Assembly: GCA_020721045.1 (NCBI GenBank)
Contig: DYNN01000001.1
Coordinates: forward strand, 1 to 64,000
From: Thiomargarita sp.
Lineage (GTDB): Bacteria > Pseudomonadota > Gammaproteobacteria > Beggiatoales > Beggiatoaceae
Direction: 5' to 3'
Length of the DNA: 64,000 nucleotides
Position 1 is the first letter of the stretch. Every line of letters begins with the position of its first letter. The notes below the pieces were generated by a model. The model was not told the origin of the DNA and ran no database searches. It saw only the letters and a program-made list of their open reading frames with translations. Both the position numbers and the translations under genes were made by a program. Shown piece after piece: positions 1-64,000 of this stretch.

Positions 1-65
1 CAGAAAGCGAATTATCAAATACATACATTTAAATATGTTTTTTGAAGCAGCACAAATAGCTTAGC

Positions 66-1916
66 TTACTGCAATTTTTCTATTTTCTCTAAACTATCAA
101 TCGCTTGTTGATTTTGTGGATCAATTGCTAAAATAGCATGATACATAGATTTTGCTTCATCGATACGATTGGTGACGGCTAAAATCGTGGCTAAATTACC
201 TCTCGCAATCAAACTGTCCGGTGAATATTCAATCGCTTCACGGTAGAATGTTTCCGCTTGATCCAATTTTCTCAATTCATAATTAATATTTCCGGCATTA
301 ATTAAGAATTTGGCACGATTAAACGCGCTGAGATTGGGTAATGTCAACGCTTGATCAATCCAATTCATTGCGCGATCATATTGTTTTAATAATTTATAAG
401 CAACCACCATATTTAATACGGCTTCAACACTATAACTTTTGGTTTGTGAGCCGTCTGGATTGGTGACTGTTTGTATCGATTGTTGCAGCGTTTCTAAAGC
501 AGTTGCCAACGTCGCGTTACTTTGCGCCACATTCGATTGTCTTTCAATTTGACTTTGTTGCAATAAATGTTTACCCAAAATCACCCAAGCCCGTTTCTTT
601 TCCGGCGATTGAGCAATATTATCTTTCCATAATGCAATCGGATCACGCCATAATTCATTACGTTGCCAAGTTATCACTGCTAAAATTAAGATAAGTGCAA
701 AAATAATAACGATTATTAAGTAGCGATTCAATAATTTAGCAATCGGATCGAGTAATAACCAAGCACAAATGATAAATAAACCTAAATTGGGTAAATAAGT
801 ACGATGTTCAAAAATAACGTCTCTAATTGGAATAACACTTGATTCAATCAGATGGGCTAAATAATAAAATAAAATTCCAAAGGTAAATAATGGTAAACGA
901 CGTATACTGTAAATGGCAACAGCAATCAATGTAAGATGACCAATTAACGTCCATAATGCTTGGCTGTGCATTAATCGTGCGACTAGATTGTAATTGGGGT
1001 GTTGATAGATAAAATGTTCAGTAATTGGGTATTGATAATCAAGATGTAATCCAACTGGGTAAAAAAACAATTTAATATAAGTCCACAATACGCTAAATTG
1101 GGTTGATAAATAAGATTCGCGCGAAATTTCTGAAGTTTCTTGCGTTAAATCAATCATGGCTTGTAAAGAAAAAGGGTTGTAATTCAAAGCAGTGGCTAAA
1201 ATAATCCACAGTACGCCCAATGCAGATAAGGCAACACCAATTGCTACCAATAATCGTTTGCGGTGAAATGAAAAGAAAATCAATTCCAAAAGTAATAGAG
1301 CAATGGGCAAGGTAACGGTATTTTGTTTGGTTAAAAATGCTAATATTGCCAACGAGATACAGCTTATTATCCATAATATACGTATTTTATTAGCTAAACT
1401 TAATCGTGCTTGAATAAAACAAGCCATCGCTGCAATATAAAATAGGGCGGCGAGTGAGGCTAATCGTTGTACAATGTAAGTAACAGCTTGTATTTGTAGA
1501 GGATGTAATATGAATAATAAAGCGACAATCAGCGGTAACCATTGTTTGACGGTGGGATTTAATTTGTCAACTAATAAGGGCGTTCGTACGATGCCGCGCA
1601 TTAATGCTAAAACGACAAATCCGGTTAGTAAATGAATGATAATATTGACAATATGATAACCAGCAACTTGAAATTGATTGGCTTGGTAATTTAAAGCAAA
1701 AGTTAAATAGCCAATAAGTCGTATGTGATAAATATTCCATAATTCTATTAACGTCCCTTGCCAATTGTAAATAAAGGCATTTTCTTGGATAGAAGAAAAA
1801 TCGTCCAAATAAAAAGGCACGTCTAAAGTATGATAATAAACGCCTATTGTTGCCAGTGTGATGACGATAATTTGAAAGTACCAAGCGTTGAGGTTATTAA
1901 ATAAAATTTTTTGCAT
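66..1916 (-). CDS. polytopic membrane protein with C-terminal TPR repeats (GT-C/TMTC-like)
   Basis: This 616-residue protein has about ten hydrophobic segments in its first ~430 residues and a soluble C-terminal part (about 440-616) with TPR-like helices. The first periplasmic loop carries the acidic motif PFYLDDF (D38, D39). A later HPLQIQAVTYIVQR segment is of the kind seen in GT-C glycosyltransferases of the TMTC/TPR class. By family, such proteins transfer sugars from polyprenol carriers; a glycosyltransferase role here is inference. It lies 32 bases downstream of the next minus-strand gene and may be co-transcribed with it. No substrate can be deduced. Confidence 0.6.
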   Translation of the reverse strand: MQKILFNNLNAWYFQIIVITLATIGVYYHTLDVPFYLDDFSSIQENAFIYNWQGTLIELWNIYHIRLIGYLTFALNYQANQFQVAGYHIVNIIIHLLTGFVVLALMRGIVRTPLLVDKLNPTVKQWLPLIVALLFILHPLQIQAVTYIVQRLASLAALFYIAAMACFIQARLSLANKIRILWIISCISLAILAFLTKQNTVTLPIALLLLELIFFSFHRKRLLVAIGVALSALGVLWIILATALNYNPFSLQAMIDLTQETSEISRESYLSTQFSVLWTYIKLFFYPVGLHLDYQYPITEHFIYQHPNYNLVARLMHSQALWTLIGHLTLIAVAIYSIRRLPLFTFGILFYYLAHLIESSVIPIRDVIFEHRTYLPNLGLFIICAWLLLDPIAKLLNRYLIIVIIFALILILAVITWQRNELWRDPIALWKDNIAQSPEKKRAWVILGKHLLQQSQIERQSNVAQSNATLATALETLQQSIQTVTNPDGSQTKSYSVEAVLNMVVAYKLLKQYDRAMNWIDQALTLPNLSAFNRAKFLINAGNINYELRKLDQAETFYREAIEYSPDSLIARGNLATILAVTNRIDEAKSMYHAILAIDPQNQQAIDSLEKIEKLQ

Positions 1917-1948
1917 ACTTTAACCAATTCATTAATATTATTATAATT

Positions 1949-2545
1949 TCACATCACTGTATCTAGTAGATTTTCCACCGCACGGATATCAGCACGTCGC
2001 ATCGGTTTTCCATCTACAGGACTGGGTGGCGACCAACGAATGTCGTTTTGTTTGAATACAACGAGGGAAATCGTTTGTTCGCCTGCCATAAAATGATAGC
2101 AGGGATAGATCATGATTTGTGATAAATGAAAGCGTTTTTCGCTCATTTCGTAGGGAATGTTTTTATTTAGCAGAAAGATGGCAACTTCTTCTGGATTATC
2201 AGCAAATAAGTGTAGCGTAATTTTTGAATTAATATGAGCGGTGCCGTGTAAAACTTCACCCACTAAACGCGGATTAAATAGTGCCAACAGGCGCATCGCT
2301 TCTAGGGCTGATTGACGTTGTTGTCGTAAATTATGACTGATGCTATCGGCGTGAAATAAACGTTGATAAATAAGAATTTCGGCTTCAATTTCACTATTAC
2401 TGGGCAAATGTCGAGTATTCGGTGTGCCCAGTTGTGTCGCTGCTTTAACTTTGGCGAGTTGAAAATCACTGATTCCTTCTTGTACCATGATGCGCGCGGT
2501 TACTTGGGCTAAATGTTGACGGTGGTTTGTCATTTTAGAACGCAT
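1949..2545 (-). CDS. conserved gammaproteobacterial protein of unknown function
   Basis: This 198-residue soluble protein has no signal peptide. Its ordered layout (helical N-terminus, a GTAHINSKITLHLFADNPEE segment in the middle, then SPVDGKPMRRAD near the C-terminus) is one I recognise from a family conserved beside housekeeping genes in gammaproteobacteria. The middle segment vaguely resembles the strand-turn of nucleotidyltransferase folds (small residue, Ser, then alternating hydrophobics), but I see no complete catalytic Asp set. It lies 4 bases downstream of der on the same strand, so it is probably in the same operon. The likely start could be the second Met (MTNHRQ, four codons in). 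Confidence 0.55.
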   Translation of the reverse strand: MRSKMTNHRQHLAQVTARIMVQEGISDFQLAKVKAATQLGTPNTRHLPSNSEIEAEILIYQRLFHADSISHNLRQQRQSALEAMRLLALFNPRLVGEVLHGTAHINSKITLHLFADNPEEVAIFLLNKNIPYEMSEKRFHLSQIMIYPCYHFMAGEQTISLVVFKQNDIRWSPPSPVDGKPMRRADIRAVENLLDTVM

Positions 2546-2549
2546 ATCG

Positions 2550-3971
2550 TTATTTACTTTTGACGAAACGTAACATCCGCTTTCTTTTTTTCACTTGATG
2601 CGCTGTCAGTGGATTTTTACGCCCTTTAAAAGGGTTTTCGCCTTGTTTAAAAGAGAGGTAAATTGGTGTGCCTTGCAGTTTAAATACTTTGCGAAAATAA
2701 TTAATTAAATAACTTCTGTAATTAGCGGGTATTGATTCTACTTGATTACCATGAATGATAAACAGGGGAGGATTGTGTCCACCTTGATGCATGTAACGTA
2801 ATTTGATTCGACGTCCGTGAATTAAAGGAGGTGGATTTGCTTCAACTGCTTTTTGTAAGGCATTATTTAAGCGAGATGTGCTAATAGGTTGACAAGCCGA
2901 TTGCCATGCAGTATGAATGGAATCAAATAGGTGACCTACACCGGTGCCATGTAGTGCAGAAATAAAGTGAATATCTGCAAAATCAATGAAATGGAGTTTT
3001 CTACTGAGATGGTAACGGATTTGTTCACGGTGATGAGTTTCTAAACCATCCCATTTATTGACCGCAATCACCAAGGCTTTACCGCTGTCTAAAACAGCAC
3101 CCAATAAATTCGTGTCTTGGTCGGTAATTCCTTCTTGTGCGTCTAGTAACATAATGATGACGTTGGAACTATCAATTGCTTGCAACGATTTGATGACGCT
3201 AAATTTTTCAATCATTTCAGAAACTTTTGCACGTCGTCTGATACCTGCAGTATCAACCAATATGTACTCTTGCGTGCCACGATTAAAGGGAATGGCAATG
3301 CTATCACGTGTGGTGCCGGGTTGATCGAAAGTAATAACGCGCTCTTCACCTAAAATTCGATTAACTAATGTGGATTTACCGACATTGGGACGACCTACAA
3401 CAGCGATTTTGATGATATTGTTAGGTACATCGATTTTAGTATTATCCACGGTTTCATCGGTTATTATCTCATCTGCTGGCGGTTTCAATCGAGCGATTAC
3501 TTGGGTGATAACTTCTTGAATACCTTGCTTATGACTAGATGAAATCGGATAAGGCGTCCCTAAACCCAATTGATGAAATTCGCTGATAACGAGTTCTTTA
3601 GGCAAACTTTCTGTTTTATTAACCAGTAGATAAATAGAATGATTCAGTTGACGCAATTGTTGAGCAATTTCTTGATCAGTTGCAGTTAAACCCGCTCGTC
3701 CGTCAACTAGAAATAGAACGCTGTCTGCTTGTTGTACTGCCAATAAAGTTTGTTGAGTAATACGCTCTTTCATGGGATTTTCATCGTCATTTAGCCCACC
3801 GGTATCAATCAGTAAATATTCATATTCGTCTACATGTCCACGTCCAAATAGGCGATCACGAGTTAAGCCGGGTTGATCAGCGACAATGGCATCACGAGTG
3901 CGAGTTAAAGCGTTAAATAAGGTTGATTTGCCAACATTAGGGCGACCAACAATTGCAATGGTAGGTAACAT
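2550..3971 (-). CDS. der: ribosome biogenesis GTPase Der (EngA)
   Basis: Der is an essential tandem GTPase needed for 50S subunit assembly. Two G domains are visible, each with a GRPNVGKS P-loop (about residues 9 and 190), a DTAG/DTGG switch and NKxD-type specificity motifs (NKTES, NKWDG). They are followed by the KH-like C-terminal domain and a basic tail. I chose the ATG that begins MLPTIAIVGR at 3971 because it gives the family's usual start just before the first P-loop. An upstream in-frame ATG would add 19 unrelated residues. The gene is divergent from the coiled-coil gene at 4149. Confidence 0.95.
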   Translation of the reverse strand: MLPTIAIVGRPNVGKSTLFNALTRTRDAIVADQPGLTRDRLFGRGHVDEYEYLLIDTGGLNDDENPMKERITQQTLLAVQQADSVLFLVDGRAGLTATDQEIAQQLRQLNHSIYLLVNKTESLPKELVISEFHQLGLGTPYPISSSHKQGIQEVITQVIARLKPPADEIITDETVDNTKIDVPNNIIKIAVVGRPNVGKSTLVNRILGEERVITFDQPGTTRDSIAIPFNRGTQEYILVDTAGIRRRAKVSEMIEKFSVIKSLQAIDSSNVIIMLLDAQEGITDQDTNLLGAVLDSGKALVIAVNKWDGLETHHREQIRYHLSRKLHFIDFADIHFISALHGTGVGHLFDSIHTAWQSACQPISTSRLNNALQKAVEANPPPLIHGRRIKLRYMHQGGHNPPLFIIHGNQVESIPANYRSYLINYFRKVFKLQGTPIYLSFKQGENPFKGRKNPLTAHQVKKRKRMLRFVKSK

Positions 3972-4088
3972 GAATTCTTTGTAATAACTGGAAAATTTTT
4001 GAAAAACTAAATGATAAGTATATCTCAATTGTGATTTTCATGAAAGTGGCAGCAAAATACGTAGACCACAGGAAAAAATTTATCACTA

Positions 4089-4117
4089 TTGAAATAGGCT
4101 CTTATAAAAGTTATGAT
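4089..4117 (+). promoter_or_regulatory. sigma-70 type promoter for the 4149 gene
   Basis: TTGAAA at 4089-4094 and TATGAT at 4112-4117 are separated by exactly 17 bases, close to the sigma-70 consensus. Transcription would begin near 4124. The -10 box covers the in-frame ATG at 4113, so that ATG would not be in the message and the downstream ATG at 4149 is favoured. Confidence 0.6.
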
Positions 4118-4148
4118 ACCAATGTCAACATTTTATTGGATTTATTTT

Positions 4149-5663
4149 ATGAAAACATTTATCACTACTTTAATCGTTATTGTTTTAATTTTGTTTGGTT
4201 TAATCGGCGGTTTTTTTGCAGGAAAAGCAAGTAAAAATATTGAAACAATAGATAATTTTTCTATTTCACTTCATCAAGTTCAAGATGAAATGCGGGTTTT
4301 ACAAAGTAACTTTTCTACGCTGACCACAGAATTAGCAAAAAAAACGGGAATTATTTTTCAGCAATCTAATTTTGACCTTGAAGCCGCGTTAGCCAAAACG
4401 GATGCGTTGATTCAACAAGGAGAATTGGCTAAAGCTGCACTCTATTTTAGCAATGCACTGGCTCAATCGCCCAACCGCTTTCAAACAATAGAACATTATC
4501 AACAAACTGTATTGGCATATTGTCAACAATTAAATCAACAAGGTGACTACGAAACCGTGTTGAATATCTTGGTGGATATGGATAATTTTTTGCGTATACA
4601 AGCAATGGAGATAAAGCCACAATTTATTGATAAATTAGAGAAAATTTTAACTGAAATTGCAGATTTTAGGCAAACAGTGGAAACAGCCAGTATTACCAGA
4701 AATAATGAAGGAACGCTGAAGTTTGTTCATGAATTAACAAACAACAGTGGTCAATTATTAAAACAGCAACCTAAACTAGATATACCAAATATTACTGAAT
4801 ATCTTGAAAAATTGAAAGATAACCTTTTGACTTTACAATCAATTGATACCAGTATTTTTCAAAAAAACGAATTGGTGACATTGAATAACATAACGAAGCA
4901 ATTGAGTGATAAAATTGCCAGTGTTGAACCGCAATTGGCTGTTATTCAAAAACAATCGATGGTATCAGAATTTGTTCAACAGATTAATACGCTATTAAAA
5001 AAGGTCAAAGCTGAATCCACTGAATCTCCACTCATTTTATATTATCTCACCTTAATTGATTCTTTACTCAATCAGTTCGTTTTAATTGCACCTGATACTC
5101 AAGAAATGCAACTTCAATTGGTTAATTTTTCAAAAGAATTAGAGTTAGTCAAAGAAAATCTGGCTAAAGCTCATTCGCAAGCAGTTTGGCACGACATCGA
5201 TAAATTAATTTCGACACAATTGGTAATAGATAAAGACAGTAAAGCACAGGACGCTATCGTCAAACTTGTTCAACTCAGACAGTTATTTGCTGAAAAAGCA
5301 AACGGTTTAACTTCATTAGAATTTCTTGAAAAAGCCAAAGCACTACGCGATCAAATAGAAAAGACGATGGTAGATTGGCAGAATAAACAAGCGGATAACT
5401 ATAATCAGTTTGCAATTAAAAGAATTAAGAATTTATATGATAGTTATAAAAATCAATTGGGTGTGAATACAGATGAAGAAATTGTCTACAATGCAACCAT
5501 TGAACTATTAGGACTTATAGACACTCGCTATCTCTCTACTCCTGCAATGACTGCTTATAACGAAGTTTTTGGAAAATTTTACGCAGAATTGGGTGATGAG
5601 CAAAAAATTTCTCTCTCTTCCGAAATGACTTTAAAACAAAAAAAACCATTAACTGATTTTTAA
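4149..5663 (+). CDS. membrane-anchored coiled-coil protein, unknown function
   Basis: The product is 504 residues when started at 4149. One N-terminal membrane segment (residues ~3-25, ending in GGFFAGKAS) precedes a long, almost wholly helical, Gln/Glu/Lys-rich region with coiled-coil periodicity up to the C-terminus. There is no catalytic motif and no Cys cluster. A weak TPR-like repeat may lie around residues 80-130 (ALAKTDALIQQGELAKAALY). Its start follows the promoter at 4089-4117. The gene ends 16 bases before the exported nuclease-like gene, so the two are likely co-transcribed and may act together at the inner membrane. I do not recognise the family. Confidence 0.6.
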   Translation: MKTFITTLIVIVLILFGLIGGFFAGKASKNIETIDNFSISLHQVQDEMRVLQSNFSTLTTELAKKTGIIFQQSNFDLEAALAKTDALIQQGELAKAALYFSNALAQSPNRFQTIEHYQQTVLAYCQQLNQQGDYETVLNILVDMDNFLRIQAMEIKPQFIDKLEKILTEIADFRQTVETASITRNNEGTLKFVHELTNNSGQLLKQQPKLDIPNITEYLEKLKDNLLTLQSIDTSIFQKNELVTLNNITKQLSDKIASVEPQLAVIQKQSMVSEFVQQINTLLKKVKAESTESPLILYYLTLIDSLLNQFVLIAPDTQEMQLQLVNFSKELELVKENLAKAHSQAVWHDIDKLISTQLVIDKDSKAQDAIVKLVQLRQLFAEKANGLTSLEFLEKAKALRDQIEKTMVDWQNKQADNYNQFAIKRIKNLYDSYKNQLGVNTDEEIVYNATIELLGLIDTRYLSTPAMTAYNEVFGKFYAELGDEQKISLSSEMTLKQKKPLTDF

Positions 5664-5679
5664 TTAATAGGATAACTTT

Positions 5680-7053
5680 ATGAAATTTCAATTATTTTTT
5701 TGGCTTTTTTTAGTCAGCTCTCATTGTTTAGCCGCTGATGAGCATCACTATGAAAATGCCTTTCTTTATAGCCATGAAAAAACCGGTGTCGCAATTTCAG
5801 CCTTATCTGCGGGTCTTGCCCCATTTATGTATCAAAATGCAATGAGACAAATGACACCAATTCAAATTGCTGCAAATGAAACTGGCATTTTGATGGGTTT
5901 ACGAAATCGTCGCATAGACTATATTAATGCCGATCCCTACGGAGTTTCTGGTAGACAACGCATTTCTGAAACCATCGGTGAAATGGGCGCGCGTGCTTTT
6001 GCTAAAAAAGCAGGTTACACACCGCTTTATCAAGGCGCACCGGGAAAAGGAAGAGGATTTGATCAAGTTTATCAATTTGGTAAACAAGTGGTTGTTGTAG
6101 AAGCAAAAGGTGGAAGTAGTGCTTTGAAAGTTTATCGTGGCTATTTACAAGGAACGCCTAAATATACAGTCAAAGTTGCTCAAGAAATTTTAGCCAGCAA
6201 AACAGCTTCAATTCAAGCTAAACGTGCAGCAAAAGCGGTTATTGAAGCCTATCGTAAAGGCGATTTAGTGGTTCAAGCTGCTCATACCTCACATGTTTAT
6301 GGTAAACCCGGTCTAACGACAGTCCAAACCACTTATGGCAAAATCGAAAATCCGTCATTGATGGAACTTGCGCATCGTAGCAGCCTAAAACTGGGAATGG
6401 CAAGCGGTTTATTGGGCGGTGCATTTGAGTTAGCGAGTCAATTGGCGACTGAGCAAACAGTGAATTGGGAACAAGTGGCAAGTACGACTTTGATAGCAGG
6501 TGTCAGTGGTTATGCAGCCAATATGACAAATATGTTAGTACAAAATGCACTGATGAATAATCAATCACGTCTTGCGTCTGTACTGGCTACGCCGACAACC
6601 AGTTCATTCTTAGGCAGTATCAGTAGTGGTGTGGTAGCCAGCGCGGTATTTGCTTATGGCTCTTATTTTTTAGGCTATGCTGATTTAACCACCGCTAATA
6701 GAACGTTGACCACAAGTTTAGTGGGCACAACTGCTGCGGCTTTGACCAGTACGGCAACCTTAACTTTAGTAGCAACTTTGGGTACAGCAAGCACAGGTAC
6801 TGCAATTAGTGGTTTATCGGGTGCAGCAGCCACTAATGCGACTTTGGCTTGGCTGGGTGGTGGCAGTATTGCAGCGGGCGGCGGTGGTATAGCAACGGGT
6901 GCCGCAGTTTTAACGGCAGGTGTAGCAGCAGTGGCTATTGCAGCAACGGCAGGCGTAGTATATTTATACACTTTAGCCGATGAAAACACCGAGCGTGAAC
7001 GCGTGAATCATTTGGTTACTAGCGTGCATCGACAACTTTTAAGCACGCTTTAA
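5680..7053 (+). CDS. exported protein with PD-(D/E)xK nuclease-like domain and Gly/Ala-rich membrane C-terminus
   Basis: This 457-residue protein begins with a signal peptide (cleavage likely after SHCLA, about residue 18). Residues ~95-215 resemble restriction-endonuclease-fold toxins: E101 in a GEMGARAF helix, D128 in GRGFDQVY and the pair E141/K143 in VVVVEAKGG, followed by a Lys-rich helical region and HTSHVYGK. This spacing fits the E...D...ExK pattern of PD-(D/E)xK nucleases. Residues ~230-435 are Gly/Ala/Thr-rich and hydrophobic, like several membrane-inserting segments. Polymorphic toxins normally carry the nuclease at the C-terminus, so the reversed order is unusual. No immunity gene was recognised; the upstream coiled-coil gene is the only close partner. 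Nuclease activity is inference. Confidence 0.55.
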   Translation: MKFQLFFWLFLVSSHCLAADEHHYENAFLYSHEKTGVAISALSAGLAPFMYQNAMRQMTPIQIAANETGILMGLRNRRIDYINADPYGVSGRQRISETIGEMGARAFAKKAGYTPLYQGAPGKGRGFDQVYQFGKQVVVVEAKGGSSALKVYRGYLQGTPKYTVKVAQEILASKTASIQAKRAAKAVIEAYRKGDLVVQAAHTSHVYGKPGLTTVQTTYGKIENPSLMELAHRSSLKLGMASGLLGGAFELASQLATEQTVNWEQVASTTLIAGVSGYAANMTNMLVQNALMNNQSRLASVLATPTTSSFLGSISSGVVASAVFAYGSYFLGYADLTTANRTLTTSLVGTTAAALTSTATLTLVATLGTASTGTAISGLSGAAATNATLAWLGGGSIAAGGGGIATGAAVLTAGVAAVAIAATAGVVYLYTLADENTERERVNHLVTSVHRQLLSTL

Positions 7054-7176
7054 CTATATTTTGGGTGCATAGATTTCATATAATTCTTCATAAACTGCAT
7101 TGAATTATTTGATAAAGTTATGTACATTTTGTGTTGAGAAAGTGATTTTAATTTTTTGATTTTTCAGTATATGATT

Positions 7177-7205
7177 TTGTCAATGCGTAAGTCCTAATGT
7201 ATGAT
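7177..7205 (+). promoter_or_regulatory. sigma-70 type promoter for the cytochrome c gene
   Basis: TTGTCA at 7177-7182 and TATGAT at 7200-7205 have a 17-base spacer. Transcription would start near 7212, leaving a leader of about 95 bases that ends in a strong Shine-Dalgarno (TAAGGAG, about 7291-7297) before the GTG start at 7307. Confidence 0.65.
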
Positions 7206-7306
7206 ATACTTATCAGTTTAAATTTTTGTCTAAGTTTACCCTCTCACTGTGAAAAACAATTTTTTAACTCAATGACAGTGGGCTTACCTCTAAGGAGAAT
7301 CGTTAA

Positions 7307-8287
7307 GTGAGTCAAGAAGAAACTAAGCATGCCAGAAATAATCTAATTTTAGTCACAATTTTAATAAATTTGGCTATGTTATTTGTTGTTGTTGCATTAC
7401 TCGTTGATAAGTTAGGTTTTAATTTTGGTAATGACGGTAATGCATTAACTCAAGAAAATGCAAATTTGTTAATTAAACCACTGGGACAAGTCAATATTGG
7501 TAGTGCTGATGCACCCACACCAGCAGCTAAGTCTCCAGCTAAGTCTCCAGCCGAAATGACTAAAACAGATAAAGCATTAGCACTGATCAATGAGAAAGGC
7601 TATATTTGTATGAGCTGTCATCAAGTGGATGCCAAATTGACTGGTCCCGCTTACCAAGACATTGCCACCAAGTATCAAGGTGATGACAAAGCTGCTGATA
7701 TGTTAGCCGCTAAAATAAAATCTGGTGGATCAGGTACTTGGGGTGAAATACCCATGCCACCTAATCCAACTGTCACTGATGACGATTTGAAAGTGATTCT
7801 TGATTGGATTTTAACAATGGAATCAGCCAAATCAGCACCCGCTGCAGAAGAACCCGCAAAATCATCTGAAGCAACAGTTTCCATGGATGCTACCACAGCA
7901 GAAGGCATGGCGGTAGTTGATGATAAAAAACAGTTAGCAACCAATACTGCCACTGAAAAAGCACAACCTGCTGATGCGATGGCAACTGATAAACCCGCTG
8001 AAGTTGCGACTGAAGCTGTTATGACGACGGATGACGCCATGATGTTAATTGCTGATAAAAGTTATGCTTGTCTTGCTTGTCATCAAGTAGATACTAAAAT
8101 GGTGGGTCCTGGCTATAAAGAAATTTCAGCGAAATATCAAGGTGATGCAGCAGCAGTAGATGCGTTAATTACAAAAATTAAAAATGGTGGTGTAGGTACT
8201 TGGGGTGAAATGCCCATGCCGCCTAATGCAACAGTTTCTGATGATGATGCTAAGGCATTAGTTGCTTGGATTTTATCTTTGAAATAA
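7307..8287 (+). CDS. membrane-anchored di-haem c-type cytochrome (two tandem class I domains)
   Basis: The GTG start is preceded by TAAGGAG. A short cytoplasmic N-terminus and one membrane helix (about residues 13-34) are followed by a Pro/Ala/Lys linker. Two homologous cytochrome c domains follow: haem motif CMSCH at 101-105 with Met ligand context GEIPMPP, and CLACH at 255-259 with GEMPMPP. They are joined by an Ala/Glu/Thr-rich linker. Each domain is of the c8/c551 size found in electron shuttles to terminal oxidases or denitrification enzymes. The protein should face the periplasm, anchored to the inner membrane. It has its own promoter. The redox partner is not indicated by the neighbours. 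Confidence 0.85.
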   Translation: MSQEETKHARNNLILVTILINLAMLFVVVALLVDKLGFNFGNDGNALTQENANLLIKPLGQVNIGSADAPTPAAKSPAKSPAEMTKTDKALALINEKGYICMSCHQVDAKLTGPAYQDIATKYQGDDKAADMLAAKIKSGGSGTWGEIPMPPNPTVTDDDLKVILDWILTMESAKSAPAAEEPAKSSEATVSMDATTAEGMAVVDDKKQLATNTATEKAQPADAMATDKPAEVATEAVMTTDDAMMLIADKSYACLACHQVDTKMVGPGYKEISAKYQGDAAAVDALITKIKNGGVGTWGEMPMPPNATVSDDDAKALVAWILSLK

Positions 8288-8352
8288 TTCTCACTACTTA
8301 ATGACTCATTTCCCTGCTTTATAAAAAGTGGGGAAATATCCTTTCCTAATTT

Positions 8353-9579
8353 GTGAATACACACCTGAATTATTTAAAATTATTACTTACTTTGATAATC
8401 GCTTTGTCATTTATGGTTGCGAGCTTCAATTGGTTTGTCGATCCTTTTGGTATTTATCAAAGTATTAAAATTCATCAAGTTAACGCCATTAAAACCCAAC
8501 AAGAAGTGATTGGCAAATTCACGATTAAAGCAATTTGTGCCTTAGAACAAGAGTACAATATTTTTATTTTAGGCAGTTCTCGTGCTAATCGTGGTATTGA
8601 TCCTACTTATTCTGCATTAACTGCACGGGGAAAAGCGTATAATATTTCTTTGGCAGGTGCACACTTACATGAATTAAAACAAGTATTCGATTTTATTTTA
8701 AAACACCAATCTAATATTGAAATTATTATCTTTTCACTTGATTTTTTCATGTTTACTGACAGAACAGCACCTAATCCTAATTTTGATCAATCCCCTTTTG
8801 GCGAAACCAATTATTTTTTACAGCGGCTTAAAAACACTTTTTCCTTAGATGAAGCTTATTATTCACTGAAAACTGTTTATGATAATTATTACGCAGATAC
8901 CACAATTCAAGCAACATTTTTATGCGATCGTCAAGGTGCACCAAAGCCTAATACAATGATATTCTATCCACATCATGAAAATTTTATCAAAACATTAACT
9001 AGTTTTTTCATTGCGCCTCAACTGTATGCAGGATACTGTTATAGCGATACACGATTGTTAGAATTGCAACAGATTATTGAAAAAGCACGTGAACGTGGTG
9101 TTTTACTCAAATTTTTTATTTCACCAATACACGCATGGCAATTGGAAGCTATTCGCTTAAGCGGTTTATATCCGACATTTGAACAATGGAAACGTGATTT
9201 AATTCAACTATTAGCGCAAGATCATACCAAATATCCGCAACAAACGGTTTATACTTTACACGATTTTAGCGGCTACCATCATTTTGCCACAGAAACTGTG
9301 CCACGACATAAACAACAACAGATGCAATGGTTTTGGGAATCATCTCATTACAAAACTCAATTGGGTAATGTGGTGTTAGATAAATTATTTACTAATCAAA
9401 TGAACCCGCAAGCAACAGATTTTGGTATATTAGTCGACTCAAATAATATTGAAACGCATTTAGCCAATGTACGTCGAGCGCAACAACATTATCAACAAAC
9501 CCATCAGGATGATATTCTTGAAATTACAGCTTTGGCTAAAGAAAAATTACCTAAAATACCAACGCTTTGTCCACATTAA
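8353..9579 (+). CDS. membrane-anchored SGNH-like hydrolase family protein
   Basis: This 408-residue protein starts at GTG 8353. It has an N-terminal membrane helix (residues ~8-27), then a globular domain with an FILGSSRANRGIDP block in which the Ser of GSSR sits where SGNH esterases have their nucleophile. Near the C-terminus, ESSHYKTQLG has the placement of the catalytic His block. Related proteins occur in bacterial surface-polysaccharide acylation systems; that role is inference, since no acyltransferase (MBOAT) is nearby. It is 65 bases downstream of the cytochrome gene. Confidence 0.5.
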   Translation: MNTHLNYLKLLLTLIIALSFMVASFNWFVDPFGIYQSIKIHQVNAIKTQQEVIGKFTIKAICALEQEYNIFILGSSRANRGIDPTYSALTARGKAYNISLAGAHLHELKQVFDFILKHQSNIEIIIFSLDFFMFTDRTAPNPNFDQSPFGETNYFLQRLKNTFSLDEAYYSLKTVYDNYYADTTIQATFLCDRQGAPKPNTMIFYPHHENFIKTLTSFFIAPQLYAGYCYSDTRLLELQQIIEKARERGVLLKFFISPIHAWQLEAIRLSGLYPTFEQWKRDLIQLLAQDHTKYPQQTVYTLHDFSGYHHFATETVPRHKQQQMQWFWESSHYKTQLGNVVLDKLFTNQMNPQATDFGILVDSNNIETHLANVRRAQQHYQQTHQDDILEITALAKEKLPKIPTLCPH

Positions 9580-9639
9580 TATTGTAATATAACTAATTAA
9601 TTATAAAAGTTTTTACGATTATTATGAAGGAAATAATCA

Positions 9640-10335
9640 ATGGGACGTCGCATTGCCGTCGTTGAAGATGAACCTGCTATTCGCGAAAATTACGCAGCTG
9701 TATTACGCAGACAGGGCTATGAAGTCAGCACATACCCCAATCGCTTGGATGCCATGCAAGCGTTTCATACCCGTTTGCCTGAATTAGTCTTACTAGACAT
9801 TGGGTTAGAAGAGGAAGTAGAAGGTGGATTTGATTTATGTCGTGAATTGCGCGCCTTATCACAATATTTACCCATTATCTTTCTAACCGCCCGTGATAGC
9901 GAGTTTGATATGGTATCTGGATTACGTTTAGGTGCTGATGATTACTTAACTAAAGACATCAGTATGCCTCACTTATTAGCGCGGATTGCCGCATTATTCC
10001 GTCGTGTCGACGCATTGCGCACCCCGCCTTCAGAAGAAAATGTCATTGAACGCGGTTCACTACTTATTGATAGTAATCGTCTCACTGTTACTTGGCGAAA
10101 AATACTCATTGATTTAACTTTGACTGAATTTTGGATTATTTATGCATTAGCGCGCCACCCTGGGCATGTCAAACACCGTGAACAATTGATGCATGAAGCC
10201 AATGTTTTCGTAGATGACAGCACAATTACATCTCATATTAAACGTATTCGGAAAAAATTTTCCAGTGTCGATGTTCGATTTGCAGCGATAGAAACTGTCT
10301 ACGGTATGGGCTATCGTTGGAACGTTGATAAATAA
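9640..10335 (+). CDS. OmpR-family response regulator (resembles the dedicated-sortase-system regulator)
   Basis: This 231-residue protein has a receiver domain (residues ~4-120, VVEDE acidic pocket, phosphoacceptor in LVLLDIG, conserved Lys in YLTKD) and a winged-helix DNA-binding domain (about 130-230). The extended text GLEEEVEGGFDLCREL is what I associate with the regulator of the proteobacterial dedicated sortase system (PdsR). That subfamily call is from memory and moderate. No sortase, sortase substrate or partner kinase is present nearby. A Shine-Dalgarno (GAAGGAAA) precedes the ATG. Confidence 0.8.
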   Translation: MGRRIAVVEDEPAIRENYAAVLRRQGYEVSTYPNRLDAMQAFHTRLPELVLLDIGLEEEVEGGFDLCRELRALSQYLPIIFLTARDSEFDMVSGLRLGADDYLTKDISMPHLLARIAALFRRVDALRTPPSEENVIERGSLLIDSNRLTVTWRKILIDLTLTEFWIIYALARHPGHVKHREQLMHEANVFVDDSTITSHIKRIRKKFSSVDVRFAAIETVYGMGYRWNVDK

Positions 10336-10361
10336 TTTCTCATTTAACTCTTTCTATTCTC

Positions 10362-11501
10362 ATGCAAATTCTCGCTGACGAAAATATCCCTTATGTGCGT
10401 GAACTTTTTTCTACATTAGGGGAAATCCGTACAATTGCTGGACGTAGCTTACAACAAACTGATTTAACAAACATTGATGTGCTACTTGTGCGTTCAGTGA
10501 CACCCGTTAATGCAAATTTACTTAAAAATACACAGATAAAATTCGTGGGTACTGCGACTATTGGATATGATCATATCGATTTGAATTTTTTAGAAAAACA
10601 TCGTATTGGCTTTAGTTATGCCCCGGGGTGTAACGCAACCGCTGCCGCTGAATATGTGATTAGTAGTTTGATAATTATGTCAGAAAGGCAAGGATTTGAT
10701 TTAACGAATAAAACTGTCGGTATCATTGGTTGTGGCAATGTGGGCTCACGTGTTTGGCAAAAATTACAAGCTTTGGGTGTCACTTGTTTGCGTCATGATC
10801 CACCATTGCAAGAAAAACTTGGAAATCAAGACTTTGTTGATTTAAATAGGGTATTAACCGCCGATATTATCACTTTACATGTGCCTTTAGAAAAAGCAGG
10901 ACCTTATCCAACTTATTTGATGGTAAATCAAGCATTTCTAGCGAAATTACATCCAGAAACTCTTTTCATTAATACCTCGCGGGGTGCTATCGTCGATGAA
11001 GTGGCTTTGCTGCATAAATTGACTCAATGTCCAAAAATGACTGCAATTTTAGATGTTTGGGCGAATGAACCAACGATTAATCAAATTTTATTGCAGCGCA
11101 GCAACTTGGGAACACCGCACATTGCAGGTTATAGTTTTGATGGTAAAATCACTGGTACTACCATGTTATATCAAGCAATTTGTCGTCATTTTGCCTGTAT
11201 TCCGACAGCGCGCATTCCTTTGCCACCCGCACCGCTGACCGGCTTAAGTTTTTCTCAAACTGTTGATGATAAAACAGCTATTCAAACTGCGGTATTAGCG
11301 GCTTATGACGTAAGACGAGATGATGCCGCACTCCGTTTAAGCGCACAAACTGCTAATCCTGCTAATGCTTTTGATTTATTGAGAAAAAATTATCCTATTC
11401 GCCGCGAATTTCATAATATCACTATTTCATTACCAAAAGAAAAGCTATTGCTAGCTAACAAAATGCAACAATTAGGTTTTAACATTTCATTTTCCGCTTA
11501 A
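10362..11501 (+). CDS. pdxB: 4-phosphoerythronate dehydrogenase PdxB
   Basis: PdxB oxidises 4-phospho-D-erythronate in the DXP-dependent vitamin B6 pathway. The 379-residue product starts MQILADENIPY, the usual family start. It shows the D-2-hydroxyacid dehydrogenase NAD-binding loop (GIIGCGNVGS, about residue 120), the catalytic Arg in NTSRGAIVDE and a His in TPHIAGYSFDGK, with the C-terminal PdxB-specific dimerisation domain from about residue 285. It lies 26 bases after the response regulator and 9 bases before mnmE. pdxH for the last step of the pathway lies at 27.8 kb in the same window. Confidence 0.93.
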   Translation: MQILADENIPYVRELFSTLGEIRTIAGRSLQQTDLTNIDVLLVRSVTPVNANLLKNTQIKFVGTATIGYDHIDLNFLEKHRIGFSYAPGCNATAAAEYVISSLIIMSERQGFDLTNKTVGIIGCGNVGSRVWQKLQALGVTCLRHDPPLQEKLGNQDFVDLNRVLTADIITLHVPLEKAGPYPTYLMVNQAFLAKLHPETLFINTSRGAIVDEVALLHKLTQCPKMTAILDVWANEPTINQILLQRSNLGTPHIAGYSFDGKITGTTMLYQAICRHFACIPTARIPLPPAPLTGLSFSQTVDDKTAIQTAVLAAYDVRRDDAALRLSAQTANPANAFDLLRKNYPIRREFHNITISLPKEKLLLANKMQQLGFNISFSA

Positions 11502-11510
11502 TAATCAATT

Positions 11511-12848
11511 ATGAACCTACAATTTCAAGAAACAATTGCTGCATTAGCAACGCCGGTGGGTCGCGGTGGTATTGGCGTTATTCGCGTTTCAGGTGAATTA
11601 GTACCTACTGTTGCAACGGCTTTACTGGGTCAATTACCACAACCACGTTATGCTACATTTAGTCAATTTACTGATTCTAAAGGACAATTGATAGATCAGG
11701 GTATTGCACTCTATTTTCCTGCGCCACACTCATTTACGGGCGAAAATATTTTGGAATTACAAGGGCATGGCGGTATTATTGTCATGGATACCTTGTTAAA
11801 AGCGATATTAGCATTGGGTGTTCGATTAGCGCGCCCGGGGGAATTTTCTGAACGCGCATTTTTAAACGGTAAAATTGATTTAGCACAAGCAGAGGCAATC
11901 GCTGATTTAATTGATAGCAGTTCGGTACATGCCGCACGGTGTGCATTACGTTCTTTACAAGGCGAATTTTCTAATCATATTAACCAGTTAGTTGAAGAAT
12001 TAACCCAATTACGCACTTATATTGAAGCGGGCATTGATTTTGTCGATGAAGAAATTGATCTATTGGCAGATGGTCAAGTTAATAACAAAATAAACTTATT
12101 AATCAAACAATTAGAATCTATTTTACAAAAAGCACAACAAGGTTATTTGTTGAAAGAAGGAATGCGTATTGTGTTAGTAGGCGAACCTAATGTAGGAAAA
12201 TCCAGTTTATTAAATGAGTTAGCGGGGCGTGATACGGCTATTGTTGCTGCCATACCCGGGACAACACGTGATATAGTGCGCGATCAGATTTTGTTAGATG
12301 GAATGCCACTACATATTACTGATACAGCGGGTTTACGTCAAACCGATGATCCTGTTGAGCAAGAAGGAATTCGTCGTACTAAACAAGCGCTTCAAGATGC
12401 CGATATCGTTATTTTGCTATTGGATGATCGACATGTAAATGATGATCCGCACGCTCAATTATTAGCTGAATTACCTATGAAGCCTTTGATTATCCGAAAT
12501 AAAATTGATTTAACTGGTCATTCAGCGGGTATAAGCGATAACATGATCTGTTATTTGTCAGCTAAAACCGGTGCTGGAATTGATGCTTTAAAACAGCAGT
12601 TGAAGAATATGATGGGATTACAAGCCAATACTGAGGGTAATTTTATGGCACGCCGTCGACATTTAGAAGCGTTAAAACAAGCACAGTCAGCGTTATTGAC
12701 CAGTATGAATTATGCGCAACAACAGCAAAGTGAATTGTTAGCAGAAGAATTACGTTTGGCACAACAAGCGTTGGGCGAAATTACTGGGCAAGTCACTGCT
12801 GATGATTTACTTGGGCGTATCTTTTCTACGTTTTGTGTTGGAAAATGA
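11511..12848 (+). CDS. mnmE: tRNA uridine-5-carboxymethylaminomethyl(34) synthesis GTPase MnmE
   Basis: MnmE acts with MnmG to modify the wobble uridine of certain tRNAs. The 445-residue protein has the N-terminal folate-binding domain (TPVGRGGIGVIRVSG), a helical domain interrupted by a G domain (P-loop GEPNVGKSS near residue 223, DTAG, NKID), and the terminal Cys motif FCVGK ending the protein. It is intact and of normal length. mnmG is not in the window. Confidence 0.95.
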   Translation: MNLQFQETIAALATPVGRGGIGVIRVSGELVPTVATALLGQLPQPRYATFSQFTDSKGQLIDQGIALYFPAPHSFTGENILELQGHGGIIVMDTLLKAILALGVRLARPGEFSERAFLNGKIDLAQAEAIADLIDSSSVHAARCALRSLQGEFSNHINQLVEELTQLRTYIEAGIDFVDEEIDLLADGQVNNKINLLIKQLESILQKAQQGYLLKEGMRIVLVGEPNVGKSSLLNELAGRDTAIVAAIPGTTRDIVRDQILLDGMPLHITDTAGLRQTDDPVEQEGIRRTKQALQDADIVILLLDDRHVNDDPHAQLLAELPMKPLIIRNKIDLTGHSAGISDNMICYLSAKTGAGIDALKQQLKNMMGLQANTEGNFMARRRHLEALKQAQSALLTSMNYAQQQQSELLAEELRLAQQALGEITGQVTADDLLGRIFSTFCVGK

Positions 12849-12913
12849 TGCAATTCACGTTATTTGAGGGAGTAATTTTACAAAATTGCGATGATAGTAA
12901 TGTGCTTTTAGTA

Positions 12914-13861
12914 TCATGTAGCCAATTGATTTAAATAATCTTTAACGCCTTCTTCTACTGTTTTGAACGGCTTTTTATAACCTATCGCTCGTAATGCGCT
13001 AATGTCGGCTTGGGTAAAACTTTGGTAATGTCCTTTTAAATTTTCAGGGAAATCAATATATTCAATCTGTCCTTGTTGGTGCCATGCTATCACAGCGTAA
13101 GCAACATCGTTAAAACTTTGGCTGCGCCCAGTGCCTACGTTGAAAATACCCGATTTATCAGGATTATCCAAAAACCATAAATTGACATCCACTACATCTT
13201 TAATATAGATAAAATCACGCCGTTGTTCGCCATCAGCATAACCATCACAACCTTTAAATAGTTTAATTTTATTACCTTTTTCTCGTATTTGCTGATTAAA
13301 ATGGAAAGCCACACTTGACATTTTACCTTTGTGTTGCTCACGTGGTCCATAGACGTTAAAATAACGAAAGCCCACAATTTGTGTAGTAGCGACAGGTAAA
13401 CGTCGTCGTATGTATTGATCGAAGAGAAATTTTGAGTAGCCATACATATTTATTGGCTTTTCAAATTCAAGTTGTTCTTTAAAAACGGTATTGTTGCCAT
13501 AGACAGAAGCACTTGATGCATAAATAAACGTGGCATTATGCGACAAACAGTAGTGTAATACTTTCTTAGAATACTCGTAATTATTATGCATAATATATTG
13601 TCCGTTCCATTCAGTCGTTGAAGAACAAGCACCTTGATGAAAAACAGCTTCAATTGGATGCGGAAAATGATGCCTGCTTTCAATCCATCTGAGAAACGTT
13701 GCTTTGTCCTGATAATCCATAATTTTGCAATCAACTAAATTGGTAAACTTATGTCCATCAGTAAGATTATCAACCACTAAGATGTCAGTATAACCACGTT
13801 CATTAAGTGATTTTACAATATTACTTCCGATAAAACCTGCTCCACCGGTGACAATAATCAT
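12914..13861 (-). CDS. hldD: ADP-L-glycero-D-manno-heptose 6-epimerase HldD
   Basis: HldD epimerises ADP-heptose for LPS inner-core synthesis. The chosen ATG at 13861 gives [14 protein letters not shown], placing the GxxGxxG Rossmann motif at the normal N-terminal position in a 315-residue protein. The longer reading frame would run into the upstream gene. A Tyr-x-x-x-Lys catalytic pair is visible in YGYSKFLFD. Its ATG overlaps the TGA of hldE (ATGA at 13858-13861), so translation is coupled. It converges with mnmE across a 65-base gap. Confidence 0.93.
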
Positions 13862-15276
13862 TGAGCGTTGAGTTCTCCAATAATACGGCTTGTTGAACAA
13901 CCAGAAAGAAAATCGAGTACACGCACTTGTCCGCCTTGTGCTAATACGCAATCATTTCCAGCAATTTCATGTAGTTGATAGTCTCCACCTTTTACTAAAA
14001 TATCTGGTAAAATTTGGCAAATCAGTTCCCTTGGCGTATCTTGACTGAAAGGGATTACCCAATCGACGCAACGCAAAGCTTCTAATACTGCCATTCGGTG
14101 TTCAAGTGGATTAATTGGGCGTGAATTTCCTTTTAATCGTTGCACAGATTGATCGTCATTAACAGCAACAATCAAGCGATCGCCCAATTGACGCGCTTGT
14201 GTTAGATATTGTATGTGTCCAGCATGTAAAATATCAAAACACCCGTTGGTCATGACAATTTTTTCACCTTTACTTTTTGCAATTTGTACCGCTAATTGTA
14301 AAGAATCAGCATGATGTATGCCATTTTTATGATCAACTTGTAAAGCGTAAGCTAATTCTGTCGGATTCACTGTGGTTGCACCCAATTTGGCAATAACTAA
14401 TCCGGCGGCTACATTCGCTAACATCGTGGCTTGCACCATATCTGCACCGACCGCTAAGCTGGTTGCCAAAACGCTAATGACAGTATCGCCAGCACCGGTG
14501 ACATCAAAAACTTCTCGCGCTTGTGTGGGTAAATGTAAAGCCGGTTTACCACGTTGTAACAGTGTCATACCTTGTTCGCTACGTGTGATCAGTAATGCGT
14601 CCAATTGTAAACTGTTACGTAAATTTTCCCCTCTTTCAACTAAAATTGCTTGCTGTGCACAATGTCCTACAATTGCTTCAAATTCAGACAGATTAGGCGT
14701 GATTAAAGTCGCACCGGTATATTTTGTAAAATCTCTGCCTTTAGGATCAATAAAAATCGGTTTATGTGCAGCTTTAGCTAATTGAATTAATTGAGCGGGA
14801 TTATACAAAGTTCCTTTGCCATAGTCCGATAAAATAACCGCATCTACTTGAGAAAGACAAGCTTGCGTCTGTGCAATTAATTCATCATTGGTTGCTAATA
14901 AAGGTTCTTCAAAATCTAATCGGATCAATTGTTGATGACGACTCAGTATGCGTAATTTGGTAATTGTTGGTATGTGTGCAGATTGAATGAAACGACATTG
15001 TACTTGTTTTTCAGTTAGTTGCGTCAAAATAGTTTGTGCAGCGGCATCAATTCCGGTCATACCAATCAACGTCGCTTGTGCGCCTAATGCAGCAATATTT
15101 AAAGCAACATTTCCGGCACCGCCTGGACGCTCTTCTTGTTGATTAATATGCACAATCGGTACTGGTGCTTCAGGCGAAATGCGCGAAGTTGTGCCATGCC
15201 AATAACGGTCAAGCATGACATCTCCAATGATTAATATCCGTGCATTTGAAAAAGGCGGTAAATAAACCTGCATCAT
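13858..15276 (-). CDS. hldE: bifunctional heptose 7-phosphate kinase / heptose 1-phosphate adenylyltransferase HldE
   Basis: HldE supplies two steps of ADP-heptose synthesis for LPS. The 472-residue protein has an N-terminal ribokinase-type kinase ([11 protein letters not shown] near residue 50, DVTGAGDT at about 258-265) fused to a C-terminal nucleotidyltransferase ([11 protein letters not shown] near 345-354, KGNSRP later). The full-length fusion is the usual gammaproteobacterial form. It starts at ATG 15276 or the adjacent ATG 15273, and overlaps hldD by 4 bases. Confidence 0.95.
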
Positions 15277-15322
15277 ATTAAAAGGGCGAATTTGGAAGTA
15301 GTGATTTTAATCTGAGTCACAT

Positions 15323-16360
15323 TTAACCACGTCGGCTGTCCATCGCTTCACGTAACGCTTCACCGATGAAAATCAACAGCATTAAGGTACCTACTAATAC
15401 TGAAAATGTGGTTAATGAGAGCCACCAAGCTGAAATATTGGCTTTACCTTGCGCTAACAATTCACCTAAACTGGGTTCTGAGGGCGGTAAACCTAAACCT
15501 AGAAAATCAAGGCTGGTTAATGCTAAAACGGCGTTACTGATGCGAAAAGGTAAGAAAGTAATCACTGGAGTCATGGCGTTTGGGAGTAGATGTCGCCACA
15601 TAATAGTAAAATTAGGCACACCTAAGGCATGAGCTGATTTCACATAATCCATGTTGCGTCCCTTTAAGAATTCAGCTCTAACGTAATCTGCTAATCCCAT
15701 CCAACCAAATAGTGATAGTAGAATAATGAGTAATAAAACGCTGGGTTCGAAGATTGAAGCAAAAATAATCAATAAATAGAGTTCTGGCATACTACTCCAT
15801 ACTTCGATAAAACGCTGAAAAAACAAGTCTAACCGTCCACCAAAGTATCCTTGTAGTGCACCGGCAAAAATACCAATTATCATGCCTACAAGAGTGAGTG
15901 CAAAACCAAAAAGTACTGAAAGACGAAAGCCATAAATTAATCTGGCTAATACGTCACGTCCACGATCATCAGTGCCCAATAGGTTATCTGCTGAAGGCGG
16001 TGCTGGGTTGGGTTGAGCGTTGTCGTAATTAATCGTATTATAACTATAGGGATTTGGTGGAAAAATAGCCCAATTGTGATCTGACGTTATTTTTTCTAGG
16101 AGGTAAGAATCTTTGTAATCTGCTTCGGTATCAAAATCGCCACCAAAAGTGGTTTCTGCATAAGTGTGAAAAATCGGAAAATAGTAGTCATTTTGGTAAA
16201 AAATCACAATTGGCTTATCATTACTTAAAAATTCAGCAAATAAACTTAGCGTAAACAATAAGGTAAATAACCATAAACTATAATAACCTCGTTTATTTGC
16301 TTTAAAGCGTAACCAACGACGTTGTGATGGAGTAAAATGTTGTGAAAAGGTTGCTGTCAT
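15323..16360 (-). CDS. yejE: oligopeptide ABC transporter permease YejE
   Basis: This 345-residue inner-membrane permease has one N-terminal helix, a large periplasmic loop (about residues 48-130) and the BPD-transporter core. The loop/core junction NLLGTDDRGRDVLARLIYG is characteristic of YejE/DppC-type permeases. An EAA-type loop lies near SAHALGVPNFTIMWRHLLPN. It pairs with YejB upstream, overlapping by 4 bases (ATGA at 16357-16360). The cognate binding protein YejA and ATPase YejF are not in this window. Substrates in the family are short peptides. Confidence 0.9.
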   Translation of the reverse strand: MTATFSQHFTPSQRRWLRFKANKRGYYSLWLFTLLFTLSLFAEFLSNDKPIVIFYQNDYYFPIFHTYAETTFGGDFDTEADYKDSYLLEKITSDHNWAIFPPNPYSYNTINYDNAQPNPAPPSADNLLGTDDRGRDVLARLIYGFRLSVLFGFALTLVGMIIGIFAGALQGYFGGRLDLFFQRFIEVWSSMPELYLLIIFASIFEPSVLLLIILLSLFGWMGLADYVRAEFLKGRNMDYVKSAHALGVPNFTIMWRHLLPNAMTPVITFLPFRISNAVLALTSLDFLGLGLPPSEPSLGELLAQGKANISAWWLSLTTFSVLVGTLMLLIFIGEALREAMDSRRG

Positions 16361-17412
16361 TGATTAACAGATTCAAATTGAATACGAGGATCGATTAAAA
16401 CGTAACTGATGTCTGTCAGTAATTTAGCAAATAAACCAAGCAGTGTAAACATGTATAAAGTACCTAAAACCACGGGATAATCTCGTTTTATCACTGATTC
16501 ATAAGATAGCAATCCGATTCCATCTAGCGAAAAAATGGTTTCTATCAACAGGCTACCGGTGAAAAAGGATAGAATGAAAGCAGCGGGAAAGCCTGTAATG
16601 AGTGGAATAATCGCATTACGAAAGACGTGTTTATATAAGATTGCATTTTCTTTCAGCCCTTTAACACGCGCGGTCAAAACGTACTGTTTGCGAATTTCTT
16701 CAATAAAACTATTTTTGGTCAACATGGTCATTACGGCAAAGCTACCGACCATCAACGAAATAATCGGCAATGTAATATGCCACAAGTAGTCGAGAATTTT
16801 ATCTACAGTAGAAAGTTGATGCCAATTGTCAGAAACCAGTCCGCGCAGTGGAAATAAATCCCAAAAGCTACCACCACCTAACAATACTAGAAGTAAAATT
16901 CCTAATACAAAACCGGGAATGGCATAACCGATTAAAATCAATGTACTGGTAATCACGTCAAATGCTGAACCATCGCGTGTGGCTTTGGCAATTCCTAATG
17001 GAATACAGATAAGATAAGTGAGGATAAAAGTCCATAAACCTAGACTGACTGAAACAGGTAGCTTGGAAATGACTAATTCTAATACTGTTTTGTGATGAAA
17101 ATAGCTGTCGCCAAAATCGAAAGTGAGGTATTGTTTCATCATAATCCAAAAACGTTCATAAGCCGGTTTATCAAAACCATAAAATTTCTTCAATTCAGTG
17201 ATTTTTTCTTCATCTAAACCCGTTGCACCACGATATAAGCCTTCTGCACCACTGGCACTTTCACCAATATGGTAGGGATTGCGTAGTTGATTAATGAGTT
17301 GTTCTATAGGTCCACCGGGTACAAATTGGGTCACGGTAAAGGTTACCAACATCACACCTAATAAAGTGGGAATAATCAACAGTAAACGTTTAATAATATA
17401 ATACGTCATCAT
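16357..17412 (-). CDS. yejB: oligopeptide ABC transporter permease YejB
   Basis: This 351-residue permease starts MMTYYIIKRLLLIIPTLLGV, the typical N-terminal helix of DppB/YejB proteins, and continues with TVTQFVPGGPIEQ, the YejB-type periplasmic insertion (about residues 45-85) and the EAA loop TARVKGLKENAILYKHVFRN. It is the first gene of a translationally coupled yejB-yejE pair. No YejA, the usual upstream partner, is seen; the next upstream gene encodes a DAHP synthase. Confidence 0.9.
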   Translation of the reverse strand: MMTYYIIKRLLLIIPTLLGVMLVTFTVTQFVPGGPIEQLINQLRNPYHIGESASGAEGLYRGATGLDEEKITELKKFYGFDKPAYERFWIMMKQYLTFDFGDSYFHHKTVLELVISKLPVSVSLGLWTFILTYLICIPLGIAKATRDGSAFDVITSTLILIGYAIPGFVLGILLLVLLGGGSFWDLFPLRGLVSDNWHQLSTVDKILDYLWHITLPIISLMVGSFAVMTMLTKNSFIEEIRKQYVLTARVKGLKENAILYKHVFRNAIIPLITGFPAAFILSFFTGSLLIETIFSLDGIGLLSYESVIKRDYPVVLGTLYMFTLLGLFAKLLTDISYVLIDPRIQFESVNQ

Positions 17413-17472
17413 ATATAAAAATGTAAGTTATGGATGCGGTTTAGAATTTCGCCGCATCTTTAAAACATCGCC

Positions 17473-18489
17473 TTATAAATCACGTCCTACGGCTTTTGCT
17501 ACTAAGCGTAATTCACCCATTAATTGAGTTAATTGATCAGGTGTCAAAGCTTGATCGGCATCACACCAAGCATCGCAAGGATTGGGATGCATTTCAACCA
17601 GTAAACCATCAGCACCGGCTGCAATCGCTGCTTTGGATAAAGCGGGCACTAACCACGCTTTACCACCAGAATGACTGGGATCGACAATCACGGGTAGATG
17701 AGTTTCTTTTTTCAACATTGGAATTGCGGTGACATCTAACATGTTGCGATAAGCCGTTTCAAAACTACGCACGCCGCGTTCGCATAAAATAATATTATGA
17801 TTGCCACCTGCTGCAATATATTCGGCTGACATTAACCATTCAGAAATGGTGGCAGATAATCCACGTTTTAGAATAACCGGCACATGTATTTTGCCAACTT
17901 CTTTCAATAAATCAAAGTTTTGCATGTTACGCGTGCCAATTTGGATAATATCCACTTTATGTTCTAAAAAAGCATCTAATGTACGCACATCCATTAGTTC
18001 AGTGACAACTAATAAATTATGTTTATCCGCAGCTTGGCGCATCATTTTTAAACCTTCAATACCTTTACCTTGAAAAGCATAAGGACTGGTTCGTGGTTTA
18101 AAAGCTCCACCGCGCATCAAGTGACAGCCCGCATTACGGACATGTTGCGCAGATAAATCCATTTGTGTTTGAGTTTCGACTGAACAAGGACCTGCAATGA
18201 TTTGTATGGTTTTACCACCCAACTGAATGTTTTTAATAGAGATAATTTTATCTGTCTCATGCCATTCTCTAGCCACAATTTTATAGGGCTTTACCACACG
18301 CATTACATTTTCTACGCCTGGCAAAGCTTCTAAAGCTTCTTTGTGTATTTTCCGTTCGTCACCTACAGCCCCAATAATAGTCCTTTCTACTCCACGCGAG
18401 ATATTAGCCGTTAAACCCAAATTAATGAGTTTGTTTTCAACCCCTTGGATTTCCGCTTCGGTGACGTGAGAACCCATTACAATAATCAT
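17473..18489 (-). CDS. aroF: 3-deoxy-7-phosphoheptulonate synthase (DAHP synthase, class I-beta)
   Basis: The enzyme condenses phosphoenolpyruvate and erythrose 4-phosphate in the first step of aromatic amino acid synthesis. The 338-residue protein has an N-terminal ferredoxin-like regulatory domain (residues 1-70) and a TIM-barrel catalytic domain with AGPCSVET, RGGAFKPRTSPYAFQG, CERGVRSFE and DPSHSGGK metal and substrate motifs. This is the Thermotoga/Bacillus-like type, not the AroG/F/H type of E. coli. The N-terminal domain usually gives Tyr or Phe feedback inhibition. tyrA lies 2.5 kb away, divergently arranged. The gene symbol follows common annotation usage. Confidence 0.92.
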   Translation of the reverse strand: MIIVMGSHVTEAEIQGVENKLINLGLTANISRGVERTIIGAVGDERKIHKEALEALPGVENVMRVVKPYKIVAREWHETDKIISIKNIQLGGKTIQIIAGPCSVETQTQMDLSAQHVRNAGCHLMRGGAFKPRTSPYAFQGKGIEGLKMMRQAADKHNLLVVTELMDVRTLDAFLEHKVDIIQIGTRNMQNFDLLKEVGKIHVPVILKRGLSATISEWLMSAEYIAAGGNHNIILCERGVRSFETAYRNMLDVTAIPMLKKETHLPVIVDPSHSGGKAWLVPALSKAAIAAGADGLLVEMHPNPCDAWCDADQALTPDQLTQLMGELRLVAKAVGRDL

Positions 18490-18538
18490 AGTATACCTTT
18501 AAAGTTAAAATAGAGGTGATTGAAAAATTTTATGTGGA

Positions 18539-19174
18539 TTAAAATAACCAAGGTGCCGTTTGTTTTCTCTGGTTTTCATAGTGATGTATTTCATCGGTGT
18601 GTTGTAATGTTAAGCCGATGTCATCTAACCCATTTAATAAACAGTGTTTTCTAAAATTATCGATTTCAAAGTGATAAATTTCTTGTTGTGGTGTGATTAC
18701 TGTTTGTTGTGATAAATCAACAGTTAATCGATATCCTTCTGTCGTTTGGACTGCTTTAAATAAAGTATCTATTGTTGCTTTATCTAAAACTAATGCTAAC
18801 AAACCGTTTTTGAAGCAATTATTAAAGAAAATATCGGCAAAGCTGTTGGCAATGATCACGCGAAAACCATAATCTGCTAATGCCCAAGGCGCATGTTCTC
18901 GACTCGAACCACAACCAAAATTTTCACGCGCTAACAAGATTTGTGCGTTGTGATAACGCGGTTGGTTCAGTATAAAATCTTGATTTAATGGACGATATGT
19001 GCAATCTTGTCCGGGTTCGCCGTGATCTAAATAACGCCATTCATCAAATAAAAATGGACCAAAACCTGTTCGATGAATAGATTTTAAAAATTGTTTGGGA
19101 ATAATTGCATCAGTGTCCACATTGGCACGATCCAAAGGGGCAACTAAGCCGGTTAAAGTGGTAAATGCTTCCAT
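18539..19174 (-). CDS. leuD: 3-isopropylmalate dehydratase small subunit LeuD
   Basis: LeuD forms isopropylmalate isomerase with LeuC in leucine synthesis. The 211-residue protein begins [30 protein letters not shown] and contains the swivel-domain motif [15 protein letters not shown] that binds substrate. Length and motifs are normal. leuC and leuB are not adjacent, so leuD is separated from its usual operon, at least within this window. Confidence 0.93.
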
Positions 19175-19259
19175 GTTAAAATAACCATATAAATGTAAAG
19201 AATTAGTTTGTTGAAATGCGTTTATTTAATCATACCATTAATTTTACTCAAATTCATAA

Positions 19260-20033
19260 TTAAAGTGCTTTCAATACGCCATCCCAAAAGGCAATTCGTG
19301 CTTCTAATGCTTGACAAGCGGCTTGTTCTGCTTCTGCTAATTTTTGCGGATCATTGTCACATAATTCGTAAAGTAAATTCATTGATAAAGGGGCATGAAA
19401 ATCTTCATCTAAATGGATATGACGATTTAAATAGTAGTGAAAAATAGGTGCTTGCATCGGTGTAATTTGCATTTTGGCTAAAAATTCACGGAACATATTC
19501 GGAATGACATGTTCACGCCCAATTGCCAAGGCAGCTGCAACGATATGTGGTTTATCGGATTCAATAAAAGCAAATGTCGTTTGAATAAATAATCGCGCCG
19601 GTATAGGAACAAAATCAGCCACTAAGCCCGCTTCAATGCCTTTTATACGCACCAAATCGATAAATCGAAAGAGCCGTTCAGGATTTGCACCTACTTCATG
19701 CATTGCCTTACAATATAAGCTAAAATGACTACAAAATTGCTTATTTCCTTGTTCGTCAGGTAAATCGTGATCGGATTCTTCTTCCAAGACTAGCGAATTA
19801 ATGAAATACTGACTGTTTGAATTTGAACGGGTCGATGGTAGCCAAGGATGATTTGCAGGTGCCACTTTATGCTGTAAATATTTTACAATAGACATAAAAT
19901 CCCAAACGGAATAAATGTGATGTTCCATAAAATGGCGTAGATCATCAAGTGTTTGCAACGCACTATAAATTTGATGATTGTTGACGTGGTGTTGTAAAGA
20001 ACGAATAAGCTCAAAATTAAAGGTAGTATCCAT
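19260..20033 (-). CDS. DUF3050 family protein (haem-oxygenase-like fold)
   Basis: This 257-residue soluble protein contains the family-diagnostic segments DLRHFMEHHIYSVWDFMS (about residues 28-45), a Trp-Pro turn (NHPWLPSTR) and SLVLEEESDHDLPD. The conserved His/Glu residues in HFMEHH and EEESD could ligate a metal pair, as in other haem-oxygenase-like proteins, but the activity of DUF3050 is not established. The gene is divergent from argB, with 63 bases between the two start codons. Confidence 0.8.
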   Translation of the reverse strand: MDTTFNFELIRSLQHHVNNHQIYSALQTLDDLRHFMEHHIYSVWDFMSIVKYLQHKVAPANHPWLPSTRSNSNSQYFINSLVLEEESDHDLPDEQGNKQFCSHFSLYCKAMHEVGANPERLFRFIDLVRIKGIEAGLVADFVPIPARLFIQTTFAFIESDKPHIVAAALAIGREHVIPNMFREFLAKMQITPMQAPIFHYYLNRHIHLDEDFHAPLSMNLLYELCDNDPQKLAEAEQAACQALEARIAFWDGVLKAL

Positions 20034-20057
20034 AAGATTTTTTTTAAAATAGTGTAA

Positions 20058-21002
<945 letters not shown>

Positions 21003-21028
21003 AAAACTACTATAGGTATGAAAAATTT

Positions 21029-21889
21029 ATGCTTATTCAACGATTAACAGTCATTGGGGTTGGTTTAATTGGTGGTTCACTCGCGCGCGCTTTGAAACAA
21101 GCCAATCAATGTGCCGAAATTGTCGGATGCGGGCGTAATGTAGAAAATTTAGAACAAGCGGTTGAATTAAAAGTAATTGATCGTTATGAAACCAATCTGG
21201 CAATCGCTGTACAAGGCGCTGATGTAGTAGTGATAGCCGTACCTTTGGGTACAATTGCTAAAACATTCAGTGTGATACAACCTGTTTTGCAACCACAAGC
21301 TATTGTTACAGATGTGGGTAGTGCTAAAGCTTGTGTTGTGGCTGATGCACGTCAATATTTGGGCGATCACCTATCCCATTTTGTGCCCGGACATCCAATT
21401 GCCGGCTCAGAAAAAACCGGTGTCATTGCTTCCAAAGTGGATTTATTTGTCAAGCGTCGCGTGATTTTAACCCCTTTGGCTGAAACTAATCAAAATGCTT
21501 ATGCCACCATATGTAAAATGTGGCAAGCAACCGGTGCTGAAGTGGTTGAAATGGCGATTGCGCATCATGATAAAGTTTTAGCTGCCACCAGCCATTTGCC
21601 ACATTTGTTAGCCTATAGTTTGGTGGATACATTGGCTCAAATGGAAACTAAATCAGAAGTTTTTCGCTTTGCTGCGGGTGGTTTTCGTGATTTCACTCGC
21701 ATTGCCGCCAGCGATCCACAAATGTGGCATGACATCTGTTTGGCTAATAAAGACGCGCTTTTAGAAGTATTACAATTATTTAATCAAGATTTACAACAAC
21801 TGACTCAAGCGATTGCTGAAAATGACAGCCCCATGGTCATGGATATGTTTAAACGGGCAAAAGCGGCACGTGATAAATTTGTTGGCTAA
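21029..21889 (+). CDS. tyrA: prephenate dehydrogenase TyrA
   Basis: TyrA oxidatively decarboxylates prephenate to 4-hydroxyphenylpyruvate for tyrosine synthesis. The 286-residue protein starts with the NAD(P)-binding GVGLIGGSLARAL. It contains TDVGSAK, PGHPIAGSEKTGV (prephenate-binding His) and a helical dimerisation domain with ATSHLPHLLAYSL. It is monofunctional, with neither a chorismate mutase domain nor an ACT domain. Confidence 0.93.
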   Translation: MLIQRLTVIGVGLIGGSLARALKQANQCAEIVGCGRNVENLEQAVELKVIDRYETNLAIAVQGADVVVIAVPLGTIAKTFSVIQPVLQPQAIVTDVGSAKACVVADARQYLGDHLSHFVPGHPIAGSEKTGVIASKVDLFVKRRVILTPLAETNQNAYATICKMWQATGAEVVEMAIAHHDKVLAATSHLPHLLAYSLVDTLAQMETKSEVFRFAAGGFRDFTRIAASDPQMWHDICLANKDALLEVLQLFNQDLQQLTQAIAENDSPMVMDMFKRAKAARDKFVG

Positions 21890-21922
21890 CACGATAACTC
21901 CTACATACAGGCACTTTTCACT

Positions 21923-22204
21923 ATGAATGATCCGATTAAAAACGTAGAAACTTGGATACGTGGTTTCTTTATCTTGGTATTTATTGTTTTCATTTCACTA
22001 TTATTATATAGCCCACTAAAATTAGTTTTATTAGCAGCAATTACGATTCAATTCGGTTTTGTCTTATTTAGCGGACAATTAAACGAACAATTGTTAAATA
22101 TTACGCGATTTGTCTGTGATTATCTGTATCAAGTGATGTTATACATTACTTTTAATACAGAAGATAAACCATTCCCATTCAATAAGTTACCACCGAAATC
22201 ATGA
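21923..22204 (+). CDS. small DUF4389 membrane protein
   Basis: This 93-residue protein has two hydrophobic segments (about residues 12-32 and 33-52), preceded by a short polar N-terminus and followed by FNTEDKPFPF. This matches the DUF4389 family, whose function is unknown. It ends 4 bases before the ATG of dnaE, so it is probably co-transcribed with it. Confidence 0.7.
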   Translation: MNDPIKNVETWIRGFFILVFIVFISLLLYSPLKLVLLAAITIQFGFVLFSGQLNEQLLNITRFVCDYLYQVMLYITFNTEDKPFPFNKLPPKS

Positions 22205-22208
22205 TCGC

Positions 22209-25200
22209 ATGATTTCACGTTTCGTTCACCTTAATTGTCATACAGAATACTCATTAATTGATGGCATTATTCGTATTAAGCCGTTAATTAAAGCGGTGCG
22301 TGATGCCGGAATGCCGGCTTGTGCGATAACTGACAATTTTAATCTCTTTGGCTTGGTTAAATTCTACCGTGCAGCTCAGACGGCTGGCATCAAGCCGATT
22401 GTAGGCGTTGATTTACGGTTGGAATCGCGCAAAGATGAATTGCCAGCGCGTTTAACTTTATTTTGTCAAAATGCTATAGGTTACCGACACTTAACACAAT
22501 TAGTGTCACGTTGTTATTTAGAAGGGCAAAAACAAGGCGTGCCCTTTCTACAAAAATCATGGCTAAAAGGACAGACTGAAGGATTAATTGCCTTATCTGG
22601 CGGGCTTGAAGGCGATATTGGACAAGCTTTATTAATGGGACGTTCCACGATTGCACAAACCCGATTAACTGAATGGCAAGAACTATTTCCGCAACGTTTT
22701 TATTTAGAATTACAACGTGTTGGTCGTCCACAAGAAGAAACTTATATTCAAGCGGCGGTTGAATTGGCTCTGGAAACACAAACCCCCGTTGTTGCAACGA
22801 ACGGCGTGTGTTTTTTGCAACCAGAAGATTTTGATGCACATGAAATCAGAGTTTGCATTAATCAAAGTTATACCCTCAACGATCAACGTCGCCCGCGAAT
22901 TTACACGCCTCAACAATATTTGCGGTCGCCGGCTGAAATGGCAGAATTATTTTCTGATATTCCAGAAGCCTTAGAAAATACTTGGTGTATCGCGCAACGT
23001 TGTACACTGGAATTATCGTTAGGCAAAAATTATTTACCTGAATTTCCAGTGCCTATAGGTAAAACCACAGAAGAGTATTTTGATGAACAAGCGCACTTAG
23101 GTTTAGAACAGCGTTTGCTTAAACAATTTGATGCTGAAATCTTAGCGCAAGAACGTATTCCGTACGATGAGCGGTTGCAATTTGAATTAAACGTGATTCG
23201 ACAAATGGGATTCCCTGGCTATTTTTTAATTGTGGCGGATTTCATTCAATGGGCAAAAGATAATAATATTCCTGTTGGACCTGGACGGGGTTCTGGTGCT
23301 GGTTCATTGGTCGCTTATGCTTTAGGAATCACAGATTTAGACCCTTTACGTTATGAATTATTGTTTGAACGTTTTTTAAATCCTGAACGGGTTTCTATGC
23401 CGGATTTTGACATTGATTTTTGTATGGAAGGACGTGACGAGGTTATCAAATACGTAGCGCAACGTTATGGCAAAGAACGAGTTTCTCAAATTATTACTTA
23501 CGGTACTATGGCAGCCAAAGCAGTAGTGCGTGATGTTGGGCGCGTATTGGGTTATCCCTATGGATTCGTAGCCCAATTGAGCAAACTGGTACCACAGGAA
23601 ATCGGCATTACGTTAGAAAAAGCCTTGCAATCTGATGAAACGTTACGCAGCCGTTATCAGCAAGAACAAGATGTACGCACATTATTGGATATGGCGCAAA
23701 AATTAGAAGGTATTACCCGTAATGTAGGCACACATGCGGGTGGCGTGGTGATTTCTCCTTCTCAACTCACTGATTTTTCACCTTTATATTGGGATGCAAA
23801 TCCTGAAAGTAATGCGGTCACTCAATTTGATAAGGGAGATATTGAATCCGTTGGTTTGGTCAAATTTGATTTTTTAGGTTTGCGTACGTTGACTATTATC
23901 AAATGGGCATTGGAAAATATCACGCAATTTGAAGAGCAACCGCCTGATATGTTAGCGATTCCGTTAGATGATAACGAAACTTTTGATTTGTTTAGAAGTG
24001 GCAATACGACTGCAGTTTTTCAATTGGAATCGTCAGGGATTAAAAAGCTAGTCAAGCGATTACGTCCCGATTGTTTTGAAGATATTATCGCATTAGTCGC
24101 CTTGTATCGTCCGGGACCTTTGCAATCGGGCATGGTCGATGATTTTATCGCACGTAAACACGGTGAGGCGAAAATTGAATATCCGCATCCTGATTTAGCA
24201 CCCATTTTAAAACCCACTTATGGCGTTATTCTGTATCAAGAGCAAGTGATGCAAATTGCTCGAGTTTTAGCCGGTTATACTTTAGGCGAAGCTGATTTAT
24301 TAAGGCGTGCCATGGGTAAAAAGAATGCAGTTGAAATGGCTAAACAACGTTCAACCTTTGTCGATGGTGCAACTCAACGAAAAGTACCCGCTGAAAAAGC
24401 AGAAACTATTTTTGATTTAATGGAAAAATTTGCCGGTTATGGTTTTAATAAATCACATTCTGCTGCTTATGCCTTGATTTCTTATCAAACGGCTTGGCTT
24501 AAAGCCCATAAACCCGCTGCATTCATGGCAGCCGTGTTATCAGCGGATATGGATAATACTGATAAAGTTGTGAGCTTGATTGAAGAATGTCGTCAAATGA
24601 AATTGCAAGTGTTGTTGCCTCATGTAAATACTTGTTATTATAAATTTACTGTGGCAGATCAAGAAGCAATTTATTATGGTTTAGGGGCTTTAAAAGGCGT
24701 AGGTGATGCGGCTCTGGGTAATATTCTCGAAGAACGTCAGCAACACGGTGAATTTAAAGATTTATTTGATTTTTGTCGACGGATTAATTTACGCCGCGCC
24801 AATCGACGTGTGCTAGAAACTTTAATAAAATCAGGTTCTTTAGATGGATTAGGCGAACCGAGTCAACCAAATAATCGAGCAATTTTATTAGCATCGTTAG
24901 ATAAAGCAATTAAATCAGCTGAACAACAAGTCAATGCCCTTGCAGTTGGACAAAATGATATCTTTGGTGCGGCTTTTGGTTATGCGCAAGTAGCGGAAAA
25001 AGAAGAACCTTCACTTTTTATTTTAGCGGCAGAATGGACTAGAGAAGAACGATTGACACATGAAAAAGACAGTTTGGGTTTATATTTAAGTGGACATCCT
25101 ATTGAACAATATGCTTCTGAATTAAAAAGCTTAATCACAGCACGCTTGGTTGAACTCAAAAGTGCTGAGCGTGCCCGTATTGCCGGCTTGGTTTCACAAG

Positions 25201-25673
25201 TACGCATCGTTAACAGTAAGCGCGGTAAAATGGCGGCGGTTACTTTAGATGATGGTACTGCACGCTTGGAAGTGATGGTTTATTCTGAACTTTATCAAAA
25301 TAAACATGAATTATTGGAAAAAGATCAAATCTTAATCATTGACGGCGAAATTAAAGAAGATGAATATACGGGCGGTTATTCGGCGGTGGCTGCAGAAATT
25401 GTTACAATTGAACAAGCACGTACTGCTTATGCAAAACGTTTGGATATTATTGTTTCTAAACTACAAGCAGACAATCAAGAAATTCGCCAATCATTATTGG
25501 CAACTTTGCAATCTCATCAGCAAGGGCGTTGTCAAGTTCGTATTTGTTATCAACATCCTAATGCAAATGTCGAATTATTTTTAGGTGCAAATTGGCAAGT
25601 TAAACTCAGTCCAACACTCCTAACCCAACTACAATACTTGCTTGGAGAAGAAAAAATTCGTCTTGTTTACTAA
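22209..25673 (+). CDS. dnaE: DNA polymerase III subunit alpha DnaE
   Basis: DnaE is the replicative polymerase catalytic subunit. The 1154-residue protein has the N-terminal PHP domain (RFVHLNCHTEYSLIDG), the polymerase palm with catalytic acidic triad motif PDFDIDFCMEGR (about residues 397-408) and GPGRGSGAGSLVAYALGI. The finger domain, an HhH region (GVGDAALGNILEERQ) and an OB-fold (about 985-1075) follow. Length is close to the E. coli enzyme (1160). It is intact. Confidence 0.97.
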   Translation: MISRFVHLNCHTEYSLIDGIIRIKPLIKAVRDAGMPACAITDNFNLFGLVKFYRAAQTAGIKPIVGVDLRLESRKDELPARLTLFCQNAIGYRHLTQLVSRCYLEGQKQGVPFLQKSWLKGQTEGLIALSGGLEGDIGQALLMGRSTIAQTRLTEWQELFPQRFYLELQRVGRPQEETYIQAAVELALETQTPVVATNGVCFLQPEDFDAHEIRVCINQSYTLNDQRRPRIYTPQQYLRSPAEMAELFSDIPEALENTWCIAQRCTLELSLGKNYLPEFPVPIGKTTEEYFDEQAHLGLEQRLLKQFDAEILAQERIPYDERLQFELNVIRQMGFPGYFLIVADFIQWAKDNNIPVGPGRGSGAGSLVAYALGITDLDPLRYELLFERFLNPERVSMPDFDIDFCMEGRDEVIKYVAQRYGKERVSQIITYGTMAAKAVVRDVGRVLGYPYGFVAQLSKLVPQEIGITLEKALQSDETLRSRYQQEQDVRTLLDMAQKLEGITRNVGTHAGGVVISPSQLTDFSPLYWDANPESNAVTQFDKGDIESVGLVKFDFLGLRTLTIIKWALENITQFEEQPPDMLAIPLDDNETFDLFRSGNTTAVFQLESSGIKKLVKRLRPDCFEDIIALVALYRPGPLQSGMVDDFIARKHGEAKIEYPHPDLAPILKPTYGVILYQEQVMQIARVLAGYTLGEADLLRRAMGKKNAVEMAKQRSTFVDGATQRKVPAEKAETIFDLMEKFAGYGFNKSHSAAYALISYQTAWLKAHKPAAFMAAVLSADMDNTDKVVSLIEECRQMKLQVLLPHVNTCYYKFTVADQEAIYYGLGALKGVGDAALGNILEERQQHGEFKDLFDFCRRINLRRANRRVLETLIKSGSLDGLGEPSQPNNRAILLASLDKAIKSAEQQVNALAVGQNDIFGAAFGYAQVAEKEEPSLFILAAEWTREERLTHEKDSLGLYLSGHPIEQYASELKSLITARLVELKSAERARIAGLVSQVRIVNSKRGKMAAVTLDDGTARLEVMVYSELYQNKHELLEKDQILIIDGEIKEDEYTGGYSAVAAEIVTIEQARTAYAKRLDIIVSKLQADNQEIRQSLLATLQSHQQGRCQVRICYQHPNANVELFLGANWQVKLSPTLLTQLQYLLGEEKIRLVY

Positions 25674-25757
25674 TTATGCTTATAAAAACTTTATTAATCA
25701 AAACTATTGATGCTAAAATATTAATCTTTAATAAAAAATAAGTGTTGATAATCACTC

Positions 25758-26057
25758 ATGACACATCGTCTCGTTGAAACCTGTGTTAAATATCAAGTCT
25801 ATGAATTTGATTTACCTAGGCAATTAGAAAGTTCTACTTATAAACAATTGCGAGATTTTGTGATTACTTATGGAGAAAATACCAACCCAGACACAATTAA
25901 TGTATTACATATCAGAAATCCATTGTTTTTCATTGATTTTCCAAGTTATGGATTTCCAATTTTCAAAATCAGTTTTTTTAAACAAACCGCACCAGAACAA
26001 ATTGAATATTATTTACAACAAATAGATGGCTATTTAGATAAATTATTACAAACGTAA
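25758..26057 (+). CDS. hypothetical protein, 99 aa
   Basis: This small soluble protein has mixed alpha/beta character: an aromatic-rich central part (NPLFFIDFPSYGFPIFKISFFK) and a C-terminal amphipathic helix (APEQIEYYLQQIDGYLDKLL). I do not recognise it. It lies 84 bases after dnaE and its stop is 30 bases before the next small gene's start, so it heads a possible three-gene group with that gene and the tandem V4R-like protein. Confidence 0.45.
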   Translation: MTHRLVETCVKYQVYEFDLPRQLESSTYKQLRDFVITYGENTNPDTINVLHIRNPLFFIDFPSYGFPIFKISFFKQTAPEQIEYYLQQIDGYLDKLLQT

Positions 26058-26086
26058 TGCCACTCATGGTTGGAGGAGATAGGTGT

Positions 26087-26476
26087 ATGAGTACTAATAA
26101 CTTAAATGTGATTAACGCAAATCATTTTTTTGATTCGCTGAATAAAAAGCGTAAACTGGGTCAGCAAGAAGAAATTGAAAATAGCCTGTTGGCTCGGAAG
26201 CTAGGGATTTTATTTGCAATTAAGACGGATAATTATGTCAATTTCAAAGGAGATTTTATTGAATTGACCGATTATCAACTAGATGCACTCCACGATATTT
26301 TGGACGAATATTTCAACGTTGAATTGCGTGAAGAGGTACATAAACTCGTCATGTCTAATGAAGAACTACAGAAGAAGATTGAAAAAGAAGAAGTTTTTCT
26401 CACTTCACACCCGCAAAGCACTGGTAAAGTGAAGTTAGTAAGTAAAATTAAAGGTTTTTTTGGCATGAGAGCTTAA
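26087..26476 (+). CDS. hypothetical protein with C-terminal coiled coil, 129 aa
   Basis: The start at 26087 (MSTNNLNV) is chosen because a strong GGAGGAG lies just upstream, about 9 bases from the ATG; an in-frame ATG at 26057 lacks this. The product is soluble and acidic in the middle (a DYQLDALHDILDEYF helix), with a charged coiled-coil segment (SNEELQKKIEKEE) and a basic C-terminus. Function is unknown. It sits 25 bases before the V4R-like gene, suggesting a shared transcript. Confidence 0.5.
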   Translation: MSTNNLNVINANHFFDSLNKKRKLGQQEEIENSLLARKLGILFAIKTDNYVNFKGDFIELTDYQLDALHDILDEYFNVELREEVHKLVMSNEELQKKIEKEEVFLTSHPQSTGKVKLVSKIKGFFGMRA

Positions 26477-26501
26477 GCACTACTTTAGGAGAATTCAAGC
26501 G

Positions 26502-27719
26502 ATGAACACAACGACCGCCCCAGCCGCACTTATCAGTGAGGGAGGACAAACATTACTTGGCGGCTTAAACCGCGTATTCCATTGTAATCACTACAATGCG
26601 CATTTGCAAATGACGGTTTTATTGACCAAGGGATTGACCAAGGGTTTGTCTACTTTGAATCCGGAAAAATTACTGATCGATGCAGCCACTCCACTAATCG
26701 ATATTCTTAAAAATCAAGGCTATACAACAGAGCAACTCATTGATGAATTTTCATTGTGTGGTTTTGGCATTTTACAACAATCTGGTGAAAAAATCTGGGA
26801 AACGCCAAGCTCTCATTATGGAGAATCGATTTATTCGCATGGTAAAGGACACAAGAGTTGCTATTTTAACAGTGGTTATATTCAAGGAATTGTTAATCAC
26901 AAAGTGACTGAAACGGAATGTCAAGTAACGGGTGCGCATGCAGATAAATATGAAGTGGCAGACGAATCAATCAGTTTAGCCAATTATCTAACCAAAGAAT
27001 TTGCTTTAACCACCGATATCCCTGCACGTTTTGATTTTCCCGAATGTCAAACATTCCAAACCCAAGTGGATGAAGATAAAATTTTATCCGTGGTCAAAAC
27101 ACTACCCTTGTGTGGAAAAAAAACTGAAGGCGCAACCGGCTTAATTGATGCTTTTGGGGTTGTTCTAACCAATCATTTTGCTGACTACTACAACTACATT
27201 TCTTATGAAACTTACAATTCTTTATGCAAAGTTGGTATTCCAGAAGAAGACAATAAAGAAATGTTTATCCAATCGGGTCATGTTTGCGCGTTTAATACCT
27301 TTGGTGGCATTATGAGCAGCCCAGAATGGTATGATTTGATAGAGCCCACATGCAAAACTAGAGAAGACTGGTTTCACGGTATGGTTGCAGTGATTAATGC
27401 CTTGGGATGGGGTGTTTATCGGATTGAAAAAATTGTTCCGGAGAAAGAATTTATTGTTAGAGTTTATAATTCCTATGAAGGCGTTGGTTATCGTCGAATG
27501 TATCCACCTGCCAAAGATAAAAATTTATCGTTCTTGGCAATGGGTGCAGCATTGGGATTGGTCCATCTATTGTGGAAAGTCGATATTCGTACCCGTCCAA
27601 CGTTGACGCAAAAATTCTTTGTTGAGCAATTCAATAATTCGAATAATAGTTATAGCGCAGAACAAACCCATGCGATTGCAACAGGTGATGCCTATGACCG
27701 ATTTATCATTTACAAGTAA
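26502..27719 (+). CDS. tandem V4R-like (4-vinyl reductase-type) domain protein
   Basis: This 405-residue soluble protein is preceded by AGGAG. It appears to be an internal duplication. The first half (about 22-165) runs from NRVFHCNHYNAHLQ to NSGYIQGIVNHKVTETECQVTGAHADKYEV. The second (about 210-405) runs from GVVLTNHFADYYNY to LVHLLWKV, ending in a Gly-Asp-Ala-Tyr-Asp-Arg-Phe-Ile motif. The GYxxG...E..C...G...F ending is what I associate with V4R domains, which bind small molecules or haem-like ligands in sensors and in BchJ. The Cys is kept in the first copy and lost in the second. Function is unknown; a ligand-binding role is inference. Confidence 0.45.
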   Translation: MNTTTAPAALISEGGQTLLGGLNRVFHCNHYNAHLQMTVLLTKGLTKGLSTLNPEKLLIDAATPLIDILKNQGYTTEQLIDEFSLCGFGILQQSGEKIWETPSSHYGESIYSHGKGHKSCYFNSGYIQGIVNHKVTETECQVTGAHADKYEVADESISLANYLTKEFALTTDIPARFDFPECQTFQTQVDEDKILSVVKTLPLCGKKTEGATGLIDAFGVVLTNHFADYYNYISYETYNSLCKVGIPEEDNKEMFIQSGHVCAFNTFGGIMSSPEWYDLIEPTCKTREDWFHGMVAVINALGWGVYRIEKIVPEKEFIVRVYNSYEGVGYRRMYPPAKDKNLSFLAMGAALGLVHLLWKVDIRTRPTLTQKFFVEQFNNSNNSYSAEQTHAIATGDAYDRFIIYK

Positions 27720-27808
27720 GCAATAGTGGAAAATTGTAATTCATTATTACCTATAGAATTAAATTCTTACCTAATTTTAAACTGAAATTTGCAGGAGTAA
27801 AAATAACT

Positions 27809-28423
27809 ATGGAATTGGTAGCGAATACATTAACAGAAAACGACGCGGTGGCTAACCCATTTCAACAATTTGCGATTTGGTTTGAACAAGCAGAACAAGC
27901 GGGATTGATCGATCATACCGCTATGCATGTGGCTACAGTAACCGCTGATGGCAAACCTGATGTACGTGTACTATTATTGAAAGATTTTGATGAACAAGGA
28001 TTTGTTTTTTTTACTAATTATCAAAGTCGCAAAGGATTAGAATTAGAAACAACGCCGCAGGTCTGTTTAAATTTTTGGTGGGATAAATTAGCTCGACAAA
28101 TACGTATTCATGGACAAGTAGAAAGAGTAACCTCTCAAGAGTCTGACGAATATTTTGCCACCCGTCTACGAGGCAGTCAAGTGGGTGCTTGGGCATCGCA
28201 ACAAAGTCAGAAGCTTTCCAATCGTGCCATTTTAGAACAACGTGTTGCTGAAATTGAACAACAATATCAAGGACAAACAATCCCACGTCCACCTCATTGG
28301 GGCGGATATCGCGTGAGACCGCATGAAATAGAATTTTGGCAAGGACGTGAAAGCCGTTTGCATGACAGATTACGTTACCAACTTATTGATAATAAATGGC
28401 AATTATCACGTCTCTTTCCTTAA
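27809..28423 (+). CDS. pdxH: pyridoxamine 5'-phosphate oxidase PdxH
   Basis: PdxH is an FMN enzyme that oxidises pyridoxine/pyridoxamine 5'-phosphate to pyridoxal 5'-phosphate. The 204-residue protein shows PDVRVLLLKDFDEQGFVFFTNYQSRKG (FMN-binding), RGSQVGAWASQQS, and the C-terminal RPPHWGGYRVRP and GRESRLHDRLRY signatures. Length is typical. A CAGGAG Shine-Dalgarno precedes the start. Confidence 0.95.
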   Translation: MELVANTLTENDAVANPFQQFAIWFEQAEQAGLIDHTAMHVATVTADGKPDVRVLLLKDFDEQGFVFFTNYQSRKGLELETTPQVCLNFWWDKLARQIRIHGQVERVTSQESDEYFATRLRGSQVGAWASQQSQKLSNRAILEQRVAEIEQQYQGQTIPRPPHWGGYRVRPHEIEFWQGRESRLHDRLRYQLIDNKWQLSRLFP

Positions 28424-28477
28424 AACTACCTTTATTTATGAGATGCTGTTAAAAATTAGAAAATGATATGTAGATCA

Positions 28478-28506
28478 GGTGCATAAGGCGTAAGCCATCA
28501 TGCACC
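28478..28506. repeat. REP-like hairpin, GGTGCAT family
   Basis: An inverted repeat with GGTGCAT / ATGCACC arms lies in the gap between the convergent pdxH and the SLC13-type permease. A related copy occurs at 52658-52684, sharing GGTGCATAAG and CATCATGCACCATTT. It may act as a bidirectional terminator or be a non-coding mobile repeat. Confidence 0.55.
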
Positions 28507-28519
28507 ATTTTCATGCAGC

Positions 28520-30358
28520 TTAAAAAATAGCACGTGTCATCACAATTAAAATTAATAAGAATAATACCGTCAACAAACTTCCCGCGCGCATATAATCTTT
28601 GACATGATAACCACCTGGTCCCATAATCAACGCATTAACTTGGTGTGTTGGTAAAAAGAAAGAATTTGAAGTTGCCAAAGCCACGGTTAAAGCAAAAATC
28701 GCTGGATCAGCATTAATTTCAACCGCAATATTCACCGCAAGCGGCACAAGTAACACTGTTGCGCCGACATTTGACATCATTTGTGTAAATAAAGTCGCTA
28801 AAATTGCCAAAACAGTTTGTACCAACCAATCTGGCATATTTTCAATTAAAATCAATGTATTTTGTGCAATCCAAGTCGCCGTTCCTGTATGTTGCATAGC
28901 ACTACCCAAAGGAATGAGGCTGGCTAATAAAAAAACAGTTTGCCAACTGACGCGCTTATAACTTTCATCAATACTAATAATGCCAGTAATAATCATACCT
29001 AACGCACCGATTAACAAGGCAATTGACAAACGTAATTCAGCAAAAAGTACTAATCCTAACGCTAATCCTAAAAAAGCTAATGCAAGCCACGTTTTATATA
29101 TTTTTGGCTGTTCTTCACTACATTCTTGGGCAACCGTGACAAAATAACGATTATTGCGTAGTGCAGCTAAATCTTCCCAAGTACTATGCGCAATCAGTGT
29201 ATCTCCGCCTTCTAATACTAAATCACGTAAATTTTCCCGTATAATTTGATTATGACGTAATACTTCTAATACTGTGATTCCATAGGTTTTTCTCATACGC
29301 ACTTTTAATAAACTTTGCCCCACTAAAGGTGAACCCGGCGGCACAATAATTTCGGTGACACCTGATTTATTGGGTAATAACATTTCATTAAAAATTCCTA
29401 AATGCGGTCTTAATAATAAATCAAATCGTTTGGCAAATTCATGGATTTCAAGATTATTTCCCATAATAGCAAAACTATCTCCAATTTCTAATGTAACATC
29501 TTGTGCAGGAGACGTGCGTAAATTTTTACCTTTTAATAAAGCAACAATAGCAGCTTTATTATTTAATTGCTTTAAATAAGTAGTGATAGTTTCGCCTGCC
29601 AATACAGAGTTAGGTGTTACTAGTAATTCAAATACTTCGCCATTCACATCATAACGTCGTTGAAAATACGCAATGGGTGTAATCGTTTCAATCGCTTTAG
29701 TTTTAATATCTGGTAATAACCAACGTCCCAACAGTAAAAAATAACCAATGCCTGTCATTAAAAATACTAAACCAATAGTGGTTGTGGCAAATAAACCAAA
29801 TGGCACTATCTGTGGTACAGAATCCGGTAGATTGCTATTGATGGTATTTAATAGATCATTTAGTAAAATCAAAGAGCTACATCCAACCATTGTAATAGTT
29901 CCGCCTAAAATTGTACAATAACCCATAGGAATTAATAAACGAGATAATGAAATATGCGTTCTTTCAGCAATACGGGTAACGACGGGCAGAAATAAAGCAG
30001 CAGTACCAACATTTTGCATGAAACTCGACAGTAATCCTACAGTGGCTAAAATAATGGGTAAAATGCCATTTTCTGTTTTTCCACCGAGTTTTAACATAAA
30101 ATTGGCTAAACGCGTCATAACACCCGCTTTATCCAATCCGCCGCCGATAATCATAACTGCGATAATTGCTATTACAGCATTACTGCTAAAACCGTTAAAT
30201 AATTGATTAATAGGGATTAATTCTAATACACCAATACTGACCATGGCTAACATAGCGGCAACATCTATACGTACTAATTCTGTAATAAATAAAAAAATAG
30301 TTATTGCTAAAATCACTAAAATTAGCAACATATCTGTGGTAAAAATAATTGTTTCCAT
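28520..30358 (-). CDS. SLC13/DASS-family permease with two TrkA-C (RCK_C) domains
   Basis: This 612-residue transporter has two halves of membrane segments (about residues 1-205 and 415-612) separated by a cytoplasmic region holding two RCK_C/TrkA_C domains (about 225-300 and 315-400). Visible motifs are GGGLDKAGVM, MQNVGTAALFLP and MSNVGATVLLVPLA, typical re-entrant signatures of the divalent-anion symporter group. Family members move sulfate, dicarboxylates or other anions with sodium. Substrate cannot be assigned here. It is divergent from the cobalamin adenosyltransferase gene. Confidence 0.85.
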   Translation of the reverse strand: METIIFTTDMLLILVILAITIFLFITELVRIDVAAMLAMVSIGVLELIPINQLFNGFSSNAVIAIIAVMIIGGGLDKAGVMTRLANFMLKLGGKTENGILPIILATVGLLSSFMQNVGTAALFLPVVTRIAERTHISLSRLLIPMGYCTILGGTITMVGCSSLILLNDLLNTINSNLPDSVPQIVPFGLFATTTIGLVFLMTGIGYFLLLGRWLLPDIKTKAIETITPIAYFQRRYDVNGEVFELLVTPNSVLAGETITTYLKQLNNKAAIVALLKGKNLRTSPAQDVTLEIGDSFAIMGNNLEIHEFAKRFDLLLRPHLGIFNEMLLPNKSGVTEIIVPPGSPLVGQSLLKVRMRKTYGITVLEVLRHNQIIRENLRDLVLEGGDTLIAHSTWEDLAALRNNRYFVTVAQECSEEQPKIYKTWLALAFLGLALGLVLFAELRLSIALLIGALGMIITGIISIDESYKRVSWQTVFLLASLIPLGSAMQHTGTATWIAQNTLILIENMPDWLVQTVLAILATLFTQMMSNVGATVLLVPLAVNIAVEINADPAIFALTVALATSNSFFLPTHQVNALIMGPGGYHVKDYMRAGSLLTVLFLLILIVMTRAIF

Positions 30359-30408
30359 ATGATTAAAGTGCGATAAAATGTAAATTGAAACTACACGGTG
30401 AGATAATT

Positions 30409-30978
30409 ATGCAGCAGTGCAAAATTTATACAAAAACAGGCGATAATGGTCAGACAGGATTGAGTAATGGCAGTCGACTTGATAAAGATCATATCAGAAT
30501 CGAGGCTTATGGTACATTAGATGAACTGAATAGTTTGCTTGGTTTATTAAATACTTACCCTTTGCCTGATACCATTTCAGCAAATTTTGAAATAATTCAA
30601 CACCATTTATTTGAGTTAAGTAGTGAATTAGCATTATCAGCGCAATGTGTGATGCAAGAAGCGAAAATAACTTATTTAGAACAACAAATTGATCACTTAA
30701 GTTCCACTTTACCATCGCTGAAAAACTTTATTTTGCCCGGTGGTACACGTGAGGCAGCACTTTGTCATATGGCACGTGCAGTTTGCCGTCGTGCTGAACG
30801 TTGTGTAGTCAATTTACAGCATAATGAAACAGTTAATACTTTGAATTTAAAATATTTAAATCGGCTTTCTGATCTATTATTCGTTACAGCAAGATTTTTG
30901 GTTATTAACACGGGTAAATCAGAAGTTTTATGGCAAGTTGAGCTAAACGCAAATCATCAGTTAGTTGAAAATGACTAG
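30409..30978 (+). CDS. PduO-type cob(I)yrinic acid a,c-diamide / cob(I)alamin adenosyltransferase
   Basis: The enzyme adenosylates cob(I)alamin with ATP to make coenzyme B12. The chosen ATG at 30409 (MQQCKIYTKTGDNGQTGL) puts the ATP-binding TKTGDNGQT at the usual N-terminal position of a 189-residue protein. An upstream in-frame ATG would add eight residues. Family motifs RIEAYGTLDELNSLLG and the RAVCRRAER helix are present. A GGTGAG Shine-Dalgarno lies about 8 bases upstream. Confidence 0.9.
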   Translation: MQQCKIYTKTGDNGQTGLSNGSRLDKDHIRIEAYGTLDELNSLLGLLNTYPLPDTISANFEIIQHHLFELSSELALSAQCVMQEAKITYLEQQIDHLSSTLPSLKNFILPGGTREAALCHMARAVCRRAERCVVNLQHNETVNTLNLKYLNRLSDLLFVTARFLVINTGKSEVLWQVELNANHQLVEND

Positions 30979-31183
30979 GATATGCCCAACTATTGTCTGA
31001 ATAGGTGTGATCACCTGCAGCAATCTGATAATTCAATGAAACTTTTGAGATCAGCGCATCTTTTGAAATTCAAATATTATACGATAATGCAAGAATGTGA
31101 TAATCTTTCTTTTTACGCCCTCTTCAGATTGACTGACAACAATCCCACATCAATACGACATATACTTTAAAAGAGGTTATTCA

Positions 31184-33100
31184 GTGAGCGACATGGCAAA
31201 AAATCTTTTACTATGGGTTGTTATTGCCCTTGTTTTAATGATGGTATTTAACAATTTTGGTAATCGGCATCCAGCAAGTTTGGAAATCGAATACTCTACA
31301 TTTATTTCAGAAGTACAGCAAAAACAAGTTAAAAAAGTAGTTATTGAAGGACGCAATATTCACGGTATTCGTCAAAATGGCGAACATTTTACGACTTATA
31401 ATCCCGGTGATAATGGTTTGATGAAAGATTTGCTGGATAATAATGTGCAAATTGATGCGCAACCGCCAGAACAACAATCTTTATTGACTCAAATTTTCAT
31501 TTCATGGTTCCCTATGTTATTGTTATTTGGCGTATTAATATTTTTTATGCGACAAATGCAAGGCGGTGGTGGACGAGGTGCTTTATCTTTTGGCAAAAGC
31601 CGCGCGCGTTTAATCGAAGAAGATCAAATCAAAGTGACTTTTGCAGATGTGGCTGGCGTTGATGAAGCTAAAGAAGAAGTGACTGAATTAGTTGAATTTT
31701 TGCGCGACCCGGGTAAATTTCAAAAATTAGGCGGCAAAATTCCACGTGGTGTATTAATGGTAGGCTCACCTGGTACCGGTAAGACCTTGTTAGCTAAAGC
31801 AATTGCTGGCGAAGCAAAAGTGCCTTTCTTCACGATTTCGGGTTCAGATTTTGTTGAAATGTTCGTTGGTGTTGGTGCATCTCGCGTGCGTGACATGTTT
31901 GAACAAGCAAAAAAACACGCGCCTTGCATTATATTTATTGATGAAATTGATGCTGTAGGTCGACATCGTGGTGCAGGTTTAGGCGGTGGTCACGATGAAA
32001 GAGAGCAAACACTAAATCAATTGTTGGTAGAAATGGATGGTTTTGAAGGTAACGAAGGTGTTATTGTGATTGCAGCGACTAACCGCCCAGACGTGTTAGA
32101 CCCTGCTTTACTACGTCCAGGTCGCTTTGATCGCCAAGTTGTTGTGCCTTTGCCAGATATTCGTGGACGCGAACAAATTATCAAAGTACATATGCGTAAA
32201 GTACCGATTTCAGACGATGTTCAACCGAATGTCATTGCACGTGGTACACCGGGATTTTCGGGTGCTGATTTAGCAAATTTGGTGAATGAAGCCGCATTAT
32301 TTGCCGCTCGTCAAAATAAACGTACTGTGGAAATGGTAGAATTTGAAAAAGCCAAAGATAAAATTATGATGGGTGCTGAACGGAAATCGATGGTTATGAG
32401 TGAAAGTGAAAAGCAACTCACAGCCTATCATGAAGCAGGACATGTCATCGTTGGACGGTTAGTACAGCACCACGATCCTGTTTATAAAGTGACGATTATT
32501 CCTAGAGGACGCGCATTAGGTGTCACTATGTTTTTACCAGAAACTGACCGACTTAGTTATAGTAAACAAACGTTGGAAAGCAAAATTTCGACTTTATTTG
32601 GTGGTAGATTGGCAGAAGAGTTGATTTTTGGTAGTGACGCTGTCACCAATGGTGCTAGCCAAGACATCAAACAAGCGACTGAAATTGCTCGTAGTATGGT
32701 AACCAAATGGGGTTTATCTGAACGTCTCGGTCCCTTGGCTTATGGTGAAGATGATGGCGAAGTGTTTTTAGGACATACCGTTACTCAACATAAACTGCTT
32801 TCAGATGAAACCGCACACTTGATTGATGAAGAAATTCGTTCTTTTATTGATCGCAATTATGCACGCGCTGAAAAACTACTCAAAGAAAATATTGAAACCT
32901 TGCACGCAATGGCAAAATCTTTGATCAAGTATGAAACCTTGGATAGCGGGCAAATTGACGACATCATGGCGGGTAAAGAAGCAAAACCACCTAAAGATTG
33001 GTATGATAATAATACCAAAACATCTGTAGATGATGATAGCCACACCGATGTCAGTCTTGATAAAGATAAGCTAGACGGACATCCTGCAAATTCTCATTAA
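31184..33100 (+). CDS. ftsH: ATP-dependent zinc metalloprotease FtsH
   Basis: FtsH is the membrane AAA+ protease that degrades misfolded membrane proteins and regulators. The 638-residue protein has two N-terminal membrane helices flanking a periplasmic domain. The AAA module has Walker A GSPGTGKT, Walker B IIFIDEID and an SRH with RPGRFDRQ. The zinc site is HEAGH (His416, Glu417, His420). GTG 31184 follows AAGAGG; ATG 31193 (MAKNLLLW) matches the E. coli start and is an alternative. hslJ/rrmJ-type neighbours are absent; the 205-base gap upstream shows no convincing gene. Confidence 0.96.
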
Positions 33101-33110
33101 CTAATCAATC

Positions 33111-33135
33111 TAGCGGATAGAATTTTTATCCGCTA
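33111..33135 (+). terminator. hairpin after ftsH
   Basis: A perfect 9-bp stem (TAGCGGATA / TATCCGCTA) with a 7-base loop begins 10 bases after the ftsH stop. The loop is T-rich but no T tract follows the stem, so it may be a terminator, an mRNA-stabilising hairpin, or both. Confidence 0.45.
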
Positions 33136-33143
33136 CTCATCAC

Positions 33144-35345
33144 ATGTATTTCACCAAAATTACCAGCATCTTACTTATTTCACTGATTTTTATTGAAATA
33201 ACGCACGCCTCATCTCCAGACCAGCCAGAATCTATTGATACTTTAATCCAATTAGCCCAAACCCATCAACAACTTGGATATTATCAACAAGCTTATACCG
33301 AACTGACTGATGCGTTGACTTACGCACAATATCAAGATGACACATTACATCAAGCACTTATTTTAAGTTATTTCAGTGAATTACATCGTATTCAAGGTGA
33401 ACAAATTATTGCGCGCAATCAAATAACCCAAGCACTAGAATTAGCTAATACTCTTAAAAAACAACCATCTATCTTATTAGCACAATTATTTAATCAGCAA
33501 GGCAATATTTTGATGGTAGACAAAAATTACCCAAAAGCAGAAAAAAGTTATGCGACTGCGTTAAATTTTGCTAAACAAGCGAAAGATACATTATTCATCA
33601 CGAAAATTTTGATTAATCAAGCACAAATATTTTTAGAAACCCAACAATCACTCGAAACAATTCAAACCACTTTACAACTTGCTAGCCAAACTATTAAATC
33701 ATTCACAACAAATGATGAAAAAATAAGATTATTATTGCATATTACGGAATTACAACAAAAATTAATTCCAAAATTACCCCAACTACTTGATAATACTTAC
33801 CAACGACTACAAGAAATTATCAAAATAGCGTCAAATTCACCGCGTTTTTACAGCAAAGCAAACGCACAACTGGCACAATTATATCAACAGCAACAACAAT
33901 ATAGTGAAGCAACGCAATTAATTAGACGCGCTATTTTTGCTGCACAACAAATACAAGCCATTGATTTATTATATCATTATCAAAAACAACTCGGACAATT
34001 ATGGTTATTACAAGGCGAGAAAATCTCAGCGATTGCCGCATACCAACAAGCGGTAACTTATTTAGATTCAATACGTAATCAAATTATGAGAATACATCGT
34101 TATGGCGAACCTACACACTTTCGAGAGACAGAAGCGGGACAAATTTATTTTGAATTAATTGACTTATTATTGCAACAAGCGACTGATAATACAACAGAAC
34201 AACAGATTTATTTAGAACGAGCAAGACAAACAATTGAATTATTTAGACAAGCAGAATTAGAAAATTATTTCCAAGATGACTGTGCACAAAAACGATATAT
34301 TATCGATACTTCAACACAATTAGCCAACGTAGCCGTTTTATATCCAATTATATTTTATAATCGATTGACTTTACTAGTTTATTTTCCAAAAAAATCTACT
34401 TTATTTCAAGCAAATATTCCGGTTACGGATTTAGAAAGTAAAATTGGTGAGTTTTTGAGCGAATTGACAGTGAAACAACCAAACACCATAGATGATATAC
34501 TGCCTTCAGCTCAAGCACTTTACCAGCTATTAATTCAGCCCATTAGTCAACAAATTGCACAAACACAGTTACTCGTTATTATACCCGATGAACGACTGCG
34601 AACTATTCCTTTTGCGGCTTTACACGATGGTCGCCAGTTTTTGATTGAAAAATATGCACTGGCAACAACACCGAGTTTGAATTTAACTAATTTAAGTCAA
34701 CGACAATGGGATAATATTCATATTTTTGCCAGCGGATTATCTAAAAGTGTACAAGGATTTCAATCACTTCCATATACTGAAATTGAATTAAAATCAATTA
34801 AAGCTGAATATCAGACAGATGAGCTAATAAATGAGCATTTTACCAAACAAGCATTTGGCGAAAAATTAATGCAGACACCTTATACTATAGTACATATCGC
34901 CTCCCATGGGAATTTTTCTAATAATTACAAAGAAAGCTTTTTATTAACTTATGATAATCGTATCTATCTAAACGAATTGAAGAAATTGATACATTTTAAT
35001 CAATTTAGAGACAATTCAATTGAATTATTGACATTAAGTGCATGTGAGAGTGCCCAAGGTAACGATAAAGCAGCACTAGGATTAGCAGGCGTTGCAATTA
35101 AAGCGGGTACTAAAAGTGCCATCGCGAGTTTATGGCAGGTCAATGATCAAGCAACTTGTCAATTAATGACGACTTTTTATCATTTTTTACAAAATAAGCA
35201 CTTTTCTAAAGCAAAAGCATTACAACAAGCGCAAATTCAGTTACTTAAAAAACAATCTTTTCAAAATTGTGATGCCAGTGAGACAGCAGATTATCGGCAT
35301 CCAGCTTATTGGGCAGCTTTTTTATTGATTGGAAATTGGTTGTAA
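33144..35345 (+). CDS. exported TPR-CHAT protein (caspase-like peptidase)
   Basis: This 733-residue protein has a signal peptide (ending around ITHASS, residue ~23), an array of TPR helices (about 30-330) and a C-terminal CHAT domain (about 440-733). The catalytic pair is intact: His588 in VHIASHGNF and Cys634 in LTLSACESAQG. CHAT domains are C-terminal caspase-family peptidases; some are effectors in bacterial defence, but most signal-peptide-bearing TPR-CHAT proteins have no known role. It sits alone between ftsH and ettA. Protease activity is inferred from the conserved dyad. Confidence 0.85.
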   Translation: MYFTKITSILLISLIFIEITHASSPDQPESIDTLIQLAQTHQQLGYYQQAYTELTDALTYAQYQDDTLHQALILSYFSELHRIQGEQIIARNQITQALELANTLKKQPSILLAQLFNQQGNILMVDKNYPKAEKSYATALNFAKQAKDTLFITKILINQAQIFLETQQSLETIQTTLQLASQTIKSFTTNDEKIRLLLHITELQQKLIPKLPQLLDNTYQRLQEIIKIASNSPRFYSKANAQLAQLYQQQQQYSEATQLIRRAIFAAQQIQAIDLLYHYQKQLGQLWLLQGEKISAIAAYQQAVTYLDSIRNQIMRIHRYGEPTHFRETEAGQIYFELIDLLLQQATDNTTEQQIYLERARQTIELFRQAELENYFQDDCAQKRYIIDTSTQLANVAVLYPIIFYNRLTLLVYFPKKSTLFQANIPVTDLESKIGEFLSELTVKQPNTIDDILPSAQALYQLLIQPISQQIAQTQLLVIIPDERLRTIPFAALHDGRQFLIEKYALATTPSLNLTNLSQRQWDNIHIFASGLSKSVQGFQSLPYTEIELKSIKAEYQTDELINEHFTKQAFGEKLMQTPYTIVHIASHGNFSNNYKESFLLTYDNRIYLNELKKLIHFNQFRDNSIELLTLSACESAQGNDKAALGLAGVAIKAGTKSAIASLWQVNDQATCQLMTTFYHFLQNKHFSKAKALQQAQIQLLKKQSFQNCDASETADYRHPAYWAAFLLIGNWL

Positions 35346-35366
35346 TAAGGGATAGTATTGAGGATA

Positions 35367-35375
35367 TGGTATAAT
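35367..35375 (+). promoter_or_regulatory. extended -10 promoter for ettA
   Basis: TGG followed by TATAAT at 35370-35375 forms an extended -10 element (TGnTATAAT) in the gap before ettA. No good -35 box lies at the right distance, which is allowed for extended -10 promoters. Confidence 0.45.
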
Positions 35376-35440
35376 TATGTGAAATAATCACGTATTATTA
35401 TCAATCTAACCAGATATTTTATATCACTAATAGGTAGCCA

Positions 35441-37114
35441 ATGGCACAATATATTTATACCATGAATCGGGTAGGCAAGGTTGTTCCGCCTAAACGTGAG
35501 ATTTTACGAGATATTTCATTATCTTTCTTTCCCGGTGCAAAAATCGGTGTGTTAGGATTAAATGGTTCTGGTAAGTCCAGTTTGCTGCGCATTATGGCAG
35601 GTGTGGACAAAGAATATAACGGTGAAGCCCGTCCTCAAGCCGGTATCAAAGTTGGTTTTTTATCGCAAGAACCTGAGTTAAATTTAACCAAAGATGTACG
35701 CGGTAATGTAGAAGAAGGCGTTGCAGAAACTAAAGCATTGATCGATCGTTTTAATGAAATCAGTATGAAATTTGCCGAACCCATGTCTGATGATGAAATG
35801 AACGATTTGCTTGCTGAACAAGCGCGTCTACAAGATGCAATTGATGCCGTAAACGCATGGGAATTGGAGCGCACTTTAGAAATTGCAGCCGATGCTTTAC
35901 GTTTACCACCTTGGGAGGCTGAAATTGGTAAATTATCTGGTGGCGAAAAAAGACGAGTTGCTTTGTGTAAATTATTGTTATCTAAGCCAGATATGTTGTT
36001 ATTAGACGAACCCACTAACCATTTAGATGCAGAATCCGTTGCTTGGTTAGAACTTTATTTACAAAAATATCCGGGCACAGTCATTGCCGTTACCCATGAT
36101 CGTTACTTCTTGGATAATGTCGCTGGTTGGATTTTAGAATTGGATCGCGGTCATGGCATTCCATTTGAAGGCAATTATTCATTTTGGTTAGAACAGAAAG
36201 AACAACGTTTAGCCATTGAAGAAAAACAAGAAACTTCAAGACAACGCGCAATTAAACAAGAATTAGAATGGGTACGCAGCAATCCCAAAGGTCGTCATGC
36301 CAAGAGTAAAGCCCGTTTAGCGCGTTTTGATGAATTAGTCAATCAAGATATACAACAACGCAATGCTACGCAGGAAATTTACATTCCACCAGGTCCACGT
36401 TTAGGTGATCTAGTAGTGGAAGCGGTGAATGTGAGTAAGAGTTTTGAAGGACGTTTATTGATTGAAAATCTGAGCTTTAATTTGCCTAAAGGTGGTATTG
36501 TCGGTGTAATTGGACCCAATGGTGCAGGTAAAACCACTTTATTCCGTATGATTGTGGGTACTGAAAAACCTGATCAAGGCGAATTACGCGTGGGTCCAAC
36601 AGTAGAACTGGCTTACGTTGATCAATCTCGCGATGATTTAATGGGCGATAAAACTGTTTGGGAAGTGATTTCTGATGGTCACGATAATATTGTTGTAGGA
36701 AAATATGAAATTCCTTCAAGAGCTTACGTTGGGCGTTTTAATTTTAAAGGACAAGATCAACAGAAATTGGTTAAAAATTTATCCGGTGGCGAAAGAAATC
36801 GCGTCCATTTAGCTAAATTACTCAAAAGTGGTGGTAATTTACTGCTATTAGATGAACCAACCAACGATTTGGATGTGGAAACTTTGCGTGCTTTAGAAGA
36901 AGCATTGTTAATTTTCCCGGGTTGTGCAGTAGTGATTTCACATGATCGGTGGTTTTTGGATCGGATTGCTACCCATATTTTAGCTTTTGAAGGTGATAGT
37001 CAAGTGGTTTGGTTTGAAGGTAATTATGCCGATTATGAAGCCGATCGACATCGTCGTTTAGGTACTGATGCTGATAATCCACATCGAATCAAATACAAAA
37101 AGCTCACTAGCTAA
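35441..37114 (+). CDS. ettA: energy-dependent translational throttle protein EttA (ABC-F)
   Basis: EttA is a cytoplasmic ABC-F ATPase that binds the ribosomal E site and gates the first elongation step according to energy state. The 557-residue protein begins [19 protein letters not shown], typical of EttA. It has two ABC domains with Walker [10 protein letters not shown] and GPNGAGKTT, signatures LSGGEKRR and LSGGERNR, and the arm and linker between them ([19 protein letters not shown]). It is intact and ends 13 bases before the GacA-like regulator. Confidence 0.93.
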
Positions 37115-37127
37115 TCCTGATATATTA

Positions 37128-37760
37128 ATGATAAAAATCAAAGTCATGTTAGTTGATGATCATGAAGTAGTTAGAGCAGGTTATCGGCGATTATTAGAAA
37201 GTTCAGATGATATTAAAGTAGTGAGTGAAGCCCATTCTGGAGAAGTTGCATATGAGCAGTGCTGTATTTTTAATCCTGATGTTATCGTAATGGATATTTC
37301 TATGCCGGGTACAGGTGGGCTAGAAGCAATTCGGCGTATGATTGCGCGCGATAAAGGAATTCGTATTCTTGTATTTAGCGTGCATGAAAATGAAGTATTT
37401 TTACAGCGAGCATTAGAAATGGGTGCGCGCGGTTACATTACAAAACGAAGTGCTTCACAAACAATGATTGAAGCAGTGCGGCAGGTGGCACGAGACCAGA
37501 TTTTTATCGGAGAAGACATGTTGCCGCATTTGACGAAAAACAATAATCAGAATCAATTATTTGATGATCTTTCGCCACGAGAATTTGAAGTTTTTTTACT
37601 ACTTGCCAAAGGTAAAAGTGTCAACGATATTGCGGAAATGTTAAGTATTAGTTCAAAAACAGTGGGTAATCACATGACCAATCTGAAAAGTAAGTTGGCA
37701 GTCTCCAATGTCGTTGAATTGACGCTTTTAGCTATTCGTAATAATCTTATTGACCTTTAA
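37128..37760 (+). CDS. GacA/UvrY-family response regulator
   Basis: This 210-residue NarL-family regulator is started at 37128 (MIKIKVMLVDDHEVVRAGY), avoiding overlap with ettA. The receiver has the DD pair, phosphoacceptor in VIVMDISMPG and Lys in YITKRS. The C-terminal LuxR-type HTH reads LSPREFEVFLLLAKGKSVNDIAEMLSISSKTVGNHM. The sequence follows UvrY/GacA closely, so it probably works with a BarA/GacS kinase to control small RNAs of the Csr/Rsm type. That kinase is not in the window. Confidence 0.85.
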   Translation: MIKIKVMLVDDHEVVRAGYRRLLESSDDIKVVSEAHSGEVAYEQCCIFNPDVIVMDISMPGTGGLEAIRRMIARDKGIRILVFSVHENEVFLQRALEMGARGYITKRSASQTMIEAVRQVARDQIFIGEDMLPHLTKNNNQNQLFDDLSPREFEVFLLLAKGKSVNDIAEMLSISSKTVGNHMTNLKSKLAVSNVVELTLLAIRNNLIDL

Positions 37761-37785
37761 TCACTGAAGTTGTGCATAACGCTTT

Positions 37786-37815
37786 CATGTCCACAATAAG
37801 TTGAGAGTCAATCAG
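37786..37815 (+). repeat. left copy of 30-bp direct repeat flanking the accessory cassette
   Basis: A 30-base sequence starting CATGTCCACAATAAG and ending GTCAATCAG, 26 bases after the gacA-like stop. It matches 28 of 30 bases with 41084-41113 in the same orientation. The pair brackets the whole 3.3-kb insert, consistent with an insertion boundary or recombination site. Confidence 0.65.
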
Positions 37816-37820
37816 TGCTA

Positions 37821-37979
37821 TAGGGCGTAATAGCGTATTGCGCCGTATGTTTACCACACGATGTTACCCGATCTATAGAATAAACGCCCTATTCAACCTA
37901 GCGATGATAGTTTGTCATGATGAATTCTTAGGTAAATGTCGATATTTTCATGCGGCGCAATACGCTGATGCCATTGCGC
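37821..37979 (+). mobile_element. MITE-like element, family A, copy 1 (right end joined to transposase remnant)
   Basis: A 159-base element starting TAGGGCGTAATAGCG and ending in the inverted counterpart GATGCCATTGCGC. The core TATAGAATAAACGCCCTAT starts at 37874. It shares its core and ends with copies at 40819-41042 and 50863-51036, all in the same orientation. The last bases of the right repeat are missing where the IS4-type transposase remnant begins. Confidence 0.7.
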
Positions 37980-38348
37980 TTTACGGACAAAACTGTCGAA
38001 TCGGTATTGCAAGATATCTATTCAACCTTATACTTAACTAATATAGAATCAATGCTGATAGCAGAAACGACAGTTAATCTTAAAGATAAAACCACGAACA
38101 AGCATCAACAGAAAGTTAATCACAGCGTTTCATTTCGTGCTATCAAAACTAAGGCATTGAATTTATTATTTAGCAAGCTTCCAATTAGTAAAGTTTTAAA
38201 TAAGTTAAGAAAGTTATTTGTCACTAATCCAACTTTGGATAAAAAAAGCCGACAACTCCAAGAAAGACTAAAACTGCTCGTCACTTGTTGCATTACCATC
38301 AAACTCAACGTAAACATGTATTCTAAAACCTTAACTCAATGGCATTGA
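37980..38348 (+). pseudogene. C-terminal fragment of an IS4-type DDE transposase
   Basis: The frame from FTDKTVESVLQDIYSTLYLTN to VNHSVSFRAIKTKALNLL and the basic tail (residues up to the TGA at 38348) matches the C-terminal end of IS4-family transposases, where ENFxGKTVESVLQDFYA and VNxxxSFxxxK are conserved. The N-terminal catalytic part is missing; the frame instead starts directly at the right end of the MITE-like element. It is a decayed remnant, no longer a functional transposase. Confidence 0.65.
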
Positions 38349-38365
38349 GCCTACGAACTGATTGG

Positions 38366-39211
38366 TTATTTCATAAATTCTTTTTTCTTATCTTCAGGCA
38401 ATCCGCTAAATTCAGTTGGTTCATATACTTTATTTTCAATACATTTCTGAATTTCAAGTAGTGCGCCTTTTACTTCGGCATTAAATGCGCCAAGAACACT
38501 TTTTCCCTCAGTATTAACCAAGATAATCAAGAATTTTTGTCCTAAACGTTCTGATTGATAAGGACAAATCTTTATTATGCCTTTGCTAAATATTAATGTA
38601 GCTTCTTCTGCAATACCACGATTAAAATTTGCTTGAGCATCTTTTATGAAGAGCTGAAAGTGTTTGACTGCTATAGAATATCTATCTAAATTAAGGGTAT
38701 CTGTATTTCCACCCAGTACCTTTCCCGCAGCCACATTACTACTTGCATAGGGATCTCCATCTTCACCTAACACAATCGCACCATCAATCCCATTAGGTTG
38801 ATCAGTTAAGTAGTTTAAGTAACCATTTAGAATCATATGTATCTCCTTTTTTACAATATTGAAGCTTTCAACGAGAGTCATTTCTTCGTGTACAATATAG
38901 TGAGAATCGTTTGGATCAAAATGTAAGTCTAAATTCTCTTTTAACCAATTAGACTCTTCTTTTTGTGTTTTAACCCCTAGTGTTTTTAGAACATTTAAAA
39001 CATGATCTTTGAGTGCCATATTTACTAGAATTCCCCCTCCTGTATCAACTAACTTATCGTTTTTCATTAAGTTTTTTAAGAGAGTTTCTATAGTACGAAT
39101 TGTTGCAGCAGGTGGAAAAAAATAATCTGCTCTTCCCTGAATTTTGGCTGGGACATTACCGAAAGCTTTCTCTGCTAGATGCTTTGGAACAGTATAAAAG
39201 TAAATTTTCAC
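38366..39211 (-). CDS. Roadblock/LC7-like domain protein of the ATPase cassette
   Basis: This 281-residue soluble protein has an unrecognised N-terminal region (residues 1-125). Its C-terminal region (about 127-265) has the Roadblock/LC7 pattern: a first helix, GIDGAIVLGEDGDPYASSN, a long helix, a strand IIKICPYQ, a hydrophobic strand FLIILVNTEGKSVLGAFN and a last helix. Roadblock proteins regulate small GTPases in bacteria such as the MglA/MglB and conservon systems. Here the partner encoded upstream is a ParA/MinD-type ATPase instead, and the two genes overlap by ATGA (39208-39211). Function is unknown; a regulatory role is inference. Confidence 0.55.
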   Translation of the reverse strand: MKIYFYTVPKHLAEKAFGNVPAKIQGRADYFFPPAATIRTIETLLKNLMKNDKLVDTGGGILVNMALKDHVLNVLKTLGVKTQKEESNWLKENLDLHFDPNDSHYIVHEEMTLVESFNIVKKEIHMILNGYLNYLTDQPNGIDGAIVLGEDGDPYASSNVAAGKVLGGNTDTLNLDRYSIAVKHFQLFIKDAQANFNRGIAEEATLIFSKGIIKICPYQSERLGQKFLIILVNTEGKSVLGAFNAEVKGALLEIQKCIENKVYEPTEFSGLPEDKKKEFMK

Positions 39212-40380
39212 AAAAACTCTCCACTTTTATCCAACATTGTGACAAATTCTCCATATATATCACGTCCTTTCAAATCTTGTAAATATGTTGCACAAGTAAA
39301 TCCTTCGTTACTCTTATCTGTATACGCATACAAAACAGGATCATAAGTTGCGAAAGGGTAAATATTCTTACTTCTTTGTCCGTTTGGAAAAGAACCCGCA
39401 ATCATCGTAGCTAATTTAAGGTGCGTATCGTTCCCACAAATAGTGGTGCCTTCCCTTTCTGCATTTTGTATCAAATCATACTGTGCTTTGAGTGTTTCAA
39501 TCCAATTATCAAATGACATATCAAAGGAAGGAATTGCATTGATGACATTCGTAATTTTATCAATTCGTTCTCTTCCATTTTCTTCTTGAAGAATTTGAGG
39601 AGAAAGTATTTTTTGTACTTTAACTAAAGCATTTTTGAAGGATATAAGTAAATTTTTTCTTTTTTCCGTATCAGTTTCTAGTGGAAGCATTGCAATAGTG
39701 CTAATGACATGTCTAAATGGAGTATCATTTGGAAATTTAGGATTAGAAAATGCACATTCCACAGCTTGACTAACATCCAATACAACACTGGATTCATTAG
39801 TTTGCTCTACATTTGTCGAGGAAGGAAGTAATGCCTCTACTTGCGCGTATACCCATAAAAACCAAATTTTTATATTAATTTCTTTAAATTTTTTTGTAAT
39901 TTCAGTTTCTACCATAGGAAACAAAGTAGCAAAATGATAGTTGGTGTCAATAATGACTCTTGATATTTTTCCTTCATCAACATTGTACTTACCAAATAAA
40001 TTTTTTACCCAGTTCTTTTCATTACTCTTTTTTACTATGTCTAGTATTAATTCTTGAAATTGAGAGTAATTGTGAGTTTCAAATGGATTTCTTGGTTGAG
40101 CGACAATAAATTTTTTGCTATTTAATCCCTCGACTAAGTAAAAACCGAAACATTTTTCGCCTAATACAATATTAACACCACTTCCACGGTGATCATGAGG
40201 AAGCCCATTTCCTGTTTTCAACAATAAGCGAGAAAAATCTACATTCATATTATTTAAATCAATAATTAATGTGTGATCTTTACTACTTTTTTGCCTTTCC
40301 AAACAACGAATTAACATCATTAATGATAGAAGTGTTTTTCCAGAACCACCTTTACTACCTGTAACCAGATGAAATTCCAT
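39208..40380 (-). CDS. ParA/MinD-like P-loop ATPase of the accessory cassette
   Basis: This 390-residue protein starts with the deviant Walker A GSKGGSGKT (signature Lys in KGG, residues 8-16). A Walker A'-like segment LIIDLNNMNVDFS and a later VIIDTNYHF (Walker B region) follow. This is the SIMIBI class shared by ParA, MinD and related ATPases. There is no DNA-binding domain and no obvious membrane-targeting helix at the C-terminus. It is the central gene of a three-gene operon: 28 bases after the small membrane protein, and coupled to the Roadblock-like gene. Partitioning, localisation or defence are all possible. Confidence 0.7.
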   Translation of the reverse strand: MEFHLVTGSKGGSGKTLLSLMMLIRCLERQKSSKDHTLIIDLNNMNVDFSRLLLKTGNGLPHDHRGSGVNIVLGEKCFGFYLVEGLNSKKFIVAQPRNPFETHNYSQFQELILDIVKKSNEKNWVKNLFGKYNVDEGKISRVIIDTNYHFATLFPMVETEITKKFKEINIKIWFLWVYAQVEALLPSSTNVEQTNESSVVLDVSQAVECAFSNPKFPNDTPFRHVISTIAMLPLETDTEKRKNLLISFKNALVKVQKILSPQILQEENGRERIDKITNVINAIPSFDMSFDNWIETLKAQYDLIQNAEREGTTICGNDTHLKLATMIAGSFPNGQRSKNIYPFATYDPVLYAYTDKSNEGFTCATYLQDLKGRDIYGEFVTMLDKSGEFL

Positions 40381-40408
40381 TTTATGTATTTCTCTTTATA
40401 AAAATAAT

Positions 40409-40747
40409 TTACTTTAATTTAGCACAACAAATATTTGGATTACTACAACAAAATGTATCATAGATTTGAAACCAAATAAAGAGTGAAATCATTGTGCCAA
40501 TGATTGCCCAAAAAAACCTCTTGGAATAATAGTTTGTTCTCCTATCCTGATCCAAACTTTTAAAAATAATACTAAAGAATAAGAGTACTACAAAAAATAG
40601 TACGGCGCTTGCTAATACGCCCCCCCCTATTTCTATTAACATCCCTTTATCTGCTATCCAGTTATGATATGTACAACCCCATTTCATTATGCCAACTGGA
40701 ATAGTCAATACCTCAATGAGAATAGTCAAAAAGCCTTTATTTTTCAT
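40409..40747 (-). CDS. small membrane protein of the accessory cassette
   Basis: The 112-residue product starts at ATG 40747 (MKNKGFLT), which has GGAG 7 bases upstream; an in-frame GTG at 40759 is an alternative. Hydrophobic segments lie at about residues 7-22, 38-62 and 79-97, with a basic loop (KSLDQDRRTNYYSKR) between the last two. The C-terminal tail holds five Cys in a row of CCSNPNICC type. Function is unknown. As first gene of the operon it could anchor the ATPase and the Roadblock protein at the membrane. Confidence 0.55.
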   Translation of the reverse strand: MKNKGFLTILIEVLTIPVGIMKWGCTYHNWIADKGMLIEIGGGVLASAVLFFVVLLFFSIIFKSLDQDRRTNYYSKRFFWAIIGTMISLFIWFQIYDTFCCSNPNICCAKLK

Positions 40748-40818
40748 GATAAACTCCACTTATGTTGAAAATGATGTTTAAAACTAATCTTCTATCTCAG
40801 GGCATCAGGGCAAACGCG

Positions 40819-41042
40819 TAGGGCGTAATAGCGTCAGCGTATTGCGCCGCATATGTTTACTACTACGAAAACTCTTTTGATATTATGTCGTTTACCAGCA
40901 AAAAAATCAATGGTTAAGGATGTTGTCCTGTCTATAGAATAAACGCCCTATTCAACCTAGCGATGATAGTTTGGCATGATGAATTCTTAGGTAAATGTCA
41001 GTATTTTCATGCGGCGTAATACGCTGATGCCATTGCGCCCTA
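40819..41042 (+). mobile_element. MITE-like element, family A, copy 2
   Basis: A 224-base copy with intact ~34-bp terminal inverted repeats (left TAGGGCGTAATAGCGTCAGC..., right arm ending CATTGCGCCCTA). Compared with copy 1, about 65 extra bases lie between the left arm and the shared core that starts at 40933. It has the same orientation as copy 1 and marks the right side of the accessory cassette. Confidence 0.7.
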
Positions 41043-41083
41043 GTGCGCTAGGTTTCCTTTCGTTAACTCAGCCTACGTGCTAA

Positions 41084-41113
41084 CATGTCCACAATAAGCT
41101 GAAAGTCAATCAG
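41084..41113 (+). repeat. right copy of 30-bp direct repeat flanking the accessory cassette
   Basis: Starts CATGTCCACAATAAG and ends GTCAATCAG; 28 of 30 bases match 37786-37815. It lies between the second family A element and the nap-like operon. The 403 bases from 40760 to 41162 hold only this repeat, the family A element and the reductase leader with its AGGAG ribosome-binding site. Confidence 0.65.
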
Positions 41114-41162
41114 AATATTCGTCTCAAACTCAGGTTAATAAAAACCACAGGAGCAAAAGATT

Positions 41163-43394
41163 ATGGCGGCAAATAAAGATAATATGCAATTGAATCGTCG
41201 AGATTTTTTGAAATTATCGGCAACGGGACTGGGTTTAAGTTTAGTGGGATTTGATCCGTTATTAGGGACATTTCAAGCGGCATTTGCGGAAGGTGCACCT
41301 CAACCCGATCAATGGTTTATGTCGATTTGTCCGTATTGCGGCACAGGTTGCGGCGTGAATGTGGGCGTGGCAGGCGGCAAAGTCGTTGCGGTGAAAGGTA
41401 TGCCCGATCATCCTATCAATAAAGGGGAATTATGCATTTTAGGCAAGAATTTAGTCGGCATATTAGATACCTCCGATCGTTTGTTATTCCCTCAAAAGAA
41501 AGACGGCGATCAATTCAAACAAATTAACTGGGAAGAAGCCACCGATACGGTTGCCAGTAAATTAAAAGAAACGATTGAGAAAAATGGCGCAGATTCTTTC
41601 GCAATGTATATTAGTGCCTCTGAATACATTGAAGAATATTACGTTTATAACAAATTTGTCAAAGGTTGTTTGGGAACAAATAACTTAGAATCGAGTGCGC
41701 GTTTATGTTGGGCAAGTGGAGTTGTAGGATTGGTAAAAGCCTTTGGTGCAGATTCTCCGCCTTGTTGTTTTGATGACATTGATTTAGCAGACCTTTTCTT
41801 TGTTGCGGGTTACAATCCTTCCTCTTCAAAACCGATCTTTTTTAAACGTTTAATGAAAGCCAAAAAGGTAAACAAAACCAAAATGATCGTGATTGATCCG
41901 CGTAAAACAGATACCGCAAAGAAAGCAGATATTCATTTGCAAATCAAACCCGGCACTGATGTGATTTTATTTAATGCCATTACCCGTGAATTAATCAATA
42001 AAGGACTGATCGATGAAACGAAAGCAAAAAACATTACTCAAGATTTTGAAAAACTAAAAGAACATGTCCAATCTTTTACGCCTCAATTTGCTGAAGAAAA
42101 AACGGGAATTTCTGAGCAGCAGCTTGCCGAAGTCGTTGAGTTGATTGGGCAGTCAAAAGGCGCACTATTTATGTGGGGACAAGGGCTTAATCAAAGTCGT
42201 ATCGGCACGCGCAAGGTCACGTCTTTATTGAATATTCCGTTTATCACGGGCAACATTGGCAAAGCAGGCGCGGGACCGTTGGCAGTGACTGGACAATCAA
42301 CTGCGATGAGTTTGCGTGAAGCGGGGGCGTTGCCGAATCTTCTCCCAGGGTTTCGAAAAGTCGATGATCCGCAAGCGCGTCAAGATATTGCGGACATTTG
42401 GGGCGTTGATCCACAAAAAATGTCACCCAAAGCAGGGCGCACGATTGTGGATATTTTGAACGGCATTGATGCGGGAGAAATCAAAGCGTTATGGATTATC
42501 CATTCAAATCCAGCAGCAACCTTTCCTGATACCACTTGGGTACGTAGCGTATTGAATAAATTGGATTTTTTGATTGTTCAGGACTGCTATCATCCCACTG
42601 AAACCAGCCAGTTTGCACACATTTTATTGCCAGCCGCGCAATGGTCTGAAAAAGAAGGCACGATGACCAATTCTGAACGCGGTTTGAATTTGATCGAGCA
42701 AGCCGTTCAACCGCCAGGGGAAGCGAAAACCGATATAGAAATTGTCATGAATGTCGCGAGAAAAATGGGTTTTGAGAAACAATTTTCTTTCAAAAAAACT
42801 GAGGACATTTTTGAAGAATTCAAACGTTGTACAACTCATCGTCCAAATGATATTAACGGACTTTCGTATGCGAGAATGCGTAAAGAAAAAGGCTTGCAAT
42901 GGCCCATTCCTACGGCTGAACATAGCGGAACAAAACGCCGTTTTATCGATCAAAAATTTCCGGGTAATGATGGTAAATTAAACCTAGCGATTAATCAGCA
43001 TGATGATCCTTTAGAAATACCGGATAAAGAATTTCCTTTGTGGTTATTAACGGGTTTGGTTAATGAACAGTTTCATTCACGCACTCGAACAAGTAAAATT
43101 CCTGCATTGAATCGCGCCGTTTCAGAACCTTTTGTTGAAATCCACCCTGACAACGCAAATATCTTAAAAATCAAAGAGGGAGATTTACTTAAAGTGACTT
43201 CTCGACGTGGACAATTAACCGCTCGTGCAGTAATTACGGATAACATTTTGAAAGATGTAGTATTTATTCCTTACCATTTCAGCTTTTTAGCGGGTGAGGA
43301 TAAAAGTGTGAATAATTTAACCATTCGTTCTTTTGATGAATCGGCAAAACAACCTGAGTACAAAGCTGCCGCAGTTAATATTGAAAAAGTTTAA
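41163..43394 (+). CDS. periplasmic NapA/NasA-type molybdopterin oxidoreductase (nitrate reductase-like)
   Basis: This 743-residue protein has a Tat signal (NRRDFLKLSATGLGLSL, residues ~10-26), then a [4Fe-4S] motif CPYCGTGCGV from Cys56 (Cys56, Cys59, Cys63, and a later Cys in GELCILG). The molybdenum ligand position is Cys182 in ARLCWASGVVG, with the nitrate-reductase-like PPCCFDDIDLAD following. The C-terminal MGD domain reads TGLVNEQFHSRTRTSK. Cys ligation and these motifs place it in the NapA/NasA branch, not among formate dehydrogenases. Its length is nearer to assimilatory NasA/NarB (~730) than to NapA (~830), yet it carries a Tat signal. Substrate is probably nitrate but not proven. 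Confidence 0.75.
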   Translation: MAANKDNMQLNRRDFLKLSATGLGLSLVGFDPLLGTFQAAFAEGAPQPDQWFMSICPYCGTGCGVNVGVAGGKVVAVKGMPDHPINKGELCILGKNLVGILDTSDRLLFPQKKDGDQFKQINWEEATDTVASKLKETIEKNGADSFAMYISASEYIEEYYVYNKFVKGCLGTNNLESSARLCWASGVVGLVKAFGADSPPCCFDDIDLADLFFVAGYNPSSSKPIFFKRLMKAKKVNKTKMIVIDPRKTDTAKKADIHLQIKPGTDVILFNAITRELINKGLIDETKAKNITQDFEKLKEHVQSFTPQFAEEKTGISEQQLAEVVELIGQSKGALFMWGQGLNQSRIGTRKVTSLLNIPFITGNIGKAGAGPLAVTGQSTAMSLREAGALPNLLPGFRKVDDPQARQDIADIWGVDPQKMSPKAGRTIVDILNGIDAGEIKALWIIHSNPAATFPDTTWVRSVLNKLDFLIVQDCYHPTETSQFAHILLPAAQWSEKEGTMTNSERGLNLIEQAVQPPGEAKTDIEIVMNVARKMGFEKQFSFKKTEDIFEEFKRCTTHRPNDINGLSYARMRKEKGLQWPIPTAEHSGTKRRFIDQKFPGNDGKLNLAINQHDDPLEIPDKEFPLWLLTGLVNEQFHSRTRTSKIPALNRAVSEPFVEIHPDNANILKIKEGDLLKVTSRRGQLTARAVITDNILKDVVFIPYHFSFLAGEDKSVNNLTIRSFDESAKQPEYKAAAVNIEKV

Positions 43395-43414
43395 GCAATA
43401 AGGATAACAACGCC

Positions 43415-43912
43415 ATGCTGTCGTGGTTTGAAAGACTATTTCAAGGGTGGTCAGAAACTTATCTTAGACCGCCAGGCGCACAATCTGAGAAGAACTTGCT
43501 TGCAACTTGTATTAAATGTGGGCGTTGCATGACGGTTTGCCCGTACCAATCGATTAAAATCGCCGATTGGGGGAGCAAATATTACGGTACGCCTTATATT
43601 GAACCTAATGTTATGCCATGTTATTTGTGTATGAAATGTCCTGAGGTTTGTCCAACGGGTTCTTTGCGTGTTATTCCAAAAGAAAAAGTGCAAATGGGGC
43701 AGGTGCAAGTTCTTCAAAAAACCTGCCTTTCTTGGCAAGATGATTTGTGCAATCTTTGTTATAAACGTTGTCCATTACAAGATAGCGCAATTGTTCTTAA
43801 TGACGATTTGCAGCCTGTGATAGAAAATTGTGTTGGTTGTGGGGTTTGTTTTTATGTTTGTCCAACTCAACCAAAATCCATCGTAATTACGCCGCAGAGA
43901 AATCTTTTATGA
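43415..43912 (+). CDS. NapG-like ferredoxin with four [4Fe-4S] motifs
   Basis: This 165-residue iron-sulfur protein has four Cys groups: CIKCGRCMTVCP, CYLCMKCPEVCP, CNLCYKRCP with an upstream Cys, and CVGCGVCFYVCP. This is the NapG arrangement. Unlike typical NapG it has no Tat signal: MLSWFERLFQGW starts just 20 bases after the catalytic subunit gene. It could be carried across the membrane with the Tat-bearing catalytic subunit or work inside the cell. It overlaps the napH-like gene by 4 bases (ATGA at 43909-43912). Confidence 0.8.
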   Translation: MLSWFERLFQGWSETYLRPPGAQSEKNLLATCIKCGRCMTVCPYQSIKIADWGSKYYGTPYIEPNVMPCYLCMKCPEVCPTGSLRVIPKEKVQMGQVQVLQKTCLSWQDDLCNLCYKRCPLQDSAIVLNDDLQPVIENCVGCGVCFYVCPTQPKSIVITPQRNLL

Positions 43913-44736
43913 AACTTTCCTACTCACATTATCGTCGCTCTTTTCAGTTTGTTATTTTAGGTTTATTGATTGCGATTCCTCTGCTTAATTTACTAAAAAT
44001 AGATACGATTCAAGGTATTTTATGTTCAATTGGGACAGTGAATTATGAAATCACCTGTGCATTAGGTGCATTACAATCCATGCTTGCCAATCGTGAAATC
44101 AATTTTTCTTTATTATTATCGGCGAGTTTTTTTATTCTATTGGCGATTTTTTTGGGCAGAGTATTTTGCGGGTGGATTTGTCCACAAGGCTTGATTTCTG
44201 AGGGCGGAGATAAACTTCGTACCCGATTTTTCAAATCATCTTGTAAACCTGATTCATTACAACGTTATCATTTGGGTAGAAACTTTTTATTATCGTTTTT
44301 AGGTGCAGGATTGTTAGCCACTTTTTTAATGGGTATTCCTATTATTTGTTATATTTGTCCGATTGGGATTATTTGTCGGGAATTATTACAAGGTACCATG
44401 CTGTATAAAATTGGCGGAGAAATTATTGTTGTAATGATTATTCTTGCTGCCGACGTTTTTGTTGCACGACGGGGTTGGTGTCGTTATATTTGTCCAGTGG
44501 GCGCTTTCTATTCGTTATTTTCCTTGTTTTCAATGAAGGTAAAACGCGATAAAGAGAGCTGTGTAAAATGTGGAACATGTCAAAGAATTTGCTCAATGGG
44601 AAACGCTCCAATAAAAGATGAAATTGTTAAAACTTGCATTAACTGCGGAGATTGCATCGATAAATGTCCAGAAGATGCATTATCATTTGAAAAACCTAGA
44701 TTATTCAAAAACATTCCGATTAGAAAAACTGGATAG
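43909..44736 (+). CDS. NapH-like quinol dehydrogenase membrane subunit
   Basis: This 275-residue protein starts at the coupled ATG 43909 (MKLSYSHYRRSFQF). It has four membrane segments, two CxxxCP motifs at the membrane interface (CGWICPQG and CRYICPVG) and two C-terminal cytoplasmic [4Fe-4S] motifs (CVKCGTCQRIC, CINCGDCIDKCP). NapH with NapG takes electrons from menaquinol or ubiquinol and passes them to NapA. With the two preceding genes it forms a complete electron path from quinone to the molybdenum site, without NapB or NapC. Confidence 0.85.
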   Translation: MKLSYSHYRRSFQFVILGLLIAIPLLNLLKIDTIQGILCSIGTVNYEITCALGALQSMLANREINFSLLLSASFFILLAIFLGRVFCGWICPQGLISEGGDKLRTRFFKSSCKPDSLQRYHLGRNFLLSFLGAGLLATFLMGIPIICYICPIGIICRELLQGTMLYKIGGEIIVVMIILAADVFVARRGWCRYICPVGAFYSLFSLFSMKVKRDKESCVKCGTCQRICSMGNAPIKDEIVKTCINCGDCIDKCPEDALSFEKPRLFKNIPIRKTG

Positions 44737-45140
44737 TCGGCGATCGAATTGAGTTAAGTTCTGAAGCTATCTTAACCTGATTTTTGTAATGTATATAAGC
44801 GTAGCGTCATACACCGTTTTTTGGAACTCCCACGCCCATCGGCGTATGACGCGCTTCAGAGATTTCATTACTGAAATTTCATCTCCTAAGAACAGAGGGC
44901 TTCGAGCATAAAATCAGTTAAATGCTGCTAATTGTTGCGCTTTTTGGAAAAATACTTTGAATTTACTTATAACCCTTATCTTTAATTAGTTATAATAATA
45001 TTATAATTGTACATAATTAAATTGAGAGAGGATTGATAAAAAAAGCAGTCGTCACGTAGTTTTGTACAGACCGAACGCGGTCAAGGTGATATTCCCAAGT
45101 AAGTGACACTTGGGAATGAGATTAAACGAAAATTTAGCAA
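44737..45140. other. intergenic region between napH-like gene and rnfH, no gene
   Basis: These 404 bases contain no convincing reading frame. They hold an imperfect inverted repeat at 44798-44855 (arms AGCGTAGCGTCATACACCG and CGGCGTATGACGCGCT), an A+T-rich stretch at about 44950-45030, and a hairpin at 45091-45117. Confidence 0.6.
45091..45117. terminator. hairpin downstream of rnfH
   Basis: A perfect 10-bp stem (ATTCCCAAGT / ACTTGGGAAT) with a 7-base loop, 24 bases past the rnfH stop on the minus strand. No T tract follows on either strand, so its action as an intrinsic terminator is uncertain. Confidence 0.45.
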
Positions 45141-45422
45141 TTACTCGTCATCTTCTTCATCATCAAAATTACGCTTAGGTACTTTATCAGGATCAGCCGT
45201 GATTGCACGATAAATTTCAATGCGATCACTGTCTTTCAAAGGTGTGCCAAGTTTAACGACTTTACCATAAACACCTACTTTCTGTTTAGCTAAATCAATT
45301 TCTGGAAAACGAGTCAATACACCAGATAGTTCAAGCGCATCTTGTACTGTACTTCCTTCGGGTACTTCTAAACGTAACCACACTTGGTCTTCTGTACCGC
45401 CATAAGCAATACCCACGTTCAT
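45141..45422 (-). CDS. rnfH: RnfH family ubiquitin-like protein
   Basis: This 93-residue protein has a beta-grasp fold pattern: YGGTEDQVWLRLEVPEGSTVQDALELSG, then QKVGVYGKVVKLGTPLKDSDRIEIYRAI, the family signature, and an acidic C-terminus of Asp/Glu. RnfH (formerly RatB/UPF0125) is found near rnf, smpB or ratA genes in gammaproteobacteria. Its function is not settled. It lies 62 bases downstream of ahcY on the same strand. Confidence 0.8.
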   Translation of the reverse strand: MNVGIAYGGTEDQVWLRLEVPEGSTVQDALELSGVLTRFPEIDLAKQKVGVYGKVVKLGTPLKDSDRIEIYRAITADPDKVPKRNFDDEEDDE

Positions 45423-45483
45423 AACTTCCTAAGCTCCTATAAAAAGTTACATCTCTTCACTGGGAAGGGACGGATCGAGGTTA

Positions 45484-46797
45484 TTAATATCGATAATGAT
45501 CCGGTTTATAAGGACCGGTTACAGGGACACTGATATATTTTGCTTGAGTTGGGGTTAATTCGGTTAAATGTGCCCCAATACGTTTTAAATGCATCCGTGC
45601 GACTTTTTCGTCTAATTGTTTAGGTAAAACATAGACTTTTTTCTCGTAATTCGCATGATGATGCCATAATTCAATTTGTGCTAACACTTGGTTAGTAAAA
45701 GAATTTGACATGACAAAACTCGGATGACCCGTTGCACAACCTAAGTTGACTAAACGACCTTCTGCTAAAATAATCAAGCGTTTACCATCAGGAAAAATAA
45801 CGTGATCAACTTGTGGTTTAATATTTTCCCAAGGATGTTGACGTAAAGCGGCAATGTCGATTTCTGAATCAAAATGTCCAATGTTACAAACAATGGCTTC
45901 ATTTTTCATTTTAGCCATGTGATCATGGGTAATGACGTTCACATTTCCTGTGGCTGTGACAAAAATATCACCCATTGATGCAACTTCATCCATTTTGACG
46001 ACACGATATCCTTCCATTGCAGCTTGTAAAGCACAAATCGGATCAATTTCTGTTACCCATACAGTTGCGCCTAAACCACGAAATGCTTGCGCACAGCCTT
46101 TACCGACATCGCCGTAACCTAAGACAATACAGATTTTACCCGCGATCATGACATCAGTTGCGCGTTTAATGCCGTCAACTAAGGATTCACGACAGCCGTA
46201 TAAATTGTCGAATTTGGATTTAGTCACAGAATCGTTGACGTTGATGCAAGGGACTAACAAGCTACCTTCTTTCATCATTTCATAGAGACGATGCACACCG
46301 GTGGTGGTTTCTTCGGAAATACCGCGTACGTCTTTTAATAATTCTGGATATTTTTCGTGCATGATTTGGGTTAAATCGCCGCCGTCATCCAAAATCATGT
46401 TGGGTCGCCAATCATTGGGTCCAAAAATAGTTTGTTCAATGCACCACCAAAATTCTTCTTCAGTTTCTCCTTTCCAAGCAAAAACAGGAATACCTTGATC
46501 AGCAATGGCAGAAGCTGCATGATCTTGAGTAGAAAAGATATTACAAGATGACCAACGAACTTCTGCACCCAATTTAACTAAAGTTTCAATTAATACAGCG
46601 GTTTGAATGGTCATGTGTAGACAACCGGCAATACGCGCACCTTGCAATGGTTTACTATCGCCATATTCTGCACACAATTGCATTAATCCGGGCATTTCGG
46701 TTTCAGCAATGGAAATTTCTTTATGTCCCCATTTCGCCAGACTCATGTCTTTTACTTTATAATCCGGGGTTAAGTTAATTATCGGTTGGCTCGTCAT
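45484..46797 (-). CDS. ahcY: S-adenosylhomocysteine hydrolase AhcY
   Basis: AhcY hydrolyses S-adenosylhomocysteine to adenosine and homocysteine, relieving product inhibition of methyltransferases. The 437-residue protein shows the substrate domain ([25 protein letters not shown]), the NAD-binding [20 protein letters not shown], and the C-terminal PDHYRY ending that contacts NAD of the neighbouring subunit. It follows metK by 63 bases on the minus strand, giving a methyl-cycle pair. Confidence 0.96.
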
Positions 46798-46860
46798 TAG
46801 GATTCCTTAAAAAATGAATAAATTCGATATTTCTATAAAGTAGAATGAATACCGAATGTA

Positions 46861-48021
46861 TTAAATACCAGCTTCTTGGCGTAAAATGTCTGCTTTATCA
46901 ATTTTTTCCCAAGTAAAATCAGGTTCTTCACGTCCAAAATGTCCGTAAGCTGCGGTTTGTGCGTAAATAGGACGGAGTAAATCTAACATTTTGATAATGC
47001 CACGTGGACGTAAATCGAAATGAGCGCGTACTAATTGGGTTAGGCGATCCGTTGGTATTTTGTGAGTACCAAACGTTTCCACACGAATAGAAACGGGTTC
47101 AGCAACGCCAATAGCATAAGACAGTTGTACTTCACAACGCATTGCAAGTCCAGCGGCTACAATGTTTTTTGCGACATAACGGGCTGCATAAGCGGCAGAA
47201 CGATCGACTTTTGAAGGGTCTTTGCCAGAAAATGCGCCACCACCATGTCGTGCCATACCGCCGTAAGTATCTACAATAATTTTGCGTCCAGTTAAACCAC
47301 AATCACCAACAGGTCCACCAATGACAAAACGTCCCGTTGGATTAATGTAATAGCGGGTATTTTTGTTCAACCATTCTGTGGGAAAAATCGGTTTAATAAT
47401 TTCATCCATGACGGCTTCATGAATAGATTTATTATTAATATCAGGATCATGTTGAGTTGATAATACAACAGCATCTACACCGACGGGTTTATCATTTTTG
47501 TAAATAAAGGTAACTTGTGATTTTGCATCTGGGCGCAACCAAGGTAGTACGCCAGATTTACGTAATTCGGCTTGACGTTGTACTAAACGATGCGCATAGG
47601 TAATGGGTGCTGGCATCAGTACATCTGTTTCATCTGTGGCATAACCAAACATTAACCCTTGATCGCCAGCCCCTTGTTCATGATCGTCGCTTTCATCTAC
47701 ACCCATCGCAATATCAACAGATTGTTTACCAATTGCTGATAGAACTGCACAAGATTCCCAGTCAAAACCAATATCTGAACTGTTATAACCAATTTTTTTA
47801 ACTGTTTTTCGTGCAATGCTTTCTATATCAATCCATGCGTTAGTGGTGACTTCACCTGCAACTAGCACCATGCCAGTTTTAACTAAAGTTTCACAAGCGA
47901 CTCTTGAATTAACGTCAGCTGCCAACAAAGCATCTAGTACAGCATCAGAGATTTGATCAGCAACTTTGTCTGGATGTCCCTCAGACACAGATTCAGAAGT
48001 AAAAAGCAAGGTATCAGACAT
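46861..48021 (-). CDS. metK: S-adenosylmethionine synthase MetK
   Basis: MetK makes S-adenosylmethionine from methionine and ATP. The 386-residue protein has [31 protein letters not shown] and [19 protein letters not shown], the classic ATP, methionine and phosphate signatures. Length is typical. It is upstream of ahcY and probably co-transcribed. I looked for a SAM- or SAH-sensing leader in the 173-base upstream gap and saw no convincing one. Confidence 0.97.
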
Positions 48022-48036
48022 CTAAAGATTCCTTAT

Positions 48037-48066
48037 ATAATAGTGTGTTGAAAATATTTATTGTAA
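48037..48066 (-). promoter_or_regulatory. possible sigma-70 promoter for metK
   Basis: On the minus strand, TTACAA (complement of 48061-48066) and TATTAT (complement of 48037-48042) are separated by 18 bases, about 16 bases upstream of the metK start. The boxes are imperfect and the leader would be very short. Confidence 0.3.
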
Positions 48067-48194
48067 CATAATTTCAAATCAATTGGTTAGCTGATTATTC
48101 ATGTAGCAGCAAGCTTGGTCTTGATTTGTTTAATGTTTTTTCCAAGTCGAAAAAGATTCGATGGATACAATTTTTTGAAATAAAATACTATTAA

Positions 48195-49952
48195 TCACTG
48201 CTCTTTTTGCTCACGTTGTATAAAACCAGTTGGAAGTAGTGATTCGGGTTGTGGCGCAGGTAAATAATCACGATAATCTTGCAAATCACCTGATAAACTG
48301 GCTTCTTTGATGATAATTGGACGTATGAAAATGATCAATTCCGTTTTGGTATAAATATCATCTCGATAGCTAAATATATCACCAATAGCCGGTAAATCGG
48401 ATAATAGTGGAATGCCGTCTTTGTTTTGTTGCAGCGTGTCTTGCATTAACCCGCCAATCACTGCGATATTACCATTACTAATTTTTAAAATGGATTCAAT
48501 TTCACGAACTTGCGTTTCTGGAATTTGGCTTACAACACCCGCTTCAGCTAGGGCAGGTGTTGGATCGTTAACAAAGCCTATAATACGTGAAATAGTAGGG
48601 CGTACACTCAAAATGACGGTATCATCGTCACTGATTTGTGGGGTTACACTCATGATTAAACCAATCGGTAATACATTGGGCACCATCACTGTTTGCGAAT
48701 AGACATTGATGGTACTGTTAGCATCATCCGTTTTTACATCAGTTGATTGCGTATCTACGGTGAAATAAATTTTGTTATCAACGACTTTCAGGATAGCAGT
48801 TTGATTATTCAATGCCATAATCTTGGGGCTAGAAAGTACTTTAACTTTGCCAAATTGTTCTAATAGCCTAACTGCAAAGGAAATATCACCTAATTTGCTG
48901 GTAGGATTATTATAAGTCAGTGCATAAAAAGGCGGATTGCCTAAGTTGCTTCCACTGACAGCTTGTTGATAACTGAGATTATCACCAATGCGTTTCCAGT
49001 CAATGCCCGCTTGATATTGATCGCTTAAACGCACTTCTGCAATCGTGGCTTCGATAAGTACTTGTTTGATAACATTATTTAAAATTTGATCTAGAAAATG
49101 TTGAATTTCTTTGTGTTGTCTTGCTGTGGCGCGAATAGTTACGATCCCGCTTTCTGCGTTGATCATGACTTTATTTTGAATCGTATCTGTGGTTGTTTTG
49201 GTATTGGTTTCTTGTGTCACGTCGCCTTTTTCATTGCGAGAGACATTTTGTTGTTGAGTTGCAGTCACTTCGACTTCACCGACTAAAATACCGTTAATAT
49301 TTTTTTCTAAGGTTTCCCAAAAATGATTGTTAGTGGTGTTAATAATCTGTGTGGTAGAGTTATTATCATCCCCTGTACCAGAAGAATCACTTTGACTACT
49401 ACTTTGACTGCTTGAACCTATGCTACCGGTATCAACAATACTTTGCGTAGACACTTTCACTTGGCTGATACTGTCTCTACTCATGTTGACATAATCGATT
49501 TTATACACTTTCAAATAAGGTATATCAGGCGAAATGGTCAAATGATCCGTATCCATTTCATAACGCAAATCGATTTGATTAGCAATGCGTTCTAAAATTT
49601 GTGGAATGGTTTGATTAACCGCGTTTAATGTGATATGTCCTTGAATACCCGGATAAATATCAATATTTAAACCCGCATCTCGTGCTAAGGCAAACAACAA
49701 CTCATCAACCGGCACAGAATTAACTAAAACAGTATAAGTTTCAAGTGGTTGCATTGGTGTTGGTGGAGGCACGAAAGGCATATGTTGAATGGGAGCGGGA
49801 ATATCGTCTTTGGGTAAAGGCGTTTCCGTAGTATTCAAATGTCCACTAGAAGGTATAGGTGGATGTGGCGCACATGCATTAAAAATTGAAAAAATAACAA
49901 TATACAGCACTGCTTGTTGAATAATTCGATAGAAAAACGATTGATTTAACAT
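48195..49952 (-). CDS. MshL-type pilus/type II secretin, lipoprotein
   Basis: This 585-residue outer-membrane secretin starts with a lipoprotein-type signal peptide (SIFNAC, Cys at about residue 27). It continues with a Pro-rich stretch, a secretin N-terminal STN-like domain (about 75-150, VDELLFALARDAGLNIDIYPG) and a Ser/Asp/Gln-rich low-complexity segment (about 180-205). The secretin core (about 290-555) has VEATIAEVRLSDQYQAG and VIGGLMQDTLQQNKDGIPLLSDLPAIGDIF. The layout is that of MshL proteins of MSHA-type pili. No other pilus genes are adjacent; the gene stands alone between metK and queF. Confidence 0.82.
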   Translation of the reverse strand: MLNQSFFYRIIQQAVLYIVIFSIFNACAPHPPIPSSGHLNTTETPLPKDDIPAPIQHMPFVPPPTPMQPLETYTVLVNSVPVDELLFALARDAGLNIDIYPGIQGHITLNAVNQTIPQILERIANQIDLRYEMDTDHLTISPDIPYLKVYKIDYVNMSRDSISQVKVSTQSIVDTGSIGSSSQSSSQSDSSGTGDDNNSTTQIINTTNNHFWETLEKNINGILVGEVEVTATQQQNVSRNEKGDVTQETNTKTTTDTIQNKVMINAESGIVTIRATARQHKEIQHFLDQILNNVIKQVLIEATIAEVRLSDQYQAGIDWKRIGDNLSYQQAVSGSNLGNPPFYALTYNNPTSKLGDISFAVRLLEQFGKVKVLSSPKIMALNNQTAILKVVDNKIYFTVDTQSTDVKTDDANSTINVYSQTVMVPNVLPIGLIMSVTPQISDDDTVILSVRPTISRIIGFVNDPTPALAEAGVVSQIPETQVREIESILKISNGNIAVIGGLMQDTLQQNKDGIPLLSDLPAIGDIFSYRDDIYTKTELIIFIRPIIIKEASLSGDLQDYRDYLPAPQPESLLPTGFIQREQKEQ

Positions 49953-49995
49953 GAAGATTACAACAAACCTGATTAGCAGAACTTAGGTAAATTGG

Positions 49996-50034
49996 ATTAT
50001 AATTGCTGGAAATAACTTATGTAGCAGTTATAAT
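49996..50034. repeat. inverted repeat between the secretin gene and queF
   Basis: Arms ATTATAATTGCT and AGCAGTTATAAT can form a 12-bp stem (one G-T pair) around a 15-base loop, in the gap between the divergent mshL-like gene and queF. It may be an operator or an RNA hairpin in either leader. No strong promoter could be fixed beside it. Confidence 0.4.
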
Positions 50035-50188
50035 TTAGGGTGACACTGCTATTTATTGATATAAATGACTTTGCTTACAAATTATTATAACCGTCATTAT
50101 TTTTTTAGTCTAATAATTTGTCGTCTACGTGAGAACATGGCAAAATATCACCACGATTTCACCCAACTTAGTAAATTTTAGGAATTTT

Positions 50189-50578
50189 ATGCCTTCACAA
50201 CCCAGTAAATTAATTGAAATTTTTGATAATTCCTACCCAGAACGTGATTACACAATTCACATTCGCATACCCGAATTTACCTGTTTATGCCCTAAAACTG
50301 GACAACCTGATTTTGCAACGTTATATGTAGATTATGTACCGGATAAAAATTGTATTGAATTAAAGTCATTAAAAACTTATATTTGGTCTTTTCGTGACGA
50401 AGGTGCTTTTCATGAAATGATTACTAATCAAATACTTAATGAATTGGTCAATGCGTGTAAACCACGTTTTATGCGTTTAAAAGCTGAATTTAATGTACGT
50501 GGTGGCATTTATACAACTATCGTAGTCGAACACTGTTTACCTTCTTGGAAACCTTCTGTTGTCGTTCATCTGCCATAA
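50189..50578 (+). CDS. queF: NADPH-dependent 7-cyano-7-deazaguanine reductase QueF (short type)
   Basis: QueF reduces preQ0 to preQ1 in queuosine synthesis. The 129-residue product starts at ATG 50189 ([12 protein letters not shown]). An upstream in-frame ATG would add 20 residues not seen in the family. The nucleophile Cys is in [13 protein letters not shown] and the substrate Glu in [22 protein letters not shown]. This is the unimodular YkvM-like form, shorter than E. coli QueF. Its last 35 codons plus 64 downstream bases recur as a direct duplication at 54984-55155. Confidence 0.93.
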
Positions 50579-50639
50579 AGTAATTGTATTTGACTTGTAA
50601 AATTGTGTTGGTATTTTATGAGAAATCTTATAGAATAAA
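50468..50639 (+). repeat. 172-bp direct repeat, copy at the 3' end of intact queF
   Basis: These 172 bases (last 36 codons of queF with the stop, then the downstream flank) match 54984-55155 without gaps, 163 of 172 identical. A hairpin (arms GAAAAGG and CCTTTTC, 50644-50666) lies just inside. The pair encloses the 4.3-kb accessory region. Confidence 0.85.
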
Positions 50640-50812
50640 TAAGGAAAAGGAGACGATTCCCTTTTCTGGAAATTGAATGAGCAGCAGTTAGATGATCGAA
50701 AAAAAAGGGTAGCGTCCCCTTTACTCATTATATTATTTATAAATATATTAATTATGAGACCTTTGCACATTCCCTTTATATCACGTAAAATTTATATATA
50801 AAAAAACCGTAG

Positions 50813-50838
50813 GTCAGATTAGCGTAGCGTAATCGGAC
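50813..50838. repeat. REP-like hairpin, GTCnGATTA family
   Basis: Arms GTCAGATTA and TAATCGGAC flank GCGTAGCG. A second copy lies at 63129-63154 (GTCCGATTA ... TAATCAGAC). Both are preceded by a GTAG motif. It is a short intergenic palindrome, probably a dispersed repeat. Confidence 0.6.
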
Positions 50839-50862
50839 GCATGTTTATCAACACGTAATCTA

Positions 50863-51036
50863 TAGGACGCAATAACGTTAGCGTTTTGCGCCGTATGTTT
50901 ACGACACGATGTTGCCCAACCTATAGAATAAACGCCCTATTCAACTTAGTAATGATAGTAGTTTGTCATGATCAATTCTTTTAGGCTGATGTCGGTATTT
51001 CCATGCGGCGCAATACGCTAACGCTATTGCGCCCTA
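50863..51036 (+). mobile_element. MITE-like element, family A, copy 3
   Basis: A 174-base copy with ~35-bp terminal inverted repeats (left TAGGACGCAATAACGTTAGC, right arm ending CTATTGCGCCCTA); the core starts at 50922. It fills most of the 501-base gap between queF and the xre gene, together with the queF flank, two short hairpins and the REP-like copy at 50813-50838. Confidence 0.7.
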
Positions 51037-51079
51037 TAGCTCTTTTGACTCAACACCGTAAAGCATTGTTTTTTTTGCA

Positions 51080-51520
51080 TTATACGTCTCCAGACACATT
51101 TCCTGCTTTTAACAAGCTAATCATTTGTTCTAAAGTTTCAATATGTTTTTTTAGCTGCATATTTTCTTTGTCACGTTCACTCAACAACAATTCTTTCTTC
51201 TCCAATTCATGCACACATTTTGTTTCAGTTAAATAAATATTATTTTGATGATGACCGTAATTTGTATGATTTTCTAATAGAATATTAAACGCAGTATGCT
51301 CATTCATTTCTAATAATTGCGACAACTGCATTTCAAACACCTGCGCAATTTGGGCAAGACGCGACACGCACACATCCGTTTCTCCACGTTCAATCTTGGC
51401 ATAACTGCTGACTGCGATTCCCAATTTCTGCGCAGTATCATCCTGCGTCCAGCCCTTCAGCAAGCGTGCCGCTTTGATTTTTTTATAAACTTCTGCACAT
51501 TCGTTACGTTCGGCTGTCAT
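51080..51520 (-). CDS. Xre-family transcriptional regulator with C-terminal coiled coil
   Basis: The 146-residue product starts at ATG 51520, which has a perfect AGGAGG 4 bases upstream. Residues ~10-65 form a Cro/C1-type HTH (AARLLKGWTQDDTAQKLGIAVSSYAKIERGE). After a linker, residues ~110-140 form a leucine-zipper-like coiled coil (LLLSERDKENMQLKKHIETLEQMISLL) that could dimerise it. It is divergent from the secreted Cys-rich protein gene and may regulate the island genes. Confidence 0.8.
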   Translation of the reverse strand: MTAERNECAEVYKKIKAARLLKGWTQDDTAQKLGIAVSSYAKIERGETDVCVSRLAQIAQVFEMQLSQLLEMNEHTAFNILLENHTNYGHHQNNIYLTETKCVHELEKKELLLSERDKENMQLKKHIETLEQMISLLKAGNVSGDV

Positions 51521-51742
51521 AACGCCTCCTAGCTGTTGCAATCATAGCTATCAATGGCTGTTTTCTGGTGGGCAAATCAGGGAGAATAGTTGCCATCTTT
51601 CGCTGCGTAATTAGGCGCAAGATTTGTGTTGGCTTGCCCTTTTGGTTAGGGTTAGTTTAGCAAATTTTGGGTTGTGGTGGGCAAAATAAAAAGACATTTT
51701 GCCCACTCTACAGGGCTTGGCATTAGTAAAGGAGAAGGTAAT

Positions 51743-52246
51743 ATGTTGAAGAAATTAGCTTTACTTGGAGCTTTGATAATAGGCTTCATTGGAAGTAGTG
51801 TATGGGCAGATGAGTCTGTAAAAAATGAGCTTCAAGAAATTAGAACTGTGCCGATGGTGACACTAAATGCTGAAACTATACGGGAAATTCCTCAAATTCC
51901 AATTATCTTTGAAGGAGTTACATACCAACCTGATGAATACCTTGCGTATTTTGATGCAGGATTGAAAATTGACTTATTCCTTATTCGGGGATTGGGTGAG
52001 CAGGGAAATGATGTTTTTTATGCTTTCACTACTGCCAAAGAAGCTACATCAGGGTTGTGGTTATTGCCAGAACCAGATGTTAGCTTGGAAAACAATCTTA
52101 GAGCTGCCTGCACTGATGCAGAATGCGCTAGACAATATGATCGTGACTCTGCTTACTGCAGAAAACTACGAAACGCTAAAGCTAGAGCACTTTGCTGGGC
52201 AGCTGCCGCAGTTAGATATGGTGCTTGCCTAGCAGTGTGCAAATAG
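51743..52246 (+). CDS. secreted Cys-rich protein, unknown function
   Basis: The product is 167 residues from ATG 51743, chosen for the AAAGGAGAAGG Shine-Dalgarno just upstream and because it opens with a clean signal peptide (MLKKLALLGALIIGFIGSSVWADES). The mature protein has a middle region with FEGVTYQPDEYLAYFDAG. Its C-terminal ~45 residues hold six Cys in an ACTDAEC...SAYCRKL...ALCWAA...GACLAVC pattern, suggesting three disulfides or metal binding. I do not recognise the family. A small gene follows after 65 bases; the two may form an effector/partner pair. Confidence 0.55.
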   Translation: MLKKLALLGALIIGFIGSSVWADESVKNELQEIRTVPMVTLNAETIREIPQIPIIFEGVTYQPDEYLAYFDAGLKIDLFLIRGLGEQGNDVFYAFTTAKEATSGLWLLPEPDVSLENNLRAACTDAECARQYDRDSAYCRKLRNAKARALCWAAAAVRYGACLAVCK

Positions 52247-52311
52247 TATCATAGTGGCTATCCCTATCCCTCAGCTTTGCTTTGGGATAGCCACCTAAGG
52301 AGTTGTTAGGC

Positions 52312-52563
52312 ATGATAAATATAGTTGCAACTGGCATTAACAAAAACGATAAAACAAAACTTGAAATAACTATCTACATTTCAAAGCCATATTGGACAAT
52401 ACAAGGAGAGGAAGCTGCTTGTGATGTTAAGATTTCACCGTTATATGAAAATATATCACCTATCCATGGAATAGTACCTTTTCAAGCGTTGAAGTTAGCC
52501 ATTGACTTACTAGATAACTTAATAGGTACTATATCAAATAAGTATGACTTGACGTACCATTGA
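52312..52563 (+). CDS. small cytoplasmic protein, 83 aa (DUF6968-like?)
   Basis: The ATG at 52312 lies 9 bases after AAGGAG; a TTG at 52303 is too close to it. The soluble product has beta-rich N-terminal half (KLEITIYISKPYWTIQGEEAACDVKI) and a helix (GIVPFQALKLAIDLLDNLIGTI). The pattern of a KP segment, a Cys-x-I strand and an FQALKLA helix recalls small DUF6968-type proteins found near toxin loci; this match is weak. It follows the secreted Cys-rich protein and could protect against or assist it. Confidence 0.4.
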   Translation: MINIVATGINKNDKTKLEITIYISKPYWTIQGEEAACDVKISPLYENISPIHGIVPFQALKLAIDLLDNLIGTISNKYDLTYH

Positions 52564-52618
52564 TGCACCCTGCCGGTCTGGGTTTGTAACTAGCCTGTCG
52601 AAATTCTAGGATATCTCG

Positions 52619-52640
52619 TCCCGCCTCACCAGAGGCGGGA
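52619..52640. terminator. GC-rich hairpin between convergent genes
   Basis: A perfect 8-bp stem (TCCCGCCT / AGGCGGGA) with a 6-base loop lies between the 52312 gene (plus) and the endonuclease gene (minus). There is no T tract on either side; a bidirectional terminator role is plausible. Confidence 0.45.
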
Positions 52641-52657
52641 TGCAGTCAGCGCGGTAG

Positions 52658-52684
52658 GGTGCATAAGCCATGGCATCATGCACC
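52658..52684. repeat. REP-like hairpin, GGTGCAT family, second copy
   Basis: Arms GGTGCAT and ATGCACC as in 28478-28506. It is followed at 52688-52726 by a degenerate right end of a family A element (ending CGCTATTGCGCCCTATA). Confidence 0.5.
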
Positions 52685-52774
52685 ATTTCCATACGGCACA
52701 AGAAGCTCAACGCTATTGCGCCCTATAAGATTACGTGTTACACGGGTTAGGTCGGCTGCAAGAGTAAGTTAGAA

Positions 52775-53827
52775 CTATTTAGGCTTAACACTATTCGTAT
52801 CCAAATCAAAAGTAAAAGAACCAGATTGTTGATTCATTTTAATATCATAAACAGTTGTATTACCAAATGCGTTTGGCACAGACACACAAGGTACATGCAA
52901 TTGACCAGTAAGTGAATAGTTTGCCATACAGTCATTTTTATTTGAAACAATTATTCCACAAGAAATTGGATTACTAATACATGCTTGTTTGCCAGCCTCA
53001 AAACCATCATCATATGTTGCATCATGACTTAAATTAGATGAAGTACTATTATGAAAAGCTGATTGCCAAATGTCGGCAACATATTCTGGGTGGTCAATAA
53101 AAGGATTTCTATTACCTTGCCATTCAAAAACTTTATCATTTCTTAGTCGCTCTTGCTCATCTGGTGGGTCTTGTCTATGCCATTCTAACAAGGATGCAAG
53201 CTTACCAATTTTTGTCACATTCGGTTGAGATTCATTCACATTGTCTGTTATTTCTAAGTCAGGTTCGTTATCTACTGTTCCCTCATAACGAACTGCCATA
53301 TAAAAGATACCTCTGGCAATATCTCCCTTAACTTTATCTGGTACTTCCCATGAATCATCATCGTATTTTACTAAAGGTGCTTCAGGTAAAGTTTTATTTC
53401 CACCATTATCAAAGTCTAATATTCCTCTTGCAGTATTAACTGTTACTAACGATGGTCGTAAGTGATGTACATCAGTATAAGCTGGACAACTTTCTTGAGA
53501 AAAACCATGAGATTTAGGCCAAGTATGTTCCCGATTCCATTCACCTATATTACCGCCATGTTGCGATTTTGGTAAGGATTGTTGACTATAAATCAAGATA
53601 ACATTATTAGTATTGTTTGGGTCTTCATCAGTTTCTTGTAGAATATCCCACACTTCTTTGTAATTATATTTTTTATGGTTAGCTATAATATTATGAAGAA
53701 CTGATTTTAATACAACACCAGTTTTGTCTGTTGCTTCTGTATAATAGTCAGTGGGTATATCTGCTAATAATTTTCCTGTTGAAATCCATAACACTGACAT
53801 ACAAAGCATTTTACTATATGTATTCAT
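52775..53827 (-). CDS. secreted endonuclease I family nuclease (EndA/Vvn-like)
   Basis: The 350-residue product is started at 53827 (MNTYSKMLCMSVLWISTGKLLADIP), giving a signal peptide ending near LLA. The endonuclease I domain (about residues 25-240) contains the beta-beta-alpha-metal motif EWNREHTWPKSHGF (catalytic His) and HHLRPSLVTVNTARGILDFDNGG. The C-terminal ~100 residues include DDGFEAGKQACISNPISCGI, a short module I associate with Thiotrichales exported proteins, and a beta-rich end. Family enzymes cleave DNA non-specifically in the periplasm or outside the cell. Extra length over E. coli EndA (~235) comes from this tail. Confidence 0.8.
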   Translation of the reverse strand: MNTYSKMLCMSVLWISTGKLLADIPTDYYTEATDKTGVVLKSVLHNIIANHKKYNYKEVWDILQETDEDPNNTNNVILIYSQQSLPKSQHGGNIGEWNREHTWPKSHGFSQESCPAYTDVHHLRPSLVTVNTARGILDFDNGGNKTLPEAPLVKYDDDSWEVPDKVKGDIARGIFYMAVRYEGTVDNEPDLEITDNVNESQPNVTKIGKLASLLEWHRQDPPDEQERLRNDKVFEWQGNRNPFIDHPEYVADIWQSAFHNSTSSNLSHDATYDDGFEAGKQACISNPISCGIIVSNKNDCMANYSLTGQLHVPCVSVPNAFGNTTVYDIKMNQQSGSFTFDLDTNSVKPK

Positions 53828-53954
53828 CAATTTATTGTTTCCTTGTAAAATTTTTTGTTTTCTGTGCCTAATGCCAATGTTAAGCAGCAAGAGACATGGA
53901 TGTAAATTGTCCGCTTCAACGACTTGTTATCCTGAGTGTAGCCCGACCGTAGTC

Positions 53955-54093
53955 CCAATACCATTAAGTTAAGCGTTTCCCCCCCTTTTTTAAAGGGGGC
54001 AGGAGGGATTTAAGTAATTGAAATATAAAAAATCCCCCTCAATCCCCCTTTGGTAAAGGGGGAAGCAAAATTTCCTTAACTTAATGCTATTGG
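53955..54093. mobile_element. MITE-like element, family B, copy 1, with 9-bp target duplication
   Basis: This 139-base element has ~19-bp terminal inverted repeats (CCAATACCATTAAGTTAAG and CTTAACTTAATGCTATTGG). Internal C-run/G-run palindromes (CCCCCTTTTTTAAAGGGGG, CCCCCTTTGGTAAAGGGGG) surround an A+T-rich centre. It is flanked by perfect 9-base direct repeats ACCGTAGTC at 53946-53954 and 54094-54102. A near-identical copy in reverse orientation is at 62984-63121. It accounts for most of the gap between the endonuclease gene and the 68-aa gene. Confidence 0.8.
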
Positions 54094-54104
54094 ACCGTAG
54101 TCCA

Positions 54105-54144
54105 CGTAGGATGATGTGCTGAACATCGCGAAGCGCATCCTACG
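54105..54144. repeat. REP-like hairpin CGTAGGATG/CATCCTACG
   Basis: A perfect 9-bp stem (CGTAGGATG / CATCCTACG) with a 22-base loop containing GAACATCGCGAAGCG, beside the family B element. Such hairpins are usually dispersed intergenic repeats. Confidence 0.5.
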
Positions 54145-54186
54145 CGATGCTGTGGCGAAGGTATTGACGTTACCAATATATTTTTA

Positions 54187-54393
54187 TTAACGTTGCCATT
54201 GTGATGGCCAATCATCAAAATCCCCAATTTCCATTTCTTGCACAATCAATGTATACAAAGCTTGTTCTGGAAAATCATTGAGCCGAATTTTCCAAATTTC
54301 ACCATTGATTTCAGTTATATAAGGAAATTCAGCTTTATCTGTTTTATGCCAAACAGCAACTTGTTGTAAATAAAGCATTAATGCATTATTCAT
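54187..54393 (-). CDS. small acidic protein, 68 aa, coupled to secreted protein
   Basis: This 68-residue soluble acidic protein (ending DFDDWPSQWQR) has a helix at its N-terminus (NNALMLYLQQVAVW) and a beta-rich middle (FPYITEINGEIWKIRL). Its ATG overlaps the stop of the secreted 169-residue protein (ATGA, 54390-54393), so the two are translated together. Function is unknown. The pairing of an exported basic protein with a small acidic cytoplasmic one would fit an effector/immunity pair, but there is no direct evidence. Confidence 0.5.
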   Translation of the reverse strand: MNNALMLYLQQVAVWHKTDKAEFPYITEINGEIWKIRLNDFPEQALYTLIVQEMEIGDFDDWPSQWQR

Positions 54394-54899
54394 TGAGAAG
54401 CATTCTCTTTTTTAACACCGTATTTTTCATTATATTCGCGATTAGTACGATTAGCACTACCGATAATCGCTTCATAAATAGCATCGCCTTCCAAACCTTT
54501 TTGCCGATTTTTTTCAACTAAATATTCAAAAGTAGGTCCATCAGGATTACCATATTTTTCTGTATCTCTGGCTTGTAAATCAACCACTTCTTGCTTATTT
54601 TGCATCATTTCTCTGGCTTTCACTCTTGCATCATGACGAATATCATGCGCGCGTTTTGCCCGTTCTTCTACACTGACACCTTCAGCAATCCATTGTTCAT
54701 TCAAGTCAGGAATTTTATCGACAGTATCATTATACCATTGACGTATCTCTTCATTACTTTTAGGTTGAACAGCTTCTGAGGAAACTTGTGGTGCTGACAC
54801 ATCAGACATAGTGACAACTGCACTTTCTGCAACTGTTGTCATTGGAACAGAGAGCATGGTGAGTAAACTAATACAAAACCAAATAACCTTGTTTAACAT
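54390..54899 (-). CDS. secreted conserved hypothetical protein, 169 aa
   Basis: This protein has a signal peptide (MLNKVIWFCISLLTMLSVPMTTVAES, cleavage about residue 25), then a short linker. A charged helical domain (about 45-165) holds EERAKRAHDIRHDARVKAREMM, DTEKYGNPDGPTFEYLVEKN, GDAIYEAIIGSANRTNREYNEKYG. I associate this domain with proteins encoded near Rhs/polymorphic-toxin loci in proteobacteria, but its activity is unknown to me. Invariant-looking His/Arg/Asp residues (HDIRHDAR) could be catalytic. It is coupled to the downstream 68-residue protein. Confidence 0.55.
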   Translation of the reverse strand: MLNKVIWFCISLLTMLSVPMTTVAESAVVTMSDVSAPQVSSEAVQPKSNEEIRQWYNDTVDKIPDLNEQWIAEGVSVEERAKRAHDIRHDARVKAREMMQNKQEVVDLQARDTEKYGNPDGPTFEYLVEKNRQKGLEGDAIYEAIIGSANRTNREYNEKYGVKKENASQ

Positions 54900-54959
54900 A
54901 TTATTTTTCCTAAATAAAAAGTTATTATAACATAAACCTTGTAAATAATAATTGTCGAA

Positions 54960-54979
54960 AAAGGGGACGCTTTCCCTTT
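54960..54979. terminator. short hairpin at right end of the island
   Basis: A 6-bp stem AAAGGG / CCCTTT with an 8-base loop, followed on the plus strand by ATTCTTT, immediately before the queF 3'-end duplicate. A similar hairpin (GAAAAGG/CCTTTTC, 50644-50666) lies immediately inside the other copy. Confidence 0.35.
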
Positions 54980-54983
54980 ATTC

Positions 54984-55155
54984 TTTATGCGTTTAAAAGC
55001 GAAATTTAATGTACATGGTGGCATTTATACAACTATCGTAGTCGAACACTGTTTACCTTCTTGGAAACCTTCTGTTGTCATTCATCTACCATAAAATAAT
55101 TGTATTTGATTTGTAAAATTGTATTGGTATTTTATGAGAAATCTTGTAGAATAAA
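54984..55155 (+). repeat. 172-bp direct repeat, displaced copy of the queF 3' end
   Basis: These 172 bases match 50468-50639 at 163 positions with no gaps. Seven of the nine differences are G or C in the intact copy and A or T here, as expected of drift in an unused duplicate. The 307-base gap 54900-55206 is otherwise empty apart from the small hairpin. Confidence 0.85.
54987..55094 (+). pseudogene. truncated queF fragment (last 35 codons)
   Basis: The duplicated segment still reads in frame as [20 protein letters not shown] and on to the QueF C-terminus with a TAA at 55092-55094. It lacks the catalytic Cys and Glu regions, so it cannot be a working reductase. Three substitutions are seen relative to the intact gene (Glu to Lys, Arg to His, Val to Ile). 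Confidence 0.75.
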
Positions 55156-55206
55156 GAACATTTCAAGCATGCGGCATCTTATAACTTCACTTCTTTCCCA
55201 TTTCAT

Positions 55207-56928
55207 ATGCATACGTTATTAGAACGCCAATTACGCAAAGCTGGATTTGCTCACGATACCTTGCCCACAGATATGACGACGTGGCAAGAATTTTTGTCCC
55301 GCGTCGATCGCTCGTATGCTAATGCAGATCGCGAACGGCAGTTGTGGGAAAAGAAAGTCGATACGCCTAAAGCAATCTCTGATATTTCAAAGGAAGAAAC
55401 ATTACAGTTGCATTCAGTACTAGCCGCAATTAGCGGTGGTTTGTGTGCGTTCGATCAACAAGGACAGCTACTTTTTCTCAATCCAACGGCAGAAGAATAT
55501 CTGGGTGTTGAAAATAAACGCTTATCACTAGCTACAGCATTGGAACACTTTGAAATTCATAAAAAAAACAATATCGAACCGATTCCTGTTGCAATATTAA
55601 TTGAACGTTTGTTGGCTGGTGCGTCTCATCAAGATAGCAGTGCTATTTTAAAACTCAAAGATATTAGTTTACCAGTTGCATTCATCATCAATCCTGTTAT
55701 CCAAAATGATCAGATGATTGGCTCGGTTTTGCTATTTAGTGATATTAGTGAAATCAAAGCGGTAGAATCTGATCTAATTGCCGCTAAGGAATTTGCCGAA
55801 AAAGCCAGTCACGCAAAATCGCAATTCTTATCTAGCATGAGTCACGAATTACGCACGCCAATGAATGCTATCTTAGGCTATAGTGAGTTATTGAAAGAAG
55901 ATTTGAGTTCTCCCATTGAAGAAATTGGTGAAGATGGCATTGCAGACATGCAACAATATGTCGCTAATATTTTGCAAGCGGGTTGGCATCTACTTGAATT
56001 GATTAATAAAGTATTAGATTTAACTCGAATTGAAGCAGGTAAATTAGAAGTTTTAATTGAAAAAGTTGAGTTAATCGATTTGATCAAGGAATGTACCAGT
56101 TTAATTACCCCACTTGCTGAAAAGCGCAATATCACAATTCTCAACAAAACAGCTTCAATGCGCCCACAAGATGCGCTGATCGACCGTGCACGGCTCAAAC
56201 AAGTGTTGATTAATTTACTTTCTAATGCCGTCAAATATAATCAAGATAACGGTTCAATTACCATTACTTTAGAGCAAAAAAGCCCAAAATATATCCGCGT
56301 GTCTGTCATAGATACAGGTATTGGGTTAAGTGAAGAACAAAAAAATAAAGTGTTTGATCCTTTTACACGTCTTAGCGGATTAAATTTAATAGAAGGTACG
56401 GGTATTGGTTTGACAATTACTAAACGCTTACTTGAAATTATGGACGGGCGAATTGGTTTAGACAGCGAATTAGGAGTAGGCAGTACTTTTTGGATTGAAT
56501 TACCGACGGGCGATGTTGAAGGCAATGATGCTACAATTGTATCGTCAAATCACCATAAATATACCATGTTATATGTTGAAGACAGCCGTACCAATGTCAG
56601 TTTAGTTGCTCAGATTCTTAAAGCACGTCCAGAAATTGCGTTAATGTCAGCACATACCGGTGAAATGGGGCTGGAACTCGCACATTTACACCATCCAGAC
56701 TTGATATTGCTTGATATTAATTTACCCGGTATGGACGGTTTTGAAGTATTTAAATCGCTGCGTTCTGCTGAAGATACTCAAAATATTCCAGTACTTGCAC
56801 TCAGTGCTAATGACACATCACGCAACTTAGAGCGCGGACGTGAAGCAGGTTTTGCCCATTATATTATTAAGCCGTTAGATATTAAGAAATTTCTTGAATC
56901 AATTGACTCAGTCTTAGCGGCTCAATAA
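55207..56928 (+). CDS. hybrid sensor histidine kinase with C-terminal receiver
   Basis: This 573-residue protein has no membrane segments, so it is probably a cytoplasmic sensor. Order: N-terminal helical region (1-70), a PAS domain (about 70-185, GGLCAFDQQGQLLFLNPTAEEYLG), HisKA with phosphoacceptor His213 in MSHELRTPMNAILGYSELL, HATPase (N box NLLSNAVKYN, G boxes DTGIGLS and GTGIGLT, about 325-430) and a receiver with Asp503 in LILLDINLPGMDGF and Lys in YIIKPLD. No cognate response regulator is adjacent. Its upstream region includes the queF duplicate, so its promoter may lie there. Confidence 0.9.
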   Translation: MHTLLERQLRKAGFAHDTLPTDMTTWQEFLSRVDRSYANADRERQLWEKKVDTPKAISDISKEETLQLHSVLAAISGGLCAFDQQGQLLFLNPTAEEYLGVENKRLSLATALEHFEIHKKNNIEPIPVAILIERLLAGASHQDSSAILKLKDISLPVAFIINPVIQNDQMIGSVLLFSDISEIKAVESDLIAAKEFAEKASHAKSQFLSSMSHELRTPMNAILGYSELLKEDLSSPIEEIGEDGIADMQQYVANILQAGWHLLELINKVLDLTRIEAGKLEVLIEKVELIDLIKECTSLITPLAEKRNITILNKTASMRPQDALIDRARLKQVLINLLSNAVKYNQDNGSITITLEQKSPKYIRVSVIDTGIGLSEEQKNKVFDPFTRLSGLNLIEGTGIGLTITKRLLEIMDGRIGLDSELGVGSTFWIELPTGDVEGNDATIVSSNHHKYTMLYVEDSRTNVSLVAQILKARPEIALMSAHTGEMGLELAHLHHPDLILLDINLPGMDGFEVFKSLRSAEDTQNIPVLALSANDTSRNLERGREAGFAHYIIKPLDIKKFLESIDSVLAAQ

Positions 56929-56949
56929 ACATTCCAAGTCTATCACTAT

Positions 56950-58272
56950 TTAATTGATTACACGCCCATATAAATCATGTGCATCGGCATTAGTAATCAT
57001 TACTTCAATTAAATCACCGGGTAGAATATCATCTCCTTCTTCAAAAGGAATGAGGACACAACCATCAATTTCAGGTGCTTCAGCAAAACTACGCGCATAA
57101 ATTGTATCATCTATAATCTCATCAACGATTACATCTGTTATTTGCCCAACACGGGTTTGTAATTTATCTGCGCTAATATCGTTTTGTAATGCCATTAGAC
57201 GACTTAATCGTTCTTGTTTCAGCGATTCTGGTATAGGATTAGGCAATGCATTTGCGCTCGCACCATCAACTGGCGAATAAGCAAAAGCACCAACGCGATC
57301 CAGTTGAGCGGCAGTTAGAAAAGTTAAAAGTTGCTCAAAATCAGTTTCTGTTTCTCCCGGAAAACCAACAATAAACGTACTGCGTAAAGCAATTTCTGGA
57401 CATAATGTCCGCCATTGTTGAATTCGTTGTAACATATTTTCAGTATTTGCTGGTCGACGCATTGCTTTTAAAATAGCCGGACTGCCGTGCTGCAAAGGAA
57501 TATCTAAATAGGGCAAAATAACGCCTTCAGCCATTAAATGCACCAATTGATCAACATGTGGATAGGGATATACGTAATGTAATCGAATCCATGTGGGCAA
57601 TTTTCCTAATTGTCGTGCTAACTCAGTAAGTTGCGTTTTTAGTGGACGTCCTTGCCAAAAATCAATTCGATAATGCATATCAACACCATAAGCCGCAGTA
57701 TCTTGCGAAACCAGTAATAATTCTCGCACACCCGCATCTACTAACTGACTGGCTTCGTTCAAAATTTCACCAATCGGACGACTGACTAATGGACCACGTA
57801 TAGTGGGAATAATACAAAAACTGCACTGTTGATTACAGCCTTCCGCAATTTTCAGATAAGCGTAGTGACGCGGCGTTAATTTAATCCCACCCGGAGGCAC
57901 TAAATCTAAATGCGGATCATGTTGCGGCGGTAATTGTTGATGGATGGCTGTCATCACTTCCTCAGTCGCATTGGGACCCGTAATCGCTAATAACTGCGGA
58001 AATTGCGCTTTTAAACGCTGATCTTGCTTACCTAAACAACCAGTGACAATCACTTTACCATTTTCAATCATGGCTTCATGAATCGTTTCCAAAGATTCTT
58101 CAATTGCCTCATTAATAAAACCACAAGTATTGATAATAACCAAATCTGCTGCTTGATATTCTGGCGTAATTAAATAACCTTCAGCACGTAATTGCGTTAA
58201 AATACGCTCAGAATCGACGGTTGCTTTTGGACAACCCAATGAAATAAAACCAATTTTAGGAATAGAAGACAT
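56950..58272 (-). CDS. rimO: ribosomal protein uS12 methylthiotransferase RimO
   Basis: RimO is a radical-SAM enzyme that methylthiolates Asp89 of ribosomal protein S12. The 440-residue protein has the UPF0004 domain ([39 protein letters not shown]), the radical SAM motif [11 protein letters not shown], and a C-terminal TRAM domain (about 375-440). It is intact. It converges with the hybrid kinase gene and is divergent from the WG-repeat gene. Confidence 0.95.
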
Positions 58273-58432
58273 AGAGAATAGGCACGTTGAATAGATGACA
58301 GTATGAAATAATGCGTAAATTATACCCTCTATTCAGTACTGACGCTTTATCATTTTGTGGATGAAAAATTATTATCTTGAATGTGATTTTATGCGAAAAT
58401 GGGCATCATAAAAGACAAGAGGCAAAATTGAT

Positions 58433-58984
58433 ATGAAATTTATTTATTTGATAATTTACACTTATACGATATTTACCACGAGCCCAGTAAGTGCTGAATT
58501 GACTGCGTTTGAACAAAATGGAAAATGGGGTTATCAAAATGAGCAGGCACAAGTCACTATTCCGCCGCAATTTATCATGGCAAATGACTTTGATCAAGGC
58601 GTTGCCAGCGTGATCGACGAGCAAGGATGGGCTTTTATCAATACTCAAGGCAAAGTGATTATCAGACCGTTTATTTTTGATAATGGACCAGATTATTTTA
58701 TCGAAGGACTCTCGCGTTTTGTTCAACACGGCAAAATTGGCTTTATTAATGAAAAATATGAAATTATTATCCCTGCACAATTTGATTTTGTAAGACCTTT
58801 CAATAAAGGTATGGCAGCTTTTTGTACAGGTTGTCAAACAGTCAAATTTGATGACGAACACAGTATAATACGCGGTGGCACATGGGGTTACATTAATAAA
58901 GAAGGACATATCCTAATTGACCAAATTGCCTCCGAAATGGCATTAGACGAAATTAGTAACTCACAAGCATTTTCCAAAAAATAA
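58433..58984 (+). CDS. exported WG-repeat protein
   Basis: This 183-residue protein has a signal peptide (ending TSPVSA, about residue 21) and about four WG-type beta repeats: KWGYQNEQAQVTIPPQF, GWAFINTQGKVIIRPF, KIGFINEKYEIIIPAQF and TWGYINKEGHILID. WG repeats form surface-binding beta modules of unknown specificity. Its TAA overlaps the ATG of the HyfE-like gene (TAATG at 58982-58986), so translation is coupled. AGAGG lies just before the start. Confidence 0.75.
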   Translation: MKFIYLIIYTYTIFTTSPVSAELTAFEQNGKWGYQNEQAQVTIPPQFIMANDFDQGVASVIDEQGWAFINTQGKVIIRPFIFDNGPDYFIEGLSRFVQHGKIGFINEKYEIIIPAQFDFVRPFNKGMAAFCTGCQTVKFDDEHSIIRGGTWGYINKEGHILIDQIASEMALDEISNSQAFSKK

Positions 58985-59676
58985 TGAACTTACAAAATTT
59001 GACTCACTACGAACAAGCTATTTTAGTGCTATCTGCTTTAATTTTATACACTTCTTTTGGCTTATTGGCACAAACACGTTTGCTAAATTTAATCAACATT
59101 TTTGCTTGGCAAGGTGCATTATTAGCGGCAACTGCTAGTTTAGTTGCATTTATCTCAGATCAACCACATTTATACATTTCAGCACTACTGACTTTGCTAT
59201 TAAAAGCGTTATTAATCCCTTGGATGTTACGTTATCAAGTGCTTGAACTGAACTTGCACCACGAAGTAGAAAAACTTATTTATCCAACACTTACCTTATT
59301 AGGAGGCGTAGCTGTAGTCACTTTCTGCTACTATGTAGCGATACCGATTGAAAATTTATCCACATCGATCACGCGCAACACTATCGCTGTTAGTTTATCT
59401 AACGTATTGTTATCTATGTTATTAATTATTTCTCGTCGACAAGCAGTCAGCCAAGTCGTCGGCTTTATGGCAATGGAAAACGGCTTATTCTTTTCCGCAC
59501 TCGTTGCAACCTATGGAATGCCCATGGTTGTCGAGTTAGGCATTGCCTTTGACGTACTGGTTGCCGCAGTGCTATTTGGCGTTTTCTTCTTTCACATTCG
59601 CGAAAATTTGGACTCCTTAGATGTTGACCGAATGAATCGTTTGACTGAAGCCGAAGAATCAAATCAACTCGATTAA
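58984..59676 (+). CDS. HyfE-like (hydrogenase-4 component E) membrane protein
   Basis: This 230-residue protein has about seven membrane helices. The opening LTHYEQAILVLSALILYTSFGLLAQTRL and the MAMENGLFFSALVATYGMPMVVELGIAFDVLVAAVLFGVF segment with two membrane Glu residues match HyfE/NuoK-like subunits of group 4 hydrogenases and related ion-pumping complexes. The tail (about 205-230) is acidic and soluble. No other hydrogenase, formate hydrogenlyase or Mrp-type subunit is encoded nearby, so it is an orphan in this window. Confidence 0.75.
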   Translation: MNLQNLTHYEQAILVLSALILYTSFGLLAQTRLLNLINIFAWQGALLAATASLVAFISDQPHLYISALLTLLLKALLIPWMLRYQVLELNLHHEVEKLIYPTLTLLGGVAVVTFCYYVAIPIENLSTSITRNTIAVSLSNVLLSMLLIISRRQAVSQVVGFMAMENGLFFSALVATYGMPMVVELGIAFDVLVAAVLFGVFFFHIRENLDSLDVDRMNRLTEAEESNQLD

Positions 59677-59725
59677 AATTATAATAATCATATTATTACA
59701 CGACTTCACCTATCAAACTACACTC

Positions 59726-61435
59726 ATGTTTAAAAATACCACCCGTTTTATTAGTCCTAAGCATGAACATCGCTTACTTGCTTTTATTCTCATCACGCTA
59801 CACCTTTCATTATGGTGGAATTTTGAGGACATATTGCCACGTCTTCTGCTGGTTAGTCACTTCATTTTCGTTATTTTATGGCAACCACTATGGGGCAGAC
59901 GCGAACCTTTAAGTATTAAAGATATGTTATTGTTAAGTATGGCAATTATTACTTTTATTATCTTTGTAAATAATTGGCTTATCGCAATATGGCAAATTAT
60001 GTTGATCGGCTTACTCGGTGGACGTGATTTAATTAGACCCAAAGATCGCTTTGCTAATATGTTGGCAATTGTATTTTTAGTATTCAATTTATTTATCATC
60101 AACTTTTATCAACTAGTTTTACCAGAAAATTCAATCTCTTATTGGGGAGAAATTGATGATTTTTACATTAAATACCTATTATTACTCATTCCAGCAAGTT
60201 TACTCTTTATTTCCACAGATAACAGTTTAGAACATCGTTACCACATTGATTTTTTTCATGGCTTAACCTTATCTTTATTAATTATTATCATTGCCTTAGG
60301 CAGTTTAGTCTTAGTTTACGGTAATATTCATGCCAGTTACCCCTCAGCGGTTTTTCAAATGTCTTTGCTCGTTGCCTTATTTATTTTAAGTATTGCGTGG
60401 TTATGGACAGCTTTAGCAGGTGAAGGACGGATTGAACAACTGTGGACACAACACTTATTCAATATTAGCGGCTCATTTGAACGCTGGTTAAATACCTTAG
60501 CACAACCCAGCAATTATAAAGCATTGTCTTCAAAAGAATTTATAGAAGTAGGTTTTCAACAACTATGCACCTTACCTTGGGTTTCAGGCATTGCATGGCA
60601 CTCACTACAAGGACGTGGTGAAGGTCATTTAGGTGAAGAAGAAAAACACTGCATGGTCATTGTTTCACAAACGATTGAAGTGACAGTCTATTCCTATTAT
60701 CGAATCAGTAGCAGCCATCATTTTCATATGCAATTACTGATTCAACTCCTTGATTACTTTCATCAAACCAAACTACGTGAAGAAACATTTGCACAAAAAG
60801 CCCATTTACAAGCAATTTATGAAACTGGGGCAAAATTAACCCATGATATCAAAAATTTACTGCAAATCTTATGTAATATCAGTGCCATTATCGAAAGCAG
60901 CCAACCGGTTGATTTTAGTAATACACAACGAATTTTACAAGGTCAAATGCCACATTTAACCTTACGTCTAAAGCGGACTTTAGATAAATTAGAAAAACCA
61001 GCTGAACTCACCTATTTAAACCGAGAAGTCAAAATATGGTGGACTAATTTACAAGCACGCTACAGAAATCGCAATATCCACTTTCACACACTTTTTACTG
61101 AGGCAGAAAATACCCTATTACCAGAAGACTTATTTGACAACGTGGCTGATAATTTATTAGAAAACGCCCTTGCAAAACGGGCACGCGAACCTAATTTACA
61201 GATTGAAGTTTCCCTATGCGTGACACAAAAACAAGTGCAGTTTACCGTCTGTGATACCGGCAGCAAAATTCCTGATGAAATAGTCAACGTCTTGATGACA
61301 CAAGTGGTTTCCTCAAAAGAGGGCTATGGCATTGGTTTATATCAAGCTGCAAAACAAGCCACTCATGCCGGTTACCGTTTTTTTATTTGTAGTAATTTAG
61401 AAAACAACGTTTGCTTTGAAATTAATAATATATGA
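59726..61435 (+). CDS. membrane sensor histidine kinase (PrsK-like)
   Basis: This 569-residue protein has about eight membrane helices (residues ~15-230) and a linker region (about 245-350). A kinase core follows with candidate phosphoacceptor His373 in LTHDIKNLLQILCNI, N box VADNLLENALAKRA and G boxes CDTGSKIPDE and KEGYGIGLYQA. The HDxKNL form of the His box is that of PrsK-type kinases of exopolysaccharide/PEP-CTERM systems; this subfamily call is moderate. The ABC polysaccharide exporter follows immediately downstream (start 10 bases after this stop). Confidence 0.75.
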   Translation: MFKNTTRFISPKHEHRLLAFILITLHLSLWWNFEDILPRLLLVSHFIFVILWQPLWGRREPLSIKDMLLLSMAIITFIIFVNNWLIAIWQIMLIGLLGGRDLIRPKDRFANMLAIVFLVFNLFIINFYQLVLPENSISYWGEIDDFYIKYLLLLIPASLLFISTDNSLEHRYHIDFFHGLTLSLLIIIIALGSLVLVYGNIHASYPSAVFQMSLLVALFILSIAWLWTALAGEGRIEQLWTQHLFNISGSFERWLNTLAQPSNYKALSSKEFIEVGFQQLCTLPWVSGIAWHSLQGRGEGHLGEEEKHCMVIVSQTIEVTVYSYYRISSSHHFHMQLLIQLLDYFHQTKLREETFAQKAHLQAIYETGAKLTHDIKNLLQILCNISAIIESSQPVDFSNTQRILQGQMPHLTLRLKRTLDKLEKPAELTYLNREVKIWWTNLQARYRNRNIHFHTLFTEAENTLLPEDLFDNVADNLLENALAKRAREPNLQIEVSLCVTQKQVQFTVCDTGSKIPDEIVNVLMTQVVSSKEGYGIGLYQAAKQATHAGYRFFICSNLENNVCFEINNI

Positions 61436-61445
61436 AAGTTATTGC

Positions 61446-62228
61446 ATGAAAATAAACACTTTTGAACAAATTATGCGCTACACCGACTTAATTTTGTATA
61501 AAACCTATGCAGATTTACGCGCAGAAACTGAAAGAACTTACCTTGGTTTTCTTTGGTGGATTTTTGAACCAGTTATGTATATGTCGGTATTTTTTGTTGT
61601 TTTCAGTATTTTTATGGGACACAAAACCGATAATTTTGTCCCCTTCTTACTGGTAGGTTTAACCATTTGGCAATGGATGAAATCTTGCTTATCACACGGT
61701 TCAGAATCGATTTTAGGCTATCGCGGCTTAATGCAATATGTATCACTACCAAAAGTCATTTTTCCGATAATTTTAATTTTGACTGACACCGTTAAATTTA
61801 TATTTATCTTTACACTATTATTAGGATTTCTATGGTTATCAGGATTCAGTATTACCCAATCATATCTTGCATTACCAATCTTACTGATAGTTGAATTATT
61901 ATTTACCACAGCGATTACTTTATTTTTAGCAGCAATCATCCCTTTTTTCCCAGATTTACGGTTTGTGGTAGAAAATGTGTTAACTGCGATTTTCTTTGGC
62001 TCAGGCATCTTTTTTTCGGTATCCAGCATTCCGCCACAATACCACTTTTATTTTTATTTAAATCCGATGGCAAATTTGATTGAAGACTTTCGTAACGTAT
62101 TAATGTACAATATTTTTCCAGACTGGCACAGTTTACTGGTTATTGGAATTATTTCTATTTTAGGTATTTGGTTTAGCGTATACCTGATTTCTCGTTTTGA
62201 ATACATTTATCCTAGAATCACTGCATGA
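61446..62228 (+). CDS. polysaccharide ABC exporter permease (Wzm-like)
   Basis: This 260-residue ABC-2 permease is started at 61446 (MKINTFEQIMRYTDLILYKTYADLRAETERTYLGFLWWI), giving the typical amphipathic N-terminus of Wzm/KpsM/RfbA proteins. Six membrane helices follow, with the PQYHFYFYLNPMANLIEDFRNVL motif near the end. With the coupled ATPase it should export a lipid-linked polysaccharide (O-antigen or capsule) across the inner membrane. It overlaps the ATPase gene by 4 bases. Confidence 0.88.
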   Translation: MKINTFEQIMRYTDLILYKTYADLRAETERTYLGFLWWIFEPVMYMSVFFVVFSIFMGHKTDNFVPFLLVGLTIWQWMKSCLSHGSESILGYRGLMQYVSLPKVIFPIILILTDTVKFIFIFTLLLGFLWLSGFSITQSYLALPILLIVELLFTTAITLFLAAIIPFFPDLRFVVENVLTAIFFGSGIFFSVSSIPPQYHFYFYLNPMANLIEDFRNVLMYNIFPDWHSLLVIGIISILGIWFSVYLISRFEYIYPRITA

Positions 62229-62941
62229 GTAACAACAATCTCGTATTATCTATGCATCACGTTGGTGTGGCTTATCGACGTAAAAAAGGCATTTTTGGTG
62301 ACATTTTTTGGGCATTAAAAGACGTTTCATTAAGCCTGCATCATGGCGAAACATTGGGTGTTATTGGTAGAAATGGTGCGGGGAAAAGCACTTTATTACG
62401 TCTCATCGCCAGCATTATTAAACCTGATAAAGGCGAAATCATTCACACGCAGGGTTATCAAGCTTCCTTATTGACTTTGCAACTAGGTTTTGTACCCTAT
62501 TTAACAGGGCGTGAAAACGCAATTTTGAGCGGTATGTTATTAGGATTGCGCAAAAAAGAGATTATGGCTAAGTTAGATGCCATCATTGAATTTTCAGAAT
62601 TAGGAGAATTTATTGATCAGCCGATTGTGACCTACTCATCTGGTATGGCTGCGCGTTTGGGTTTTTCTGTTGCATTTCAAGCTGATCCGGACATTTTTCT
62701 AATTGATGAAGTACTCGGTGTAGGCGATGCCGAATTCATCAAAAAATCAACAACTGTTATGCAACAAAAAATTAAAACCAATAAAACTGTTGTGTTTGTG
62801 TCACATAATGCGGCTTTGGTCAATCAACTTTGCGATCGCGTGGTGTGGATTGAAGAAGGCATTACAAAAGCAGAAGGTAAACCTAAAGAAATCATAGCGA
62901 TGTATGATGATTATTTACGTAATCACGCTAAAACAGATTGA
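62225..62941 (+). CDS. polysaccharide ABC exporter ATPase (Wzt-like)
   Basis: This 238-residue ABC ATPase has Walker A GRNGAGKST, signature VTYSSGMAARLGFSVAF and Walker B IFLIDEVLGVGD, all typical of Wzt/KpsT/TagH exporters. The C-terminal carbohydrate-binding domain found in some Wzt proteins is absent, so it is the short type. It is translationally coupled to the permease (ATGA at 62225-62228). Confidence 0.9.
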   Translation: MSNNNLVLSMHHVGVAYRRKKGIFGDIFWALKDVSLSLHHGETLGVIGRNGAGKSTLLRLIASIIKPDKGEIIHTQGYQASLLTLQLGFVPYLTGRENAILSGMLLGLRKKEIMAKLDAIIEFSELGEFIDQPIVTYSSGMAARLGFSVAFQADPDIFLIDEVLGVGDAEFIKKSTTVMQQKIKTNKTVVFVSHNAALVNQLCDRVVWIEEGITKAEGKPKEIIAMYDDYLRNHAKTD

Positions 62942-62983
62942 TTATGTGAATTTATCTGTCATAGGTAAAAAGCCCGCGTAGGT

Positions 62984-63121
62984 CCAATAGCATTAAGTTA
63001 AGGAAATTTTGCTTCCCCCTTTACCAAAGGGGGATTGAGGGGGATTTTTTATATTTCAATTACTTAAATCCCCTTGCCCCCTTTAAAAAAGGGGAGGAAA
63101 CGCTTGACTTAATGGCATTGC
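62984..63121. mobile_element. MITE-like element, family B, copy 2, with 9-bp target duplication
   Basis: This 138-base element is the reverse-complement match of 53955-54093. It starts CCAATAGCATTAAGTTAAG and ends GACTTAATGGCATTGC, with the same internal C-run/G-run palindromes. It is flanked by perfect 9-base direct repeats CGCGTAGGT (62975-62983 and 63122-63130). The right-hand repeat is the start of a REP-like hairpin (63129-63154), so the element inserted into or beside that repeat. Confidence 0.8.
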
Positions 63122-63128
63122 CGCGTAG

Positions 63129-63154
63129 GTCCGATTAGCGTAGCGTAATCAGAC
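63129..63154. repeat. REP-like hairpin, GTCnGATTA family, second copy
   Basis: Arms GTCCGATTA and TAATCAGAC around GCGTAGCG; related to 50813-50838. It lies directly after the family B element. Confidence 0.55.
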
Positions 63155-63166
63155 GAGGAAAAAAGA

Positions 63167-63359
63167 AAAAAGGGGATGCTACTAGGCTGTAGAAATCTAT
63201 CGATTTGAATTAAAAAGTGTTTCCCGGTTTTTTGAGGGGGTGTTGACAGGATTAAGTCTGTAAAAATAAGCGATGTAAGTATCGTCAAATTTTCAAAACC
63301 AGTGAATTTAAAAACGCTAAAATCCCGTTTTTTCGACAGCCTAGTAGCGTCCCCTTTTT
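63167..63359. mobile_element. inverted-repeat element, family C
   Basis: This 193-base segment is bounded by 29-bp inverted repeats (27 of 29 matching): the left end reads AAAAAGGGGATGCTACTAGG and the right end is its inverse CCTAGTAGCGTCCCCTTTTT. It has no convincing coding frame. No clear target duplication is visible. With the family B copy and the REP-like hairpin it fills the 543-base gap 62942-63484. Confidence 0.65.
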
Positions 63360-63484
63360 GCGAGGTGCTGAATAAAATTGAAGTTAGCAATTCGTATAGG
63401 GTAAGTAAACGCGATTGACGCTGTGCTTATATTGCCTTAAATGCTTAATATTAATCAAGTATCAAAATATAATAAGGAAATACT

Positions 63485-64000
63485 ATGAAACATCTTTTTA
63501 CTTCAATATTTATTTTTTTTTGGCTCATCTCTTATGTTGGTGCTCAAGAACCTCTAAAGAGTGCCGAAGAATACGCTGAACAATTGCGTCAATGGTTAAA
63601 AGAAGGTGCACCTCAAGATATTACAACAACACTTACTACAAGCAATTCCTTTAAAGACTGTCCTGAATGTCCAGAAATGGTAAATATTCCAGCAGGTAGT
63701 TTTATGATGGGCAGTACAAGTGGTGATAGTGATGAACAATCGGTACATCGTGTAGAAATATCCGCATTTGCTATGGGAAAATATGAGGTCACTTTTAAAG
63801 AATATAATGCATTTACTCAAGCAACTGGGCATGATAAACCTAATGATCAAGGTTGGGGACGTGGTAAACGTCCAGTGATTAACGTCAGTTGGGAAGATGC
63901 AGTGGCTTATGCTCAATGGCTTAGTCAAAAAACCAATAAAACTTATCGTTTACCCACAGAAGCAGAATGGGAATATGCAGCGCGTGCTGGCACAGAAACT
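63485..64000 (+). CDS. exported formylglycine-generating-enzyme-like (SUMF1) protein, 5' part
   Basis: This gene is cut by the window end; 172 codons are visible and remain open. The start ATG 63485 follows AAGGAAA. A signal peptide (cleavage after YVGA, about residue 20) precedes a short linker and the FGE-sulfatase domain: [66 protein letters not shown] and [16 protein letters not shown]. Proteins with this domain are very common in Beggiatoa-like bacteria and most are not proven to make formylglycine. The catalytic Cys pair would lie beyond the window. Confidence 0.85.

What the first reader, a model, noticed from the sequence alone, without database searches (positions are those of the whole stretch)
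5680..7053. Exported nuclease-like protein with reversed toxin architecture
Seen: signal peptide, then an E101...D128...E141xK143 pattern typical of PD-(D/E)xK nuclease toxins, then ~200 residues of Gly/Ala/Thr-rich hydrophobic sequence. Polymorphic toxins carry the nuclease last; here the hydrophobic segment follows. The hydrophobic part could be a membrane-insertion or translocation module carrying the nuclease to a target cell, or an anchor keeping it in the envelope. No recognisable immunity gene follows.
Basis: partly seen in the sequence, partly recalled or inferred. Interest (0 to 1): 0.6.

Follow-up and report, generated by a model that had tools for sequence, protein, structure and literature searches.

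The report
Exported nuclease with membrane-inserting tail
A relative of the giant sulfur bacteria makes an exported, probably DNA-cutting protein whose tail looks built to enter membranes; it comes with a membrane-anchored partner and probably works in the cell envelope, perhaps against incoming DNA, but this has not been tested.

Summary
Window 5680-7053 encodes a 457-residue protein with a signal peptide, a PD-(D/E)xK nuclease region (94-222) and a Gly/Ala/Thr-rich C-terminal module. The tail module is not a private anchor: it matches PDC-M09A, a candidate anti-phage family of PADLOC (E 5.6e-22; 0 of 6 shuffles match). Three sister operons lack the nuclease region; in exactly these three the partner lacks an 84-residue segment, hinting at contact. 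The nuclease is the most conserved part, no small immunity gene is conserved, and unrelated bacteria pair the same module with separate nuclease-like or candidate defence genes. I read it as an envelope-located nuclease system, somewhat more likely guarding against incoming DNA than a classical polymorphic toxin, but this split is unproven. New variant of a known kind; function untested.

The parts
4113..5663 (+). Partner gene: one N-terminal membrane helix, then a TPR-like/coiled-coil body, invariant C-terminal F; alternative start ATG at 4149
   Evidence: Pfam TPR_14 only weak, E 0.0038
4158..4214 (+). Membrane helix of the partner (residues 16-34 of the 516-aa frame)
   Evidence: Kyte-Doolittle mean 2.73
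4704..4955 (+). 84-residue partner segment that is missing only in the partners of nuclease-less operons
   Evidence: 80-84 residues in 9 of 12 rows, 3-17 in 3 of 12
5680..7053 (+). Exported nuclease / Gly-rich module protein, 457 aa
5680..5736 (+). Signal peptide (residues 1-19, end approximate)
   Evidence: Alignment; motif judged by eye, no signal-peptide program was available
5959..6345 (+). PD-(D/E)xK nuclease region (residues 94-222)
5968..5970 (+). E97, invariant acid in the helix before the core
6061..6063 (+). D128, predicted metal ligand
6100..6108 (+). E141-A142-K143, predicted (D/E)xK motif
6148..6150 (+). Q157 of the invariant QGT..Y motif
6694..6993 (+). Gly-rich module matching PADLOC PDC-M09A (residues 339-438)
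   Evidence: E 5.6e-22; control
6904..6960 (+). Most hydrophobic 19-residue segment of the tail (409-427)

Best explanation
A two-gene, envelope-located nuclease system. SHOWN by sequence: the gene pair is conserved; the second protein has a signal peptide, a conserved PD-(D/E)xK site and a Gly-rich module shared with candidate defence proteins. INFERRED: the upstream protein sits in the inner membrane by its single helix with its body in the periplasm; the second protein is exported, docks on it (through its conserved N-terminal stretch and, for the nuclease, an 84-residue partner segment), and inserts its weakly hydrophobic Gly-rich tail into a membrane as a paddle or hairpin. INFERRED and least certain: the nuclease cuts DNA that crosses the envelope (phage genome, plasmid or free DNA). 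The chromosome lies on the other side of the membrane, which would explain why no immunity gene is conserved.
For: Six full-length members keep E97, D128, E141, K143, Q157. Fold: the model of residues 69-226 (pLDDT 64.3, pTM 0.62) has helix, three strands, helices, strands, with D128 and E141 on neighbouring strands; of the 50 rows shown by VIA-align nearly all are, by my recall of the entries, PD-(D/E)xK proteins (Hjc, EcoRV, Hje, LHK-Exo, Cas4-like, VRR, FokI, R2), best Z 5.5. The nuclease is the most conserved region: 69% mean pairwise identity against 47% (20-66), 57% (223-304), 64% (344-432). Partner linked: of 11 loci, 10 have the partner immediately upstream; the eleventh lies near a contig end. 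The tail matches part of PDC-M09A. Outside the family 5 of 5 loci with the module (4 genomes) have a neighbouring ORF that matches PDC-M09B, PDC-M40B, PDC-M72B, or weakly NERD or GH-E nucleases. A second exported layout, a PD-(D/E)xK-like (two of three weakly NERD-like) gene plus a module-TPR fusion, occurs in G007, G008, G024 and outside the family in G093. Precedent: SNIPE, a membrane-bound nuclease that cuts phage DNA at injection (PMC13190303, passages).
Against: No activity, location or phage phenotype is known. PDC names mark candidates only; no paper naming PDC-M09 or PDC-M72 was found. The window's neighbours are housekeeping genes by the look of their sequences, not a defence island. 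Several module genes have no adjacent nuclease: type-B fusions in G006, G020, G033 and three nuclease-less sisters of the window gene; one (G035) sits beside a DUF726 hydrolase (E 1.4e-34). One partner copy (G032:C131, L061) has no downstream gene of this family. SNIPE's nuclease faces the cytoplasm, unlike the periplasmic side proposed here. Fold matches are weak one by one (Foldseek best E 0.03; Z under 8).
Confidence: 0.4

Rival explanations
1. Secreted antibacterial (or anti-predator) nuclease toxin: the Gly-rich tail permeabilises a target membrane and carries the nuclease in; the upstream protein is adaptor, anchor or immunity.
For: The nuclease motif order E, D, ExK, Q, Y equals that printed for Tox-REase-6 (PMC3482391, passage). 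Distant relatives: L024 (E 1e-5; 33% identity in A4) and the C-terminal end of a frame of 1890 aa in G109 (E 3.7e-6 from L024), an architecture typical of toxins (recalled). A glycine zipper is needed for translocation of the DNase effector Tde1 (PMC10240207, abstract). The partner's segment tracks the nuclease region, as an immunity or docking part would.
Against: The nuclease is conserved rather than swapped; no small immunity gene is conserved next to it; the partner is kept where the nuclease is lost, so immunity to it is not its main role; a signal peptide does not fit T6SS delivery (recalled).
Confidence: 0.33
2. Extracellular or surface nuclease for DNA turnover (nutrition, biofilm or mat DNA), anchored by its tail.
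For: Export signal, conserved catalytic site, housekeeping-looking neighbourhood.
Against: Does not explain the module shared with candidate defence families, degenerate or nuclease-less paralogues in the same genomes (G032, G033), or the dedicated membrane partner.
Confidence: 0.15
3. The conserved core is an envelope-remodelling pair (partner plus Gly-rich paddle) in which the nuclease is an optional add-on.
For: Nuclease absent in L007, L012, L008 and degenerate in L011, L018, while both ends and (where the contig allows) the partner stay. Relatives of the module match dynamin-like LeoBC (E 1.5e-6, 9.4e-7, 4.3e-6); LeoA's paddle is described as glycine rich (PMC4159319, passages).
Against: No GTPase or other remodelling enzyme is linked; the window protein itself did not match LeoBC at E 0.1.
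Confidence: 0.12

Closest known systems
PADLOC candidate systems PDC-M09, PDC-M40, PDC-M72
   Same: Same Gly-rich module (PDC-M09A E 5.6e-22 to the window protein); in distant genomes the module gene sits beside PDC-M09B, M40B or M72B genes
   Different: The window form is exported, fuses module and nuclease in one chain, lacks the rest of PDC-M09A (match covers 96-196 of 282) and has another partner
Tox-REase families of polymorphic toxins (Tox-REase-5/-6)
   Same: Motif order E, D, ExK, Q, Y; distant homology to a C-terminal domain of a large protein
   Different: No Pfam REase family matched; nuclease is not C-terminal, not swapped, no small immunity gene
SNIPE membrane-bound anti-phage nuclease
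   Same: Nuclease tied to the envelope; membrane tether said to prevent cutting of host DNA (PMC13190303, passages)
   Different: GIY-YIG plus DUF4041, cytoplasmic side; here PD-(D/E)xK, signal peptide, Gly-rich tail
Tde1 glycine-zipper DNase effector
   Same: Gly-rich membrane-active stretch plus DNase in one chain (PMC10240207, abstract)
   Different: Zipper is N-terminal, T6SS cargo with an adaptor; the abstract mentions no signal peptide
LeoABC dynamin-like proteins
   Same: Module relatives match the 457-565 region of the LeoBC profile
   Different: No GTPase domain here; a direct match of the window protein was not seen

Membership tests
PD-(D/E)xK (restriction endonuclease-like) superfamily | Conserved D...(D/E)xK residues | tested here: met
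   D128, E141, K143 invariant in 6 of 6 full-length members and in L024
PD-(D/E)xK (restriction endonuclease-like) superfamily | Core fold helix, three strands, helix, strand | tested here: inconclusive
   Topology as expected at pLDDT 64; best matches are of this fold but Z 5.5 at most and Foldseek E 0.03
PD-(D/E)xK (restriction endonuclease-like) superfamily | Metal-dependent nuclease activity | not testable with these tools
   Needs protein
Polymorphic toxin systems | C-terminal, exchangeable toxin domain | tested here: not met
   Nuclease is internal and the most conserved part in 6 of 6
Polymorphic toxin systems | Linked small single-domain immunity gene | tested here: not met
   Only the upstream partner (411-528 aa in the 12 aligned copies) is conserved next to the gene
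Polymorphic toxin systems | Secretion and delivery to other cells | not testable with these tools
   Signal peptide only
PDC-M09 candidate defence system | Full-length PDC-M09A | tested here: not met
   Match covers 96-196 of 282
PDC-M09 candidate defence system | Gly-rich module of PDC-M09A | tested here: met
   E 5.6e-22; 0 of 6 shuffles matched
PDC-M09 candidate defence system | Adjacent PDC-M09B | tested here: not met
   The upstream partner matched no PADLOC family at E 0.1; downstream gene is a cytochrome c protein
SNIPE | GIY-YIG nuclease and DUF4041 | tested here: not met
   No Pfam match to either at E 1

The most novel reading that the evidence does not exclude
The Gly-rich module is a general membrane-entry partner for nucleases: different bacteria have paired it, by fusion or as a neighbouring gene, with several unrelated nuclease types. 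In this family the whole assembly was exported, giving an entry barrier on the periplasmic face of the inner membrane that cuts foreign DNA before it reaches the cytoplasm and needs no immunity.
Probability: 0.2. Interest if true: 0.75.

Novelty: new variant of a known kind. Interest (0 to 1): 0.5.

Why it matters
If right, it places DNA-cutting defence in the periplasm, solves self/non-self by compartment alone, and gives a testable meaning to a Gly-rich module that recurs in several uncharacterised candidate defence systems. If it is instead a toxin, it would be an unusual one with a conserved internal nuclease and a trailing membrane module. Either way the two-gene cassette is small and can be tested in laboratory E. 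coli.

Tried and rejected
Rejected: membership in any Pfam or NCBIfam family (only weak, sub-threshold hits such as ATPgrasp_Ter E 0.076, taken as chance); PHROGs (none for the window protein, best E 0.023 for other members); PDB by sequence (nothing convincing). Rejected: low-complexity artefact for the tail (0 of 6 shuffles matched; no DNA tandem repeats).

Led nowhere: full-length structure prediction (pLDDT 40.2, not used); single-sequence scan of genome contigs (none); viral contigs with the nuclease alignment (none); plasmids and phages by tblastn (none); nuclease profile in 398 genomes of the phylum (own genome only) and in 369 of the class (own plus G390). The genome-contig scan with the alignment found 5 loci whose contig lengths equal those of L002-L006, so it added names, not sequences. 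L075, L076 and L077 do not carry a convincing homologue and were dropped.

Independence of the joint loss: the three nuclease-less rows did not form one clade, but the test is marginal (AU p 0.037), the group was named after seeing the pattern, and long branches are involved, so one or two events.

A search in one library for PDC-M09, PDC-M72 and related terms and for glycine zippers in toxins, Beggiatoa toxins, periplasmic nucleases or Gly-rich polymorphic toxins listed no paper on this system; subscription journals and preprints are not covered.

Full report
What is there. The frame 5680-7053 (+) encodes 457 residues. It begins 16 bases after the stop of another gene on the same strand, 4113-5663. 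The protein reads signal peptide (1-19), a short N-terminal stretch (20-66), a linker, a nuclease region (94-222), an intermediate part (223-343), a Gly/Ala/Thr-rich module (about 344-432) and a charged C-terminal end. The window's genome holds a single copy.

Relatives. In the same family 14 of 42 genomes have any match at E 0.01. After reading the frames, I count 11 loci in 9 genomes as true relatives with both ends of the protein; the other places match only the Gly-rich module or fragments and were set aside. Six of the 11 (window, L002-L006) are full length, at 45-49% identity to the window in the alignment; two (L011, L018) have a degenerate nuclease region; three (L007, L012, L008) lack it. 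Genomes G032 and G033 each hold one full-length copy beside a degenerate or nuclease-less one.

Catalytic site. E97, D128, E141, K143 and Q157 are invariant in the 6 full-length members. In L011 the E-x-K remains but the D is not aligned (by eye). The order E, D, ExK, Q, Y equals that listed for Tox-REase-6 (PMC3482391, passage seen). A profile of the nuclease finds one further relative in 369 class genomes, L024 (E 1e-5), in which the D and E-A-K are kept; searching with L024 finds the window back (E 2.1e-4) and the end of a frame of 1890 aa in G109 (E 3.7e-6).

Fold. The full-length model failed (pLDDT 40.2). Residues 69-226 with 7 sequences gave pLDDT 64.3, pTM 0.62 and the order helix, three strands, two helices, two strands, with D128 at the start of the second strand and E141 at the end of the third. 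Foldseek's best match is 3fov (E 0.03), with Holliday junction resolvases also high; none reaches E 0.001. In VIA-align's 50 rows almost all entries are, by my recall of what they are, PD-(D/E)xK proteins; two (8a4b, 8a4c) clearly are not. Many rows are repeats of EcoRV and Hjc. Each Z is modest (5.5 at most; the tool warns that Z under 8 may be a common arrangement), so the fold is likely, not proven.

The tail. Only one 19-residue segment (409-427) passes a Kyte-Doolittle mean of 1.6 in the tail, and residues 343-422 hold no D, E, K or R. This is weakly hydrophobic and fits a stretch that can be exported and then inserted better than a fixed multi-pass anchor (inference). Residues 339-438 match PADLOC's PDC-M09A (E 5.6e-22); 0 of 6 shuffled versions of residues 305-438 match anything at E 10, while the real one does at 3.2e-20. 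The protein in L070 is a full-length PDC-M09A (E 5e-103) and also matches LeoBC weakly (E 1.5e-6). LeoA's paddle is described as glycine rich and a likely membrane-interaction region (PMC4159319, passages).

The partner. Ten of the 11 loci have the 4113-5663 homologue immediately upstream; the eleventh (L018) lies close to a contig end, and that genome has a partner gene at the end of another contig. The partner is found in 11 of 42 genomes: the nine above and two (G059, G061) where contigs end in or next to it. One extra copy (G032:C131) has no such downstream gene, so linkage is strong, not strict. The partner has one N-terminal membrane helix, a weak TPR match and a conserved C-terminal end. 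In an alignment of 12 copies an 84-residue segment is present in 9 rows and missing in 3, and these 3 are exactly the partners of the three nuclease-less proteins. Three further copies (in G059, G060 and G061), two of them truncated, were left out of that alignment; by eye they carry the segment. The tree does not join the three, but only marginally (p 0.037). The segment is therefore a candidate contact for the nuclease region.

The wider pattern. The module was sought in 274 class genomes: 6 have it at E 1e-6, two of them in this family. The 5 loci outside the family (4 genomes) each have a neighbouring ORF that is a candidate defence partner (PDC-M09B E 6.8e-179; PDC-M40B 3.7e-19; PDC-M72B 5e-29) or weakly nuclease-like (NERD E 0.0042; GH-E E 0.055; both below Pfam's cut-offs). 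Within the family a second layout has an exported PD-(D/E)xK-like gene followed by an exported module-TPR fusion in G007, G008 and G024; its first gene matches NERD in G007 (E 2.4e-4, 22.0 bits against a cut-off of 22.1), only at E 0.043 in G008, and not in G024, where the motif is read by eye. The same fusion lacks an adjacent nuclease in G006, G020 and G033. One module gene (G035) sits beside a DUF726 hydrolase. So module, TPR-like part and nuclease recur together in different arrangements, but not always.

Function. The nuclease is the most conserved region (69% mean pairwise identity; 56 of 129 columns invariant). Polymorphic toxins are described as having diverse C-terminal domains and linked immunity genes (PMC3482391, abstract start and passages); neither holds here. 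An envelope nuclease acting on incoming DNA needs no immunity gene, and SNIPE shows that a membrane-tied nuclease can stop phage DNA at entry (PMC13190303, passages), though from the cytoplasmic side. Glycine-zipper effectors show the alternative, delivery into prey (PMC10240207, abstract). I put 0.40 on envelope defence, 0.33 on a toxin, 0.15 on nutrition or mat DNA, 0.12 on membrane remodelling with an optional nuclease.

Novelty. None of the searches made lists a paper on this cassette; the library lacks most subscription papers. The parts are known kinds; the exported, fused arrangement with a dedicated membrane partner is a new variant.

Noticed in passing
L065:5452-7670; L066:1017-3124; L068:5109-7183; L094:516-2673: Second exported two-gene layout: a PD-(D/E)xK-like (partly NERD-like) gene followed by a Gly-module/TPR fusion, in three genomes of the family and one outside it.
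   Followed up: partly
L069:5610-7053: A Gly-module protein directly upstream of a DUF726 alpha/beta hydrolase (E 1.4e-34).
   Followed up: no
L092, L095, L096: Gly-module genes beside HNH-like (by eye), PDC-M40B and PDC-M72B ORFs; the PDC-M72B-like ORF has an E...GAD...LQLKA pattern that looks like another PD-(D/E)xK variant.
   Followed up: partly
L011:1369-2640 and L018:1486-2604: Sister proteins with a degenerate nuclease region, possibly pseudo-enzymes.
   Followed up: partly
L061:1037-2542: Copy of the partner gene without the downstream nuclease gene.
   Followed up: no
window 7307-8287: Membrane-anchored protein with two cytochrome c domains follows the gene; not conserved next to relatives, judged unrelated.
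   Followed up: partly

Follow-up and report, generated by a model that had tools for sequence, protein, structure and literature searches.

Roadblock proteins of bacteria are known to act together with Ras-like GTPases, and ATPases of the MinD/ParA type to work as positioning or partition motors. What, then, is encoded by a locus that combines a MinD/ParA-like ATPase, a protein with a Roadblock-like half and a small membrane protein? Such a cassette lies on the minus strand of the window, by which we mean the whole 64,000-nucleotide stretch that was analysed. The three open reading frames listed in an earlier note on this DNA, for a 112-aa membrane protein, a 390-aa ATPase with the motif GSKGGSGKT and a 281-aa protein, are all present, and comprise the following features:

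40409..40747, minus strand: small membrane protein, type 'a', 112 aa from ATG (open reading frame)
39208..40380, minus strand: MinD/ParA-like SIMIBI ATPase, 390 aa (open reading frame; MEFHLVTGSKGGSGKT)
38366..39211, minus strand: adaptor (partner), 281 aa, GTG start (open reading frame and alignments with relatives)
38885..39211, minus strand: N-terminal domain of the adaptor, ~105–110 aa, MKIYFY..., predicted ATPase-docking domain
38400..38875, minus strand: C-terminal Roadblock/LC7-type domain of the adaptor, residues ~113–265 (profile-profile comparison)
39208..39211, minus strand: GTGA start/stop overlap of 4 nt between ATPase and adaptor (sequence)

An alternative GTG start at 40759 would extend the membrane protein to 116 aa. 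The 4-nt overlap between the last two genes had been read as ATGA; the sequence is GTGA, composed of the GTG start (39211–39209) and the TGA stop (39210–39208), and we propose that it may couple translation of the adaptor to that of the ATPase. The G+C content of the coding part is 32–34%, versus 37–41% in the adjoining genes. An open reading frame at 37950–38348 was discarded as a gene because it overlaps a flanking repeat and has no family match. A 733-aa TPR protein is encoded 3 kb from the cassette, at 33144–35345, and its C-terminus looks CHAT-like by eye only.

Direct repeats flank the cassette at 37781–37980 and 40919–41113 (93% over 120 nt), and the earlier note accordingly described a repeat-bounded insert. 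The repeats exist, but they are ordinary dispersed repeats, matched at no fewer than 29 places in the same genome, so that the flanking copies are not specific cassette boundaries and the insert idea is not supported. The dispersed repeat is ~130 nt long, contains internal inverted repeats (GGCGTAATACGCT.../AGCGTATTGCGCC) and is possibly MITE-like.

A pattern scan of ~85,000 species genomes revealed one close relative, a Thiomargarita metagenome-assembled genome (MAG) with the three genes in the same order and identities of ~60–61% for the ATPase, 36–39% for the adaptor and 38% for the membrane protein; this relative assigns the window to the Beggiatoaceae. With the ATPase as query, 17 of 58 related genomes yielded relatives, and a profile of 18 relatives matched 21 of 43 Beggiatoaceae genomes, a patchy spread within the family. 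Among 398 genomes drawn from the phylum this profile matched only the window's own genome and none outside the Beggiatoaceae, and among 369 drawn from the class only the own genome and one further member of the family; the two draws may partly overlap, and the restriction to Beggiatoaceae holds within the phylum, which is the range of this sensitive survey. Collections of plasmids, phages and viral contigs contained no relatives of the ATPase or the adaptor.

Besides the window, ~30 further loci were inspected. A partner gene with a similar N-terminus (MKI..Y..) lies downstream of the ATPase in 25 of 26 assessable loci, the exception being L094, which has no recognisable adaptor. The two genes are at most 25 nt apart in 21 of 24 measured loci, nine of which show an overlap of exactly 4 nt. 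Where the upstream gene is readable, its product has predicted transmembrane (TM) helices in 22 of 26 loci; an upstream membrane gene is absent from three loci (L024, L030 and L092). Since L094 lacks the adaptor and these three lack the membrane gene, no part is absolutely obligatory. Frameshifted or truncated cassettes (L032:6068–7312, L033:6798–8035 and L099) indicate that the system is also lost through decay. The cassette is real and conserved, and the joint recurrence of its genes exceeds chance: whether homologues are ever found together, the test proposed in the earlier note, is answered by the ATPase and partner of these 25 loci and by the complete set of three in the Thiomargarita MAG.

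The window ATPase carries a Walker A motif GSKGGSGKT (residues 8–16), a Walker A' region DLNNMNVD (41–48), a Walker B motif VIIDTN (142–147) and a family motif WFLWV (173–177). Across an alignment of 18 ATPases, GxKGGxGKT, IIDTN and WFxWV are kept; within Walker A, G11, G12, G14, K15 and T16 are invariant and K10 occurs in at least 90%. Pfam CbiA matches all 18 family members (best 4.8e-7), the window protein itself at 0.0047, below the gathering score, and the NCBIfam families BcsQ, ParA and MinD match weakly. The deviant Walker A and the CbiA matches support the SIMIBI class that had been assigned by reading the sequence. The cassette ATPase shares with MinD, ParA, FlhG and BcsQ the deviant Walker A KGGxGKT, the Walker B motif and, by profile, a CbiA-type fold. 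It differs from them in having DLNxMNxD in place of DxD and a long C-terminal extension with WFxWV, and in its adaptor partner and membrane module, which are not known from those systems.

MinD and Soj require the second aspartate of DxD for hydrolysis. This residue is Asn in the cassette family: N43 is invariant in all 18 proteins, as is an Asp at position 48, so that ATP hydrolysis is not assured. Nucleotide binding appears likely from the conserved motifs, and a slow or differently triggered ATPase switch is possible. As judged from motifs and profiles, the MinD/ParA-like SIMIBI fold class stands despite the DLN sequence; canonical hydrolysis does not follow from it. The structure model of the ATPase, with a pLDDT of 37, is of too low a quality to be interpreted.

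Assigning the 281-aa protein required the comparison of profiles. Pfam, NCBIfam, PHROGs and PADLOC returned nothing specific for the three window proteins, and Pfam gave no match for the 281-aa protein or any of 13–15 members of its family. A search of the family's genomes with Robl_LC7 (PF03259) matched other proteins and no cassette adaptor, and searching the PDB sequences yielded chance matches only, whether the query was a single protein or a profile. A profile of the adaptor C-half was compared with those of canonical Roadblock proteins that other Beggiatoaceae loci encode. For the GTPase-linked type, HHalign measured a score of 53.8 (E 1.9e-8, 121 columns), whereas 100 column shuffles reached at most 15.8, the reversed profile 10.2 and unrelated decoy families at most 20.3. 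Removing the divergent L015 left a score of 50.1 (E 6e-8), with the whole domain aligned over 119–121 columns in these comparisons, and the window C-half scores 37.6 bits against a profile built without both the window and L015. The Roadblock/LC7 half that the single-sequence searches missed, and that the earlier note had recognised, is therefore found by profile comparison.

Modelling the adaptor with AlphaFold2 from an alignment of two sequences gave a weak result (pLDDT 43). The C-half of this model has the predicted order alpha-beta-(beta)-alpha-beta-beta-beta-alpha, which fits that of Roadblock domains. When this weak model was compared with 350,542 PDB chains using Foldseek, the best four matches were LAMTOR/Ragulator Roadblock proteins (E 0.025–0.095), and the top 20 include MglB and a Streptomyces Roadblock domain. 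Structure prediction, which had been suggested as a check, thus agrees in element order and in the identity of the top matches, but at a pLDDT of 43 and E values no better than 0.025. From the profile comparisons, the identification of the C-half as a Roadblock domain is well supported; the fold search supports it more weakly. Canonical Roadblock proteins of the Beggiatoaceae probably share the fold of the adaptor C-half and are homologous to it in profile-profile comparison. Unlike the cassette adaptors, they are stand-alone proteins of ~120 aa that Pfam Robl_LC7 recognises, and where they adjoin an NTPase gene (their neighbours are CZB-type or Ras-like GTPase genes), it encodes a GTPase, not a MinD-like ATPase.

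Comparing the adaptors of different loci reveals that the Roadblock half is exchangeable. Among 25 adaptors, the C-half is Roadblock-like in 17, a TM segment with LysM or a similar unit in four, a Ser/Thr kinase with a TM segment in three and another TM type in one. Pfam Pkinase matches two of the kinase outputs (4e-31 and 1.6e-14), the third (L030) falling below the cut-off, and Pfam LysM matches at 3.9e-6. The N-domains of these classes are homologous: HHalign matches that of the Roadblock type to that of the LysM type with a probability of 98% (E 4e-14), and to that of the kinase type with 93% (E 4e-7). As judged by these alignments, the N-terminal ~110 aa is the constant element of the adaptor, common to the output classes, and the partner type changes at least four times on the ATPase tree. 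In L030 (6155–8197), an ATPase with an N-terminal caspase-like region is followed by the kinase-like adaptor; the motifs YVGHG and DACYSG of that region were recognised by eye, and Pfam Peptidase_C13 matches at 0.003, below the cut-off.

Which half follows the ATPase can be read from their divergence. At Roadblock-type loci, N-domain identity correlates with ATPase identity at r=0.97, and at 0.91 for pairs below 60% identity; the corresponding values for the Roadblock half are 0.82 and 0.41. The difference between the two correlations exceeds zero in 99.5% of bootstrap replicates, and it persists when the window is left out; co-divergence also arises from shared ancestry, for which comparing two halves of one protein controls in part. 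Between the window and the Thiomargarita MAG, identity is 61% for the ATPase, 47% for the N-domain and 23% for the Roadblock half. The co-divergence of the N-domain, together with the replacement of the Roadblock half, points to the N-domain as the ATPase-docking part. The earlier note had paired the Roadblock domain itself with the ATPase, a view that is not supported, since in relatives a kinase or TM-LysM unit takes its place and it is the N-domain that tracks the ATPase. For the same reason we consider it very unlikely that the Roadblock domain acts directly on the ATPase, as an activator or exchange factor, in the way that MglB acts on MglA. Roadblock proteins regulate NTPases, according to Koonin and Aravind (2000) as cited in PMC4316618, and the domain is the most frequent output (17 of 25 adaptors), but it has been replaced in eight loci with the ATPase retained, and for distant pairs it co-diverges with the ATPase at 0.41 against 0.91 for the N-domain.

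The input side is exchanged as well. Hydropathy predicts two clear and one marginal TM helices in the window's 112-aa protein, which carries the conserved type 'a' motifs WGCxYHN and YDTFCCxNP and has an orthologue of 38% identity at the same position in the Thiomargarita MAG. The protein thus belongs to the cassette, as had been suggested, and we propose it as a putative membrane input or anchor. In an all-against-all comparison, the upstream proteins fall into mutually unrelated types:

type 'a': window and Thiomargarita
type 'b': TM helix, ~150-aa loop, TM helix; in L033 it also forms the C-terminal part of a STAND-TPR protein
type 'c': six TM helices
type 'd': unrelated to the other types by all-against-all comparison
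nSTAND1 with TM: L026 (2.7e-87)
STAND-TPR: L094, L096 and L099

The upstream type changes at least eight times on the ATPase tree. In L093 (6836–9598), a large STAND-TPR protein and an ATPase relative form a single fusion protein, whose gene adjoins an intact cassette; the Walker A motif of the fusion is degraded (SSQNATGKT versus SKGGVGKT).

These input modules bear on a reading in which the ATPase would form a gradient on the membrane or nucleoid, as ParA- and MinD-type motors do, with the adaptor as an activator that links it to cargo; the Roadblock, kinase or LysM ends would then each suit a different cargo in cells that are very large or filamentous. Such positioning would suit the deviant Walker A, the MinD/ParA-type family matches and an operon in which the partner has a conserved N-terminus. 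The A' motif, however, lacks the second Asp that MinD and Soj use for hydrolysis, a ParB-like protein was not found in the cassette, and Pfam reported no ParB-like domain among the partner proteins scanned. Although the hosts are indeed large, filamentous sulfur bacteria (PMC8612568), the upstream membrane proteins and STAND modules fit sensing better, and we regard positioning as unlikely. Some part in spatial organisation, as the earlier note had suggested, is nevertheless possible.

We favour instead a modular, membrane-linked ATP switch of the Beggiatoaceae, to which we assign a probability of roughly one half. From the arrangement, exchange and co-divergence of the modules, we infer that the upstream membrane module would sense a condition or anchor the complex, a role that elsewhere may fall to a protein of the TM-loop-TM or six-TM kind, or to a STAND NTPase that carries TM helices. 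The MinD/ParA-like ATPase would change state with ATP, probably via a nucleotide-sandwich dimer, and the adaptor N-domain would dock on one of its states and so control the exchangeable C-terminal output. In the window, a dimer of the Roadblock domain would act as a platform, plausibly for a Ras-like GTPase of the kind that Beggiatoaceae genomes encode beside canonical Roadblock proteins. The outputs of relatives would be either Ser/Thr kinases or peptidoglycan-binding LysM units with a TM segment.

Several of these modules are also familiar from conflict systems. In anti-phage defence or regulated cell death, the membrane or STAND protein would detect invasion, the ATPase would set a threshold and the adaptor C-terminus would act as effector or adaptor. 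In line with this reading, relatives carry nSTAND1 (2.7e-87), STAND-TPR proteins, kinases and, in L030, an ATPase with the caspase-like region at its N-terminus; a membrane protein can serve as a pore-forming effector, and the cassette is patchily spread (21 of 43 genomes). Moreover, the published VMAP conflict systems of multicellular bacteria combine MinD/ParA-like domains with Ser/Thr kinase coupling and have Beggiatoa among their hosts (Kaur et al. 2020, PMC7159879). Like the cassette, these VMAP/STAND systems shuffle STAND, caspase-like, kinase and MinD/ParA-like domains around a core, and occur in multicellular or aggregating bacteria. Whereas the VMAP ternary system has a MoxR and vWA core, neither was found among the cassette proteins or the partners scanned. 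The published MinD/ParA domains are predicted to be inactive; here, Walker A is intact, the constant part is a MinD/ParA-like ATPase with its Walker residues, and most outputs are Roadblock domains.

The genomic setting gives little sign of the defence or mobile island that the earlier note had considered. Most neighbouring genes have housekeeping functions (nuo, symporter, glucokinase, infB/ubiD), no relatives occur on the plasmids, phages or viral contigs searched, and a scan of 115 flanking proteins revealed no consistent defence context. One relative, the cassette of L092, adjoins a Septu-like pair: PtuA/PtuB-like genes lie directly downstream of it (10074–12337). Most members also lack a catalytic effector, and none of the three window proteins matched a PADLOC model, even with E values of up to 1 allowed. 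A defence role is possible; as an account of the cassette as a whole, we consider a conflict system rather improbable. LysM-type cassettes of different genera (L019, L033 and probably L025 and L096) adjoin a sodium:solute symporter-like gene, and L021 and L031 both adjoin two glucokinase genes. These shared neighbours suggest that the loci are old and vertically kept.

As a membrane-linked switch, the cassette is most readily compared with the actinobacterial conservons (cvnA-D) and MglA/MglB. All encode a membrane or sensor protein, an NTPase and a Roadblock protein together, in multiple copies with different outputs. However, the NTPase of the cassette is a MinD/ParA-like SIMIBI protein (CbiA/MinD type) and not a Ras-like GTPase, there is no histidine kinase or DUF742 protein, and the Roadblock domain shares its chain with a predicted docking domain and can be exchanged. 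Among the open papers searched, we found none that joins Roadblock proteins and ParA, MinD or SIMIBI ATPases into one system. Both the Roadblock and the ATPase family are present at type IV pilus loci of archaea, but separately (PMC4858521). The combination of Roadblock, SIMIBI ATPase and membrane anchor, flagged beforehand as unfamiliar, thus matches no published architecture that we found. As far as tested, the cassette family of giant sulfur bacteria is previously undescribed: its parts are of known kinds, and their arrangement is new. More tentatively, the cassettes may represent a new class of transmembrane signalling system, with a MinD/ParA-type ATPase as the central switch and one docking domain. 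Into this switch, sensor loops or STAND NTPases would plug as inputs, and Roadblock, Ser/Thr kinase or LysM units as outputs.

If this is true, ParA-type ATPases can be general signalling switches, joined to a Roadblock domain, a kinase or a cell-wall-binding unit via a common docking domain. The Beggiatoaceae include the largest known bacteria as well as filamentous ones, and how their cells are organised at the scale of the whole cell is an open problem. It is in this family, where cell-scale organisation matters as a question, that the cassette is concentrated.
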